DNA of 43,624 nt, taken from IMG/VR virus record IMGVR_UViG_3300025687_000089, positions 1 to 43,624 of that record; one strand, written 5' to 3'. Source of the stretch: a virus. The position numbers were made by a program, and so were the translations under genes. Below, one piece after another: positions 1 through 43,624 of this stretch (within the stretch, counting starts at the first letter, position 1; every line of letters starts with the position of its first letter). Under the pieces are notes generated by a model. It was not told the origin of the DNA. It ran no database searches and saw nothing but the letters and a program-made list of their open reading frames with translations.

Positions 1-45
1 GGTGTCGAGGTGGGTCATGGGTGTACGTGAAGGTTTGTCGTTCAT
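1..45 (-). CDS. 5' fragment of a small hypothetical gene (cut by window edge)
   Basis: Reading leftward from an ATG at 45-43, fifteen codons are visible (MNDKPSRTPMTHLDT) before the window ends. The start follows directly after the TAG stop of the next gene upstream (TAGATG) and has a GGGGAGG Shine-Dalgarno site. The peptide is a diverged version of the start of the 76-residue protein at 43369-43599 (MNDHTPMTDHLDT), and the upstream 34 bases are identical at both places. Either this is the same gene seen as a sequence variant across a circular joint, or it is a tandem paralogue. Function unknown. Confidence 0.6.
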   Translation of the reverse strand, partial: MNDKPSRTPMTHLDT

Positions 46-70
46 CTAGGGCCTCCCCAGGAAAGCTAGG
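37..70. repeat. Terminal direct repeat, left copy (34 bp)
   Basis: Bases 37-70 are identical to 43591-43624. The repeat covers the last codons of the 71-residue gene (ending LAFLGRP), its stop, and the first codons of the gene that follows. Outside the repeat the two copies diverge but remain related. The simplest reading is an overlap of contig ends of a circular or circularly permuted genome. Confidence 0.8.
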
Positions 71-261
71 GCGTCCTCCAGGCAGTCGAGCGGCCCCACC
101 CAGTCAGTGCCAGCGCCCTGCCCGTAGGCGAGGCCGACGTACCACTTACTGTCCTTGAGGTCAAAGACCAGCTCGTCGCCGTCGGCTGTTTCTAGAGCGA
201 TGCCGCCCGGCCCGGCCGATCCGGTGACCAGCCAGGCGTCGGTTGTTGGGATGTCGGTCAT
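46..261 (-). CDS. Hypothetical 71-aa protein
   Basis: Small acidic soluble protein starting MTDIPTTDAW; no family recognised. It has a beta-rich look with several Trp/Tyr (WYVGLAYG) and no Cys pairs, signal or membrane segment. The ATG at 261 overlaps the TGA of the upstream 28-residue gene by four bases (ATGA), with GGAGGG seven bases upstream, so translation is probably coupled. The C-terminal residues GRP are encoded by the GGAGG ribosome-binding site of the next gene. It is one of the chain of mini-genes in leftward cluster I. Confidence 0.7.
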   Translation of the reverse strand: MTDIPTTDAWLVTGSAGPGGIALETADGDELVFDLKDSKWYVGLAYGQGAGTDWVGPLDCLEDALAFLGRP

Positions 262-344
262 TTAGAGCCCTCCGCGCAAGCCTCACAGCCGACTTCCTCG
301 GCGTAGGGTTCGCCGCATTCGTCGCATTCGTAGAGCCTACTCAT
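258..344 (-). CDS. 28-aa zinc-ribbon microprotein
   Basis: A very short gene with two CxxC pairs (CDEC near residue 7 and CEAC near residue 20) separated by an acidic loop, the arrangement of a minimal zinc ribbon. The start ATG (344) lies inside the end of the upstream gene (8-base overlap ATGAGTAG) behind AGGAG. The stop overlaps the following start as ATGA. It ends EGSK because the last codons are the ribosome-binding site of the next gene (GGAGGGCTCTAAATGA), the same ending as the protein at 2098-2268. A role in protein or nucleic-acid binding is a guess. Confidence 0.65.
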   Translation of the reverse strand: MSRLYECDECGEPYAEEVGCEACAEGSK

Positions 345-564
345 CAGAGCCACTCCTATCGTTGCAGATACCGGCAACCAAATCCAGTTTGACGCCATCC
401 AACCATACGGAGGGATCTTCCAAGTCCACGAACTCTAGTGTATCGGCCTCCCAGCCACTAGTTTTAACTTGTGCCAAGGCTTCGGCAGGGCTTTTGGCCG
501 TCACTCGCGCTTCAGCGACGTGAGTCTCGTGCCATACCACAGTGTAGGTTTGGGCTTTACTCAT
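337..564 (-). CDS. Hypothetical 75-aa protein
   Basis: Begins MSKAQTYTVVWHETHVAEARV. The alternation of beta segments and the stretch SPAEALAQVKTSGWEADTLEFVD look like a small alpha/beta fold; no family is claimed. A GTG nine bases upstream (573) is in frame but sits inside the ribosome-binding cassette GGAGGGTGGCTCTGATGA, so ATG 564 is chosen. It overlaps the upstream stop by 8 bases (ATGAGTAA) and the downstream start by 8 (ATGAGTAG). The C-terminus is SGSDE, created by the next gene's ribosome-binding site. Confidence 0.7.
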   Translation of the reverse strand: MSKAQTYTVVWHETHVAEARVTAKSPAEALAQVKTSGWEADTLEFVDLEDPSVWLDGVKLDLVAGICNDRSGSDE

Positions 565-847
565 CAGAGCCACCCTCCAGCCCGCGCCAGTTGGCGACGG
601 CTTCCCGGCTACCCCAGGCGCGGCTGGGCAGGCACCAGAAGCACCAATCGACCCACGCGGCCAGGGCTCCCCGGTTGTAGTGGTCGGCCCGGCCTACGGC
701 CCCAGCCAGGTCGTTTTCTAGCACGGCCTCGAGGAAGTTGCCGGGTCGAACGCCGTGCAGCAGGTACAACTCCGCTGTGTTCCGCATATGGCGCGGGATC
801 TCCGCCCATTCGGGCCGGTCGAGCAGATGCGAGTACTTAGTTTTCAT
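557..847 (-). CDS. Hypothetical 96-aa protein
   Basis: Helical, Trp-rich protein (WAEIPRHMRNTAELYLLHGVRPGNF; WVDWCFWCLPSRAW) with no recognised family. It has a CFWC pair but no second pair, so zinc binding is not supported. Start is ATG 847, not the in-frame GTG at 856, which is part of the Shine-Dalgarno cassette GGAGGGTGGCTCTGATGA. The tail EGGSDE is encoded by the corresponding cassette for the next gene. It overlaps the upstream gene by 11 bases (ATGAAAACTAA). Confidence 0.7.
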   Translation of the reverse strand: MKTKYSHLLDRPEWAEIPRHMRNTAELYLLHGVRPGNFLEAVLENDLAGAVGRADHYNRGALAAWVDWCFWCLPSRAWGSREAVANWRGLEGGSDE

Positions 848-1040
848 CAGAGCCACCCTCCTGCGGGTCGACCAGCTCCAGGGCCGCCTCGAGGAACGTC
901 ACCGCCTCCTCATGGTTGCCGAAAAAGTGGTGCGCCCAGCCGAAGCCGTCTTTCAGGATTGACAGACGTAGGTTGCCCGTCGTGGGGTGTAGGCTCGCGC
1001 TCACTTTGGAGGCGAGTTTGGTTTGTTGGTTTGAGATCAT
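837..1040 (-). CDS. Hypothetical 67-aa protein, first gene of a sub-operon
   Basis: Begins MISNQQTKLASKV and ends EGGSDEN. A beta-like N-terminal half is followed by a helix (NHEEAVTFLEAALELV). No family recognised. No gene overlaps its start; instead a 104-bp gap containing the inverted repeat at 1063-1077 lies upstream, so it probably begins a transcription unit that continues through the mini-genes to the window edge. No strong Shine-Dalgarno site is visible before the ATG (AATAAAG only). Confidence 0.65.
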   Translation of the reverse strand: MISNQQTKLASKVSASLHPTTGNLRLSILKDGFGWAHHFFGNHEEAVTFLEAALELVDPQEGGSDEN

Positions 1041-1062
1041 CTTTATTTGGTTCAGGGCTACT

Positions 1063-1077
1063 GTCTCATTTTGAGAC
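1063..1077. promoter_or_regulatory. Inverted repeat GTCTCA-TTT-TGAGAC, possible operator
   Basis: A perfect 6-bp inverted repeat in the 104-bp gap upstream of the gene starting at 1040. The half-site TGAGA recurs in the two dyads at 3412-3426 and 3522-3538, but with the arms in the opposite order (there TGAGA precedes TCTCA). A shared DNA-binding protein is possible; the same symmetry could also form a weak hairpin. Confidence 0.4.
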
Positions 1078-1144
1078 TGCCCCTCACGGCCCTAAGCCCG
1101 CGCACCACTGAGGGCGCACGGGCGGGTAGGGTGATGTCGGCGGG

Positions 1145-1558
1145 TTAGAGGTCGGCCAGTTGCCCTTTCAGGTACTCAATCGACGCGTCGAGATAACGCC
1201 GCGCCCGGTCGATAGCCTCACTTGTCAGGGCTTCCGCGTCGAGCGTATCTAGCTCGGCCCACATTGCAGCGAGGGCTTGCTTTGTGGTCTGCCAGCCGTC
1301 CGTCGACCGCTCGCCCACCACATCCCCGGCGACATTGAACACCACGAACCGCCGCCGCCGTGTGCCGTCGTAGTGCTTGAACGATTCCACCAGGGCGAAC
1401 AGCCGCCCCTGGTCCACGATGTAGGTTTCCAGGATGCGCGAGCCGTGGTAGCGCAGGGTTTCCGCGCAGACGTAGTGCGTCCGGCTGTCCAGGTTTTGCT
1501 GGGCGTTCCAGGTCGGATCCTGGGATTTCTCGGTGTAAAGGTGTAGGTCGAAAATCAT
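1145..1558 (-). CDS. Hypothetical 137-aa protein
   Basis: Begins MIFDLHLYTEKSQDPTW; the middle has strands (RRRRFVVFNVAGDVVGERS) and the C-terminal third is helical (AEALTSEAIDRARRYLDASIEYLKGQL). It is the largest product of cluster I and has no recognised family. The start has only a weak purine-rich site (GATGGAAAA) about ten bases upstream. It stands slightly apart from its neighbours, with about 100 bp on each side, unlike the overlapping mini-genes around it. Confidence 0.7.
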   Translation of the reverse strand: MIFDLHLYTEKSQDPTWNAQQNLDSRTHYVCAETLRYHGSRILETYIVDQGRLFALVESFKHYDGTRRRRFVVFNVAGDVVGERSTDGWQTTKQALAAMWAELDTLDAEALTSEAIDRARRYLDASIEYLKGQLADL

Positions 1559-1661
1559 GGTGTCTATTTTCCATCAGTGCCCCGCCGGTTTAGCAGGGCC
1601 TCACTGCCGCAAGCCCGCCAGCCGCGATGGGCTGACAGGCTTCGTCGGCTTAGAAAGTAGG

Positions 1662-1922
1662 TTAGCAGACCCGGCGGCCCCGCGCAAGCTCGCGCTCGTG
1701 CAGTGCGATCACACTATCTACCGCGTCCTGGGCGTTCGTTGTAGTACCGAAGCCTAGTTCGTCGCCGCCAGCGTTCTCGAGGGACCACTGCCATACGCCG
1801 GTCAGGATATCAACCCAAACGTCGGCTAGCACTTCTTCGCGCCATGACCATAGCACTGCATCGTTACACTGGTCCTCATGGAGCGGCCAATCGTGTAGGT
1901 TCTCAGGGATACAGATGGCCAT
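1662..1922 (-). CDS. Hypothetical 86-aa protein
   Basis: Start ATG 1922 is preceded by GGAGGGCGATCTG and overlaps the upstream TGA (TGATG). A longer in-frame reading to 2216 runs through two other genes and is rejected. The protein begins MAICIPENLHDWPLHEDQC, is Trp-rich and acidic, has a region DAVDSVIALHERELA likely to be a helix, and ends RGRRVC. No family recognised. Confidence 0.7.
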   Translation of the reverse strand: MAICIPENLHDWPLHEDQCNDAVLWSWREEVLADVWVDILTGVWQWSLENAGGDELGFGTTTNAQDAVDSVIALHERELARGRRVC

Positions 1923-2101
1923 CAGATCGCCCTCCCTTTCGCAAGCTCGCCCTCGACCCCATACCCCTCCAGGGCATAGGCCAAAGCTAGGTCTTCGTCG
2001 CGGGTGGCCAGTGCCCGGCGGCCATCGGCCCCGAGGACATACCACACCGGGCGGCGCGGCCTCAGTCGGCGGCCAAATCCGTAGCGGCGGCGCGGCATCA
2101 T
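1922..2101 (-). CDS. Hypothetical 59-aa basic protein
   Basis: Starts MMPRRRYGFGRRLRPRRP, a strongly Arg-rich N-terminus that could bind nucleic acid, followed by VWYVLGADGRRALATRDEDLALAYALEGYGVE. Either of two adjacent ATGs (2101 or 2098) could be used; the first overlaps the upstream stop as ATGA and is spaced correctly from GGAGGGCTCTAA. The stop overlaps the next start as TGATG. No family recognised. Confidence 0.6.
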   Translation of the reverse strand: MMPRRRYGFGRRLRPRRPVWYVLGADGRRALATRDEDLALAYALEGYGVEGELAKGRAI

Positions 2102-2268
2102 TTAGAGCCCTCCCGCCGAATGAATCCGACCCTGTTGGCGCGTTCAGGGTAGCGGCGAGCAAATCCCAGGTAGCACTTGCCACAATAGTATTCGCCGCGC
2201 TGGATGGGCTTGCCACGGTCGGCCAGGGGGTGCTGGCACTTGGCGCAACGTTCCGCTGTGTGAGTCAT
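2098..2268 (-). CDS. 56-aa zinc-ribbon protein
   Basis: Begins MTHTAERCAKCQHPL and contains a second pair CGKC about 20 residues later, giving C-x2-C...C-x2-C, a classic zinc ribbon, with a basic tail (FARRYPERANRVGFIRR). The start ATG 2268 follows GGAGGGCGCGGT and overlaps the upstream stop (ATGA). It ends EGSK through the GGAGGGCTCTAAATGA junction, exactly as the 28-residue zinc protein does. DNA or protein binding is likely for the fold; the role is unknown. Confidence 0.7.
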   Translation of the reverse strand: MTHTAERCAKCQHPLADRGKPIQRGEYYCGKCYLGFARRYPERANRVGFIRREGSK

Positions 2269-2540
2269 ACCGCGCCCTCCCCGCCCGTCGCCTTTGCGAT
2301 TGCGGCGCGAGCGTCCACCATCGCAGGGTGAGTCAGCGCGAAGTCGGTGAGCGTACCGTCTTCGACCAGGACTCGTATATTCTGCTCCATTTCGACCAGC
2401 GCGGCGAGTAGCTCCGGCGCGGCGGCGGCCAGTGTACCGAGCTCATCGGCGTTAGGGCGCAAAGGAATGTCAGCGACAAGTAGGCCGGTATCGGTTTCGC
2501 GGACTTGGCCGCGCCGGTTGCAGTAGTTCCAAGTAGTCAT
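2265..2540 (-). CDS. Hypothetical 91-aa protein of a common phage helical family
   Basis: Begins MTTWNYCNRRGQVRETDTG. The segment ADELGTLAAAAPELLAALVEMEQNIRVL resembles the helical tract found in many small phage proteins of the form 'N...AAAPELLEAL'; these families have no assigned function. The C-terminal codons EGAV lie over the ribosome-binding site GGAGGG of the next gene (ATGA overlap). Its own Shine-Dalgarno site is weak (AGAGAA). Confidence 0.65.
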   Translation of the reverse strand: MTTWNYCNRRGQVRETDTGLLVADIPLRPNADELGTLAAAAPELLAALVEMEQNIRVLVEDGTLTDFALTHPAMVDARAAIAKATGGEGAV

Positions 2541-2638
2541 TTTCTCTATCAGTGCCCATTCGGGCTAGGGTTCAAAGGTTGACGGCTCGAAAGCCGCTTG
2601 ATTGTTGCCGGGATTGTAGGGCTCCCGGCTGGCCGCTG

Positions 2639-2842
2639 TCAGTCTACTAGGGGCGCGTTACACCCGTCCCGCCACCCGTCGAGCCATAGCGCGTAGGCCA
2701 TCTCTCCTAGCCCTTCCGGGCGTTCTTCGAGCCAATCCCGATCATCTAGGGCGTTCTGCCCGGCGCGGTATCCGTCTTTGTAAGGGTTGTACGCTTTCTT
2801 CGGGGCGGGTTTCGCTACACGGTATGGAGGTATTTTCTGCAT
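2639..2842 (-). CDS. Small protein resembling ribosome modulation factor
   Basis: A 67-residue protein, MQKIPPYRVAKPAPKKAYN..., with the spaced pattern GYRAGQNA...W...AYALWLDGWRDG. Ribosome modulation factor and its phage relatives share a GY-x-AG...W-x2-GW-x2-G layout and a length of 50-70 residues, so a distant relationship is plausible; the usual Cys-Pro-Tyr centre is not seen. If correct, it could act on host ribosomes, but this is inference. AGGA lies just upstream of the ATG. Not overlapped by neighbours. Confidence 0.5.
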   Translation of the reverse strand: MQKIPPYRVAKPAPKKAYNPYKDGYRAGQNALDDRDWLEERPEGLGEMAYALWLDGWRDGCNAPLVD

Positions 2843-2860
2843 CTTCCTATCTAGGGCTAT

Positions 2861-2910
2861 CCCGCCAGTTTAGCGGGTTGATTTTGTGCCGGGGTTTAAA
2901 GCCTCCCGGC
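2861..2910. other. Two adjacent hairpins in a short intergenic gap
   Basis: CCCGC (2861-2865) pairs with GCGGG (2873-2877), and GCCGGG (2888-2893) pairs with CCCGGC (2905-2910). They lie between the 33-residue membrane gene and the gene starting at 2842. On the + strand the first stem is followed by TTGATTTT; on the - strand no T-run follows either stem. They may reduce leftward read-through or serve as processing sites. Confidence 0.3.
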
Positions 2911-2945
2911 AGGGCTTCCCTTTTCTCTCCGGGTTGCCAGCCCTG

Positions 2946-3047
2946 CTAGGGACTGACAGACCAGCCCAACAGCACCATAGCGCAAAGGGCCAAGTAGAAA
3001 ACCGCGTCGATTGCTACGCTGACGGCTTGGCGTGCGGAACGCTTCAT
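2946..3047 (-). CDS. 33-aa single-pass membrane microprotein
   Basis: Begins MKRSARQAVSVAIDAV and has one hydrophobic helix (VFYLALCAMVLLGW), with a basic N-terminus that predicts the N-end in the cytoplasm. GGAGG lies seven bases before the ATG, and the start overlaps the upstream TGA as ATGA. Many phages encode such early membrane peptides, some of which disturb the host envelope; nothing here identifies the target. Confidence 0.6.
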   Translation of the reverse strand: MKRSARQAVSVAIDAVFYLALCAMVLLGWSVSP

Positions 3048-3235
3048 GCTTGATCCTCCCAGTGGTCCTCGCAGCATTCCTCGAAGGCCACTTCTTCGTC
3101 GCCACTTGCCAGTGCATCGGCAACCGCCGAATCCTGAGCGTAGCGCATTTTCCACGTGCAGTTTCGGCAGGCTACTACCGTGTCTAGCGTTCCATCGTCA
3201 ATCAAGACGGCTTCGAGTGTTTCGCATTGTGTCAT
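3044..3235 (-). CDS. 63-aa Cys-rich protein, first gene of leftward cluster I
   Basis: Begins MTQCETLEAVLIDDG, with CRNC at about residue 23 and a C-terminal ECCEDHWED that could complete a zinc site (C-x2-C...CC...H). Strongly acidic in its second half. It is the first gene read leftward from the control region 3236-3662, so it should be among the first expressed. No strong Shine-Dalgarno site is seen before ATG 3235 (TAGATCAA). Function unknown. Confidence 0.6.
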   Translation of the reverse strand: MTQCETLEAVLIDDGTLDTVVACRNCTWKMRYAQDSAVADALASGDEEVAFEECCEDHWEDQA

Positions 3236-3402
3236 TTGATCTATTCTAGGGCAGTGGCTCAGGGGGAATCCCTTCGCCGCGATGCCTTACCTTAATCTAT
3301 ATCGGCACCCAAGTCACGCACTTTCACCCCAAATCCACGGTATTTCGCCAAGTTTCCAACCCGCGCATTTGCGCCACCCGTCCAAGGCCTCGCACCTAGG
3401 GC

Positions 3403-3538
3403 CGCTGATATTGAGACGCAATCTCATCTAGCGCCGCTGCGCCCGTTTCAAACACCCACTCGAATCAAACGTTCGTTTCAATCAGTGCTGCGCTCCGAAT
3501 GCGACATCCTAGTCGCTGATATTGAGACTCAATCTCAA
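3403..3538. promoter_or_regulatory. Two copies of a 24-bp operator-like element (TGAGA-N5-TCTCA)
   Basis: Bases 3403-3426 and 3514-3537 match at 23 of 24 positions. Each begins CGCTGATATTGAGAC and contains the dyad TGAGA-N5-TCTCA (3412-3426; extended to TTGAGA-N5-TCTCAA at 3522-3538). They are 111 bp apart, about 10.5 helical turns, which would place them on nearly the same face of the DNA and would suit looping. A dimeric regulator is expected to bind here; which protein is unknown. Confidence 0.55.
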
Positions 3539-3624
3539 CAAGCGAGGGGTGGGGGCTCCTCCCCCAGGCCCGGACCCCACGCCCAAGGGCACTCGCACCC
3601 TCAGCCCTCCGCAAAAAATAAAAG

Positions 3625-3652
3625 TTGCCTCCCAGCGCCCCTGTGCTAGGAT
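3625..3652 (+). promoter_or_regulatory. Candidate sigma70-type promoter for the late operon
   Basis: TTGCCT (3625-3630) and TAGGAT (3647-3652) are separated by 16 bp, and an A-rich stretch lies just upstream. Transcription would start within a few bases of the terminase ATG at 3663, giving a very short leader or a leaderless message. No good ribosome-binding site is visible before this ATG, which fits but does not prove that reading. Confidence 0.35.
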
Positions 3653-3662
3653 TTACCTATAC

Positions 3663-5354
3663 ATGGGCCGCATCACCAATGCCGACATCAGCCGCTCGCA
3701 GGAACTCCAGGACCGGATCATCCAGCTCTGGGAGTGCCCTGTGGAGTTCGGCTCGCTGTGGCACCGGGGGGTCCTCCAGACCGACGGCACGCGGCGCAAA
3801 ACCTACGGCCACGTCCACAAGGAGATCGCCGCCCACATGACGGCCCACAAGCGGTCGTCGCTGGTGGTCACGCGCAACCACGCGAAGTCGACGGAGGGCA
3901 TCGACATCATCATGCACCAGAAGTGGCAACACCTGGACAAACGCATCATGCACATCTCGGCCGCCACGACCCTCAGCAAGCAACTCATCAACGAGCTGCG
4001 GACGATCACCCAGGGCGAGGTCGAGCTTCTCCCAGGGCTCATGGTGCCGTTCAGTGAGTGCTTTCCGGAGTTAGTAGCAGTCAGACCTCCAAGCGGGGCG
4101 CCGCAGGGCTCCTTCAACGTCGCAGGCCGAGCGGGCACTGGCCGCGAGCCCTGCTTCATGCCGTCGTCGATTGGCTCGAACAGGGCCGGCATGCACCCGA
4201 CGGACATCATCGCCGACGACCCGTCGAACGAACGGAACTCGACGACCCCCGTCCAACGGCAGAAGGTCATCGACGCGATGCACCAACTCGAGCCGATCCT
4301 GCGCGACCCGTCCGATGGCCACATCTGGCACATCGGGACGCCGTGGGCCTTCAAGGACGTCTCTTCAGAGCTACCCCGGATGGGCTACAAGCAATACCGC
4401 TTCGGCTGCTGGGATGGCGTCAACCCCGATACAGGTCTCCGCGACGGCAAGGGGCCGGGCCGCACAGAGCTGGGCGCCCCCAACGACGGCGACTGGCCGC
4501 TGTGCCCTGCCTACATGAACGCCGACGAGCTTGCCGAGACGTTCGTTAGCCTGCGCGACGCCGGCAACTACGAGTTCTGGGCCCAGCAGTACCTCGTCAA
4601 ACCGGTGGCGGCCGCCGACGCGCTATTCGACGACGCCCTCATCAGCGCCACCACGCACAGGGTCGCCGACCACCAGGCACTACCCCCAGGCAAGAACATC
4701 CTCCTCTGGGACCCAACGAGCCGCGCCGACGCCCAAGTCGGCGACTGGAACGGCATCGTCCTCGTCAGGGCCACCACGGCCGAGCAGGTCGTCGAACTCT
4801 GCAAGCGCAATCCGGCCTACGCGATCCCAGGGCTTGCGGAAATGGCGCCGTCGACCAACATCTTCTTCGTGGCCGAGGCCCTAGAGCTGCGGGGACCCCC
4901 CGCCGACTGCATGCCGGTTGTGCGCAAGATCCATGAAAAGTGGGGCATCGACCAGCTGTGGGTCGAGGACACGGGGGCGGCCTCGTGGGTCCAGAACTGG
5001 GTCGACGACCACCACTGGGCGCGGGGCATCGCGACCATCCCGATCAAGCTAGGGTCGCGAGGCGCGTCCAAGGATCGCCGCCTCCAGGGCACCCAGTTCG
5101 CGCTGAAGGAGGGCCGACTACGGTTCATCAGCAGCGCCCCCGGCTACGACATCCTCACCCAGCGCCTCACAGAGTTCCCAAAATCGGAGAGCGACGACCT
5201 CCCCGACGCGCTGGCCCTCCTAACATGGCGCGGCCAACGAAAGGGGATTTTACCCAAAATAACTATTGAACCCGACCCCAACTCGTACTACAATGCGGCC
5301 GCCGACCCGACTTCGTTAGCCTTCCGCCAACCCCCGCCGCCCTCTAGCTGGTAG
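3663..5354 (+). CDS. terL: Terminase large subunit (packaging ATPase and nuclease)
   Basis: Motor that translocates genomic DNA through the portal and cuts it. From ATG 3663 the product is 563 residues, a normal length. The ATPase half shows a Walker A-like segment VVTRNHAKST (around residues 64-73) and Walker B IIADDP (around 182). The C-terminal nuclease half shows acidic residues in LLWDPTS (about 350), VEDTG (about 434) and DDLPDAL (about 510), the layout of large terminases with an RNase H-like nuclease. An in-frame TTG at 3522 would add 47 residues but lies inside the operator repeat and is rejected. Followed after two bases by the portal gene. The small subunit is not adjacent; 32112-32522 is a weak candidate. 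Confidence 0.93.
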   Translation: MGRITNADISRSQELQDRIIQLWECPVEFGSLWHRGVLQTDGTRRKTYGHVHKEIAAHMTAHKRSSLVVTRNHAKSTEGIDIIMHQKWQHLDKRIMHISAATTLSKQLINELRTITQGEVELLPGLMVPFSECFPELVAVRPPSGAPQGSFNVAGRAGTGREPCFMPSSIGSNRAGMHPTDIIADDPSNERNSTTPVQRQKVIDAMHQLEPILRDPSDGHIWHIGTPWAFKDVSSELPRMGYKQYRFGCWDGVNPDTGLRDGKGPGRTELGAPNDGDWPLCPAYMNADELAETFVSLRDAGNYEFWAQQYLVKPVAAADALFDDALISATTHRVADHQALPPGKNILLWDPTSRADAQVGDWNGIVLVRATTAEQVVELCKRNPAYAIPGLAEMAPSTNIFFVAEALELRGPPADCMPVVRKIHEKWGIDQLWVEDTGAASWVQNWVDDHHWARGIATIPIKLGSRGASKDRRLQGTQFALKEGRLRFISSAPGYDILTQRLTEFPKSESDDLPDALALLTWRGQRKGILPKITIEPDPNSYYNAAADPTSLAFRQPPPPSSW

Positions 5355-5356
5355 AT

Positions 5357-7309
5357 TTGAAACGCCTCCCCGAGAAGACCCACAAAGCACTGGCGTCGGC
5401 AGTTGTTGCCGCGCAGGCTTCGTTTAAGGGTTCGGTCCAGGGCGTTAAGCGGCTCATCAACGACCTCTACACAGGGCGCGACCCGGCATCGGGCGGGCTG
5501 CCTGACGGTGGCATCGCCTGGAACTCGACCGTTGACCCGACATCGACGCAGAAGTGGACCTACCCGAATGTCGGCGCCAACCTATTCCAGGCCCGGACCC
5601 AACAGCTAGTCACAGAGCTAGTACCAGCAGTGCCGGCCTTCCAAGTCGAGGCCCTGACCGCCGAGGCCACACACCTCGCTGAGGAGCAAGCGATCCTGAT
5701 GCCGTGGCTGTCGCGCCAATCAGGGCTACGCAAATCGATGCGGCGCACGGCCATGAACGGCCTCCTCGGTTCGCACTTCGGTGTCAAGCTCTGCGTCGAT
5801 CCCAGCGCCCCCATCGAGGAGCGGCTGCACTTTGAGGCGATCCCGTCGAGCCATTGCGGCTACGAACCGCAATACCGCCGGTTCATGTGGCACCAATACC
5901 AGGTCCAGTGGTCCGAGCTGAAGCACAAGCCCGCCCTCGACGGCCGGCCCGAACCCGAGCCGTGGCAGGTCGTCGAGGTCACCGAAGTATTCCACAAGGG
6001 CTTCGCCTACAAGGGCGAAAAATGCCCTGTTAGCTTCTTCGTCACGATCACCGACAGCCAACCCACTGAGAGCGTCTATGTCGCAAACCAGTCGGACGCC
6101 CACCAGCAGCAACCGCTCGGCGAGTATGTCACCACCTTAGAGCTACCGACCTGCCCACTGCACATCGACCAGTTCCTCGACCCGGCGCCCGGCGAGGACA
6201 TCGCGCCCCCCGAGGTCGCGTCGTGGATCCCAGTGCTCCGTTCGATCCACCGCGATATCCGCCAACTAGAGCAGGCCATCGGCGGCATCGACAACATCAT
6301 CCTCTGCGAGGCGGAGTCGATCAGCGAAGACGCCATCTCGGCCATGCGGAACAACCCGCCGGGCAACACGCTATTTGTCCCGGTCAGCGGCGTCAACATG
6401 AACGCCGAGTACACGGGCGTCAGCCACAAGGCCCGCCCCATCGAGCGATCTAGTGCCGCCGGCGAGATCATCGCCGTCCTCCAGTCGCACATGCAGCTCC
6501 TCGACGAGGTTGTTGGCGTGTCGTCGCTGGACCGTGGCGTCGCGGCCAACCCGCGTAAGTCCGCCACCGAGGCGAGCGCAATCGTCCAGGCGAACAATCG
6601 CCGATCCAGAGCCCGCCTGACGGTCATGGCCGACGCATTCTCGGCCCTGGGAGGGATTATGTACCAGTTCCTCCCCGTGGCTTTCCCTAAAAAGAAGGTC
6701 ACTATCCCGCTTGCCAACAAGCTCAACCGTATCATTGACCTGCCAGACCCCGGCATCGCACGAATGTCGTTTAGGGTCGAAGCGGTCGAGTTAGGTAACC
6801 TGTCCAAACAGGGTCAGGTCGAGACGCACGCTGCCTCAATCTCTCTACTAAGCAACATTAGACAGCAGGCGCCGGACCTCATCCCACCTGGGTTACTTAT
6901 CTCGGAAACTCAAAAGTACCTGCGAGCCCTTGGCAACAACGCGGCGGCGGACATGTTGAAAACTCCGTTCAACCTGGAGGGCCCTCAACAACGGATCCTC
7001 AACTTCGTATACGGTCGAACCAACGAGATCCCGGTTTACCCGGAGGACGATCACGAACAGTTCATGGCCGCCTACCAAGCAGAGATCCAGGCCGCAGCGA
7101 TGCAGCCAGGCTCGTCGATCCCGGTTGGCGAAATCCAGCAGGCGCTCGCGTCCCATCAGGGTTACCTCGCGCAGCGCCCGCAGCCGGCCGAACCGCAATC
7201 ACCAGTGCCCGGCTTCAATGCTCAGGGCGCCCTCAATAATGGCGCGATGGGTCCTGACGGAATCCCCGTCGACCAGATCCAAGACCTAGCCCTCAACCAA
7301 CTCCGATAA
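5357..7309 (+). CDS. Portal (head-tail connector) protein
   Basis: A 650-residue protein directly after terminase, the usual place and about the usual size for podovirus portals. It forms the dodecameric ring through which DNA enters and leaves the head. The region KWTYPNVGANLFQARTQQLVTEL and the later helical SIHRDIRQLEQAIGG are typical of portal wing and stem regions; the C-terminus is Gln/Pro-rich (QAEIQAAAMQPGSSIP). The start appears to be TTG (5357), because no ATG occurs in frame for many codons; no clear Shine-Dalgarno site is present, so coupling to terminase is likely. Confidence 0.85.
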   Translation: MKRLPEKTHKALASAVVAAQASFKGSVQGVKRLINDLYTGRDPASGGLPDGGIAWNSTVDPTSTQKWTYPNVGANLFQARTQQLVTELVPAVPAFQVEALTAEATHLAEEQAILMPWLSRQSGLRKSMRRTAMNGLLGSHFGVKLCVDPSAPIEERLHFEAIPSSHCGYEPQYRRFMWHQYQVQWSELKHKPALDGRPEPEPWQVVEVTEVFHKGFAYKGEKCPVSFFVTITDSQPTESVYVANQSDAHQQQPLGEYVTTLELPTCPLHIDQFLDPAPGEDIAPPEVASWIPVLRSIHRDIRQLEQAIGGIDNIILCEAESISEDAISAMRNNPPGNTLFVPVSGVNMNAEYTGVSHKARPIERSSAAGEIIAVLQSHMQLLDEVVGVSSLDRGVAANPRKSATEASAIVQANNRRSRARLTVMADAFSALGGIMYQFLPVAFPKKKVTIPLANKLNRIIDLPDPGIARMSFRVEAVELGNLSKQGQVETHAASISLLSNIRQQAPDLIPPGLLISETQKYLRALGNNAAADMLKTPFNLEGPQQRILNFVYGRTNEIPVYPEDDHEQFMAAYQAEIQAAAMQPGSSIPVGEIQQALASHQGYLAQRPQPAEPQSPVPGFNAQGALNNGAMGPDGIPVDQIQDLALNQLR

Positions 7310-7312
7310 CCG

Positions 7313-7726
7313 ATGGTCGCCACCCAAACCACAGAGCACAGCTCTAAGTTCACCAAGATATACAAGTTCGAGGGCGTCGACTGCGTTGCGGGCGAGACAT
7401 TGCCCGTCATCGACGCGTCGGGGTTCAGTTGGGCCGCGATCTACGCCATCGAGAACACCGATACCGCAGGCGCCGGCGCGGGTAAAGTGTTTATGCGGGC
7501 CGTGTCGCCTGACAACACGGACCCAGCCACAGGCGCCGTCTTCATGGGCTTCGACTCCGACCTCGATGGCGACCTTGACACTGAGATGACTGTCATGGCC
7601 ACGACCGCGACCTCATTGAAGGGCTCGGTCGTTGAGTTCCTCCCGCAGCGGTTTAGCCTAGTGCATGACGGCGGCAACACCGGCACCGCGCTCACCATCG
7701 ACCTCTACGTGGAACTCCATGCCTAA
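7313..7726 (+). CDS. Small virion-associated protein, possible head decoration
   Basis: 137 residues, starting MVATQTTEHSSKFTKIYKF; almost entirely predicted beta (Thr/Val/Gly/Asp rich), with no Cys pairs beyond one Cys. Located between portal and scaffold genes, where head decoration or stabilising proteins are often encoded. No family is recognised, so the assignment rests on position and composition only. The end overlaps the next gene by eight bases (ATGCCTAA). Confidence 0.6.
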   Translation: MVATQTTEHSSKFTKIYKFEGVDCVAGETLPVIDASGFSWAAIYAIENTDTAGAGAGKVFMRAVSPDNTDPATGAVFMGFDSDLDGDLDTEMTVMATTATSLKGSVVEFLPQRFSLVHDGGNTGTALTIDLYVELHA

Positions 7727-8204
7727 AGACGATAGCTGGGTCGTCAGCTACGACTGGCACCAACTGCGCGACCGCAACCTCGAAGTTCGCGGCCAATGTG
7801 GCGGATGCAACGACCCGACCGGCCGCGCCCACTACCCTGACTGGAAGATGTCGTGCTGCGACGCGACCCTTCCGTCACCTCCAGAGCCATCGGCCGCCGA
7901 CAAGGTCCTTTACGACGCGCACCTTGAGAAAGTCGAGCGCGAGTATGCGGCCCTGAAAGACCAACAACTTCAACGGGCGGGCGCCGGCGACTGGGGCAAG
8001 GGCCACGACATCTTCCAGCTCCCCCTTGACTGCCCCGACCGCATCGTTCACTCGCAGGCCGAGATGAAGGCGGTCTACAAGAAGTACGGCCTCGACGCCG
8101 ACAGCCACCGATTCAAGCCAGGGCAGGGCCCCGGCTCGGTGAACCAACGCCGCCGCAACGGTAGCGTAGGTCTTGACAACCATGACCGAGACCTCGGGTA
8201 CTAG
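7719..8204 (+). CDS. Hypothetical 161-aa protein in the head module
   Basis: Starting at ATG 7719 (MPKDDSWVVSYDWHQLRD) the protein carries CGGC near residue 26 and CC near residue 48, which may bind metal, then a charged helix (YDAHLEKVEREYAALKDQQLQRA) and a motif SQAEMKAVYKKYGL near the C-terminus. Similar small zinc-containing proteins occur beside portal genes in other phages, without established function. A longer in-frame start at 7665 lies inside the upstream gene and is rejected. Confidence 0.65.
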   Translation: MPKDDSWVVSYDWHQLRDRNLEVRGQCGGCNDPTGRAHYPDWKMSCCDATLPSPPEPSAADKVLYDAHLEKVEREYAALKDQQLQRAGAGDWGKGHDIFQLPLDCPDRIVHSQAEMKAVYKKYGLDADSHRFKPGQGPGSVNQRRRNGSVGLDNHDRDLGY

Positions 8205-8255
8205 AGCCACTGGTAAGCTAGTCCCATCCCATTGTATTAGGAGCCACAGGTAAGC
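8204..8255 (+). repeat. 15-bp direct repeat before the scaffold gene
   Basis: GAGCCACTGGTAAGC (8204-8218) and GAGCCACAGGTAAGC (8241-8255) match at 14 of 15 positions, 37 bp apart, and fill most of the 57-bp gap before the scaffold ATG. The second copy includes AGGTAAG, the only plausible ribosome-binding site for the scaffold. The repeat may be a duplicated leader or a binding site. Confidence 0.45.
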
Positions 8256-8261
8256 CTAAAC

Positions 8262-8921
8262 ATGACTGACGAACAAACCCCCGAAGAGAACACCACCGCT
8301 GTTGAGCCAGCCACCGAGGAGCCATTGGTAAACCTCGCGGAGGAGGCAGCGAAGGGTCTCAAGGATCAACCCGCTGCGAAGGCCCAAGAGACCTTGCAGC
8401 AACTTTCACAGGAACTCACGCCAGAGCTCATCGCAAAGGTGAACAAGCTGGTTGAGTCGCAGAGCAGCAGCGCAATCGACGGCTTCAAGCGTAAGATGGA
8501 AGCTGACTTTGAGAAACGCCTCCAGACCGAGGGCTACATCAAGCCCGAGGAAGTGGACAAGCGTATCGAAGAGTCGCTTACCTTCGAGCGAATGAAGGCG
8601 GAGGCGACGCTGAAGCTCGAACGAACGCTTACGTCCCTCGGTATCGCCCCTGACTCCGAAGCCTACAAGAAGGTCCAAAAGACCTACAAGGAAGGCCTCG
8701 AATCCAAGGAGTTCACCGTACACACGCTCCTCTCAGAGCGGGGGATCAAGTCAGTTGCATTCGCGGCCGGCGTCATTGACACTCCGAAGCAGGAAGCGGC
8801 ATCCGCCGAACTTCTTGGCCTCGGGGCGCACACGACGATCAAACCACGGGCAGCAGAGACGAAGCACGGCGACCTCGACAAGCGCGTTCAGCAGCGGATG
8901 CTCGAGTCGTTAGGTTCCTGA
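8262..8921 (+). CDS. Capsid assembly scaffold protein
   Basis: 219 residues, acidic N-terminus (MTDEQTPEENTTAVEPATEEP), then a long charged helical region (residues about 25-150, with FKRKMEADFEKRLQ and FERMKAEATLKLERTL), and a C-terminal basic tail ending in LDKRVQQRMLESLG. This highly charged helical build, size, and position immediately before the major capsid gene are diagnostic of scaffolds, which direct procapsid assembly and leave before maturation. No protease domain is seen. Confidence 0.85.
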   Translation: MTDEQTPEENTTAVEPATEEPLVNLAEEAAKGLKDQPAAKAQETLQQLSQELTPELIAKVNKLVESQSSSAIDGFKRKMEADFEKRLQTEGYIKPEEVDKRIEESLTFERMKAEATLKLERTLTSLGIAPDSEAYKKVQKTYKEGLESKEFTVHTLLSERGIKSVAFAAGVIDTPKQEAASAELLGLGAHTTIKPRAAETKHGDLDKRVQQRMLESLGS

Positions 8922-8959
8922 CCTACCACTAAAAGTCCCCACCGTGGGCACATAACCTG

Positions 8960-10117
8960 ATGGCTGGCCTCCCAACCACTGAAGCAGCACGCACCCTCAA
9001 CACGATGGTGACGTCTGCGCTGGACGAATACTCCGGCGACCCTGCGAACTTCGTCAACGACGGCGGGTTCCAGATCATGTCCCTGCTCGCTAACAACGGG
9101 CGCATCTTCAAAGTGAACGACGCAGAGCGCGTCGAGCACCCTGTTCGTCACGGCGCGGATGCCGAGACTGCTACCCGCTACGTCGGCGACACCTTCGCAG
9201 GTGCCTCCAACAACTTCGGGCACGCACAGGCTGAAGTCCTGACCAAGGCGCTCTTCACCATGAAGAACGTCACGCATAACCTCAACATCCCGCAGACTCT
9301 CTTAGAGCGTCCTTCGCGGCTCGCTATGTCCGATGTCCAGTTCATCGTCAAGCGTTTCATGGAGAATGTCTTTGAGGAGGAGGAGATGTACCTGTTGCGT
9401 GGCTCGGCCACTGCTACCGGCACTGAGGCTCTCCTGACGCCCTACTCCGGGGACGCCAACTACAGTGCTACCACTGGCTCGATGTCGCTCCTCGGCCTGC
9501 TCTCCACCGGTGTCAACGCCGCTGGCGACAAGTTCGGCAACATCGACTGTGATGCCGCTGGCGACGGCGACGCTCGCTGGGCACCGCAGCTCTTCCAAGC
9601 AACCGACGCGGCTCCTGCCACCTCGGCAGAGCTTGACCTGTTCCTGGGCGACTGGGAAAAAGCGATCCGCAAGACCTCACGGTTCGGCGGCATCGAGAAG
9701 CCGACCCACGGCCTCATCACCGAAGGTTTGAACAACATCTTCGTCACGGCTCTCCGCGACAAGACGAACATCAACGACTCGGTTGTTAAGGACATGGGTG
9801 GTGCCGATGTGATTCCTTTCCGCAACGTCAACTTCATGTGGTCGCAGTACCTCGAGAAGGACACCTTGTGGGACATCACTGCCGAAACTACCGCAGAGTG
9901 CCCCGCGCTGTTGCTCAACATGAACTCCCTCCGTATGAACCTCGCCGATGGCGGTGGTGTCAACGAGCAGGGCGGCTTCGTGAAGCAACTGTCGGAGTTG
10001 GCTCCGCACCCGAAGGAGACCAACTGGTTCAGCCGCACGCAGTACAAGTATTGCTACTCGCTGGATAACGGTCGCCGCAGTTTCGCGCAAATCGAAGGTT
10101 GGACCGTCGCTAACTAA
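8960..10117 (+). CDS. Major capsid protein
   Basis: 385 residues, placed directly after the scaffold. Begins MAGLPTTEAARTLNTMVTSA and includes HNLNIPQTLLERPSRL and a C-terminal region NWFSRTQYKYCYSLDNGRRSF, consistent with an HK97-fold capsid subunit. The acidic run FEEEEM around residue 140 may be part of an exposed loop. Codon choice changes here toward GCT, CGT and GGT compared with neighbours, as expected for the most abundant virion protein. A small palindromic stretch (CCCAC-C-GTGGG, near 8938-8948) lies upstream of the ATG, and no strong Shine-Dalgarno site is present. Confidence 0.88.
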   Translation: MAGLPTTEAARTLNTMVTSALDEYSGDPANFVNDGGFQIMSLLANNGRIFKVNDAERVEHPVRHGADAETATRYVGDTFAGASNNFGHAQAEVLTKALFTMKNVTHNLNIPQTLLERPSRLAMSDVQFIVKRFMENVFEEEEMYLLRGSATATGTEALLTPYSGDANYSATTGSMSLLGLLSTGVNAAGDKFGNIDCDAAGDGDARWAPQLFQATDAAPATSAELDLFLGDWEKAIRKTSRFGGIEKPTHGLITEGLNNIFVTALRDKTNINDSVVKDMGGADVIPFRNVNFMWSQYLEKDTLWDITAETTAECPALLLNMNSLRMNLADGGGVNEQGGFVKQLSELAPHPKETNWFSRTQYKYCYSLDNGRRSFAQIEGWTVAN

Positions 10118-10119
10118 CG

Positions 10120-10935
10120 ATGGTTGAAGTCCTCACACTCCGCGCCCGCCTGGCCAAGCGCCTGGGTCTCTCGGTCATCACTGGCCCTGAGCAGGAGCGT
10201 CTGGACGAAGCAATCTACTCTGGCTTGGCCCGGATCCATGAAGATGGTGTTCCGGGCTTCGCTTACTCAGAGCTGACCGCCGAGACCTTCGGGACCTCGG
10301 CGGTTACTATCACCGGCCACACGGCCAACACGTCGACGCTCGCGCTGACGCCCCCGACCGGGCTCAACGTCGGCGACGTCATCAAGATTGGCAGCTACTA
10401 CCGGACCATCTACGACTACAGTGCATCCGGCATCGACGTCGGCTCTGCGATCAAGGATTCGTTAGCGGGATCGACTGGCACGATCTACCACCGGACAGTG
10501 CGGCTCCCCAACTCAGGGTCCGTCACGCAGGTAATCAACCTCGGCAACAAGACGCACCTCGCGCACACGCCCGACGGCCTGACCAACTACGGCCTCGAGC
10601 CGACCGGTCGCACCCAGGGCTACGAGCAACGCTACGCCCGCAACGGGACGCCATACCTCCAACTGTGGCCCGTGCCCGACGCAGCCGTCAGGCTCGCAAT
10701 CCGGCAGAACTTCTCGCTGGACAACATCACCCAGAGCACCGACATCCCCGGCACCGAGGCCTTCTACGACGCGATCCTAGAGCGGGCCGTGCAGGTTTGG
10801 CGCTCGTGGCAGACTGGTGGCTTCAGCGCGGGCGAGGCAGCCGCTTCCCGCATTGGCGTGGCGGACTCGAATACGGCGGCCAAGCAAGGCGGCAAGAGCA
10901 CTCAGCCGCAATCGCGGAGTAACTTCCGTGGCTGA
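10120..10935 (+). CDS. Head-to-tail adaptor (T7 gp11-like tail tubular protein A)
   Basis: 271 residues beginning MVEVLTLRARLAKRLGLSV. The N-terminal helices are followed by a beta insert (TAETFGTSAVTITGHTANTSTLAL) and then by LQLWPVPDAAVRLAIRQNFSL, which matches the style of gp11-like adaptors ('l.l.P.Pda...l...y'). It would form a ring below the portal, linking it to the nozzle. The order capsid, adaptor, nozzle agrees. The end overlaps the next gene by eight bases (GTGGCTGA). Confidence 0.75.
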   Translation: MVEVLTLRARLAKRLGLSVITGPEQERLDEAIYSGLARIHEDGVPGFAYSELTAETFGTSAVTITGHTANTSTLALTPPTGLNVGDVIKIGSYYRTIYDYSASGIDVGSAIKDSLAGSTGTIYHRTVRLPNSGSVTQVINLGNKTHLAHTPDGLTNYGLEPTGRTQGYEQRYARNGTPYLQLWPVPDAAVRLAIRQNFSLDNITQSTDIPGTEAFYDAILERAVQVWRSWQTGGFSAGEAAASRIGVADSNTAAKQGGKSTQPQSRSNFRG

Positions 10936-11482
10936 TAATATCTGCTGCTGCGACCTGACGCCGCACCCGGACGATCTCCGCACCTGGACCGATTCTAGGG
11001 CCGAGGGCAAACGCTATCAGTTGATCTCGGGGTCGTGCCATGTCATGCACATCGAGGTCGTGGTCCACACATCGGCCGAGACCGACTCGACCATCGTTAA
11101 GTTTTTCACCACCCCAGAGCCTTCCGACACGGGCGAGGACGTGAACATCTGGAACGGTGTTGTCGCCAAGGCCGAGGGCAGTAGAGCGTCGACCCCCGAC
11201 CAACTCGCAGGCATCTACTTCGAGAACGGTGTCTACGCCGAGGTGATGTCGGTCGACACGACGGCCGAGGTCATCATCAACATCGTCTACTACCCACGCG
11301 ACACCTACATCCCGGTGATCCCAGAGCGACCCAACGAGCGCCGCGACCGCCTGTGGGGCTGCTACAACGGCGAAGACCCCTACGGTAACAACTTCCCCGA
11401 CGGCAACGAGGGCGACGACTACAGCGACACGACCTCCAGCACGACGCCGGGCACTGCAACGGGGGAGCCGATTAGCTACTAA
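10928..11482 (+). CDS. Hypothetical 184-aa tail-module protein
   Basis: Start is GTG 10928 (MADNICCCDLTPHPDDL), overlapping the adaptor stop. An upstream in-frame start at 10817 would run through the adaptor and is rejected. The central part is beta-rich (HIEVVVHTSAETDSTIVKFF; EVIINIVYYPRDTYIPVIPE), and the C-terminal 40 residues are acidic, Ser/Thr-rich and probably disordered. The cluster CCC near residue 6 is unusual. No family recognised; position suggests a structural component of the neck or tail. Confidence 0.65.
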   Translation: MADNICCCDLTPHPDDLRTWTDSRAEGKRYQLISGSCHVMHIEVVVHTSAETDSTIVKFFTTPEPSDTGEDVNIWNGVVAKAEGSRASTPDQLAGIYFENGVYAEVMSVDTTAEVIINIVYYPRDTYIPVIPERPNERRDRLWGCYNGEDPYGNNFPDGNEGDDYSDTTSSTTPGTATGEPISY

Positions 11483-11484
11483 CC

Positions 11485-14400
11485 ATGAAGGCCCGCTTCG
11501 ACAACCTTCCGATGGACCGCAAGGGTTCGGCAATGGGCCGTTCGCCCTTGTCGGATCCGCCTGCCGTCTATGAGCGGCGCGAGGTTGACCCGAATAAGGA
11601 GATCACGACGCGGCGCCTCGGCACCGAGCGACAGGCGCGGTACGCTCAGGCTCTAGGGTTAGTTGCAGAGCCAGCCGGTTCGCAGTGGGCCATCGACGCC
11701 GAGTTGGACCTCACCGGCTCGTGGTCGATGGGCTTCAGTGCCAACGTCGGCGACATCACGGAAAGTGGTGGTGAGTGGACGCTGCTGTTTGCAGGGTCGA
11801 CCGCCGATGCCGACACGGACAACTCTGTTCGGTGCTACCTCAAGTACGACAGCGGTACCTACAAGGTCTATCTCGACGCCATCGACAACGCGTCGACGGT
11901 TGAGGGCGTCACACCCATCGCAGTTACGGCGGGCGCCAACGTCGACATCCTCATCACCAAGAGCGGCACGACCCTGACCCTGAACGTGAGCGAGGGCGAC
12001 GCAACCCAGGGCGTGACGCTCGCCGGCACCTACACGGCACTGTCAGCGGCGCAGATCGAACTACTGGGCACGCACAAGATCACCACCAGAGCCAAGGGCA
12101 CTGCACCGGTGATGGACAACCTTCACCTGTGGGCCTCCGTCGTCACCACGGCCGAGTACCAGCAGCGCACCCCCAGCGTCTCCTCGTTCTACAACATCCA
12201 ACCGTCGGACATCGGCGGCTACTGCTTCTCGCCCGCAACGGGCGGGGCAACCAGGGGCAAGACCTACGCGGTCCCGGCGCCCCCGACCCTAGATGATTCA
12301 AAGCTGCACTTTACTGGTTTTGGGGGCGCTGTTGTGGTGCCTTTCCGCCAGATTTTTGAGCGGTACTTCCAGACCCAGACGGAAAATGTCGGGTCGCAGA
12401 AGTTCTCCTTCAAAGTGGAGGGCCAACGCGCCTTCAGGTCGGCCTCAACGACGCTACTCGACTTCGGGTCCGATGTCGAAGGGCTCGCCTACTTGGCAAT
12501 CGACGCAACCGGAAAGGCCGTATTCACATACAATGGCGTCAGTGCCACCTCGGCTGCCGCAATCACCGAGGACACCGACTTCTCCATCGTCTGTGGAGTC
12601 GACGGCACGAATGTCTACCTCATCCTAGACGGCGCCGCTGCCGTCACAACGACGATGCCGGCGTTCGCGCCCTACCTCGACTGGCAGCGCATCCCGGACC
12701 TCTACATCGGCAACGACGAGGACCCGTCTGCGGGCAAGGGCTTCCACGGCTACCTCACGAAGGTCGACTTCTTCGACTACGCGGTTTACGCCGACACCTC
12801 GACGTCCCTGAACCCCGCGTTCAGCCTCGACGTCACGGCCGACTACCTGCGCGACAGCAGCCGCAACCGGATCGCGCTCGCGGCCGTCACCCACGGCACC
12901 ACTGAGGGCCACCCCGCCTACGCACCAGGGCCGCTCACGGACCAGGACCACGTTGGCGTCGAGTCGGGCGTTGTCATGGGGCCGGCCGCCCTCGGCTACA
13001 CAGGGATCTACAAGGAGCCAGTCGGCGCCGACCTCAGCAGTATCCGCGTCGGCGACCGGGCGTTCGTCCACAGCGGCGATTCGGTCCATGTGTTCAACTC
13101 AGAGCTTTCCAAGGTTCGGCCGCTTGGCCTCCCTGAACCCGAGGCCGACGTCAGCGTCCAGAGCCTCTCGACGGGCGCCCTGGATGGTGTATACGACTAC
13201 GGCTACCGCTGGGTCAGCCAAGACGGCACCCGTGGCCCCATCAAGCGCCTGAAGCCCGTCAAGGCAACCGGCGCCGCATCAGTGCTCATCGGCGCGGGCG
13301 ACGCGGCCGGCACAGAGGAGCGCCGCGAGCTAGGCGAGTCCTATGGCCTTGCCGAGTCTGGTGCAGCCGAGCACTTCACCCTAACCGACAGCACCGACGG
13401 CATCGCGGCCACCGACGGCGACGGCATCTCAGTCGAAACCTACCTCCGGTTCCCAGACTTCGACGACCTTGAGGAGTCCATCTTCGACCGGGGTTCGACG
13501 GCCGACTTCTCCGACGAGCCGACGCTCTGCTTAGAGCCGGACAACCCAATCGACCTGAACCCCAATGGCGACTGGACGATGCAGCTCGCGTTCAGGTACA
13601 AGGCATCCGGCGAAGGTACCTACAACAACCAGGGCCTCCTCGCAATCGGCCACGAAGACCCGGGGCCAACCACCCGGTCGTTCATGGTCTACCTGGACGC
13701 CGACAGCACCTACGGCGGCGAGTCAGGCGGCCCGCCCCGCCTCGTTGTTGCCCGCAGCCTTGGCCTCAAGGACAGCCGCTACCGCTACCTCATCTTCAAC
13801 AGTGCCGGCGACGAAGGCACGGACGACGGGTTCTGGGACGCCGACGACGACTACAACCTCGTTGCAGTGCGGGACGGCGACGACCTCCGAATCCACATCC
13901 ACAACTACACGGATAGCACCTGGAAGCATTTCACAGGCGGCGCCCTAGTCGGATTCTTTGCCGGCTACGACTTCCCACAGAAGAAGATCGACTTCAGAGC
14001 CACCAACGTCGCGTTCAGGAAGACTGGCTCTAGCGGCAACCACTACGAGGGCATCGCCGACCTCCCGACGGCGGACTCCGGCACGAACTACACCGACGCA
14101 GCAGGCGCGACCGGCACCCACGGTTACCGCGACTACGGCACGGGCGTCGGCAGCCGCAACGCCAACCGCCTCGGCTGGATGGCGAACGATAGCTACTTCT
14201 ACCACGCCCGCGCGTGGTCCCGCGCATGGCCCCAGGCCACCATCGTCTATGAGTCGGGCAAGCGGTTTGCCGCTGCTCAGGGCGGCGCGATGGATGACCT
14301 CATCAGGTCCGATGTTGGCTTCTTCACCGAGGACCCGTCAGTGAACCCCAACAAGTTCTACGACCGCGTTTCAGGGCAATACTGGCGGACCTACAAGGGC

Positions 14401-16143
14401 GACACTGCCGATAGTGGTGTCAAGAACCCGACTAAGGGCAACATGACCCAGATCAAGGGTTCGCCCACCGAGTTCACCGGAGTGCTCATCACTGACGAGG
14501 CGTCCGTTGCGGAGACCGAGGCGCAGTACCACATCTACGCGTCGAGCCTCGGCGACGGCTCGATTGTGGTTACCACTGGCAAGGCATCTTATGTCCTGCC
14601 GAACCGCCAGTGGGACGGCAGCGCATCGGCCTCCTATGTCAAACCCCTAGCCGACGCGGGCATCGACCCGCAGCAGTTTAACTGGTTCACGACCAGCATC
14701 ATCCTAGATGATGTCTCTAGCGACTACGACCTAACCATCCGCGACCTGGACATCAACGGCAACAGGATCTTCGACGCGCCGCTGGGGGCCAACGACAGCG
14801 CCATCACTGTCAGCACCGACTCGTTGGTAGTGTACCTTGGCGGCATGGCGGCCACCAACAGCGGCGACACACACATCGGTGAGTTCCGCCTGTGGTCGAA
14901 GAACCGCTACGACGACGCGACGGAGGATTACGACTTCCTAACAGGGCGCGTCAAGGGCTCTGAGTGGGGCGACCTCTACTTCTACGCCACCTTTGAGCCG
15001 GCTGACCTTGTAACAGCAACGACCTACAACCATCGCGGCTCGCTGTCGACGGACCTATTGACTCTGGTTAATAGTTCCTCCATCGTCGACACCCGCGAGT
15101 CGAACAGTTCGGGAGGCGCGACCGACCCGGCCCCGGCCATCGGCATCCCGGCGCCGCCCTACGACTACATCACAGCAGCAGAGCTATTCAGGACCGCCCG
15201 CTACCCTATCGGCGACCCTGACGATGATGGCGAGGTGCAGAAGGCCCTGAAGGCCGTGCGCGGCCTCCCCCTCTACAAGCTTGCCCGGATCCCAGCCGGC
15301 GACACATCTTATGTTGATGTCGCGCCCGACGAAGCCCTCGGCGCCGAATCGCCCGAGGCCGGCACCGGTCAGATCCCTGACGCCCCCAACGGCATTGGCA
15401 TCTGGCAGAACCAGCTCCTCACTTGGCGCGGCAACGAGATACACTTCGCCGAGCCATCGGTCTTCGGCTGGGAGTCGTTCCCGTCGTGGTTGACCTACCC
15501 AGTGCCCGTTCCCAAGAACGGCTCTGACATATTGGCAGTCGCGGAGGTCGCCGACAGTCTAATCGTCTGCGGCGAATCTTGGACGGTATTGCTCGTTGGT
15601 TCGCCGTCGAGCCCCCGCGTCATGGACCTCGGCTCAGGGGCGGGCGTCCAAGCTGTCGACTGCCTCGTCACTCAGGGCGGCCTCGCGTTTGGCCTCGGTA
15701 AGCAAAAGCTCTGGGCCTACAAAGATGGGCAGCTCGACGAGTCGTTCGGCACCCCAGTCCACGAGTTGCTCCCGACCAACGGCCGACTCGCCATCAGCGG
15801 CAACCTGTCTAGTCTCTACGTCATCGACCAGGACTCCGATGTCACGCTCCGCTATCACTTCCCAACCGGCTCCTGGTCCATCGAGGAGCGGGATGCGGTC
15901 GATGTTGGCGACACCAGTGCCGGCACCGCTTGGGTCCACTCGTCAGGGTCCTACTCCCTAGAGTCGTCCAGCGTCTACGCCGACGACGTAACCACCTCCA
16001 CCGCCACGAACTCTGTGGGTAGCATCGCGACTACTTCCACGATCTTCATGGCCGCCGATCCTAATGCACCCGTTGGCTCCCGTGTGCTAGTAGTCGATAA
16101 CACCGGCCTCGGCATCCTTACCCGCGTCGTGAGCTTCGCTTAA
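11485..16143 (+). CDS. Giant tail nozzle protein (T7 gp12-like) with lectin-like insertions
   Basis: 1552 residues, about twice the usual T7 gp12 length (near 800). The N-terminus (LPMDRKGSAMGRSPLSDPP), the segment VGDRAFVHSGDSVHVFNSEL...DGVYDYGYRWVSQDGTRGP (about 510-585), and the C-terminal third (LYKLARIPAGDTSYVDV near 1260; WRGNEIHFAEPSVFGWESFP near 1315; then repeated beta blades to the end) look like gp12-type beta-propeller nozzle sequence. Between them lie four beta-sandwich-like regions, about 69-217, 272-432, 696-852 and 1039-1162. They share a lectin/laminin-G style with phrases such as WTMQLAFRYKASG and IGEFRLWSKNRY. These probably bind glycans on the outside of the tail. Domain limits are estimates from sequence texture. 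Confidence 0.72.
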   Translation: MKARFDNLPMDRKGSAMGRSPLSDPPAVYERREVDPNKEITTRRLGTERQARYAQALGLVAEPAGSQWAIDAELDLTGSWSMGFSANVGDITESGGEWTLLFAGSTADADTDNSVRCYLKYDSGTYKVYLDAIDNASTVEGVTPIAVTAGANVDILITKSGTTLTLNVSEGDATQGVTLAGTYTALSAAQIELLGTHKITTRAKGTAPVMDNLHLWASVVTTAEYQQRTPSVSSFYNIQPSDIGGYCFSPATGGATRGKTYAVPAPPTLDDSKLHFTGFGGAVVVPFRQIFERYFQTQTENVGSQKFSFKVEGQRAFRSASTTLLDFGSDVEGLAYLAIDATGKAVFTYNGVSATSAAAITEDTDFSIVCGVDGTNVYLILDGAAAVTTTMPAFAPYLDWQRIPDLYIGNDEDPSAGKGFHGYLTKVDFFDYAVYADTSTSLNPAFSLDVTADYLRDSSRNRIALAAVTHGTTEGHPAYAPGPLTDQDHVGVESGVVMGPAALGYTGIYKEPVGADLSSIRVGDRAFVHSGDSVHVFNSELSKVRPLGLPEPEADVSVQSLSTGALDGVYDYGYRWVSQDGTRGPIKRLKPVKATGAASVLIGAGDAAGTEERRELGESYGLAESGAAEHFTLTDSTDGIAATDGDGISVETYLRFPDFDDLEESIFDRGSTADFSDEPTLCLEPDNPIDLNPNGDWTMQLAFRYKASGEGTYNNQGLLAIGHEDPGPTTRSFMVYLDADSTYGGESGGPPRLVVARSLGLKDSRYRYLIFNSAGDEGTDDGFWDADDDYNLVAVRDGDDLRIHIHNYTDSTWKHFTGGALVGFFAGYDFPQKKIDFRATNVAFRKTGSSGNHYEGIADLPTADSGTNYTDAAGATGTHGYRDYGTGVGSRNANRLGWMANDSYFYHARAWSRAWPQATIVYESGKRFAAAQGGAMDDLIRSDVGFFTEDPSVNPNKFYDRVSGQYWRTYKGDTADSGVKNPTKGNMTQIKGSPTEFTGVLITDEASVAETEAQYHIYASSLGDGSIVVTTGKASYVLPNRQWDGSASASYVKPLADAGIDPQQFNWFTTSIILDDVSSDYDLTIRDLDINGNRIFDAPLGANDSAITVSTDSLVVYLGGMAATNSGDTHIGEFRLWSKNRYDDATEDYDFLTGRVKGSEWGDLYFYATFEPADLVTATTYNHRGSLSTDLLTLVNSSSIVDTRESNSSGGATDPAPAIGIPAPPYDYITAAELFRTARYPIGDPDDDGEVQKALKAVRGLPLYKLARIPAGDTSYVDVAPDEALGAESPEAGTGQIPDAPNGIGIWQNQLLTWRGNEIHFAEPSVFGWESFPSWLTYPVPVPKNGSDILAVAEVADSLIVCGESWTVLLVGSPSSPRVMDLGSGAGVQAVDCLVTQGGLAFGLGKQKLWAYKDGQLDESFGTPVHELLPTNGRLAISGNLSSLYVIDQDSDVTLRYHFPTGSWSIEERDAVDVGDTSAGTAWVHSSGSYSLESSSVYADDVTTSTATNSVGSIATTSTIFMAADPNAPVGSRVLVVDNTGLGILTRVVSFA

Positions 16144-16145
16144 AC

Positions 16146-17795
16146 ATGGTCTACAAACTAGACGGAACCCAAGGTAACTCCGGCACTGCGCCCGCAGACG
16201 CCGACCTCGTACCATTCTTCGACGCTAGTGCATCGGGCACTGACCCGACGGACAAGATCGCCGACATGAATATGGCCCAGCTCGCGGCCTATGTCGCGAC
16301 CAAGATTGGTGTAGGTGGCTCTAACAACATGGACGCCACCATCGACCCGACTGCGAGCGACGACACGGGCTCTGGGTACGAGGTTGGCTCTATGTGGTAC
16401 AACCAGACCTCGAACGCCCTTTTCGTAGCCGAGGATGTCACGGCCGCCGCCGCTGTCTGGACCAACGTTAGTGCCACCGTCACCGAGAAGGCCCTCGAGG
16501 ACCTCTGGCAGGCAGCCGCCACCCCGATCCTCGCAACGGGCGACAAGTTCCCGTTCGCCGATGTCAGTGGTACCGACACCATCGGCACTGCAACCGCGCC
16601 CGACATCTGTAGCACGGGCGGCGCACTCCTGAAGGACGGCACGACCGACCTCACAGGCGACCTCGTAATCAACGAGCGGGCCGACCACGCCGACACGCCG
16701 ACCGCCGGCAAGGGCCAAGTCTGGGTTCGCTCTGACACGCCCAACGTCCTCGTGTTCACCGACGACGCGGGCACCGACACAGTGCTCGGCTCAGGTTCGG
16801 TAACGGAGAAGGCCATTGAGGACATCATTGAGGGCCTGACCCCAGCAGCGCCCGCCGCCACCGACGAGATTGTGTGGCGCGATGTCTCGGGAACGGACGC
16901 ACTAGGTTGCTCGACCCCGCAGCAAATCGTCGAGACCGCGCACACGGCGATGGGGATCACGCCCCAGAACCGGATCACGACGACCACCGACCCCGGCGCG
17001 AACGACGACGGCGCCGGAACCAACGGCACGGTCCACATCGTCAACGACCTCTGGACCAACACGACGACCGACACCTCCTGGATCTGCCAGGACATCACGA
17101 CGACGGCCGCAGTCTGGGCGCAGATCGACCTCACCGGCGGCGGTGATGCGTGGGGCGATGTTGTCGACGCGGACATCATCCCTGACGCCGACGGCACCCG
17201 CGACCTTGGCGCCGACGCGACCCGGTTTGCACTAGCCTATGCCGACGATGTCCATGTCACAGCGGGCATCCTCGTCACAGAGGCCGCCGACCACTCGAAT
17301 ACTCCGGCCGCAACGAAGGGCGAGTTCTGGGTCCGCAACGACGCGCCCAACGAGCCGATGTTCACCGATGACGCGGGCACTGATTGGCGGCTGCACAAGC
17401 CCGATGTCGTGCTCAGTGGTTTCGTCGACCTCACCAACACCACCTCGACCAATACGGTTGCTCTGGTGATGACAGCGCCGGTTGCAGGGACCATCACCGA
17501 CATCAGGTTCCACTCGCCAACGAAGACCATTCCCGCTGACGGCTCGAACTACTGGGAAATCATGCCCCAGAACTTCACGAACTCCAGTGTGGACTTGCTC
17601 GCCGCTGCGTTTTCTACAGCGAGTACGACCATCACCTTCAAGGAGAGCTTCGACATGGGCGCCCTCCACGGAACTGACGCAAACCTGGTTGTGGCTAAGG
17701 GCGACACCTTCCAAATCGTGTTCACGGCAACTGGAACGCCGACCACCTTCGGTTCCAAGCCAATCGAGCTGCAACTGACCATCCAGCCGACCTAA
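16146..17795 (+). CDS. Tail fibre / stalk protein with internal duplication
   Basis: 549 residues. The N-terminus (YKLDGTQGNSGTAPADADLVPF) resembles virion-anchoring ends of phage fibres. The body contains the fibre-stalk pattern ADH..TP...KG..WVR.D.PN...FTDDAGTD twice (about residues 178-212 and 379-415). Two further paired segments (about 62-105 with 278-323, and 108-146 with 217-255) show that a block has been duplicated. The C-terminal 120 residues form a beta-rich domain (SGFVDLTNTTSTNTVALVMT). It likely links the nozzle to the hydrolase-like proteins encoded next. Stop and next start overlap (TAATG). Confidence 0.78.
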   Translation: MVYKLDGTQGNSGTAPADADLVPFFDASASGTDPTDKIADMNMAQLAAYVATKIGVGGSNNMDATIDPTASDDTGSGYEVGSMWYNQTSNALFVAEDVTAAAAVWTNVSATVTEKALEDLWQAAATPILATGDKFPFADVSGTDTIGTATAPDICSTGGALLKDGTTDLTGDLVINERADHADTPTAGKGQVWVRSDTPNVLVFTDDAGTDTVLGSGSVTEKAIEDIIEGLTPAAPAATDEIVWRDVSGTDALGCSTPQQIVETAHTAMGITPQNRITTTTDPGANDDGAGTNGTVHIVNDLWTNTTTDTSWICQDITTTAAVWAQIDLTGGGDAWGDVVDADIIPDADGTRDLGADATRFALAYADDVHVTAGILVTEAADHSNTPAATKGEFWVRNDAPNEPMFTDDAGTDWRLHKPDVVLSGFVDLTNTTSTNTVALVMTAPVAGTITDIRFHSPTKTIPADGSNYWEIMPQNFTNSSVDLLAAAFSTASTTITFKESFDMGALHGTDANLVVAKGDTFQIVFTATGTPTTFGSKPIELQLTIQPT

Positions 17796-19822
17796 TGACG
17801 AGCACCTTCTCGATTCCGAATCCGCGCACCAACGGCAAGGGCTACTTGCCGGGGATGAACACGCTGTTCAATCTTGCGTATGGCCGGGAGGTGCCGTTCA
17901 ACAACCTGATGAAACAGGCGAACGATGAGTGGGTGCGCAACTCCAGCGACACCTTCGACGGGACGCTCGACAGCGACGGCTACATCACGGACCCCGGCAC
18001 TGCGGTCGCGCATAACCAAGTGGTGGTCATCAGTGAATCACGCGCAGGGATGCTGCCGACAGGCAACTATGTCCTGACCTGGAGCGGAACGGGCGACTGC
18101 TCACTCGTTGCGACGGGCACGATGAGCATCGGGTCGCCCACGACCAGCACGAACCGTAAGGTCTACAACATCACTGACTGGGGCGACGACGATTTGTTGT
18201 ACTTCAGGGTCCCCATCGCCGCCACCGATGTCACGGATGTTGTGATCTGCCACGAGGACTACGAGGGAACCTGTGGACCCGGTGAGGTAAACGAGTTCTA
18301 CCAACCGTTCCTGGATGTCTACTCTGACTTTCCTGGTGGCATCCGTTTCATGAACTGGCAGGCCATGAACCGACAAAGCGGCTGGGACTCTTGGGCAGAC
18401 CGTAAGCCCGACAGTTATCGCACATACACTCACGGCGCGTTTAATACTGGAGCGGGCCGTCACGCGCAGCCCGGTGTGCCTCTCTCGGCGTGTGTCCGAA
18501 TGCAGAACTTGTTAGGTGTCCCAGCGTGGTACTGCATCCCCGCCGAGTACGACGATATCTCCGTGTCTTTATGGGGACAGTACCTCGTTGATAATGTGAA
18601 TCCAGAGCTAAAGATCGCCATCGAGTACGGCAACGAGACCTGGAATAGCGGGTTTTCAGCCAACGCTTACGCTCAAGCGCAGGGTCTTCTTGAGGTCGCC
18701 AACTCGCGCTACATCACCCTGGCGAGCATGGCCGACTCCAACTTCGACGGGGACTACTTCCAGTCAAACAACGGAGAGGTCGCAAGCGGGTCGTTCGACA
18801 CCACGAACGCCGCCTTCAATGTCTTCAAGCGCGAGAGCGGGGGTACGACCTATGTGCTGTACCACAACCAGACCTCTGGAAACTGGGAGGTCGCAACCTC
18901 CACTAGTGACCCGGACACCTGGACCAACTCGCAGTCGGTGACGCTCGGTACGCCGGAGACTGTGTGCGCTGGCGACACGGCATGGACGGAGAACGGCACG
19001 ACGGGGCCGGACGAGGGCGATGCCAATGTCACGGCGACCTCGCGCTTCTCCGACCAGAATGAGTCCTACCCCTTCTGGCCGTGGGCGGCCTACCGCTCGA
19101 CGCAATGCAAGCGCATGATTGAGCCGCTGTTCGTTGCGGATGGAACCGATGACCGTGTGACATTCGTGCTGGGGATGCAGGTCGGCAACAACGCGTCGAA
19201 GAACGCACTCGATGCTCATGTCGAGGTGAACTTCGGCGTGGACGCATACGAGAAGCCGGAGGATCACCACGATTCTGCGACCATCGCGTTCTACTGGGGA
19301 AACTCGCTTCTGGCGGAGCCGCAGTACTCCAACAACGGGCTGGCTGACGATGCCCCTAGCAGTCTCCGAGACGGTGCTACGAAGAACACCGTCAACATGA
19401 GCAAGGAGGAGGTCTACCAGTTCTTCGAATCGCTCGACGCTTACGAGTCCACGCTCGCCGGATCGACTCGCTGGGCGGATTGGGAGGCTCGCATCGTCAC
19501 CACGGGCGGAATGGAGATGCTCGGCTACGAAGGTCAGCACCATGTCGTGTGTGTCGGCGGTGTCGCTGGCGAAACTCCAGCGCAGACAATCGTCGGCTAC
19601 TACGAAGAGGAGCGTTGGGGGGATGTCACCCTCACGATGCTCCGTAGTGCGCTCGACAACGGCTTCGGAACCCTGATGCACTTCGTTGCCATTGAGAAGA
19701 CCGATCCCGATGGGTATTGGGGACTCGCCCCAACCTACGCAGATTGGGACGACATCGAAACCTACCAGCGTCTCAGGGCGGTCAAGCACTTTGCCGGCCT
19801 CACGAATAACAGGGGCATCTAA
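17795..19822 (+). CDS. Tail-associated glycoside hydrolase (TIM-barrel, clan A-like)
   Basis: 675 residues. EYGNETWNSGF places Glu281 in the N-E-x-W context typical of the acid/base of clan A glycosidases, and MLGYEGQHH places Glu579 where the nucleophile of such barrels is expected. Between them (about residues 305-400) lies a segment rich in Ser/Thr/Asp (FKRESGGTTYVLYHNQTSGNWEV) that looks like a beta-domain inserted in the barrel. The N-terminal 120 residues may be a carbohydrate-binding or attachment domain. It probably degrades a host capsule or exopolysaccharide. The tetranucleotide CTAG, frequent elsewhere, is nearly absent here, suggesting a recent acquisition. Confidence 0.75.
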   Translation: MTSTFSIPNPRTNGKGYLPGMNTLFNLAYGREVPFNNLMKQANDEWVRNSSDTFDGTLDSDGYITDPGTAVAHNQVVVISESRAGMLPTGNYVLTWSGTGDCSLVATGTMSIGSPTTSTNRKVYNITDWGDDDLLYFRVPIAATDVTDVVICHEDYEGTCGPGEVNEFYQPFLDVYSDFPGGIRFMNWQAMNRQSGWDSWADRKPDSYRTYTHGAFNTGAGRHAQPGVPLSACVRMQNLLGVPAWYCIPAEYDDISVSLWGQYLVDNVNPELKIAIEYGNETWNSGFSANAYAQAQGLLEVANSRYITLASMADSNFDGDYFQSNNGEVASGSFDTTNAAFNVFKRESGGTTYVLYHNQTSGNWEVATSTSDPDTWTNSQSVTLGTPETVCAGDTAWTENGTTGPDEGDANVTATSRFSDQNESYPFWPWAAYRSTQCKRMIEPLFVADGTDDRVTFVLGMQVGNNASKNALDAHVEVNFGVDAYEKPEDHHDSATIAFYWGNSLLAEPQYSNNGLADDAPSSLRDGATKNTVNMSKEEVYQFFESLDAYESTLAGSTRWADWEARIVTTGGMEMLGYEGQHHVVCVGGVAGETPAQTIVGYYEEERWGDVTLTMLRSALDNGFGTLMHFVAIEKTDPDGYWGLAPTYADWDDIETYQRLRAVKHFAGLTNNRGI

Positions 19823-21534
19823 TGGTCACCACCGCACTGATCGTCGGGCCAAACAACGCGGCCATCGCCGGCCCGAATGGGGCTGTGCTCGCGGGACCGA
19901 ACTACGCGGCGCCGTTCACCGACTACACTCAGGGCCTTGGGATGGTTGTGGGCGACAACGCTGGTGCCGACTGGGGCATCCAGGAGGCCGCCTGGATCAA
20001 GGCCAACGCGTCGAATGTCACGTTTACGCGCAACATCAAGAATGGTCAACGCGGGTACTTCACCAATGCGGCGGCGATCCCCAGAGCCACCCAATACTGC
20101 AACTTCACGACGGCCACCGAGGATGAGCTAGACCAGTGGGTCGCTGACGGCTACACCCAGGCCCAGATCGACGCTCTGAAGATGACTGCCCCCGACGGTA
20201 GCTACTACACCGAGATCAACGGCAACGAGACCCTGATGGATTTCACCAACACCGATTGGTTGGACCTACGGCTCTCGTCTATCCCAGAGTACAACTCGAC
20301 CAACAAGCTCGGCAACCTCTCCAACCTCGACGCTATCTCGATGGACCTGTGCCCGCTGTGGCCGGTCCAGAACCTCGTCGGCGCCGACAACCCTTTCGCA
20401 ACCCCGGCTCTGTGGCGATCCAACATGCTCGCCTGCATCGCCTATGTTCGCGACCGGATCAGCAACGACATCCACTTATTCGTCAATGGTCTGCGCCAGT
20501 TCTACCACGAGATCGGCGACTTCAAGAATAACCCGTCAGACTACGAGGACTACGACGGCCGCGACGCCATCGAGCCAGGCAACTACGGCAGCGCGAGCGG
20601 TATCGAGGTCGGCCTGAAGTACGACAACGGCGACCGGTGGAAGATGCTCTATTCGCTCAGGGCCCTCTACCGCGCCTCGGCCGAGGGGCTCTGTGTGGCG
20701 CCCGCCATGAAGGTCAACACGGGGTCGCCAACCGTCTCCGAGTCCGAGAACCAACGGCGCATCAACAACCTCGCCGTCTATGCCCTGATCCATGAGGCCG
20801 ACTACACGCGGTTCACTCAGCGGTCCAACGTGTTCTCACAATACCCAGGGCGCGTCCTCCCTGAGATGGACATTGTTCTCGGCACCCCCGACAGCGCCGT
20901 CGACTCGATGTTCACGGGGTACGCTACCCCGACGGCCCAGTTGTTCACCCGCAGCTTCGGCAGCGGCGCCTACACGGTGCTCTACAACTGGTCCAACGCC
21001 ACCAAGGCGATCCCTGAAACCTATCAGTCAGCCTACCAGCAGATCCGCCCGACCCGCGAGACCGTCCTCGAAGCCAATGGCACCACCGAATCGGCCATCG
21101 AGTACGCCCCGGTCGGCGAAACCATCGCGCCCTGGCAGGGCATGATCCTCACGCAGCAGGGCGCGACCCTGACCGTGACCACCGCGTCCCTAGCACAACT
21201 CGACGGCGAAGTCAAGCTATTCTTTGGGGTCGGCGAAACGGGCATGATGATCGACACCGGCGAGTTCATTGCTGGCCCTGGCAAGGTCGAGGCGACCACG
21301 GACCTCGACATCCAGGACGGCGACGACTGGGAAGTGTCCGTTCAGGGCAAGGACCAGCCGGGCATCCGCGACAACAGACAAGGCATGGAGTTTGTGCCGC
21401 TGGCGTCGGGCGCACAAATGTCAGGAACAGGTGGACGCGGGCGCTGGGTTCGTGTTATACTCAGGGCGCTAGCACCTCTCTTACACCGCATCGGCGCCTC
21501 CGAAGTAAACATCCGACAAGAGGATAAGGAGTGA
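19822..21534 (+). CDS. Second tail hydrolase-like / receptor-binding protein
   Basis: 570 residues. The first 35 residues contain three short repeats around GPNNAAIAGPNGAVLAGPNY, a common attachment style. The central part has alternating strands and helices (FTNTDWLDLRLSSIPEY; LDAISMDLCPLWPV; LHEADYTRF-like region) consistent with a TIM-barrel glycosidase-like domain with possible catalytic Asp/Glu near 'EINGNE' and 'ISMDLC'. The C-terminal 150 residues are beta-rich. No family named with confidence. It follows the first hydrolase with a one-base overlap (TAATG), so the two are probably made together. Confidence 0.6.
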   Translation: MVTTALIVGPNNAAIAGPNGAVLAGPNYAAPFTDYTQGLGMVVGDNAGADWGIQEAAWIKANASNVTFTRNIKNGQRGYFTNAAAIPRATQYCNFTTATEDELDQWVADGYTQAQIDALKMTAPDGSYYTEINGNETLMDFTNTDWLDLRLSSIPEYNSTNKLGNLSNLDAISMDLCPLWPVQNLVGADNPFATPALWRSNMLACIAYVRDRISNDIHLFVNGLRQFYHEIGDFKNNPSDYEDYDGRDAIEPGNYGSASGIEVGLKYDNGDRWKMLYSLRALYRASAEGLCVAPAMKVNTGSPTVSESENQRRINNLAVYALIHEADYTRFTQRSNVFSQYPGRVLPEMDIVLGTPDSAVDSMFTGYATPTAQLFTRSFGSGAYTVLYNWSNATKAIPETYQSAYQQIRPTRETVLEANGTTESAIEYAPVGETIAPWQGMILTQQGATLTVTTASLAQLDGEVKLFFGVGETGMMIDTGEFIAGPGKVEATTDLDIQDGDDWEVSVQGKDQPGIRDNRQGMEFVPLASGAQMSGTGGRGRWVRVILRALAPLLHRIGASEVNIRQEDKE

Positions 21535-21785
21535 AGCGACACAACCCCCCAGTGCCCGACGCCGACAACCTCCCCAACCACGGGGCGGCTGCGGATGAGG
21601 GCGTCGTTCTCAGAGCCCACTCTAAGGGTCCCGGCGTCCCAGTGGAGGTCGAAAACCCCCGCAACGGCCCGCCCCGCCGAGTTCTCGGTGGCGCGGCAGA
21701 TTTCTCGTGGCAGGGCGGTAAGCTCTATGTCACGCCTTCCATTGCCGTAAAGGGCGATGAGTTCACGATGACGGTGGAGTACTAG
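21531..21785 (+). CDS. Hypothetical 84-aa protein
   Basis: Begins at GTG 21531 (MKRHNPPVPDADNLPNHGA), overlapping the upstream TGA (GTGA) behind AGGATAAGGA. The N-terminal half is Pro/Asn-rich; the C-terminal half has short strands (FSWQGGKLYVTPSIAVKGDEFTMTVEY). Probably a small virion or assembly component because it sits between tail tip and internal virion genes. No family recognised. Confidence 0.6.
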   Translation: MKRHNPPVPDADNLPNHGAAADEGVVLRAHSKGPGVPVEVENPRNGPPRRVLGGAADFSWQGGKLYVTPSIAVKGDEFTMTVEY

Positions 21786-21786
21786 C

Positions 21787-22590
21787 ATGGCAAATAAATA
21801 CCTTGGATACGCGCTGGGCACTAGGTCACTAGGGCTAGACATGTTGGATGACATATTTGGTTCTGGGCCAGGTGGGGCTACCTTAGAGGAGCTCAATGCA
21901 CGCGACGCCGTAAACCCGGCCGTCCCCCTTGAGAATCTTGCCCAACGAGTCGAGGACCAGGCCAACCAGGCCGACCCGATCTTTGAGCAGTCCTTAGCGA
22001 AGGGCCTGCGCGAACAGGCGTCGGCCACCATCACGCAGACCGAGCAGGCGGCCGGCCTCACTGGCGCCGCGCAGGTGCAGGCGTCGATGATGGCTTACCT
22101 AGAGCAAACGGGCCAGGCCGCGATGGCCGCCCATGCGCGGAAGGTTGAGAACGAGCGGGCGCTCCTCGGCCTCCAGGCTCAACTCCTCGGTCAGGCTGGG
22201 CAGCTACGGGAGCAACGCTTCGAGACCAACCAGCGCCACCAAGAGTTCTTGATGCAGCTCAAGGCTCAGCAGGACCAGATCCCCGGTACCGGCGAGAAGC
22301 TCCTCGGCGCCGCTGCCGGAATCGCTACGGCCTTCGCAACAGGCGGAGGTAGCCTCGCGCTTGGCGGTGCGGCCGCCGCAGCAGGGGGCATGTTCGCTCC
22401 GACAGCGGAGCAAGGCGCGTTCCTCGGAGGGGCACAGGGCCGCGCATCTAGTGCGGCAACGAGTCAGTTTGGGCCTATGGCCGGGCTACAAGGGTTCTTC
22501 GGAGCCCTAGGGAGTCCCCCTAGTCCCGCGCCTACCGCCACTGACCCAGATCCTTTCGACCCCTATAACCTGTTCGGGTTTGGTGTTTAA
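21787..22590 (+). CDS. Internal virion protein, small (T7 gp14-like position)
   Basis: 267 residues: helical, Gln/Ala-rich (RVEDQANQADPIFEQSLAKGLREQASATITQTEQAAGL), then a coiled stretch (LREQRFETNQRHQEFLMQLKAQQDQ) and a Gly/Ala hydrophobic segment near 172-208 (LLGAAAGIATAFATGGG). In T7-like phages, the three consecutive internal core proteins increase in size (gp14, gp15, gp16) and are ejected into the cell envelope to form a DNA conduit; this gene holds the gp14 position. Sequence homology to gp14 is not claimed. Confidence 0.65.
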   Translation: MANKYLGYALGTRSLGLDMLDDIFGSGPGGATLEELNARDAVNPAVPLENLAQRVEDQANQADPIFEQSLAKGLREQASATITQTEQAAGLTGAAQVQASMMAYLEQTGQAAMAAHARKVENERALLGLQAQLLGQAGQLREQRFETNQRHQEFLMQLKAQQDQIPGTGEKLLGAAAGIATAFATGGGSLALGGAAAAAGGMFAPTAEQGAFLGGAQGRASSAATSQFGPMAGLQGFFGALGSPPSPAPTATDPDPFDPYNLFGFGV

Positions 22591-22593
22591 GAG

Positions 22594-24834
22594 ATGACAC
22601 TAGGCAAAGCAATCGCAGAAGCAATCGCTGGAGGTATCGCAGGGTACGCTACGGTTGCGACCAATAAGGATTTCCTCAGCCCTCTCATGTCAGGGATGCA
22701 GCAGCGCCAGGACCGTGAGGCGCGAGCGAATGAGAAGGCGGGTGATCGGGCCTTCGCCGCAGAGCAGGGGGCCCTAGAGCGTCAAGCCCGCGTTGATAGT
22801 CAACAGAGTCAGCAAGAGTTCCAGGCCCGCCTCCAGTTCGCAGAGCAGCAAGCTGTCCTAATGGGCGACTTCGGGGGTTATGGTAAGGTGTTGGCTGAAC
22901 TCGGCGTCGACGAAACTACGGCCGTGGCAAGCATGGCCGCAGCCGGTGGGCAGTTCGCTGAGAAGGCCGACGCCAAGGCCCGCGATGCCTGGCAGGCGAA
23001 CTCGGGGGCGACGCTGAGGGCCATCGAAAAAGAGGTTGCCACCAGTCCAACGAATGCACTTAACCAGATCCAGATAGCGCAGGGTAACCTACAGCGCCAG
23101 ATCGAATCTGCGATGGGGGCTGCCAGCACTGATAGCACTAAGGGCATCATCGCCGCAGAGGGGCGGGCTGCGTATGCCCAACTCGGTATGCTCCAAGAGC
23201 AAGCCGAGACTGCCGTGCTGTCGCTACAGTTCCAGACTGGGGAGTTCTCAGGTATCGCAGAGGATGATGTACCCCGTCAGCGGGTGCAGCGGGCTATGTC
23301 TGATGCAGGGTTCGGCCCTGATAGTGCCGCCAACTCTAGCTACAACGCAGTCGCGTCGATCAGGGGGCAACTCGGTAACCTAGCCAACGTCAGCCTAGAC
23401 GATGTGCGCGACCCAGGTATCCGCTCGATCCTGTCGCGGTTCCAGGACCAGGAGAACCCACCGCCAGGTACCTTGATCGGACTTGCAGGACAGGACCCGA
23501 AGGTGGCCGCCGATGTGCTGCGCGATCTTCAGGGTATCACCCAGGAGCAGCTTAGTGTTGAGGCGCAGCAGTTAGGGCGCCTGAACTCTAGGCGCGACTT
23601 CGATGCCCGACTCAAGGTAGGGTTAGAATCCGCAGCTAAGTTTGCGGGAGGCGGTGTGGATTTTGCGCTGCCTGAATCCGCCTTCATACAACAAGAGGAC
23701 GGCACTATGCGCCTCAGTGCTGAAGGTGCCGACAAGCTGGCCTCCATGTTCAGGGGACAGTTCCCCGGTGACGAGCAAGGTACGATGGCTGCACTAGAGG
23801 CCGTCGATGACTTCACCGAGTCAGCAGGGCTCACCCCTGAAGCCACTGACAGTGTTAGCCAGCTCATCGCCAAGGACCATAAGCAGCTTAAGGAAACCTA
23901 CCTCAACCTACAGGACCCGGCCGAACAGATCGCCAAGTCTGTAGAACGGGACTTCAACCGTATCCCACCTGAGGTTGCTGCCGCCCTGCGTAGTGACATC
24001 TCGAGTATGGGCACTAATGAGGCTCGCGAGTACTTGCGGGCACGGGGCATCTTCCGCAAGAAAGACCTAGACCTGATTAAATCAGGGGGTCAGATATACG
24101 GTCGCGACTTGGCCCGGGCAGTCATCCCTACAGGTGAGGCTGTTGAGGGACAACTCGCGTCCATCCAGAATGCACTGTTCATTGCCGAAACCGCCGGCGA
24201 CGTGGCCAGGGTCGACGCCCTTACTGCTAAGAAGCAACAGTTAGTCGCACTCCGCGACCCAAAGGCCTCCTCAGTGGCGAACCAGATCGAGAACACGCTT
24301 TTCGACATTACTAGGGCTGTAGCGACAGACGACCTCGATGGTCTCTACGACAGTATTACCTTAGACCTACGCACTAAGGGACTCCAAGTAACCTTCGAGG
24401 GTTCCGACGAAGATGCTAAAAAACAGTTCAAGGCCAAAGTGAAAACAGGTAGCACGGAGGGTGCCCGAATCGCCAACGCTATCGAGTGGATCGACAATAA
24501 GCAACTATTCCGACTCGGCTCTAGTGGTCAACCGACCACGGCCGCCGAACAGGAGTTTAGTAACTACCTAACGGCGGTGCGCCACGACTACGCAGCCTTG
24601 ATTGACGATACACTCGCAGACCTCGACCTAGACATGCGCTTCACTGATGACAGTGGTGCATTAGGATGGCTAGGTCTCGACGGATTCTTCACCTCCTATG
24701 AAACCCGGCCTAGTGCTGTAGCACTCCGTTACCTAACTTCAGGGCCAGCAGACTACGGTGAGTTCACGGCCGCCACGGTAGAGGGGCGTGTCGAAGAATA
24801 CCAACGCCTCCAGCGGTACCGCACTAAGCGATGA
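22594..24834 (+). CDS. Internal virion protein, medium (T7 gp15-like position)
   Basis: 746 residues, overwhelmingly helical and rich in Gln, Ala and Glu. An N-terminal hydrophobic stretch (IAEAIAGGIAGYATVA) is followed by a long charged coil (QQRQDREARANEKAGDRAFAAEQGALERQARVD; written in parts, about residues 36-75). No catalytic motif is seen. Its place between the 267- and 1479-residue proteins matches the second ejection protein of podoviruses. The stop overlaps the next start as ATGA. Confidence 0.68.
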   Translation: MTLGKAIAEAIAGGIAGYATVATNKDFLSPLMSGMQQRQDREARANEKAGDRAFAAEQGALERQARVDSQQSQQEFQARLQFAEQQAVLMGDFGGYGKVLAELGVDETTAVASMAAAGGQFAEKADAKARDAWQANSGATLRAIEKEVATSPTNALNQIQIAQGNLQRQIESAMGAASTDSTKGIIAAEGRAAYAQLGMLQEQAETAVLSLQFQTGEFSGIAEDDVPRQRVQRAMSDAGFGPDSAANSSYNAVASIRGQLGNLANVSLDDVRDPGIRSILSRFQDQENPPPGTLIGLAGQDPKVAADVLRDLQGITQEQLSVEAQQLGRLNSRRDFDARLKVGLESAAKFAGGGVDFALPESAFIQQEDGTMRLSAEGADKLASMFRGQFPGDEQGTMAALEAVDDFTESAGLTPEATDSVSQLIAKDHKQLKETYLNLQDPAEQIAKSVERDFNRIPPEVAAALRSDISSMGTNEAREYLRARGIFRKKDLDLIKSGGQIYGRDLARAVIPTGEAVEGQLASIQNALFIAETAGDVARVDALTAKKQQLVALRDPKASSVANQIENTLFDITRAVATDDLDGLYDSITLDLRTKGLQVTFEGSDEDAKKQFKAKVKTGSTEGARIANAIEWIDNKQLFRLGSSGQPTTAAEQEFSNYLTAVRHDYAALIDDTLADLDLDMRFTDDSGALGWLGLDGFFTSYETRPSAVALRYLTSGPADYGEFTAATVEGRVEEYQRLQRYRTKR

Positions 24835-27800
24835 CCAACCTCCTCACCCGCACCTACAACTCGACCCTTGGTGTCCCGCAACAGTTCCTCTACAGGTTCA
24901 TCCGGGCACTGAAGGACGAGGACATCGACCTGTTCAGTCGGGAAGGGATCTTAGCCCCAGAGCTACTCCCTCTGGTGGGGGTGGCCGCGAGTCACGAAAC
25001 CGACGCCACTGTTGACGAGGTGATCGGCGACCACGGTACTGCGGGCAACCTCATTGCCGACATCCTCCTTGACCCGGCCACTTACCTGACAGCGGGCGCC
25101 ACCGGTCTAGCCAAGGCCGGCAAAGCAGTCCGCGCTGGCACGATGCGGAAGGGCGGCAAGGAAATGGCTGAGGCGGGCATCGACCTCATGGCCCACAAGA
25201 CTGCGGGCGAACTACGCCAAACCATGATGGTAGCCGCGCAAGAGGGCAAGCTCACCACCAGAGCCTCGAAGCGGGCCATCAAGGAACTCGGCAAAATCGA
25301 CGCCGACACTGCTGTCCTCGACATGATGAAGTCGACGGGCAAAGAGGACCTACTCATCTCCATCCCAGGGCTCGCCCGATGGGGCGCCGAGGTCCGTGCG
25401 CCGCAAGCCATCCAGAAGCACAAGTCGTGGTTCGCCCTACAGAACAGCCTGATCTACGGTAAGGCCGTCGACACCACCAAACCGATCCTCGCCTGGATGG
25501 GCGGGAAGATCCGTGGCATGGGTGACAACGGTGAGATGCTCATGGACGGGTTGGCTGACATGGCTGGTATCCCGCAAGCCCTGAAAAAGGGCTTCGGCGG
25601 CCTCGACAGTAAGTTCCGACTGGACTCAAGGGAGTTTGGCAACGACGAGTGGTGGTCAGCCAAGTACAGGGCCCAGTATGGTAAAGCGGCGCAGAAGATC
25701 GAGCGCACTGACATCCAGCAGACGGCCAAGCGGCTGCGCGAGAAGCTGGCTGCTGGCGCCGGGTTAGAGGAGTTGCTTAAGACTCGGGGCATCCCCAAGG
25801 AACTCCGCGACGAGATCCGGGGGTGGCCTAAGAGCAAAACACGTCCTGTGGCCGTCGAGAACATGGCCGAGGAGATCCCGAAGTACCTGCGGGAGGTCCA
25901 GGACAACGGCCGTAAAGCCAAGCGCCTACTCGACAAGTCCGAGGCCACCTTCGTCCGCAAGACCAAGCAGGACTTCGGGCACTGGACAGGCGACGCCGCC
26001 TTCGAGATGGGGCAGTGGCTCCGTAAGAAAAAGCAACTCATCTTTGGTCGTGGTGAGACTGTCACGAAGTCGTGGCTGAAGGACCTACAAGACCACCACC
26101 TCGAGCGGGAGGCCAAGGGTCGTCTCATCCTAGAGCAGCAGCAGAAGCAACTGATCGCCGATGTTGAGCACTTGGCGAAGGCCACTGGTAAGACAACCGA
26201 CGATGTTAAGGCGCTCCTCAAGATCCACACCGAGGGATCGCTACACCCCCTGGACCTCGCTGCCAATATGGGCGCGATAAAGAAGGGCGGCAAGCACACC
26301 CTCGCAGCTGCACAAAACTACACTGATATCCTCGGCCGTATGCGCGGCACCATCGAGGCTTTACGCCTTCACACGGATCTGGATAAGGACTCCCTGAAGT
26401 GGCTCGATGCGCTGGACTCTCACACCCTTGAGATCCTCAGCCATAAAGGGATGCACTGGGATCGGCGCGAGATGGTCGAACTCACCGCAGAGCAGCTCGC
26501 CCCTGAGTTCCAGCAACACGCAGGTAAGCGTCTCCATGAACTGAGTGACGACGAGTTGCGCCAACTCCGTAAGTCCGAGGCCACCCTCGACCCAGATAGC
26601 CGCACGAAGATTCGCCAACTACTCGCCAGGCGCACTAGCGGCGAGGCCATCGACAGCACTAAAGGTGCGCCGGTACTTTCCCGGTTCAACGCTGATGAGG
26701 TCATCCAGAGCAAGCGCATCCAGGAACTCGACGAGGATACCCTGAAGGCGCGAATCAAGGAGACCGATGACCCTAAGTTGCGGCGTAAACTCCGCGACAC
26801 CCTGCGTCGTAAGCGTAAAGGGCTGCCGCCTAAAGCAGCCTGGCTCGACACCCCAGTACCTCACCCCCTCGGCGACAACCTGACGCCTGAGATGCAGGTA
26901 CTAGTCGACTACGAACTGGCACTGGCCGACCTCACCCAGGGCCGATTCACCTCGCTAACCCTAGAGCGCCTAGAGGCCGGAACCCAGAGCCTCGCCCGCC
27001 TCGTTCCAGAGCAAGCCAAGAAAGTGTTTGCCGGCGTCGACCCCAAAGTGCTCGACCGAGTGTTCGGCTTATCCGACGACGCCACCCGCCTCGCCCACCA
27101 AGCCAACGGGTTCTCGATGGGTGCGCCGCTGGGCTATCTCCCACGGATGCGTAACCGCCGTAGTGAGCGTAAGCTAGGGCAACTGATCGGGCGCCTCGAC
27201 GAAAACCGGACGGCCCTGAAGGGTGTCGAGTCCAACATGAAGAAACGCCTCGACAACGGGCGCAGCCTCACCTTGGACGAGATCGGCTCAGTGCTCGACG
27301 AAGTTGCCGAGGGCACCAAGGCCGGCCGTGAGCTTGCCACTGAGGTCCGCGAGTTCCTGAAGAAGGAAGGCCTGAAGCCCGGTACCTACCACCAAGACCA
27401 CCTTGACCTGATGTTCGCCCGGATGGACCGCGACTTCAACCAGGCCAACTCGGCCCGGCTGATCGACGAGGCATTCAACCATGAGGAGGCTTGGGACCTC
27501 GGCATCGCTGGTGGTCGCATCGTTGAGGTGCTCGACGGCAGTATGGAGACGATCAAACATACGGCCAAGAAGACCGCCGTGAAAGCTGGTAAGAAGGGGG
27601 TCAAGCAAACCACCAAGGCGGCCGAGACCTCAGTGCCCGCCCGCACTATCATCATCGAACGAGCTGATGGTAAGCGAATGCCTGTCGACCTTCACGAGAT
27701 GGTCGCCGAGGGTAAGTCGGTCGAACTACTCGGCACTGAGGCCGAGAGTCTTGGCAACGCCTTCGTCGCGCACCAACTCGGTGGCGCAAACCTCAACGCA

Positions 27801-29270
27801 CTCCATGAAGTCCAGGTCGGGCAGTGGGTCGTGGCAGGTGGCGACGATGTGCTCAGCATGTTCCGCAGTAATGTCGCGCCCGCCCCCTCTAAGTGGGCAG
27901 ACGCGCTGGCAGGCTATGACTTTGTGAACTTCGCCCTCAAGCGGTTCCAGACTGTGTTGCGCCCGGCCCACCACGTTGGCAACCTCATCTCTGGCATCTT
28001 CCAGAGCCAAGCCGCCGGCGCCAGCATCGGCTCGATTGCCGCCGCGCACCACGATGTCGGCCGCATGATCCTAGGGCTAGGCGAAGATGGTGCCAAGCTC
28101 AAAGGCGGTATGCTCAGGGCCACTGGGTTCAAGGGTAAGTTCTCGGCAGGCCGCCGCACTGCCGATGCCATCCTCGGCCTCGTCACAGAGCGGAAGCTAG
28201 GTGATGTCCTAGATGATGTCGGCGGCATTGTCATCGACGGGCGCGAGATGTCCCACGCGGATATCTGGGGGGCCGCTGTTGAGGATGGACTACTCACCGG
28301 CACCTTTGCCCGTGAGGAGGTCAAGATTGGCGGCCGCACGTCGACCGAGGCTGTTGAGGCCCGGGGTCGCCTGGAGGCCCTGCGCTACAAGGACGACAAG
28401 ACTTGGCGCGAGGGTGTCAGTGATATCTGGAAGGACCTTGAGGGGACCACCCAGATCCCCGAGATCACGGCCCGTATGTCGACGGTCTATGCGCTGCTCT
28501 ACGACGGGCACTCGATCCCTGACGCCCTACAGTTGGCGAAGCGGGCGCACGTCGATTACAGCAAACTAGGTATCGGCGAGCGCCAGATCCTCAAGCGCCT
28601 GATCCCTTACTACACCTTCGGTCGCAACTACATCCCGTTTGCCCTAGAGAAGATGGCCCGCAGCCCGCGCCTCATCAAGGGCTGGCAGTCGGCTGTCGAG
28701 CAATCAGGACTCATGGGCGTCGACTCCAACGGCAAGGTCGTCTTCGAGAAGGACAAGTTCCAGGCCGACCTCGGCCGCATGAACGCAAACATCGACGCAC
28801 TGATGTCGGTCATGGGCGTTGCAGAGCATTTGCTCCCAGGGTCCATCGCCACCGTCAAGGGTGTCCAGTCCGTTGAGTCGCCTCCGTTCATGGCGGTCGG
28901 TGGTGGTGGCGCCGCAGGACTCGTGAAGGAGTCCATCGGTGAAGACGGCTTCGAGGCCGACAGTTTCGGTAAGGCCCTGATGGATGCCACCTTCGTTGGC
29001 CGCATGTTTGAGAGCCTCTATGAGACCACGACAGAGGCCGACCTCAACCCGGTAAACGACTTCCTCACGAGTATGGTTCTCCCTGCTCGAGTCAACAACG
29101 ACCCTAACCGCTCGCGTCAGTTCCAGGCCAACATGGCCCGCCGCGCACTGCGCCGCATCGAGCTGTCCCTGAAGGAAGCCAAGTCGCCGCAAGAGGCGCA
29201 AGGTTTGCTCCAGGAGGCGAACGACATCCGCCAGGCGCTGCTCACAGTGCAGAAGGACTTCAGTAACTAA
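24831..29270 (+). CDS. Large internal virion (ejection) protein (T7 gp16-like position)
   Basis: 1479 residues, the second-largest gene. Near the N-terminus DILLDPATYLTAG resembles a phrase shared by very large podovirus internal proteins. The body is helical and basic/acidic alternating. A Lys-rich stretch (HTAKKTAVKAGKKGVKQTTK, about 907-926) could bind DNA, and near the end PYYTFGRNYIPFALEKM resembles a segment of large phage virion proteins. No lytic transglycosylase motif was recognised, although T7 gp16 has one at its N-terminus. It is likely packed in the head and ejected with DNA. Start overlaps the upstream stop (ATGA). Confidence 0.68.
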   Translation: MTNLLTRTYNSTLGVPQQFLYRFIRALKDEDIDLFSREGILAPELLPLVGVAASHETDATVDEVIGDHGTAGNLIADILLDPATYLTAGATGLAKAGKAVRAGTMRKGGKEMAEAGIDLMAHKTAGELRQTMMVAAQEGKLTTRASKRAIKELGKIDADTAVLDMMKSTGKEDLLISIPGLARWGAEVRAPQAIQKHKSWFALQNSLIYGKAVDTTKPILAWMGGKIRGMGDNGEMLMDGLADMAGIPQALKKGFGGLDSKFRLDSREFGNDEWWSAKYRAQYGKAAQKIERTDIQQTAKRLREKLAAGAGLEELLKTRGIPKELRDEIRGWPKSKTRPVAVENMAEEIPKYLREVQDNGRKAKRLLDKSEATFVRKTKQDFGHWTGDAAFEMGQWLRKKKQLIFGRGETVTKSWLKDLQDHHLEREAKGRLILEQQQKQLIADVEHLAKATGKTTDDVKALLKIHTEGSLHPLDLAANMGAIKKGGKHTLAAAQNYTDILGRMRGTIEALRLHTDLDKDSLKWLDALDSHTLEILSHKGMHWDRREMVELTAEQLAPEFQQHAGKRLHELSDDELRQLRKSEATLDPDSRTKIRQLLARRTSGEAIDSTKGAPVLSRFNADEVIQSKRIQELDEDTLKARIKETDDPKLRRKLRDTLRRKRKGLPPKAAWLDTPVPHPLGDNLTPEMQVLVDYELALADLTQGRFTSLTLERLEAGTQSLARLVPEQAKKVFAGVDPKVLDRVFGLSDDATRLAHQANGFSMGAPLGYLPRMRNRRSERKLGQLIGRLDENRTALKGVESNMKKRLDNGRSLTLDEIGSVLDEVAEGTKAGRELATEVREFLKKEGLKPGTYHQDHLDLMFARMDRDFNQANSARLIDEAFNHEEAWDLGIAGGRIVEVLDGSMETIKHTAKKTAVKAGKKGVKQTTKAAETSVPARTIIIERADGKRMPVDLHEMVAEGKSVELLGTEAESLGNAFVAHQLGGANLNALHEVQVGQWVVAGGDDVLSMFRSNVAPAPSKWADALAGYDFVNFALKRFQTVLRPAHHVGNLISGIFQSQAAGASIGSIAAAHHDVGRMILGLGEDGAKLKGGMLRATGFKGKFSAGRRTADAILGLVTERKLGDVLDDVGGIVIDGREMSHADIWGAAVEDGLLTGTFAREEVKIGGRTSTEAVEARGRLEALRYKDDKTWREGVSDIWKDLEGTTQIPEITARMSTVYALLYDGHSIPDALQLAKRAHVDYSKLGIGERQILKRLIPYYTFGRNYIPFALEKMARSPRLIKGWQSAVEQSGLMGVDSNGKVVFEKDKFQADLGRMNANIDALMSVMGVAEHLLPGSIATVKGVQSVESPPFMAVGGGGAAGLVKESIGEDGFEADSFGKALMDATFVGRMFESLYETTTEADLNPVNDFLTSMVLPARVNNDPNRSRQFQANMARRALRRIELSLKEAKSPQEAQGLLQEANDIRQALLTVQKDFSN

Positions 29271-29272
29271 CC

Positions 29273-29509
29273 ATGAAAACCGACCAAAAACTCGGCCTCA
29301 CTGAGGGCCTCCTCGCCCTCGTCTGCGCCCTCCTCGTGTGGCAGACGCAGCTACTTCTAGAGCTATCCAAAGAAGTCGCCATGCTAAAGGTCCACGACGA
29401 AGACCAAGACCGACGTATCGAAGACCTCGAGGACACTTATGAGTCGACTTTTGCTTATCCTCCTGATCTGCGCCGTCTCGGCTCAGACATTCCTAGTGCT
29501 AAGTCTTAG
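29273..29509 (+). CDS. Small membrane protein with coiled coil (candidate holin or inner spanin)
   Basis: 78 residues with an N-terminal hydrophobic helix (LTEGLLALVCALLVWQTQLLLEL) followed by a charged helix with heptad character (VAMLKVHDEDQDRRIEDLEDTYE). One inner-membrane span plus periplasmic coil is the layout of inner spanins, and a single span could also suit a small holin. The next gene starts inside it (71-bp overlap, different frame), as happens with spanin pairs. Follows the largest internal virion gene by two bases. Confidence 0.6.
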   Translation: MKTDQKLGLTEGLLALVCALLVWQTQLLLELSKEVAMLKVHDEDQDRRIEDLEDTYESTFAYPPDLRRLGSDIPSAKS

Positions 29510-29717
29510 GGACGCACTAGTAGCCCAGCAAACCCGCCCCGTCGAAGCCATGCTCGAAACACCTATCACCGCCACCAAAAACGGCAACCAGATCACCACG
29601 ACGGTGACCACCTACCAGCACGAAGGAGAAACCGATGAAGAACACGCCATCCGCCACCTCGCCAAAGTCGACGCGTATATCGCTGCTCTCGTTGCTGCTG
29701 GTTGGACTATCGTGTAG
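29439..29717 (+). CDS. Small exported or membrane protein, overlapping neighbours (candidate lysis protein)
   Basis: 92 residues, ATG 29439 behind GAGGA. The N-terminus (MSRLLLILLICAVSAQTFLVLSL) is a signal peptide or membrane anchor. The remainder is soluble and Thr-rich (ITATKNGNQITTTVTTYQHEGE) with a C-terminal helix. It overlaps the preceding gene by 71 bp and the following one by 83 bp in different frames. Both starts have good ribosome-binding sites, so the overlaps look genuine. Probably part of the lysis cassette. Confidence 0.6.
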   Translation: MSRLLLILLICAVSAQTFLVLSLRDALVAQQTRPVEAMLETPITATKNGNQITTTVTTYQHEGETDEEHAIRHLAKVDAYIAALVAAGWTIV

Positions 29718-29994
29718 CCTACTGCCCGGAGGCTCTGACGTGGAAAAGTCGCCGGGCGACGCGACGGCGGGCTTAGCCACGACAGCCCTCGAGACGGCGC
29801 CCGCAGTGATCGACTCGGTGACAGGCTTGATTTCGACCGTCGCCCTGAGCCTGATCCTGCTGTCGTTGGCCTTCCGCCGCAGTCGCCAGGCCATCGCGGG
29901 GATGTTGACGGCCCTGGCGGACGCGCTCACCTACCGGATCAACAACTGGAAGATCAAGAAAACCCCCGTAGAACCAGCCGATGGACCAGAATAA
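29635..29994 (+). CDS. Membrane protein with lipoprotein-like signal (candidate outer spanin or holin)
   Basis: 119 residues from ATG 29635, preceded by GAAGGAGAAACCG. The first 30 residues form a signal-like stretch (ISLLSLLLVGLSCSLLPGG) with a Cys at about residue 27, near but not matching the canonical lipobox. A second hydrophobic helix (LISTVALSLILLSLAF) lies at about 63-79, followed by a basic tail. Lipoprotein signal suggests outer spanin, two hydrophobic segments suggest holin; the sequence does not decide. Overlaps the next gene by 14 bp. Confidence 0.55.
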   Translation: MKNTPSATSPKSTRISLLSLLLVGLSCSLLPGGSDVEKSPGDATAGLATTALETAPAVIDSVTGLISTVALSLILLSLAFRRSRQAIAGMLTALADALTYRINNWKIKKTPVEPADGPE

Positions 29995-30121
29995 CACTGT
30001 TAACTTCGGCCCTCTCGTGTATAGTGTGGCTGGTGGTTCGGGCCTCTACTCGGAGGTCACGGCCATCATCGAAGCACTAGAGGAACGCTACCTTGAAACT
30101 TCCCGACCAGCCATTCTATGA
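29981..30121 (+). CDS. Hypothetical 46-aa protein
   Basis: Reads MDQNNTVNFGPLVYSVAGG... and ends in a helix (EVTAIIEALEERYLE). It starts within the end of the upstream gene and ends after the start of the next. No recognised family and no strong Shine-Dalgarno site, but it fills the only open frame between its neighbours and shows the dense overlap seen throughout. Moderate support only. Confidence 0.45.
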   Translation: MDQNNTVNFGPLVYSVAGGSGLYSEVTAIIEALEERYLETSRPAIL

Positions 30122-30293
30122 GATCCTCCTGGACCTCTGCGTCGAGAATGGCCCACTGCTCATGGACCTCTGCGAGTGTCGCCAGTGCGGCGCCACGGAG
30201 TTCCACATCACGCCCCAGCGTTGGGGATTCGAGGGAGCCCACTGCATTGCGTGTGGGTTGCCCGGCCTAGACCAGATTGAGGTTTACCCGTGA
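30093..30293 (+). CDS. 66-aa zinc-ribbon protein
   Basis: Starts at TTG 30093 (MKLPDQPFYEILLDLCVENG) with GAGGA eight bases upstream. It has CRQC near residue 29 and CIAC near residue 51, the spacing of a zinc ribbon. Sits at the end of the late cluster, overlapping both neighbours (GTGA at its end). Role unknown. Confidence 0.6.
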   Translation: MKLPDQPFYEILLDLCVENGPLLMDLCECRQCGATEFHITPQRWGFEGAHCIACGLPGLDQIEVYP

Positions 30294-30406
30294 ACTGCCT
30301 CTGTTGTAACGCGCCCGTGCCTGTCGGCAATAAGTCGGCCTGCTCGACTGACCCCTGTAAATCCTGTGGGTACCCGAGGCCCCTTGGAGACTGCTCTGAC
30401 GTTTGA
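30290..30406 (+). CDS. 38-aa cysteine-rich microprotein
   Basis: Starts at GTG 30290 overlapping the upstream TGA (GTGA). With eight cysteines in 38 residues (CLCC near the start, then C..., CKSC, and a final C), it resembles a compact two-metal zinc module. It is the third Cys-rich miniature gene within a few kilobases of the end of the late operon. Function unknown. Confidence 0.5.
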   Translation: MNCLCCNAPVPVGNKSACSTDPCKSCGYPRPLGDCSDV

Positions 30407-30485
30407 AAACGGCATTCTACTGCATCATCACGTTTAGCTCTGACAATGCTTTATACCACAGCGTCCCCCATCAGGTGCTAACCGC

Positions 30486-31217
30486 GTGAAAACTCTCGTA
30501 CTGAACGATGTCCACGTCCCCGCCCAGAGCCCTAAGTGGCAGCGCAAAGTCGGCGAGTTCCTTAACAAGGAGAAGCCTAAGAGCATCATCCTCGCGGGGG
30601 ATATCGCCGATGTCCACGCTTTGTCGACCCATGGTAAAGCCCAAGCCAAAGGTAAGAACTACGAATGGCTCTTCCATAAGGAGTTAGAAGGGTGCACCAG
30701 GTTCTTCGAGTGGTTGAGGGAGTTAGCCCCTACTGCTGACTTGCAGTACATCCAGGGCAACCATGAACAACGCCTGGAAAAGTACATCGCAACCAGAGCG
30801 CCCTTAATGTCCATCGCCGAGTTCGGCCGATGGGACAGGATCTTGGGACTCGAGGACCACAACATCAGGGTTCCCCGCAAGGACGTGTTCGTCGGCTGCG
30901 GCCAGGGCCAGCGGTGTCTGATCCGACATGGTCACGAGGGCCGGCCAGGGCTCTCCAAGTTTGCAGGCGGCACTGCGTTGAAAATCGCCGAGAACCAGGG
31001 CGTCAACACGTTCTGCGGCCACACGCACAAGTTGGGTGTCATGGTCAGTATCGCGGGCGGTAAGCAGGTCTACGGCGCCGAGGGCGGCTACGGCGGTAAG
31101 CTGAACCACCCCTACATGGGCTACGTCAAGGGTAAGAAGTTGCCCTGGGTGCTGGCGTTTAGTTACTTCGATAGCGACAAACGCGCTAATCCTTTCCCTG
31201 AGTTCGTGAAAGTTTAA
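30486..31217 (+). CDS. Calcineurin-like metallophosphoesterase
   Basis: 243 residues carrying the dinuclear-metal motifs of the family in order: D-x-H (NDVHV, residue about 8), GD..D (LAGDIADVH, about 37), GNHE (about 91), HGH (about 145) and GHTH (about 175). Such enzymes hydrolyse phosphomono- or diesters; phage members are often compared with SbcD-type nucleases or protein phosphatases. The start is GTG 30486. A 79-bp gap precedes it, with a TTTATAC stretch near 30451 that may be a promoter -10, so it may begin a separate unit. Confidence 0.82.
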   Translation: MKTLVLNDVHVPAQSPKWQRKVGEFLNKEKPKSIILAGDIADVHALSTHGKAQAKGKNYEWLFHKELEGCTRFFEWLRELAPTADLQYIQGNHEQRLEKYIATRAPLMSIAEFGRWDRILGLEDHNIRVPRKDVFVGCGQGQRCLIRHGHEGRPGLSKFAGGTALKIAENQGVNTFCGHTHKLGVMVSIAGGKQVYGAEGGYGGKLNHPYMGYVKGKKLPWVLAFSYFDSDKRANPFPEFVKV

Positions 31218-31464
31218 CGCCGTCTATGTACACAGCATCAAACGGCCCTACAGGTTGCGTACTAATCAGTGCCGCAGCGGACTTAAAGAGTTCGCAGGTG
31301 TTGAACCAGTCAATATGACCCTGCCACAACCCCTTCGACAGCCATAACTGTACATACCCAGTGCCCGACGACATCTGCTGTGGCAACCCTAACGACGCGT
31401 TGACCACTTGATCTAGCCAAGTAGTTTCCTCCCCCTCGCAACATTCACAAGTGCAGCCTGACAT
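31186..31464 (-). CDS. Possible 92-aa protein on the opposite strand
   Basis: An open frame from ATG 31464 running leftward, ending 32 bp inside the phosphoesterase gene. The peptide looks protein-like (WLDQVVNASLGLPQQM; HIDWFNTCELFKSAAALIST) with an N-terminal cluster CTCECC. The + strand has no convincing gene in 31218-31450. Against it: it would lie alone, opposite to its neighbours on both sides, and overlap the zinc-protein gene at 31451. It could also be a longer frame starting at 31638. Tentative. Confidence 0.4.
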   Translation of the reverse strand: MSGCTCECCEGEETTWLDQVVNASLGLPQQMSSGTGYVQLWLSKGLWQGHIDWFNTCELFKSAAALISTQPVGPFDAVYIDGVKLSRTQGKD

Positions 31465-31606
31465 CCCCTGCCCCAACTGCGACGCGCCATTGCTGCCGTC
31501 GGGTGTGTGCCCTTTCGAGGGCTGCGGTGATTCGGTGCCTGATTGGCTCATTTTTCTGGATGAGGAGTACCGGGACGAACCCCTAACGGAGTTGCCAGGG
31601 CCATGA
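31451..31606 (+). CDS. 51-aa zinc-ribbon-like protein
   Basis: From GTG 31451 (MQPDIPCPNCDAPLLPSG) the frame has CPNC near residue 7 and a second pair C...C (CPFEGC) near residue 20, then an acidic tail. Its TGA overlaps the ATG of the RuvC-like gene (ATGA), the usual coupling in this genome. The lack of a clear Shine-Dalgarno site and the competing antisense frame lower confidence. Confidence 0.5.
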   Translation: MQPDIPCPNCDAPLLPSGVCPFEGCGDSVPDWLIFLDEEYRDEPLTELPGP

Positions 31607-32109
31607 TCGTCCTCGGCATCGACCCAGGGTTCAGGCATCTAGGGCTCGCCCTAGTGGATGTCAGCAACAAGCAGGTGCTCGCTACCACCACCATCGACTG
31701 TGGCTCATCCTACTACGCCCAGCACAAGGCTGTCAACCGTGCACTGGAAAAAATGTTCGCCGACCAACCGTTGCCCGCTCGAGTCGCCACCGAGAGCGTC
31801 CCATTTGGGTTCGCTGGCCGCGGCGCCGGCGGTCGAACGGCCTGCACGATGCACTGGGTTCTCGGCGGCATCGGCTACTGGGCCGCCAGCCGTGGCATCC
31901 CCATGAGCGGCATCCTCCCGAAGGCCCTCAAATCATACGCTTCAGGGCTCGTCGGTGTGCCGTACACTCATTGGAAGGGCGCCAACGACCGGGAGCGATC
32001 TAAGTGGGGCATCAGCAAGGCCGTCAAGGGCCTCACCGGCTCCGACCCGTCGTGCACCGACCACGAGGCCGACGCGATCCTAGTGGCGTTTGCCCTAAAC
32101 CAGACCTAG
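31603..32109 (+). CDS. RuvC-like Holliday junction resolvase
   Basis: 168 residues with the RuvC RNase H fold signature: GIDPGFRHLGLAL (first Asp near residue 7), ATESV (Glu near 64), and TDHEADAILVA near the C-terminus (last Asp near 160). The family cleaves four-way DNA junctions symmetrically as a dimer. In phages it resolves recombination and replication intermediates before packaging. It fits with the Cas4-like nuclease and PolA encoded nearby, and is followed after two bases by the next gene. Confidence 0.88.
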   Translation: MIVLGIDPGFRHLGLALVDVSNKQVLATTTIDCGSSYYAQHKAVNRALEKMFADQPLPARVATESVPFGFAGRGAGGRTACTMHWVLGGIGYWAASRGIPMSGILPKALKSYASGLVGVPYTHWKGANDRERSKWGISKAVKGLTGSDPSCTDHEADAILVAFALNQT

Positions 32110-32111
32110 CC

Positions 32112-32522
32112 ATGCCCAACCCCCAGCCGCAACCCAAAGACGACGCCGCCCTCACGCCCTGGAAGCGCGACGACCACGTTGGCACTCTCAGAGCCCACGC
32201 GCCCATGCTCGAGCACTCCGTCGAGGAGCTGGCGGGCCAGGCCCTAGAGCGTCACGGGGTCAGCCGCGACCTCCCTGATGCCGTGGTCGCCGCCTATGGT
32301 TGGGCGTCGTGCCAGTATGAGCTTGGGCTCCTTGTGACCCAGCGCCTCCAGGAAGTCGAGGACATGGCCCAGCGCGATCAGTTGACCTACGCCGAGGCCA
32401 TGTTCAGGATTGCCAACTCACAGAAGTTCCGCAATGCCGATGCGCGGGTCAGTCGGCTGCGGAAGGAGGTCGAGCTGTGGGCGGACGCGTTAGTGGCGCT
32501 GGCCCCTAAACCGAGCACATAG
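32112..32522 (+). CDS. Hypothetical 136-aa helical protein
   Basis: From ATG 32112: a short disordered N-terminus (MPNPQPQPKDDAALTPWKRDDH), then nearly continuous helix (LEHSVEELAGQALERHG; MFRIANSQKFRNADARVSRLRKEVELWADALVALA). An earlier in-frame start at 32004 lies within the RuvC gene and is rejected. Size, helicity and absence of any terminase small subunit elsewhere make that role conceivable, but there is no motif to support it. It converges with and overlaps the leftward gene at 32506 by 17 bp. Confidence 0.65.
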   Translation: MPNPQPQPKDDAALTPWKRDDHVGTLRAHAPMLEHSVEELAGQALERHGVSRDLPDAVVAAYGWASCQYELGLLVTQRLQEVEDMAQRDQLTYAEAMFRIANSQKFRNADARVSRLRKEVELWADALVALAPKPST

Positions 32523-33015
32523 AGCACCGACTGTTCGGCGTCCAGTCCCCGCAGTCGACGCAGTGCCGCAGCGGCCGGATAGACTTCTGCTTATCGCCCT
32601 GGCCGACAGGCGCCGTGCAGTCGAGGCACTCAGGGAGGTGCTGGTCGAGGCCGCACGTCTTGCAGTTAACGACCGGCATCTCCACCCACCGCTCGCCAGG
32701 CTCGTCGAGGACCCGGCAGACACCGCCAGCGACGATGCACCCAGGGCGCCCGACCGCCTGTGGTAGGCCAGAGGTGAAGTTACTAAGCCCGGATACCAAG
32801 GTGCACCCATCACACCGTCGCCCCCTGCTAGCCTCGCCCTTACTCAGTGTCCGGTAACACCTAGTGCACACGCGCCCAGCCACGTAACGCGCCTTCTTAT
32901 AAGTGGCCATGCAGGCCTTACACTCCCCCCGTAACCCGTCACAGCTCTGTGTGCGCCGGCCGAACGCGTCTAGGGCCTTGGCCTCGCCGCATTTGATGCA
33001 GGTCTTAGTAGTCAC
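32506..33015 (-). CDS. Multi-zinc-ribbon protein, last gene of cluster II
   Basis: 169 residues from GTG 33015. The N-terminus TCIKCGEAKALDAFGRR...CDGLRGECKAC is the zinc-binding module often found ahead of endonuclease VII or HNH nucleases in phages. Three more Cys pairs follow (CTRC, CDGC, CKTC, ending with CVDC and CSMC). No HNH or endonuclease VII catalytic residues are evident, so this looks like a zinc protein without a nuclease core. Convergent overlap with the rightward gene at its end; no terminator hairpin seen there. Confidence 0.7.
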   Translation of the reverse strand: MTTKTCIKCGEAKALDAFGRRTQSCDGLRGECKACMATYKKARYVAGRVCTRCYRTLSKGEASRGRRCDGCTLVSGLSNFTSGLPQAVGRPGCIVAGGVCRVLDEPGERWVEMPVVNCKTCGLDQHLPECLDCTAPVGQGDKQKSIRPLRHCVDCGDWTPNSRCSMCSV

Positions 33016-33043
33016 CGCAGTATCGTTGGTCTGTCCCGCTCAT
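33005..33043 (-). CDS. 12-codon mini-ORF bridging two genes
   Basis: ATG 33043 overlaps the Cas4-like stop (ATGA). The frame reads MSGTDQRYCGDY and stops across the GTG start of the zinc protein (GTGACTACTAA). With GGAGGT only two bases from the ATG it may be translated poorly. It would carry ribosomes from one gene to the next, a plausible coupling leader comparable to the 14-codon frame at 43332-43376. Confidence 0.3.
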   Translation of the reverse strand: MSGTDQRYCGDY

Positions 33044-33903
33044 ACCTCCATCCCCTCCCTGCGCCGCTCACACTCGACCTGCACATCACAGTAGCCCTGG
33101 CAGGGCATGAACTCCTTGCTGCCTGCCTGCTTTCGCAACCACAACTCAGGGTCGAACTCGCCCGCCACCGCCGCAGCCAGCCGCCGCTCGACGTTGGCCC
33201 GTGCTTCCTCGAGGTACTGGGGGAAGATGTACTGCGCCTTGATCCGCGAACCTAGGGCCTTGGGCACCTCGCGGTTGATGTAGATAAGCAAGGCCCCCGC
33301 ATCGACCGTTCCTTTCAGGGCACTGTAGACCGCAAGCTGGTCGATGTTGCCCCACACGTCGTTCGATGGTTGGACGATATCCTGCGTCCGCTTCATGCCG
33401 AGGCTGTGCTTGGTCTTGACGTCCGCCATGATCTTGCGCGGCGCATTGCAGGCCAACCACGAGTCGTCGACACACTCTAGCTGGAGGTCGATGTGGCCGC
33501 TGAGGTTGAACCCAGGGCCGACCGGCCACCACGGGAGCGGCTCTAGGTCAACGACTTCCTCGATGGTCAGCTTGAAGGCGCTAGGTGGCAACGCACTCGA
33601 CAGCGCCGCGTAGAGAAGGTTGTGGTGGAAGTGGCCCGTGGCGAACAGGACTCGAGGGAGGTCGCGGGGATCTTCCGCTGCGCCGAATCCCTCCGCCAAC
33701 AGGGCCGTCATCGCCGAGCAGTTGATTCCGCCCGAGGGCCTGACGGCCGGGGTGCTAGAGCCGCGCAGGAAGGAACTGCGGAGGTCGTCGCGCAGGTCGT
33801 CCATGTACTTCTCTAGGTGCTCCTCCTGCATGTGCGCCATCCCGTGGTGGTAGGCGTCGACGATGAGGGAGGTCCAGTCGGGGTATTGCTTTTTCGTGAG
33901 CAT
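33040..33903 (-). CDS. Cas4/RecB-like PD-(D/E)XK exonuclease with probable Fe-S cluster
   Basis: 287 residues. The nuclease core is visible as GHID (Asp139) followed by MADVK (Asp161, Lys163), with a likely upstream His in TGHFHHNL (about 91-94) and QLAVYSA downstream. One Cys near the N-terminus (Cys62) and three at the C-terminus (Cys268, Cys272, Cys278) reproduce the 1+3 arrangement that binds a 4Fe-4S cluster in Cas4 and AddB-type nucleases. No Cas1/Cas2 or CRISPR array is present, so it most likely serves as the phage recombination or end-processing exonuclease. It lies in the replication operon downstream of PolA. Confidence 0.82.
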   Translation of the reverse strand: MLTKKQYPDWTSLIVDAYHHGMAHMQEEHLEKYMDDLRDDLRSSFLRGSSTPAVRPSGGINCSAMTALLAEGFGAAEDPRDLPRVLFATGHFHHNLLYAALSSALPPSAFKLTIEEVVDLEPLPWWPVGPGFNLSGHIDLQLECVDDSWLACNAPRKIMADVKTKHSLGMKRTQDIVQPSNDVWGNIDQLAVYSALKGTVDAGALLIYINREVPKALGSRIKAQYIFPQYLEEARANVERRLAAAVAGEFDPELWLRKQAGSKEFMPCQGYCDVQVECERRREGMEV

Positions 33904-33964
33904 GAAATCTTACAGGTGCAGGAAAGCGGCCCCAGGCAGCTCGCGCCACCCAGGGCCTTGTTCC

Positions 33965-34411
33965 CTAGTTACCCAACGGCATCGGGATAATCTTCGTGTA
34001 GGAGTCGCCCTGAGGGTTGGTGTCCGGCACCGTCATCAGCGAGATTTCCTCCCCGATCCAGTCCGTCGGCACCTTCCCAACACGGTCCTCCACCTTCGGC
34101 CACACTGCCGCGTTCACGGCGAAGTGCGTCGACTTGGCGTGAGGGTTCGCGCCCTCCTTGTAAGCCACATTCAACCAAACATCCTGGTCGTACTTAGAGC
34201 CTTCGCCCGGCACGATCCGCAGCCGAAGCTGGTGCGTTACGCCCTTCTCTGCCGCCTGCGGGTGAGGCGGGTAAGCCTTCATGTCCGCGATGGTGGCACT
34301 ATCGATCTTGAGGCCCGTCGGGATCGGCTTGCGCTTACCCTCGGCACCGTCCTCGTCGAGCGGCTGGAAGTTGATGGTTGAGATGTCGATTTCGGTGTTT
34401 GCTTCAGTCAT
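33965..34411 (-). CDS. Hypothetical 148-aa protein, possible ssDNA-binding role
   Basis: Begins MTEANTEIDISTINFQPLDE; the centre is beta-rich (THQLRLRIVPGEGSKYDQDVWLNVAYKEG), compatible with an OB-like fold, and it ends YTKIIPMPLG. In replication operons of this type a single-stranded DNA-binding protein usually lies between polymerase and exonuclease, and this is the best positional candidate. The acidic C-terminal tail typical of SSB is absent, so the call is speculative. Its start overlaps the upstream stop by eight bases (ATGACTGA). Confidence 0.6.
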   Translation of the reverse strand: MTEANTEIDISTINFQPLDEDGAEGKRKPIPTGLKIDSATIADMKAYPPHPQAAEKGVTHQLRLRIVPGEGSKYDQDVWLNVAYKEGANPHAKSTHFAVNAAVWPKVEDRVGKVPTDWIGEEISLMTVPDTNPQGDSYTKIIPMPLGN

Positions 34412-34607
34412 CTTTTGTCTCCTTAGTTTTCAGTGCGTCGAGCATCCCGCGCAGTCCGCCGCCGGTAGTGGCGCCGAACTCGGGGAGTGCTGAGGCCAGA
34501 GACGCGATTGCTCTGGCGAGTGCCACCTTGTCGCTGGGGGCGGAAGCTCTGAGGTCGTGGAGCATGGCCTCGACTTCGGCTTCGATGAGGGCTTTGATGT
34601 TGGTCAC
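34404..34607 (-). CDS. Hypothetical 67-aa helical protein
   Basis: Begins MTNIKALIEAEVEAMLHDLRASAP. Mostly helical, with a Gly-rich turn (FGATTGGGLRGML) and a charged C-terminus (KTKETKDD). Lies between the polymerase gene and the 148-residue gene, overlapping the latter by eight bases; AAGGAG is present for the downstream gene within its last codons. No family recognised. Confidence 0.65.
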   Translation of the reverse strand: MTNIKALIEAEVEAMLHDLRASAPSDKVALARAIASLASALPEFGATTGGGLRGMLDALKTKETKDD

Positions 34608-34646
34608 TAGTGCTCTATTGTAGGGGTTGAGTAGGTGGTGTCAACA

Positions 34647-36422
34647 CTAAATGTCAGCCCAAGTCCGTCCAGCGCCTCCCTCAGCTACAAAGTCGACAGA
34701 CCCTAGTAACTCTGGGTAGGCACTATTAGCTGCTTCCCGCATGACCTCAGCGCACTCTGCGCCTTTGTCTTTACTATCCGTCACAATCTCGTCGTGAACC
34801 GACAGCACAGGGCGCAGGCCAGCGTCCTCACAGGCAACGAGCGCGTGCTTCATTAGGAGTGCTGCCCCACCCTGTACCTTCATCGACACAGCGTTGTTGA
34901 CCCACTCGCCGGGGTCGTAAACCAGGAAGGTCCCGTCAATCCCCGTCACAACCTCCTTGCTGCGAGCATCTTGGGTAACTTCATCCATCCAGTTGGCGAG
35001 GCCCTGGAATCGCTTGAGGTACGCCTGCCTGAAAGCCTTGGCCTTGTAGACATTGCACCCGATGGCGAGCGCCAACCGCGCCTCCTTCATCCCATTGAGG
35101 ATGCCGAAGTTGATCTGCTTGACCGCGAACCGCTGCTCCTTCTTCAGGGTCTCGGGCGTACCCCCGAAGACCTGGCAGGCGGTCGCCGTGTGGAAATCCA
35201 TCCCAGGGCCGAACGCGGCAAGCAGGTTCTCGTCCCCTGACAGCGCCGCCGCCACCCGCATCTCGACCTGGCCGAAGTCGGCCCCGCTCATGTAACCACT
35301 AGCCCCTGTAAAGCACGCCCGAAACTTGAGCGCGAGCCCTAGCTCGACCTCGCGGGGCGTCTTGTTCTGCTTCGGGATCTGCCCTAGGTTTGGCTCTGCG
35401 TGGCTGAACCGCCCGGTCTTCGTCATCAACGTGCGAATCTGGCCGCGCACCGGGCCGCCAGTTAGTTTGAGGGCAAAGTCGCGGTACTTCTTGCTGTAAG
35501 ACCTGTACTCGAGGAGCGCCAGAGCAAACGGGTCGCCGCCGTCAGAGAGTGGAACGACAACCTTCTTGCCGTCGGTCGATGGCTTGAGCGTACCCCAGTC
35601 GTTTAGCTTCCACTTGAAGTCCGACCGTTTGAGGAACTCCTTGTACTCAGGGGTCTGCACTTCGTCGCGCCACTTCCCACAGATGCGCCGGTAGCCGGCC
35701 CGCTCTGAGAGGAACGCGATGAGCTGGTCGCTGCTATTCGGGTTGCCGTCGAACCCGTGTCTCTTCAGGGCCGCCACCTGTTCCTCGACCATCGGTCTGA
35801 GGACATTGCGTAGTTCTGTCACCGGCTCTTGAAGGACCACGACGCCCCGGTCCTCCATCCGTTGCACCACTTGCTCGACCCGTTCGTCGAGGTCATGGTA
35901 GTAGCCCCACCGGACGGCCTCGCGGTGCAGCCTGTCGGTCTTCAGGAGGTCGTCGTCGAGGTAGGCCAGGAGCCGTGGGTCCCAGTTATTGAGACCGTAT
36001 CTCAACAGGTGGATGCTGTTCTGTTTACCTTTAGGGCCGAGCAGCTCTGGCAACGTCGGCAGCTTCTCGCCTGGGAACAGGTCGTCGAGCGACTTCTTGC
36101 CCGCCGTATTCTGGTGGTACTGCGCGGCCATCGTGTCCAACCAGGGCACTTCCATATCTAGACCCATCGCGTGAATGTCGAACCTACCGTTGTGGAATAC
36201 CATCCGGGTGCGCTCGAGTTCCCGCTTCATGGCGGGCCACTCTGGGTGTTGGCAGTCGATGTAGAAGCACGACGAGGTGCCGCTAGGTAGGAGTCCTACG
36301 ATCCAAGCCTTGTCGCGTGACTGTGGACCGATGACCTGGAGGCCGTTGGTCTCCACGTCACAGATGAACTCGGGTGCCTTTGCTAAGAGGGCTTTGAGCT
36401 GTGCTGCGCTATTGATGAACAT
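34647..36422 (-). CDS. polA: Family A DNA polymerase with 3'-5' exonuclease domain
   Basis: 591 residues. The exonuclease domain has CDVETNG (Asp22, Glu24), FHNGRFD (about 76-82) and YLDDDLLKTDRL (about 154-165). The polymerase domain has TKTGRFSHAEPNLGQIP, motif A ADFGQVEMR (Asp382, Glu387), the O-helix RFAVKQINFGILNG (Arg431, Lys435, Phe439) and motif C VHDE (542-545). Phe at the position of E. coli Phe762 predicts discrimination against dideoxynucleotides. The position equivalent to E. coli Tyr766 is Asn443, which is unusual. No 5' nuclease domain, as in T7 gp5. The start overlaps the upstream methyltransferase stop (TAATG). Confidence 0.93.
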   Translation of the reverse strand: MFINSAAQLKALLAKAPEFICDVETNGLQVIGPQSRDKAWIVGLLPSGTSSCFYIDCQHPEWPAMKRELERTRMVFHNGRFDIHAMGLDMEVPWLDTMAAQYHQNTAGKKSLDDLFPGEKLPTLPELLGPKGKQNSIHLLRYGLNNWDPRLLAYLDDDLLKTDRLHREAVRWGYYHDLDERVEQVVQRMEDRGVVVLQEPVTELRNVLRPMVEEQVAALKRHGFDGNPNSSDQLIAFLSERAGYRRICGKWRDEVQTPEYKEFLKRSDFKWKLNDWGTLKPSTDGKKVVVPLSDGGDPFALALLEYRSYSKKYRDFALKLTGGPVRGQIRTLMTKTGRFSHAEPNLGQIPKQNKTPREVELGLALKFRACFTGASGYMSGADFGQVEMRVAAALSGDENLLAAFGPGMDFHTATACQVFGGTPETLKKEQRFAVKQINFGILNGMKEARLALAIGCNVYKAKAFRQAYLKRFQGLANWMDEVTQDARSKEVVTGIDGTFLVYDPGEWVNNAVSMKVQGGAALLMKHALVACEDAGLRPVLSVHDEIVTDSKDKGAECAEVMREAANSAYPELLGSVDFVAEGGAGRTWADI

Positions 36423-37195
36423 TAGCTCAGTGTCCCTTCAATGCGCTTGGCCGCAATGTCGAAGTAGTGCTTGTCTAACTCGATTCCGATGAACGACCTA
36501 CCCAACCTCTTACATACCACACCCGTTGTTCCACTCCCCATGAAAGGGTCAAGTACGACGTCACCTTCATTGCTCCATGAGATAACGTGGTCATTGGCGA
36601 GGGCTTCAGGGAACACGGCGGGGTGGCTTGTAAGGCTTCGGCCTCTAGATACATCCCACACGTTAAATCGACGGCTGTGTGTGGGTACAGTCCGCTTGCC
36701 TGGTAGTAGACGCCTGTCTTCCTTGCAACTCCTACTCTCTTTACTAGACACTGACCCTGCCGACTTATTAGGTCTGTCGGCTAGTAGGTTTAATGTGCTG
36801 GGCTTACCCTTGCTAAACACAAACATATATTCAAAAACGTCGTAGTACCGACTCTCTGTTGGGGCTTGGGGACTAGGTTTTCTCCATATCATAGTGTCAT
36901 ATAACCTGAACCCGCAATCCAGTGCGTGTAGGGCTTGCTTGAATGATGTACCTGTCTCACTCCCCTTGATGGTCGCATCCCCAACAACCCAAACAACAAC
37001 ACCGCCTTCCTTGGTCACTCGGTAGAGTTCCTCCAACACCTGCTTCCAAACATGCTCACCCCACTGGTCGTTGTTACCATTGTAACTGCGGAGGTTATCA
37101 TACGGCGGCGATGTCACGGTCAAGTTGATTGAGGCGCAAGGGATTTCAAGCATGGCCTCAAGGCAGTTAGCGTTTAAGAGTGTTTGCGTAGTCAT
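36422..37195 (-). CDS. DNA methyltransferase, beta class, probable N4-cytosine type
   Basis: 257 residues: catalytic motif TSPPY at 28-32 comes first and the AdoMet-binding motif DPFMGSGTT at 216-224 follows, the order that defines the beta class. The S-P-P-Y form is mostly found in N4-cytosine enzymes. The region between (about 125-190) is the likely target-recognition part. The gene is clearly poorer in G+C (37-50% in lines around 36721-36900) than the helicase next to it, indicating recent acquisition. No restriction enzyme gene is adjacent. It starts three bases after the helicase stop. Confidence 0.88.
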   Translation of the reverse strand: MTTQTLLNANCLEAMLEIPCASINLTVTSPPYDNLRSYNGNNDQWGEHVWKQVLEELYRVTKEGGVVVWVVGDATIKGSETGTSFKQALHALDCGFRLYDTMIWRKPSPQAPTESRYYDVFEYMFVFSKGKPSTLNLLADRPNKSAGSVSSKESRSCKEDRRLLPGKRTVPTHSRRFNVWDVSRGRSLTSHPAVFPEALANDHVISWSNEGDVVLDPFMGSGTTGVVCKRLGRSFIGIELDKHYFDIAAKRIEGTLS

Positions 37196-37198
37196 TTA

Positions 37199-38323
37199 TC
37201 AAGCCCATCGGGCGTAAAGGTCAGTCGGAAGCCACACGTGGTAGCGGGCTCTGGTCAGCGCAACGTAGGCCACCTTCAGCATCTCCGGGTCGCCGTTGTC
37301 CAGGGCCATAAGCTTCTGCTTAGACCAAGGGAGCATGTAGATGCTATCCGACTCATGGCCTTTCGCCGCGTGAATGGTGGTGACAGCTAGACCGTCGACA
37401 CTCCTAGTGCCGGGGACCACACCGACGGCCGTTAGGTCATGGCGCTGGATATACTTGTCGACGGTGTAGCGGCTCAGGCCCATGACCAGCCCTTCAAGGG
37501 GCGCGTTGACCATATCCCAGTGGTGCACCATCGTCGGGTGGCCGGCACTGTAAAGCTCTGGATCGTGCCAAGCGTGCGGCGCCAACACCGTCGACGCGAT
37601 CTCAGTTGCCGGTCGGCCAATCCGGTAGCCCGGCGACATATACTCCTGCCGGTCGGCCCACTGCCACGCCGCCGGCTTCTCGCCGGGGAGGTAGCCCTTG
37701 AAACCGCCGAAGATCGCCTGCCCCTCGTCGCCGCATGCCAGCAGCTCGCCGCCCTCGGCCACCATCGCCAGCGCCGCGCAGGTCTCGAGGCGGCTCGCGT
37801 CTTGGGCCTCGTCGTAGGCCACGAAGGGGTAGGGGTCGTGCACCATCGGTGCGCCCTGATCGAGCCACCGCGCAAGGCCCACGGCATGTCGCTGATTGGG
37901 AGTCACCCTCCCATAAATCCAGGTTGGCGCCGGACCATCGGTCGGCGACCACGCGTGGAGCGCCATCAGCATAGGATCTTGCTTTTGGCGGCCGGGCGCG
38001 GCACTAACGTAGTCGCGCAGGGCCACGTCGTTGCGGTCGCTGATGGCCCTGGCACGGTAGGCCTCGGCCGAGCGTTTGCCGCTGTGGCGCATCTCGGCGA
38101 CCGGTTGGACGTGGTTCCAGGTGCGCTTGTAGATGGTGTTGGCGACCTCGGCCGGGACGCCCTTGGCGTGGAGAGCTTGGGCGGCGTCCCGGCTGTAGGT
38201 CACGATCTGCCAGGGCGCGGGCCAGCCCCAACATTCGTTGACCAGTCGGGTTGTCTTGCCGGTGCCGGGGTAGCCAGAGCGGACGGCGAGGGTTACGTCG
38301 GGGCGGTATCTAGGGCTGGTCAT
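37199..38323 (-). CDS. SF1 DNA helicase (UvrD/RecD-like)
   Basis: 374 residues from ATG 38323. Motifs in order: Walker A GYPGTGKTT (about 17-25), Walker B with DEAQD (about 169-173), motif V TIHAAKGHE (about 315) and motif VI VALTRAR (about 353). The length is compact, like the phage Dda class, with little room for accessory domains. The likely role is unwinding at the replication fork or recombination. The ATG overlaps the end of the second methyltransferase by 14 bp; an upstream ATG at 38365 would add 14 residues and has no better ribosome-binding site. High G+C, in contrast to the two methyltransferase genes around it. Confidence 0.88.
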   Translation of the reverse strand: MTSPRYRPDVTLAVRSGYPGTGKTTRLVNECWGWPAPWQIVTYSRDAAQALHAKGVPAEVANTIYKRTWNHVQPVAEMRHSGKRSAEAYRARAISDRNDVALRDYVSAAPGRQKQDPMLMALHAWSPTDGPAPTWIYGRVTPNQRHAVGLARWLDQGAPMVHDPYPFVAYDEAQDASRLETCAALAMVAEGGELLACGDEGQAIFGGFKGYLPGEKPAAWQWADRQEYMSPGYRIGRPATEIASTVLAPHAWHDPELYSAGHPTMVHHWDMVNAPLEGLVMGLSRYTVDKYIQRHDLTAVGVVPGTRSVDGLAVTTIHAAKGHESDSIYMLPWSKQKLMALDNGDPEMLKVAYVALTRARYHVWLPTDLYARWA

Positions 38324-39047
38324 CGGCGAGTAGTCTAGCAACAGCGGAGGCGCAGTACCTCTCATCTAGTTCAATACCTATTGCCTTTCTGTGGCACTGC
38401 TTTGCTGCGAGTAGTGTTGTACCACTGCCTGCGAACGGGTCAAGTACGACACCACCTTCAGGGCAAGAGTGCTGCACTAGAGGGACCACTATACCCAGTG
38501 GCTTCTGTGTGGGGTGTACTGCCGAACGGTGACAGCTACGCACTTTCTGCACTGAACGCATGAGCCTGGGGCCGCCCGCCTCCGTCTGGTAGTGTGTTGG
38601 ATCTGCGTCGCCTAGGTGGTCGCCACTCGCCACTTTACGGTGTACACTTCTAGCCTTCGCGTCGTGAGTCACGGGTACATCGTTAAATAGGTCCCGCCAT
38701 TTGCCCTGGTAGAAGTGCACCGCATACTCGTGGACGCGGCGAAACCGATCCCTGGAGAACGATGACCCGTTGTGTTTTTCCCATACAATCTCCTGCGCTA
38801 ACTTCCACCCTGACTCTAGAAGTAGTGGGGTGGACTTGAGTAGGAACCGGAGGGAGCCAAAGCACCAGAGTTGGGGCGCCCTTAGTAGGTCTGTCCACCC
38901 ATTCACAGAGGTATCCCAAGGCAGTCGTGTGTCCCCGTAAGGGGGATCTGTGACAACGAGGTCGACACAGGGCAGTTTAGGGAGGATTTCTAGGCAATCC
39001 CCCTGGTAAAGCGTCACCCATTCATCTTCGTAGTAGGGTTTAATCAC
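38310..39047 (-). CDS. DNA methyltransferase, beta class, probable N6-adenine type
   Basis: 245 residues from GTG 39047. DPPY (about 34-37) precedes DPFAGSGTT (about 203-211), again the beta-class order; the D-P-P-Y form is most often found in N6-adenine enzymes. The chosen start overlaps the upstream stop by eight bases (GTGATTAA), a spacing repeated across this genome, with AGGGAG three bases upstream. An in-frame GTG at 39068 is possible, but it sits inside a decayed ribosome-binding cassette. G+C is about 48-58% in sampled lines, lower than neighbours. No cognate restriction gene is visible. Confidence 0.87.
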   Translation of the reverse strand: MIKPYYEDEWVTLYQGDCLEILPKLPCVDLVVTDPPYGDTRLPWDTSVNGWTDLLRAPQLWCFGSLRFLLKSTPLLLESGWKLAQEIVWEKHNGSSFSRDRFRRVHEYAVHFYQGKWRDLFNDVPVTHDAKARSVHRKVASGDHLGDADPTHYQTEAGGPRLMRSVQKVRSCHRSAVHPTQKPLGIVVPLVQHSCPEGGVVLDPFAGSGTTLLAAKQCHRKAIGIELDERYCASAVARLLADDQP

Positions 39048-39144
39048 AATCTCCCTCGTCAGAGCCACCCACTTCTATTCTGCCCGGCGTGGGTAGTAGG
39101 GCCTGGATATAGACAAGTAGGAAGAACACCGCCCAGCCTATCAC
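39040..39144 (-). CDS. 34-aa single-pass membrane microprotein ending GGSDEGDCD
   Basis: From GTG 39144, overlapping the upstream TGA (GTGA). A hydrophobic helix (VIGWAVFFLLVYIQALL) begins at the first residue, and the C-terminus contains GGSDE, the peptide produced elsewhere by the ribosome-binding cassette. Here the cassette reads GGGTGGCTCTGACGAG: the ATG has become ACG, and the reading continues to a later stop overlapping the methyltransferase GTG. Envelope location is expected; role unknown. Confidence 0.5.
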   Translation of the reverse strand: MIGWAVFFLLVYIQALLPTPGRIEVGGSDEGDCD

Positions 39145-39422
39145 CGGTCCCCCTCCGCCTTCAGCTCGGCCCGGCGGGCCTGTTCTTGCACCACTAGCTC
39201 TAAGCGTAGCTGGCTGAGAGGGCTTTTGCCTGACCTACGGGCAAAAAACCTAGCTGAGTTCTCTAGATGCCTGTCGGACATGTCCTTTATCTTCATCGTA
39301 GTGCCGTCTGCGGTTGTCCACACACCTTTACATAGCCGCTCGGCTATAAGTTCGTGTGCACTTTCCCTCGCAAACCCCTCGACCAGATCCCGCTCCATGT
39401 AGTAGTCGGCCATGTCACCCAT
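39141..39422 (-). CDS. Hypothetical 93-aa charged protein
   Basis: Begins MGDMADYYMERDLVEGFARES; helical, with alternating charge, and ends RRAELKAEGDR. The last residues match the C-terminus of the upstream neighbour (LAELKAEGDR), because both overlap similar ribosome-binding sites. The start shares one base with the upstream stop (TAATG) and follows AAGGAGACCGATA. No family recognised. Confidence 0.65.
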   Translation of the reverse strand: MGDMADYYMERDLVEGFARESAHELIAERLCKGVWTTADGTTMKIKDMSDRHLENSARFFARRSGKSPLSQLRLELVVQEQARRAELKAEGDR

Positions 39423-39580
39423 TATCGGTCTCCTTCGGCTTTGAGTTCAGCGAGCCGCTCGCGTTCCGAGTCGTACTCGTCGAGGTCGCAGTGGATACAG
39501 CAGGGCGTCTCGAAGTGCCACGGGCTGTAGAGTTCGGTCGAGCAGACTTTGCAGTGTTGCATGGGCTCTAGGTTAGTCAT
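39422..39580 (-). CDS. 52-aa zinc-ribbon protein
   Basis: From ATG 39580: MTNLEPMQHCKVCSTELYSP..., with CKVC near residue 10 and a second pair CIHC (in CCIHC) near residue 29, the zinc ribbon layout, then an acidic/basic helix ending AELKAEGDR. The start overlaps the upstream stop by eight bases (ATGACTAA) behind GGTGGT. An upstream in-frame start at 39670 would read through the preceding gene and is rejected. Confidence 0.65.
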   Translation of the reverse strand: MTNLEPMQHCKVCSTELYSPWHFETPCCIHCDLDEYDSERERLAELKAEGDR

Positions 39581-39884
39581 CAGTACCACCCCCTCGTATA
39601 CCTGGAAACGGCGGCACGGGGCAGACGGCGGATAGCTCTGAGTTGTCGGCCCCCTGCTCTGTGGCCGCAACCTCGGCCTGGATTGCGCGGGCGGCTAGTA
39701 CGGCAAAGTGCGCCACTTTAGTTGGTAAGCCGCCTGTGTCCTGGTCGAGGACATATCCAGCCGCAATCGTCGCCGCCATCATTTCGAGGTGTCGGCGCTC
39801 GCGGTCTTCGTTTGAGGGCATCGGCTTGAGTACACCCCATTGCAGAAGTTTCTCAATCAGTTGTGTTGGGGTCTGGTCGGCCAT
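39573..39884 (-). CDS. Hypothetical 103-aa protein
   Basis: From ATG 39884: MADQTPTQLIEKLLQWGVLKP, then helical (HLEMMAATIAAGYVLDQ; VAHFAVLAARAIQAEVAATE), ending RGGGTDD. The start overlaps the upstream TGA (TGATGG). The tail GGTDD is again encoded by the ribosome-binding region of the following gene (GGTACTGATGACTAA). No family recognised. Confidence 0.65.
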   Translation of the reverse strand: MADQTPTQLIEKLLQWGVLKPMPSNEDRERRHLEMMAATIAAGYVLDQDTGGLPTKVAHFAVLAARAIQAEVAATEQGADNSELSAVCPVPPFPGIRGGGTDD

Positions 39885-40102
39885 CACTTCACCCCCTGCC
39901 GTGCCATCTTCAGTAGTGCCTCTAGCACTGGGATCCCGTCGTCGGGGTCGACTTGCGCCATGATACAGCCATTGCGCACAACCACCATGCGCCCTGTGCC
40001 CCACATCGTAGCGCGGTAAGTTACGGAGCCGGCTGCCGTTGTCCAGCAGACAGCTCTGATGGGGCGATCCTCTTCAATGTACTCGATTTCCAGTGTGGTC
40101 AT
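39884..40102 (-). CDS. Hypothetical 72-aa protein
   Basis: Begins MTTLEIEYIEEDRPIRAVCWTT; beta-rich first half (SVTYRATMWGTGRMVVVRNG), helical end (GIPVLEALLKMARQGVK). Looks like a small folded domain. Overlaps the primase stop as ATGA behind GGAGAAACGAA, so it is translated after the primase. No family recognised. Confidence 0.65.
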   Translation of the reverse strand: MTTLEIEYIEEDRPIRAVCWTTAAGSVTYRATMWGTGRMVVVRNGCIMAQVDPDDGIPVLEALLKMARQGVK

Positions 40103-41640
40103 TTCGTTTCTCCTTTAACCGCCCGCCGCCGCTGCTCTAGATCGCGCTCGCCGACAAGTTTGCTGAGGGTACCGTCAGAATCCAACTCTGTCAACGGGAT
40201 CTCCCAATAGTGGAACGCCCCCCGCTTCTTGCGGCCGATGTCCTCCAGGTTCTTCTGGGTGACACCGCTAAACGCCTGGCACACCTGCTGCATCAACGAG
40301 ACGGCCAGAAACAACGTCGTCTCGCCGTCGCTGTGCTTGAGCCACGCCTTGCCCTTGTTGATCGCCTTGTTGTCCTCACGGATCGGGGCGCCCTCGAGGA
40401 AAGTCTGGCCGATGTACCCCGCGTCGGCGGCATCCCGGACGTGCTGGCGGAGGGTGTCCTTGAACTCGTCGAAGTCGTCGCCCAGGATCTTCGAGTGCCG
40501 GGTCGTCGCGTGGAGGTGCCGCTGAAAGGCCTTCCACCAGAGCATCTCCAGGGCCAACGGCGATTGCCCTAGGGTGTCCTCCGGGCAGTCCCCCATCTGC
40601 GACAGCAGGCCAAGCACCTCCTCACGGTTCGCCAACGACGCAACCTCCTCCGACCGAGGGCCGACAGTCAGCACATAGCCCTTCGTCTTGCCCCGCTCTG
40701 TGTTGGTCTGCATCGTGACCGGCGCACCGAAGAGCAGCTCGGCCTCGGCGGCGGCCTCCGAGGGCAGCACGATCTTCTTCTCCTTGACGTTACCCCAGCC
40801 GCTTTTCCAGCCATTCAGGAAGTGCGACTCGAAGTCGTCCGCGTCAAAGACCGACTCGCCGGCCTGCGCTGGACAGACCCGCCGGGCGAAGTCGATGGCC
40901 TTCGCCTTGAACGCCAGGGTCGGCTTCTCGCGGCCCCAGATTCGGCCCATGATCTCGCCCGTGTGGAACCCGAAGTGGCTGAAGGTGCCGCCTGGGATAC
41001 AGTCGTCGGGCATATGCACTAGCAACGTGTCGAACAAGCGGTGCAACTCCGTCGGCATCGCGGGCGCGTTGTTCTGCGAGGGCGGCCGGCAGAGCTTCTG
41101 GTAGGCACTGAGCGGCATCTCAGGCAACCGGTCAAGGTCCAGCGGTCGCTCCCACTCGTAGGAGCCGCGCCCCGCCTTGCCGTCGGCCACAGAGCCGGGC
41201 AGCATGAGGCCACGCGAGCCAACGGCCGAGGCGAAGAGGTCGCCCTTGTAGCCGCCGAGGTCGAAGTTCCGGGCGGGGTGGCGCAGCTCGTGGCCCGAGG
41301 GTGCCCTGAAGTAGATGTGGAGGCCGCCGCTCACCGTCCGGGCCACCGCGACGCCGGCCGGGAGTTGGTCGACGGGCGACGCCACCCGCCAGAATGCCGT
41401 CAGGTCCACGCCAGGGACATCCACGTCGACGATCACCAGTGCAACAGGGTCGGTGGGCTTCGGGACCAAGCACCAGCCAGTCGAGCCTACGGCGCTTCTC
41501 AGGGCGTCGCCCGCTTGCTGCTGGTTGAGCTTCGACCAGCCGGGCAGCCGGGGGCCCTTGTCGTATCCGGTGACGGGAAGGACGGTGTAGCCTCGGGCGA
41601 GGAGGGTGGTGGCGGTCTGGGGGTTGGGCTGGCTAGTCAT
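40099..41640 (-). CDS. Archaeo-eukaryotic-type primase-polymerase (PrimPol)
   Basis: 513 residues from ATG 41640, overlapping the upstream stop by eight bases (ATGACTAG). The N-terminal domain has the primase-polymerase features: VIVDVD (D-x-D, about residues 67-72) and SGGLHIYF (His near 106), then GGYKGDLFASAVGSRGLMLPG. The C-terminal 300 residues are helical and contain no Walker A motif, so unlike many phage PrimPol proteins it lacks a fused helicase. The separate SF1 helicase could supply that activity. It probably primes replication from the region near 42300-42610. An upstream frame extension to 41736 lies within another gene. Confidence 0.85.
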   Translation of the reverse strand: MTSQPNPQTATTLLARGYTVLPVTGYDKGPRLPGWSKLNQQQAGDALRSAVGSTGWCLVPKPTDPVALVIVDVDVPGVDLTAFWRVASPVDQLPAGVAVARTVSGGLHIYFRAPSGHELRHPARNFDLGGYKGDLFASAVGSRGLMLPGSVADGKAGRGSYEWERPLDLDRLPEMPLSAYQKLCRPPSQNNAPAMPTELHRLFDTLLVHMPDDCIPGGTFSHFGFHTGEIMGRIWGREKPTLAFKAKAIDFARRVCPAQAGESVFDADDFESHFLNGWKSGWGNVKEKKIVLPSEAAAEAELLFGAPVTMQTNTERGKTKGYVLTVGPRSEEVASLANREEVLGLLSQMGDCPEDTLGQSPLALEMLWWKAFQRHLHATTRHSKILGDDFDEFKDTLRQHVRDAADAGYIGQTFLEGAPIREDNKAINKGKAWLKHSDGETTLFLAVSLMQQVCQAFSGVTQKNLEDIGRKKRGAFHYWEIPLTELDSDGTLSKLVGERDLEQRRRAVKGETK

Positions 41641-41881
41641 CGGTGATTGTTGCCTCGCCCCAGGGCTCGAGGATTTCGTTGAGGCTCTCAAGTAGCCCTG
41701 AATCGGATAGGACGAACGCGCCCCAAGTGTTAGCACCGTGGTCGTCGTGTGCCTCGATGGCCTGCTTGTATTGCTCTAAAGCGTCATTGTAGGACGCTAG
41801 GTGCTCGTCGCGCAACTTGACTAGGGCCGTGATCGTCAGGTCCGTCAGGTGGCCTTCGGGGTCGGGGTGCGCTAGGCTCAT
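41633..41881 (-). CDS. Hypothetical 82-aa protein before the primase
   Basis: From ATG 41881 (MSLAHPDPEGHLTDLTITALVKLRDEHLASYNDALEQ, shown in part) with GGAGGCGCT immediately upstream. Mostly helical with a central charged coil and an acidic tail (PWGEATITDD). A longer reading to 42037 overlaps a better small gene and is rejected. Possibly a replication accessory by position; no family recognised. Confidence 0.65.
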   Translation of the reverse strand: MSLAHPDPEGHLTDLTITALVKLRDEHLASYNDALEQYKQAIEAHDDHGANTWGAFVLSDSGLLESLNEILEPWGEATITDD

Positions 41882-42042
41882 AGCGCCTCCACGATCCACG
41901 CTGCGGCCTGCCAGCAAGCCACGCCAATAATCACAGCCGTAAGCCCTCCGTGGAAGGCCCGGCTCGCTAGGGTGGGTTTGCTGGGAGTCCTGGCCCACGC
42001 GTAGGCGACCAGACACAGGAGGGCGAACAGGAGCCACACCAT
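41878..42042 (-). CDS. 54-aa membrane protein with two hydrophobic helices
   Basis: From ATG 42042: MVWLLFALLCLVAYAWARTPS, then a second helix (LTAVIIGVACWQAAAWIV) and a short end EAL. GGGGAGGG lies about nine bases upstream. The stop overlaps the next start (ATGA). Two membrane spans separated by a short basic loop suggest a hairpin in the inner membrane. It could be a superinfection or host-membrane protein, but no evidence decides. Confidence 0.6.
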   Translation of the reverse strand: MVWLLFALLCLVAYAWARTPSKPTLASRAFHGGLTAVIIGVACWQAAAWIVEAL

Positions 42043-42207
42043 CTACTCAACCCTCCCCGGCCACTCGTAGCCCTGGCTCTGGAAGTAGAAGGCAAACACC
42101 TTCCGCATGAAGGCCGCTCTGGTGAGATCATCAGCGGCGGCCGTGGAGTCCACTAGCTCGAGCTGGGGCTCTGAGAAGTAGACCGAGGTTTTGATGTCGT
42201 TCTTCAT
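42043..42207 (-). CDS. Ribbon-helix-helix (CopG/Arc-like) regulator, first gene of cluster II
   Basis: 54 residues: MKNDIKTSVYFSEPQLELVD... The pattern is a short basic strand (IKTSVYF) followed by two helices (SEPQLELVDSTAAADD and LTRAAFMRKVFAFYFQSQ), the exact length and layout of ribbon-helix-helix DNA-binding domains. These dimers read DNA with the strand. It lies immediately downstream of two ACCCC-N6-GGGGT dyads, so autoregulation and control of the replication operon are likely. No Shine-Dalgarno site is seen before ATG 42207, which may indicate weak or leaderless translation. Confidence 0.65.
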   Translation of the reverse strand: MKNDIKTSVYFSEPQLELVDSTAAADDLTRAAFMRKVFAFYFQSQGYEWPGRVE

Positions 42208-42229
42208 CGGAGGCGCAGTCTAACAGAAA

Positions 42230-42290
42230 GGGGTGCTGGTTCAACCCCTAAAACGGGGTAACTCTGAGTTGACCCCAAAAAAGGGGTGCT
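42230..42290. promoter_or_regulatory. Operator array of GGGGT/ACCCC half-sites upstream of the regulator
   Basis: Two dyads of identical geometry, ACCCC-N6-GGGGT at 42244-42259 and 42272-42287 (spacers TAAAAC and AAAAAA), are spaced 28 bp apart. A further GGGGTGCT half-site lies at 42230-42237, repeated at 42283-42290, and another GGGGTGC at 42651-42657 lies beyond the origin-like region. The array sits 23-83 bp before the ribbon-helix-helix start. Short spaced dyads in tandem are typical operators for such proteins, which bind cooperatively. Confidence 0.55.
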
Positions 42291-42610
42291 CCCTCAACTA
42301 GGTAGCGAAAAGGTCGATTTCGACATGGTTTAGACATACATTTGCCATTTATATGGTGCGGATAACTACCTTAGAGTAAACGACTTACGGAATATTAGAG
42401 GGTCATTTCGCCATTTAGACATGATTCGCGTTTCGCCGAAAAGGTGAATCTGGGTACAAACTCACGGTATTTTGGAAAACGCCTCATTTCCAGCAAACGG
42501 CGAATATGGCGAAACGGTCGTAAGTCCTTTACAGCAAACAAACTTCGATGGCGAAACGATGGCGAAACCATGGCGAACGCCGACCCTCGATGGCGAACGG
42601 TCATAAGAAG
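42291..42610. other. Probable replication origin: A+T-rich, iteron-bearing gene-free region
   Basis: About 320 bp without a convincing gene, with local G+C near 38% at 42361-42420 in a genome near 60%. It carries the decamer ATGGCGAAAC at 42506-42515, 42548-42557 and 42559-42568, its nine-base form ATGGCGAAC at 42570-42578 and 42590-42598, and inverted copies TTTCGCCAT at 42406-42414 and TTTCGCC at 42431-42437. A perfect GTCGA-TT-TCGAC palindrome lies at 42313-42324. Iterons beside an A+T-rich stretch, next to the replication operon, are the usual anatomy of an initiator-dependent origin. Confidence 0.55.
42506..42598 (+). repeat. Direct repeats ATGGCGAA(A)C (five copies)
   Basis: Three exact copies of ATGGCGAAAC and two of ATGGCGAAC, four of them within 51 bp (42548-42598). 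The second and third copies are 11 bp apart start to start, as is the step to the fourth, so these three would face the same side of the helix. The last copy is followed by GGTCATAAG, similar to GGTCGTAAG after the first. Confidence 0.75.
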
Positions 42611-42642
42611 GCGGCGGACCACTCTTTAGAGCAGTCCGCCGC
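42611..42642 (-). terminator. Strong hairpin, probable terminator of leftward cluster I
   Basis: GCGGCGGAC (42611-42619) pairs perfectly with GTCCGCCGC (42634-42642), and the loop contains an additional CTCT/AGAG pairing. Read leftward, the stem is followed by CTTCTTATGA, a modest T-rich tail. It lies after the last gene of cluster I (ends 42688) and before the iterons, so it would stop leftward transcripts from entering the origin. Confidence 0.6.
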
Positions 42643-42687
42643 TTTGGCAGGGGGTGCGAAATATTCCCCACCCCTAGGTTAACACCG

Positions 42688-42822
42688 TTAATCCGATCCG
42701 TCCCAGAGCCAGGTCGCCCCGAGTAGTCCGATAATAAGCCCGAGGCCGACGTAGCCGAGGATCAGCACCCAGAGCCCAGCGCCGAGGGTGACGCTCGCGG
42801 CCAGCTTTTGCGGCTCGATCAT
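42688..42822 (-). CDS. 44-aa single-pass membrane protein, last gene of cluster I
   Basis: From ATG 42822: MIEPQKLAASVTLGAGLWVLI..., one long hydrophobic helix (LWVLILGYVGLGLIIGLLG) and a C-terminal WLWDGSD. GGAGGGAAGCC precedes the start, which overlaps the upstream TGA (ATGA). Followed by about 45 bp and the terminator-like hairpin. Likely inner-membrane; unknown role. Confidence 0.6.
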   Translation of the reverse strand: MIEPQKLAASVTLGAGLWVLILGYVGLGLIIGLLGATWLWDGSD

Positions 42823-42986
42823 GGCTTCCCTCCTAGCGCCAGCACGTTGGCACAAACCGACCCCTCAAGGGCGGCCAGCTTCACCCAGTGCCGTTCGCAG
42901 ATGAACCGTGTTGTTCGCCCACGAGCGGGCAGGACGCCAACGACCGAGGGCCGTCGGCAGCGGCTAATGGCGCAAGTTTCACTCAC
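42819..42986 (-). CDS. 55-aa Cys/Arg-rich protein
   Basis: From GTG 42986 overlapping the upstream TGA (GTGA), behind GGAGGCCCTAA: MSETCAISRCRRPSVVGVLP..., with C...C near residues 5 and 10, then CERH and a later Cys. Spacing suggests a small zinc site. The first eight codons closely match the 14-codon frame at 43332-43376 (MSDVCAIS), so the 5' end has been duplicated. Confidence 0.5.
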   Translation of the reverse strand: MSETCAISRCRRPSVVGVLPARGRTTRFICERHWVKLAALEGSVCANVLALGGKP

Positions 42987-43339
42987 TTAGGGCCTCCAGC
43001 TTCGAGGTAGTTCAGTGCATTGTCTACACTATCTAGGGCCGCCCTGGCGTATTGCTGAGGGGCGCGAACCCCTACGGCTAGGCGCCATAAGGTGCGACGC
43101 AGCTTCTCGGTGATGGCGTTGGACATGGTTAGGGCTTGCTTCGCTGCAAGTAGTTCCGAGGCTAGTTGTTCCTCAGGCTTACCTACTGCGCCTTCTACCG
43201 CCTCTAGACGGTTAACGGCTGTGCGCAGAGCATACTTTTGGCAGCCTTTGCAGTTTGTGGTGAGCATCTCGGTTGTTAAGCGGGTGCCAGCGCCTCCGCA
43301 GGCGGGCGACCCCTTTAGGTCTAGGTGTAGTTTAGTCAT
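42983..43339 (-). CDS. 118-aa zinc-binding, helical protein
   Basis: From ATG 43339 (MTKLHLDLKGSPACGGAGTRL) with AAGGAG eight bases upstream. An N-terminal zinc module (PACGG near 13 and CKGC near 30) follows the common phage layout 'HL...ACG...T...C..C'. A long helix follows (LEAVEGAVGKPEEQLASELLAAKQAL) with a further helical end (YARAALDSVDNALNYLEAGGPK). A start at 43372 is possible but lacks a ribosome-binding site. Function unknown. Confidence 0.65.
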   Translation of the reverse strand: MTKLHLDLKGSPACGGAGTRLTTEMLTTNCKGCQKYALRTAVNRLEAVEGAVGKPEEQLASELLAAKQALTMSNAITEKLRRTLWRLAVGVRAPQQYARAALDSVDNALNYLEAGGPK

Positions 43340-43376
43340 CGGTAGCTCCTTGGCTAATGGCGCAAACGTCACTCAT
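43332..43376 (-). CDS. 14-codon mini-ORF, duplicated gene start used as a bridge
   Basis: ATG 43376 lies in the end of the 76-residue gene (ATGAGTGA overlap) behind AGGGGG. The frame reads MSDVCAISQGATDD and stops across the ATG of the next gene (ATGACTAA). Its first 26 bases match 42961-42986 at 21 positions, the start of the 55-residue gene. It is either a remnant left by gene loss or a coupling leader that also houses the AAGGAG site for the next gene. Confidence 0.4.
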   Translation of the reverse strand: MSDVCAISQGATDD

Positions 43377-43599
43377 TAGAGCCCCCTGCGCCGTTAGTGG
43401 TTGACTTTTCACCAGTTGCAGCAGCGACTAGCCGGGCCGCCCCGACCACCGCGCCCATCGCTAGGCCGCAGCGCCACTTGTAGTGCTTCCAGGCGAAGTC
43501 GTCGTCGAGGGGCGGCACGTCGTCGCGGGTTTTGTCGAGGGCCGCCAGCGAGCGGCGTAGGGTGTCGAGGTGGTCAGTCATTGGTGTATGGTCGTTCAT
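43369..43599 (-). CDS. Hypothetical 76-aa protein
   Basis: From ATG 43599 (MNDHTPMTDHLDTLRRSLAAL) with GGGGAGG six bases upstream. A charged helix is followed by a weakly hydrophobic Ala/Gly segment (CGLAMGAVVGAARLVAAATG) that could associate with membrane. Ends GAGGSNE, again encoded by the next ribosome-binding site. Its start and upstream 34 bases are the same as at the left end of the window. No family recognised. Confidence 0.65.
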   Translation of the reverse strand: MNDHTPMTDHLDTLRRSLAALDKTRDDVPPLDDDFAWKHYKWRCGLAMGAVVGAARLVAAATGEKSTTNGAGGSNE

Positions 43600-43624
43600 C
43601 TAGGGCCTCCCCAGGAAAGCTAGG
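43591..43624. repeat. Terminal direct repeat, right copy (34 bp)
   Basis: Exact copy of bases 37-70. It contains the end of what would be the 71-residue gene at 46-261 and the start of the 76-residue gene, as expected if the two ends join. Confidence 0.8.

Follow-up and report, generated by a model that had tools for sequence, protein, structure and literature searches.

A podophage-type tail nozzle carrying laminin-G-like insertions and apparently encoded in two pieces

The window analysed here, that is the whole 43,624-base stretch of an IMG/VR virus record, contains at positions 11485–16143 an intact open reading frame of 1552 amino acids, with an ATG start and no internal stop in the list of its open reading frames. 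A preliminary description had read it as a tail nozzle gene of about twice the normal size, with gp12-like ends and middle, split by four lectin-like regions of beta-sandwich type. A nozzle is regarded as a conduit made of a single chain, with fibres attached at dock sites, and the locus raises the question of whether such an enlarged protein belongs among them, what its additional residues are and where its C-terminal end is encoded. The explanation that we propose is a podovirus nozzle with lectin-like inserts, whose gene would have been split by a cassette and whose end would be supplied in trans; we give this overall explanation a probability of roughly two in three. The features of the locus are the following.

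10120–10935, + strand: adaptor-like gene upstream of the nozzle (Pfam SU10_adaptor, 1.3e-4, below the Pfam cut-off).
11485–16143, + strand: nozzle gene, 1552 aa, without the usual C-terminal segment (open reading frame; profile match, E 2e-7; structure matches of L010).
11485–11670, + strand: first 62 residues (identity 55–74%), with a presumed role taken from the SU10/T7 nozzle layout (PMC9509320).
11671–12180, + strand: laminin-G-like domain 1, residues ~63–232 (Pfam in orthologues, AF2, tandem LG matches).
12280–12894, + strand: laminin-G-like domain 2, residues ~266–470 (Pfam in L006, perlecan LG3 match).
12922–13284, + strand: nozzle core part 1, residues 480–600, up to the YDYGYRWVSQDGTRGP motif (collinear profile match, E 0.002–0.03).
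13525–14034, + strand: domain 3, residues ~681–850, probably laminin-G-like (AF2, weak similarity to domain 1).
14455–14964, + strand: domain 4, residues ~991–1160, fold not established (pLDDT about 32 or lower).
15118–15924, + strand: nozzle core part 2, propeller blades, residues 1212–1480 (profile match, AF2 and PDB matches, all via L010).
15925–16140, + strand: tail of the shortened nozzle, with the stop where the L010 nozzle continues (comparison with L010).
16146–17795, + strand: fibre-like gene inside the split, 549 aa (phrog_33012, 1e-9, function unknown).
17795–19822, + strand: 675-aa gene inside the split, taken for a hydrolase in the preliminary description (no family match).
19822–21534, + strand: 570-aa gene, an unclassified N-terminal domain fused to a nozzle C-terminal module (match to L010).
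21166–21531, + strand: the nozzle C-terminal module, residues 449–570 of the 570-aa protein (match to L010; position before gene 21531).

The window and its relatives are all metagenomic contigs. Full-length nozzle relatives were found in L004 and L006 (65% identity), partial copies of 82–99% identity in L002, L003 and L005, and a more distant relative of 1671 aa in L010 (51% identity), the closest outgroup, of which L009 is a near copy. Searches of IMG/VR with nozzle, capsid and adaptor profiles gave relatives in just one small clade of few contigs, and the genome contigs searched with the same three kinds of profile gave none. Among cultured phages, the 11 kb of DNA around the nozzle gene had no match and a tblastn search with the window nozzle protein returned nothing useful. 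The large terminase (3522–5354) likewise had no cultured-phage match by tblastn at E 1e-5 although it matches PHROG 38 at 5e-41, which places the phage in a lineage without cultured members.

The whole protein had no family match in Pfam, PHROGs, NCBIfam or a PDB sequence search. A weak tblastn match to orf17 of Sinorhizobium phage PBC5 led to PHROG 511, whose annotation is 'internal virion protein' and which is strongly related to the solved chain 8JOV_A (E 1e-179 to PBC5 orf17). The 8JOV entry, entitled 'Portal-tail complex of phage GP4', holds six chains of this family; PHROG 511, with a member solved in that complex, is probably the tail nozzle family. Its members in PBC5, PH1 and Parlo (L028:8248-10095, L030:2212-4155 and L035:310-2049) are annotated 'internal virion protein' or 'unknown'. 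A profile of 10 proteins of the PHROG 511 type matched the window clade at E 1.6e-5, and a 90-member profile, made of those 10 proteins and 80 IMG/VR relatives found through PBC5 orf17, matched it with a probability of 93% and an E of 2e-7 to 5e-7, against 0.33–0.55 in the reversed-sequence control. The main match aligns residues 1214–1365 of L010 with positions 194–322 of the family; the second and weaker one (E 0.002–0.03) is collinear with it and covers family positions 82–161. The GP4 nozzle family (PHROG 511, PDB 8JOV) thus shares significant profile similarity with the window clade over the propeller and a weaker collinear match over core part 1, whereas its own members have about 530–615 aa, lack laminin-G blocks and keep their C-terminal segment within the nozzle chain.

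For the predicted structure, the last 467 residues of the unsplit orthologue L010 (1205–1671) were folded with AF2 as a stand-in for the window nozzle, since alignments that mixed the remote family with the whole core placed this family wrongly around the insert; in the alignment used for L010, the C-terminal ~60 residues of the remote family are probably misaligned. The model has a mean pLDDT of 61 and shows propeller blades, with values mostly of 57–94 over residues 1205–1414, the only part of the propeller folded with confidence out of the seven blades and platform domain expected of a nozzle; the models cover two separate segments, window residues 1–1200 and L010 1205–1671. All of the 19 best PDB matches given by Foldseek are podophage tail chains (T7, P22, SU10, Pa223, Kp9 and others), and a viral structure library agrees, with P22 gp10-like and tail tube B proteins among its named matches. 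In a second-look alignment the top row was the portal-tail chain of cyanophage A4 (Z 13.4, 2.6 A over 127 residues). As a Z of about 12 was also reached by propellers of unrelated proteins, the propeller fold is firm, while it is the Foldseek ranking, the sequence and the gene order that identify the protein as a nozzle. The order of a capsid-like gene, an adaptor-like gene, a small gene and the nozzle is conserved in four genomes and fits that of nozzle loci. These data confirm that the 1552-aa product belongs with the podophage tail nozzles, as had been proposed with its propeller fold, and the protein would be expected to form a hexameric ring. T7 gp12 and P22 gp10, both matched by the predicted propeller of L010, differ from the window nozzle in being single polypeptides with no laminin-G inserts reported.

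The size claimed earlier is borne out and even exceeded, the 80 remote relatives having a median of 533 aa. Compared with insertion-free nozzles, the window protein has ~1,000 extra residues distributed in two blocks. Block 1 (residues ~63–470) adds ~410 residues after the first 62 and consists of a pair of laminin-G/ConA-like domains. Block 2 (~600–1211) places ~610 residues inside the nozzle core, between the two core matches; it is flanked by YDYGYRWVSQDGTRGP and YITAAELFRT, whose counterparts stand some tens of residues apart in insertion-free relatives. At the same site L040, a member of the remote nozzle family (3001–5031), has a different insert of ~140 aa with no match in Pfam, which indicates that this site accepts inserts. 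The long architecture is common to all full-length nozzle relatives, and the insertion-free homologues that the preliminary description had suggested seeking were not found among the close relatives and exist in the remote family only, nearly all of the 80 relatives returned from it being of this type. Core part 1 is the most conserved stretch of the protein, with 79–80% identity to L004 and L006.

The four lectin-like regions described earlier fared unequally. The laminin-G/ConA-like nature of domains 1 and 2 is confirmed and well supported. For domain 1, Pfam Laminin_G_3 matches the L006 segment at 1.3e-5 and Laminin_G_2 the L004 one at 3.8e-4, both slightly below the Pfam cut-off, and the AF2 model has a pLDDT mostly of 55–79 over residues 81–190. 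For domain 2, Laminin_G_3 matches residues 298–441 of the L006 orthologue at 6.6e-7, above the gathering cut-off, and the structure aligns with perlecan LG3 (Z 14.2, 3.2 A over 164 residues). In the window model (residues 1–1200, mean pLDDT 38, poor outside these two domains), domains 1 and 2 have a pLDDT of roughly 40–85, and their best structure matches include laminin-G domains of laminin, neurexin, Gas6 and perlecan. Domain 3 is probably laminin-G-like, with strands at a pLDDT of about 36–63, a weak similarity to domain 1 (E 0.004) and neurexin structure alignments that extend over it. Domain 4, with no match in Pfam or in the PDB sequence search, was supported by no search run.

The idea of a gene split by lectin-like domains has likewise to be modified: lectin-fold domains do lie inside the nozzle core, but they are inserted in frame, and the true split is one of the gene at its C-terminal end, which the preliminary description had not noticed. 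Their nesting, considered as a remarkable architecture at first, is indeed an insertion into the nozzle core but of a kind already known with other folds (PMC9509320, PMC10172136). In the SU10 nozzle gp17, four Ig-like domains are inserted in the propeller (PMC9509320), and in the crAss001 muzzle gp44 the IG1/IG2 and crass domains are (PMC10172136). The window nozzle resembles gp17 in its extra propeller domains and in an upstream gene weakly matching the SU10 adaptor, and gp44 in a T7-nozzle-like propeller much enlarged by nested insertions, a large part of it at the tail tip. In contrast to the window, with its laminin-G-like inserts and its split, the inserts are Ig-like in SU10 and Ig-like and crass folds in crAss001, each within one intact gene. 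No laminin-G or ConA domain in a nozzle, and no precedent for a nozzle enlarged by laminin-G-type inserts, was found in the literature searched, such an absence being weak evidence.

In the explanation proposed here, the nozzle core has received, in frame, two blocks of beta-sandwich domains, of which at least two domains are laminin-G/ConA-like; these blocks would probably stand out from the tail tube as arms that contact the cell surface or act as spacers, or else lengthen the tube. If they bind carbohydrates, the presence of lectin-fold domains inside the nozzle would place surface recognition in the wall of the DNA channel itself. A purely structural role without glycan binding, such as a tube extension comparable with that of the Ig-like SU10 domains, is nevertheless possible, and we keep it as a serious if less favoured reading: the propeller-inserted SU10 domains extend the tail on infection (PMC9509320), and domains 1 and 2 evolve at about the rate of the propeller. 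Against it, the fold is that of many lectins, and domain 3 is both the most variable region (42% identity to L006 with many indels, for 80% in the neighbouring core) and apparently mosaic between lineages, which is what a domain touching the host surface would be expected to show. The L006 copy of this domain has a higher identity to that of L010 (53%) than to that of the window (42%). As far as can be judged by sequence, the mosaic pattern suggests a domain-level recombination at an exposed site.

The comparison with L010 establishes where the end of the nozzle is found. The L010 nozzle extends ~120 residues past the stop of the window gene, and its 121-aa end module has its counterpart at the end of the 570-aa protein (39% identity over 121 aa, E 2e-22). 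The description of gp12-like ends and middle consequently holds for the nozzle core and fails for the C-terminus, whose last ~120 residues, at 21166–21531, belong to another gene. To have this segment within the nozzle chain is the usual state, which was not taken here as a defining trait of nozzles. Two genes intervene in the window between the nozzle and the module-bearing gene. The split is common to three of the four genomes (window, L004 and L006) with a differing insert content, L010 being unsplit: in L010 the nozzle runs straight into the module, in L004 just a ~410-residue domain fused to the module comes between them, and in the window and L006 the fibre-like gene, the 675-aa gene and the fused domain do. 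The module lies directly upstream of gene 21531 in all four, in an otherwise collinear gene order (terL, portal, capsid, adaptor, nozzle, module, gene 21531), and the genes at the locus are coupled, the stop codon of one overlapping the start codon of the next or lying close to it. Since the C-terminal segment is on the same chain in 10 out of 10 aligned phage nozzles, and since alignments of the L010 model reach the T7 and P22 C-termini, the unsplit state is probably ancestral.

These data are in agreement with a cassette (fibre-like gene, 675-aa gene and ~448-residue domain) that would have become inserted close to the 3' end of the nozzle gene in the window lineage. In SU10 a single chain forms the nozzle platform with its N- and C-terminal parts (PMC9509320). 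By analogy, the window ring would bind the adaptor through its platform, the last strands of which would now come from the 570-aa protein; by giving these missing strands in trans, this protein would join the tail, and each nozzle subunit could carry one copy of it. We lean, by a little, towards this two-piece nozzle with lectin-like domains, its platform being completed by a second tail protein that is thereby anchored. If true, a nozzle that has lost its end to another tail protein would be an example of a naturally split protein and would give phages an easy way of adding new enzymes or fibres to their tails, and the four related genomes offer a direct comparison of the split and unsplit states.

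The module could instead be an independent docking domain, part of the L010-type nozzle just through fusion; the window nozzle would then be complete and the 570-aa protein would attach elsewhere. This we regard as unlikely, even if several data are compatible with it: (i) by sequence alone, the module profile had no significant match among known nozzle C-termini (best E 0.14) and does not tie it to their platforms; (ii) the module, whose AF2 confidence is about 35–60, is fused in just one of the four genomes; and (iii) a small extra segment around the break (L010 ~1520–1570) is absent from the insertion-free family. In contrast, a comparable C-terminal segment is on the same chain in the 10 aligned nozzles, the alignments of the L010 model to P22, SU10, Carin 1 and T7 chains reach or come near the C-termini of both model and chain, and in each of the four genomes the module is still followed by the same gene.

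A secreted propeller and lectin protein, sialidase-like or other, is highly improbable despite the presence among the matches of trans-sialidases, proteins with both a propeller and a lectin domain: these come from the model or segment of the lectin-like domains, the top matches of the propeller are podophage tail chains, and sequence profile and gene order favour a nozzle. An assembly or frame error is hardly credible even with metagenomic contigs throughout, because the split recurs, with an insert content that varies, in three contigs that come from different samples, and the independent contig L005 repeats the window's order of nozzle stop, fibre and 675-aa gene.

With regard to the inserted genes, neither the 570-aa nor the 675-aa protein has a family or cultured-phage match, and the N-terminal part of the former (19822–21165) has no PDB sequence match; this part and the 675-aa protein (17795–19819) look enzyme-like by eye. 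Homologues of the fibre-like and 675-aa genes lie upstream of terL in the L010 contig (L017 1626–5122), whereas they lie inside the split locus in the window (16146–19822) and in L006, and the two genes seem to have moved as a unit.
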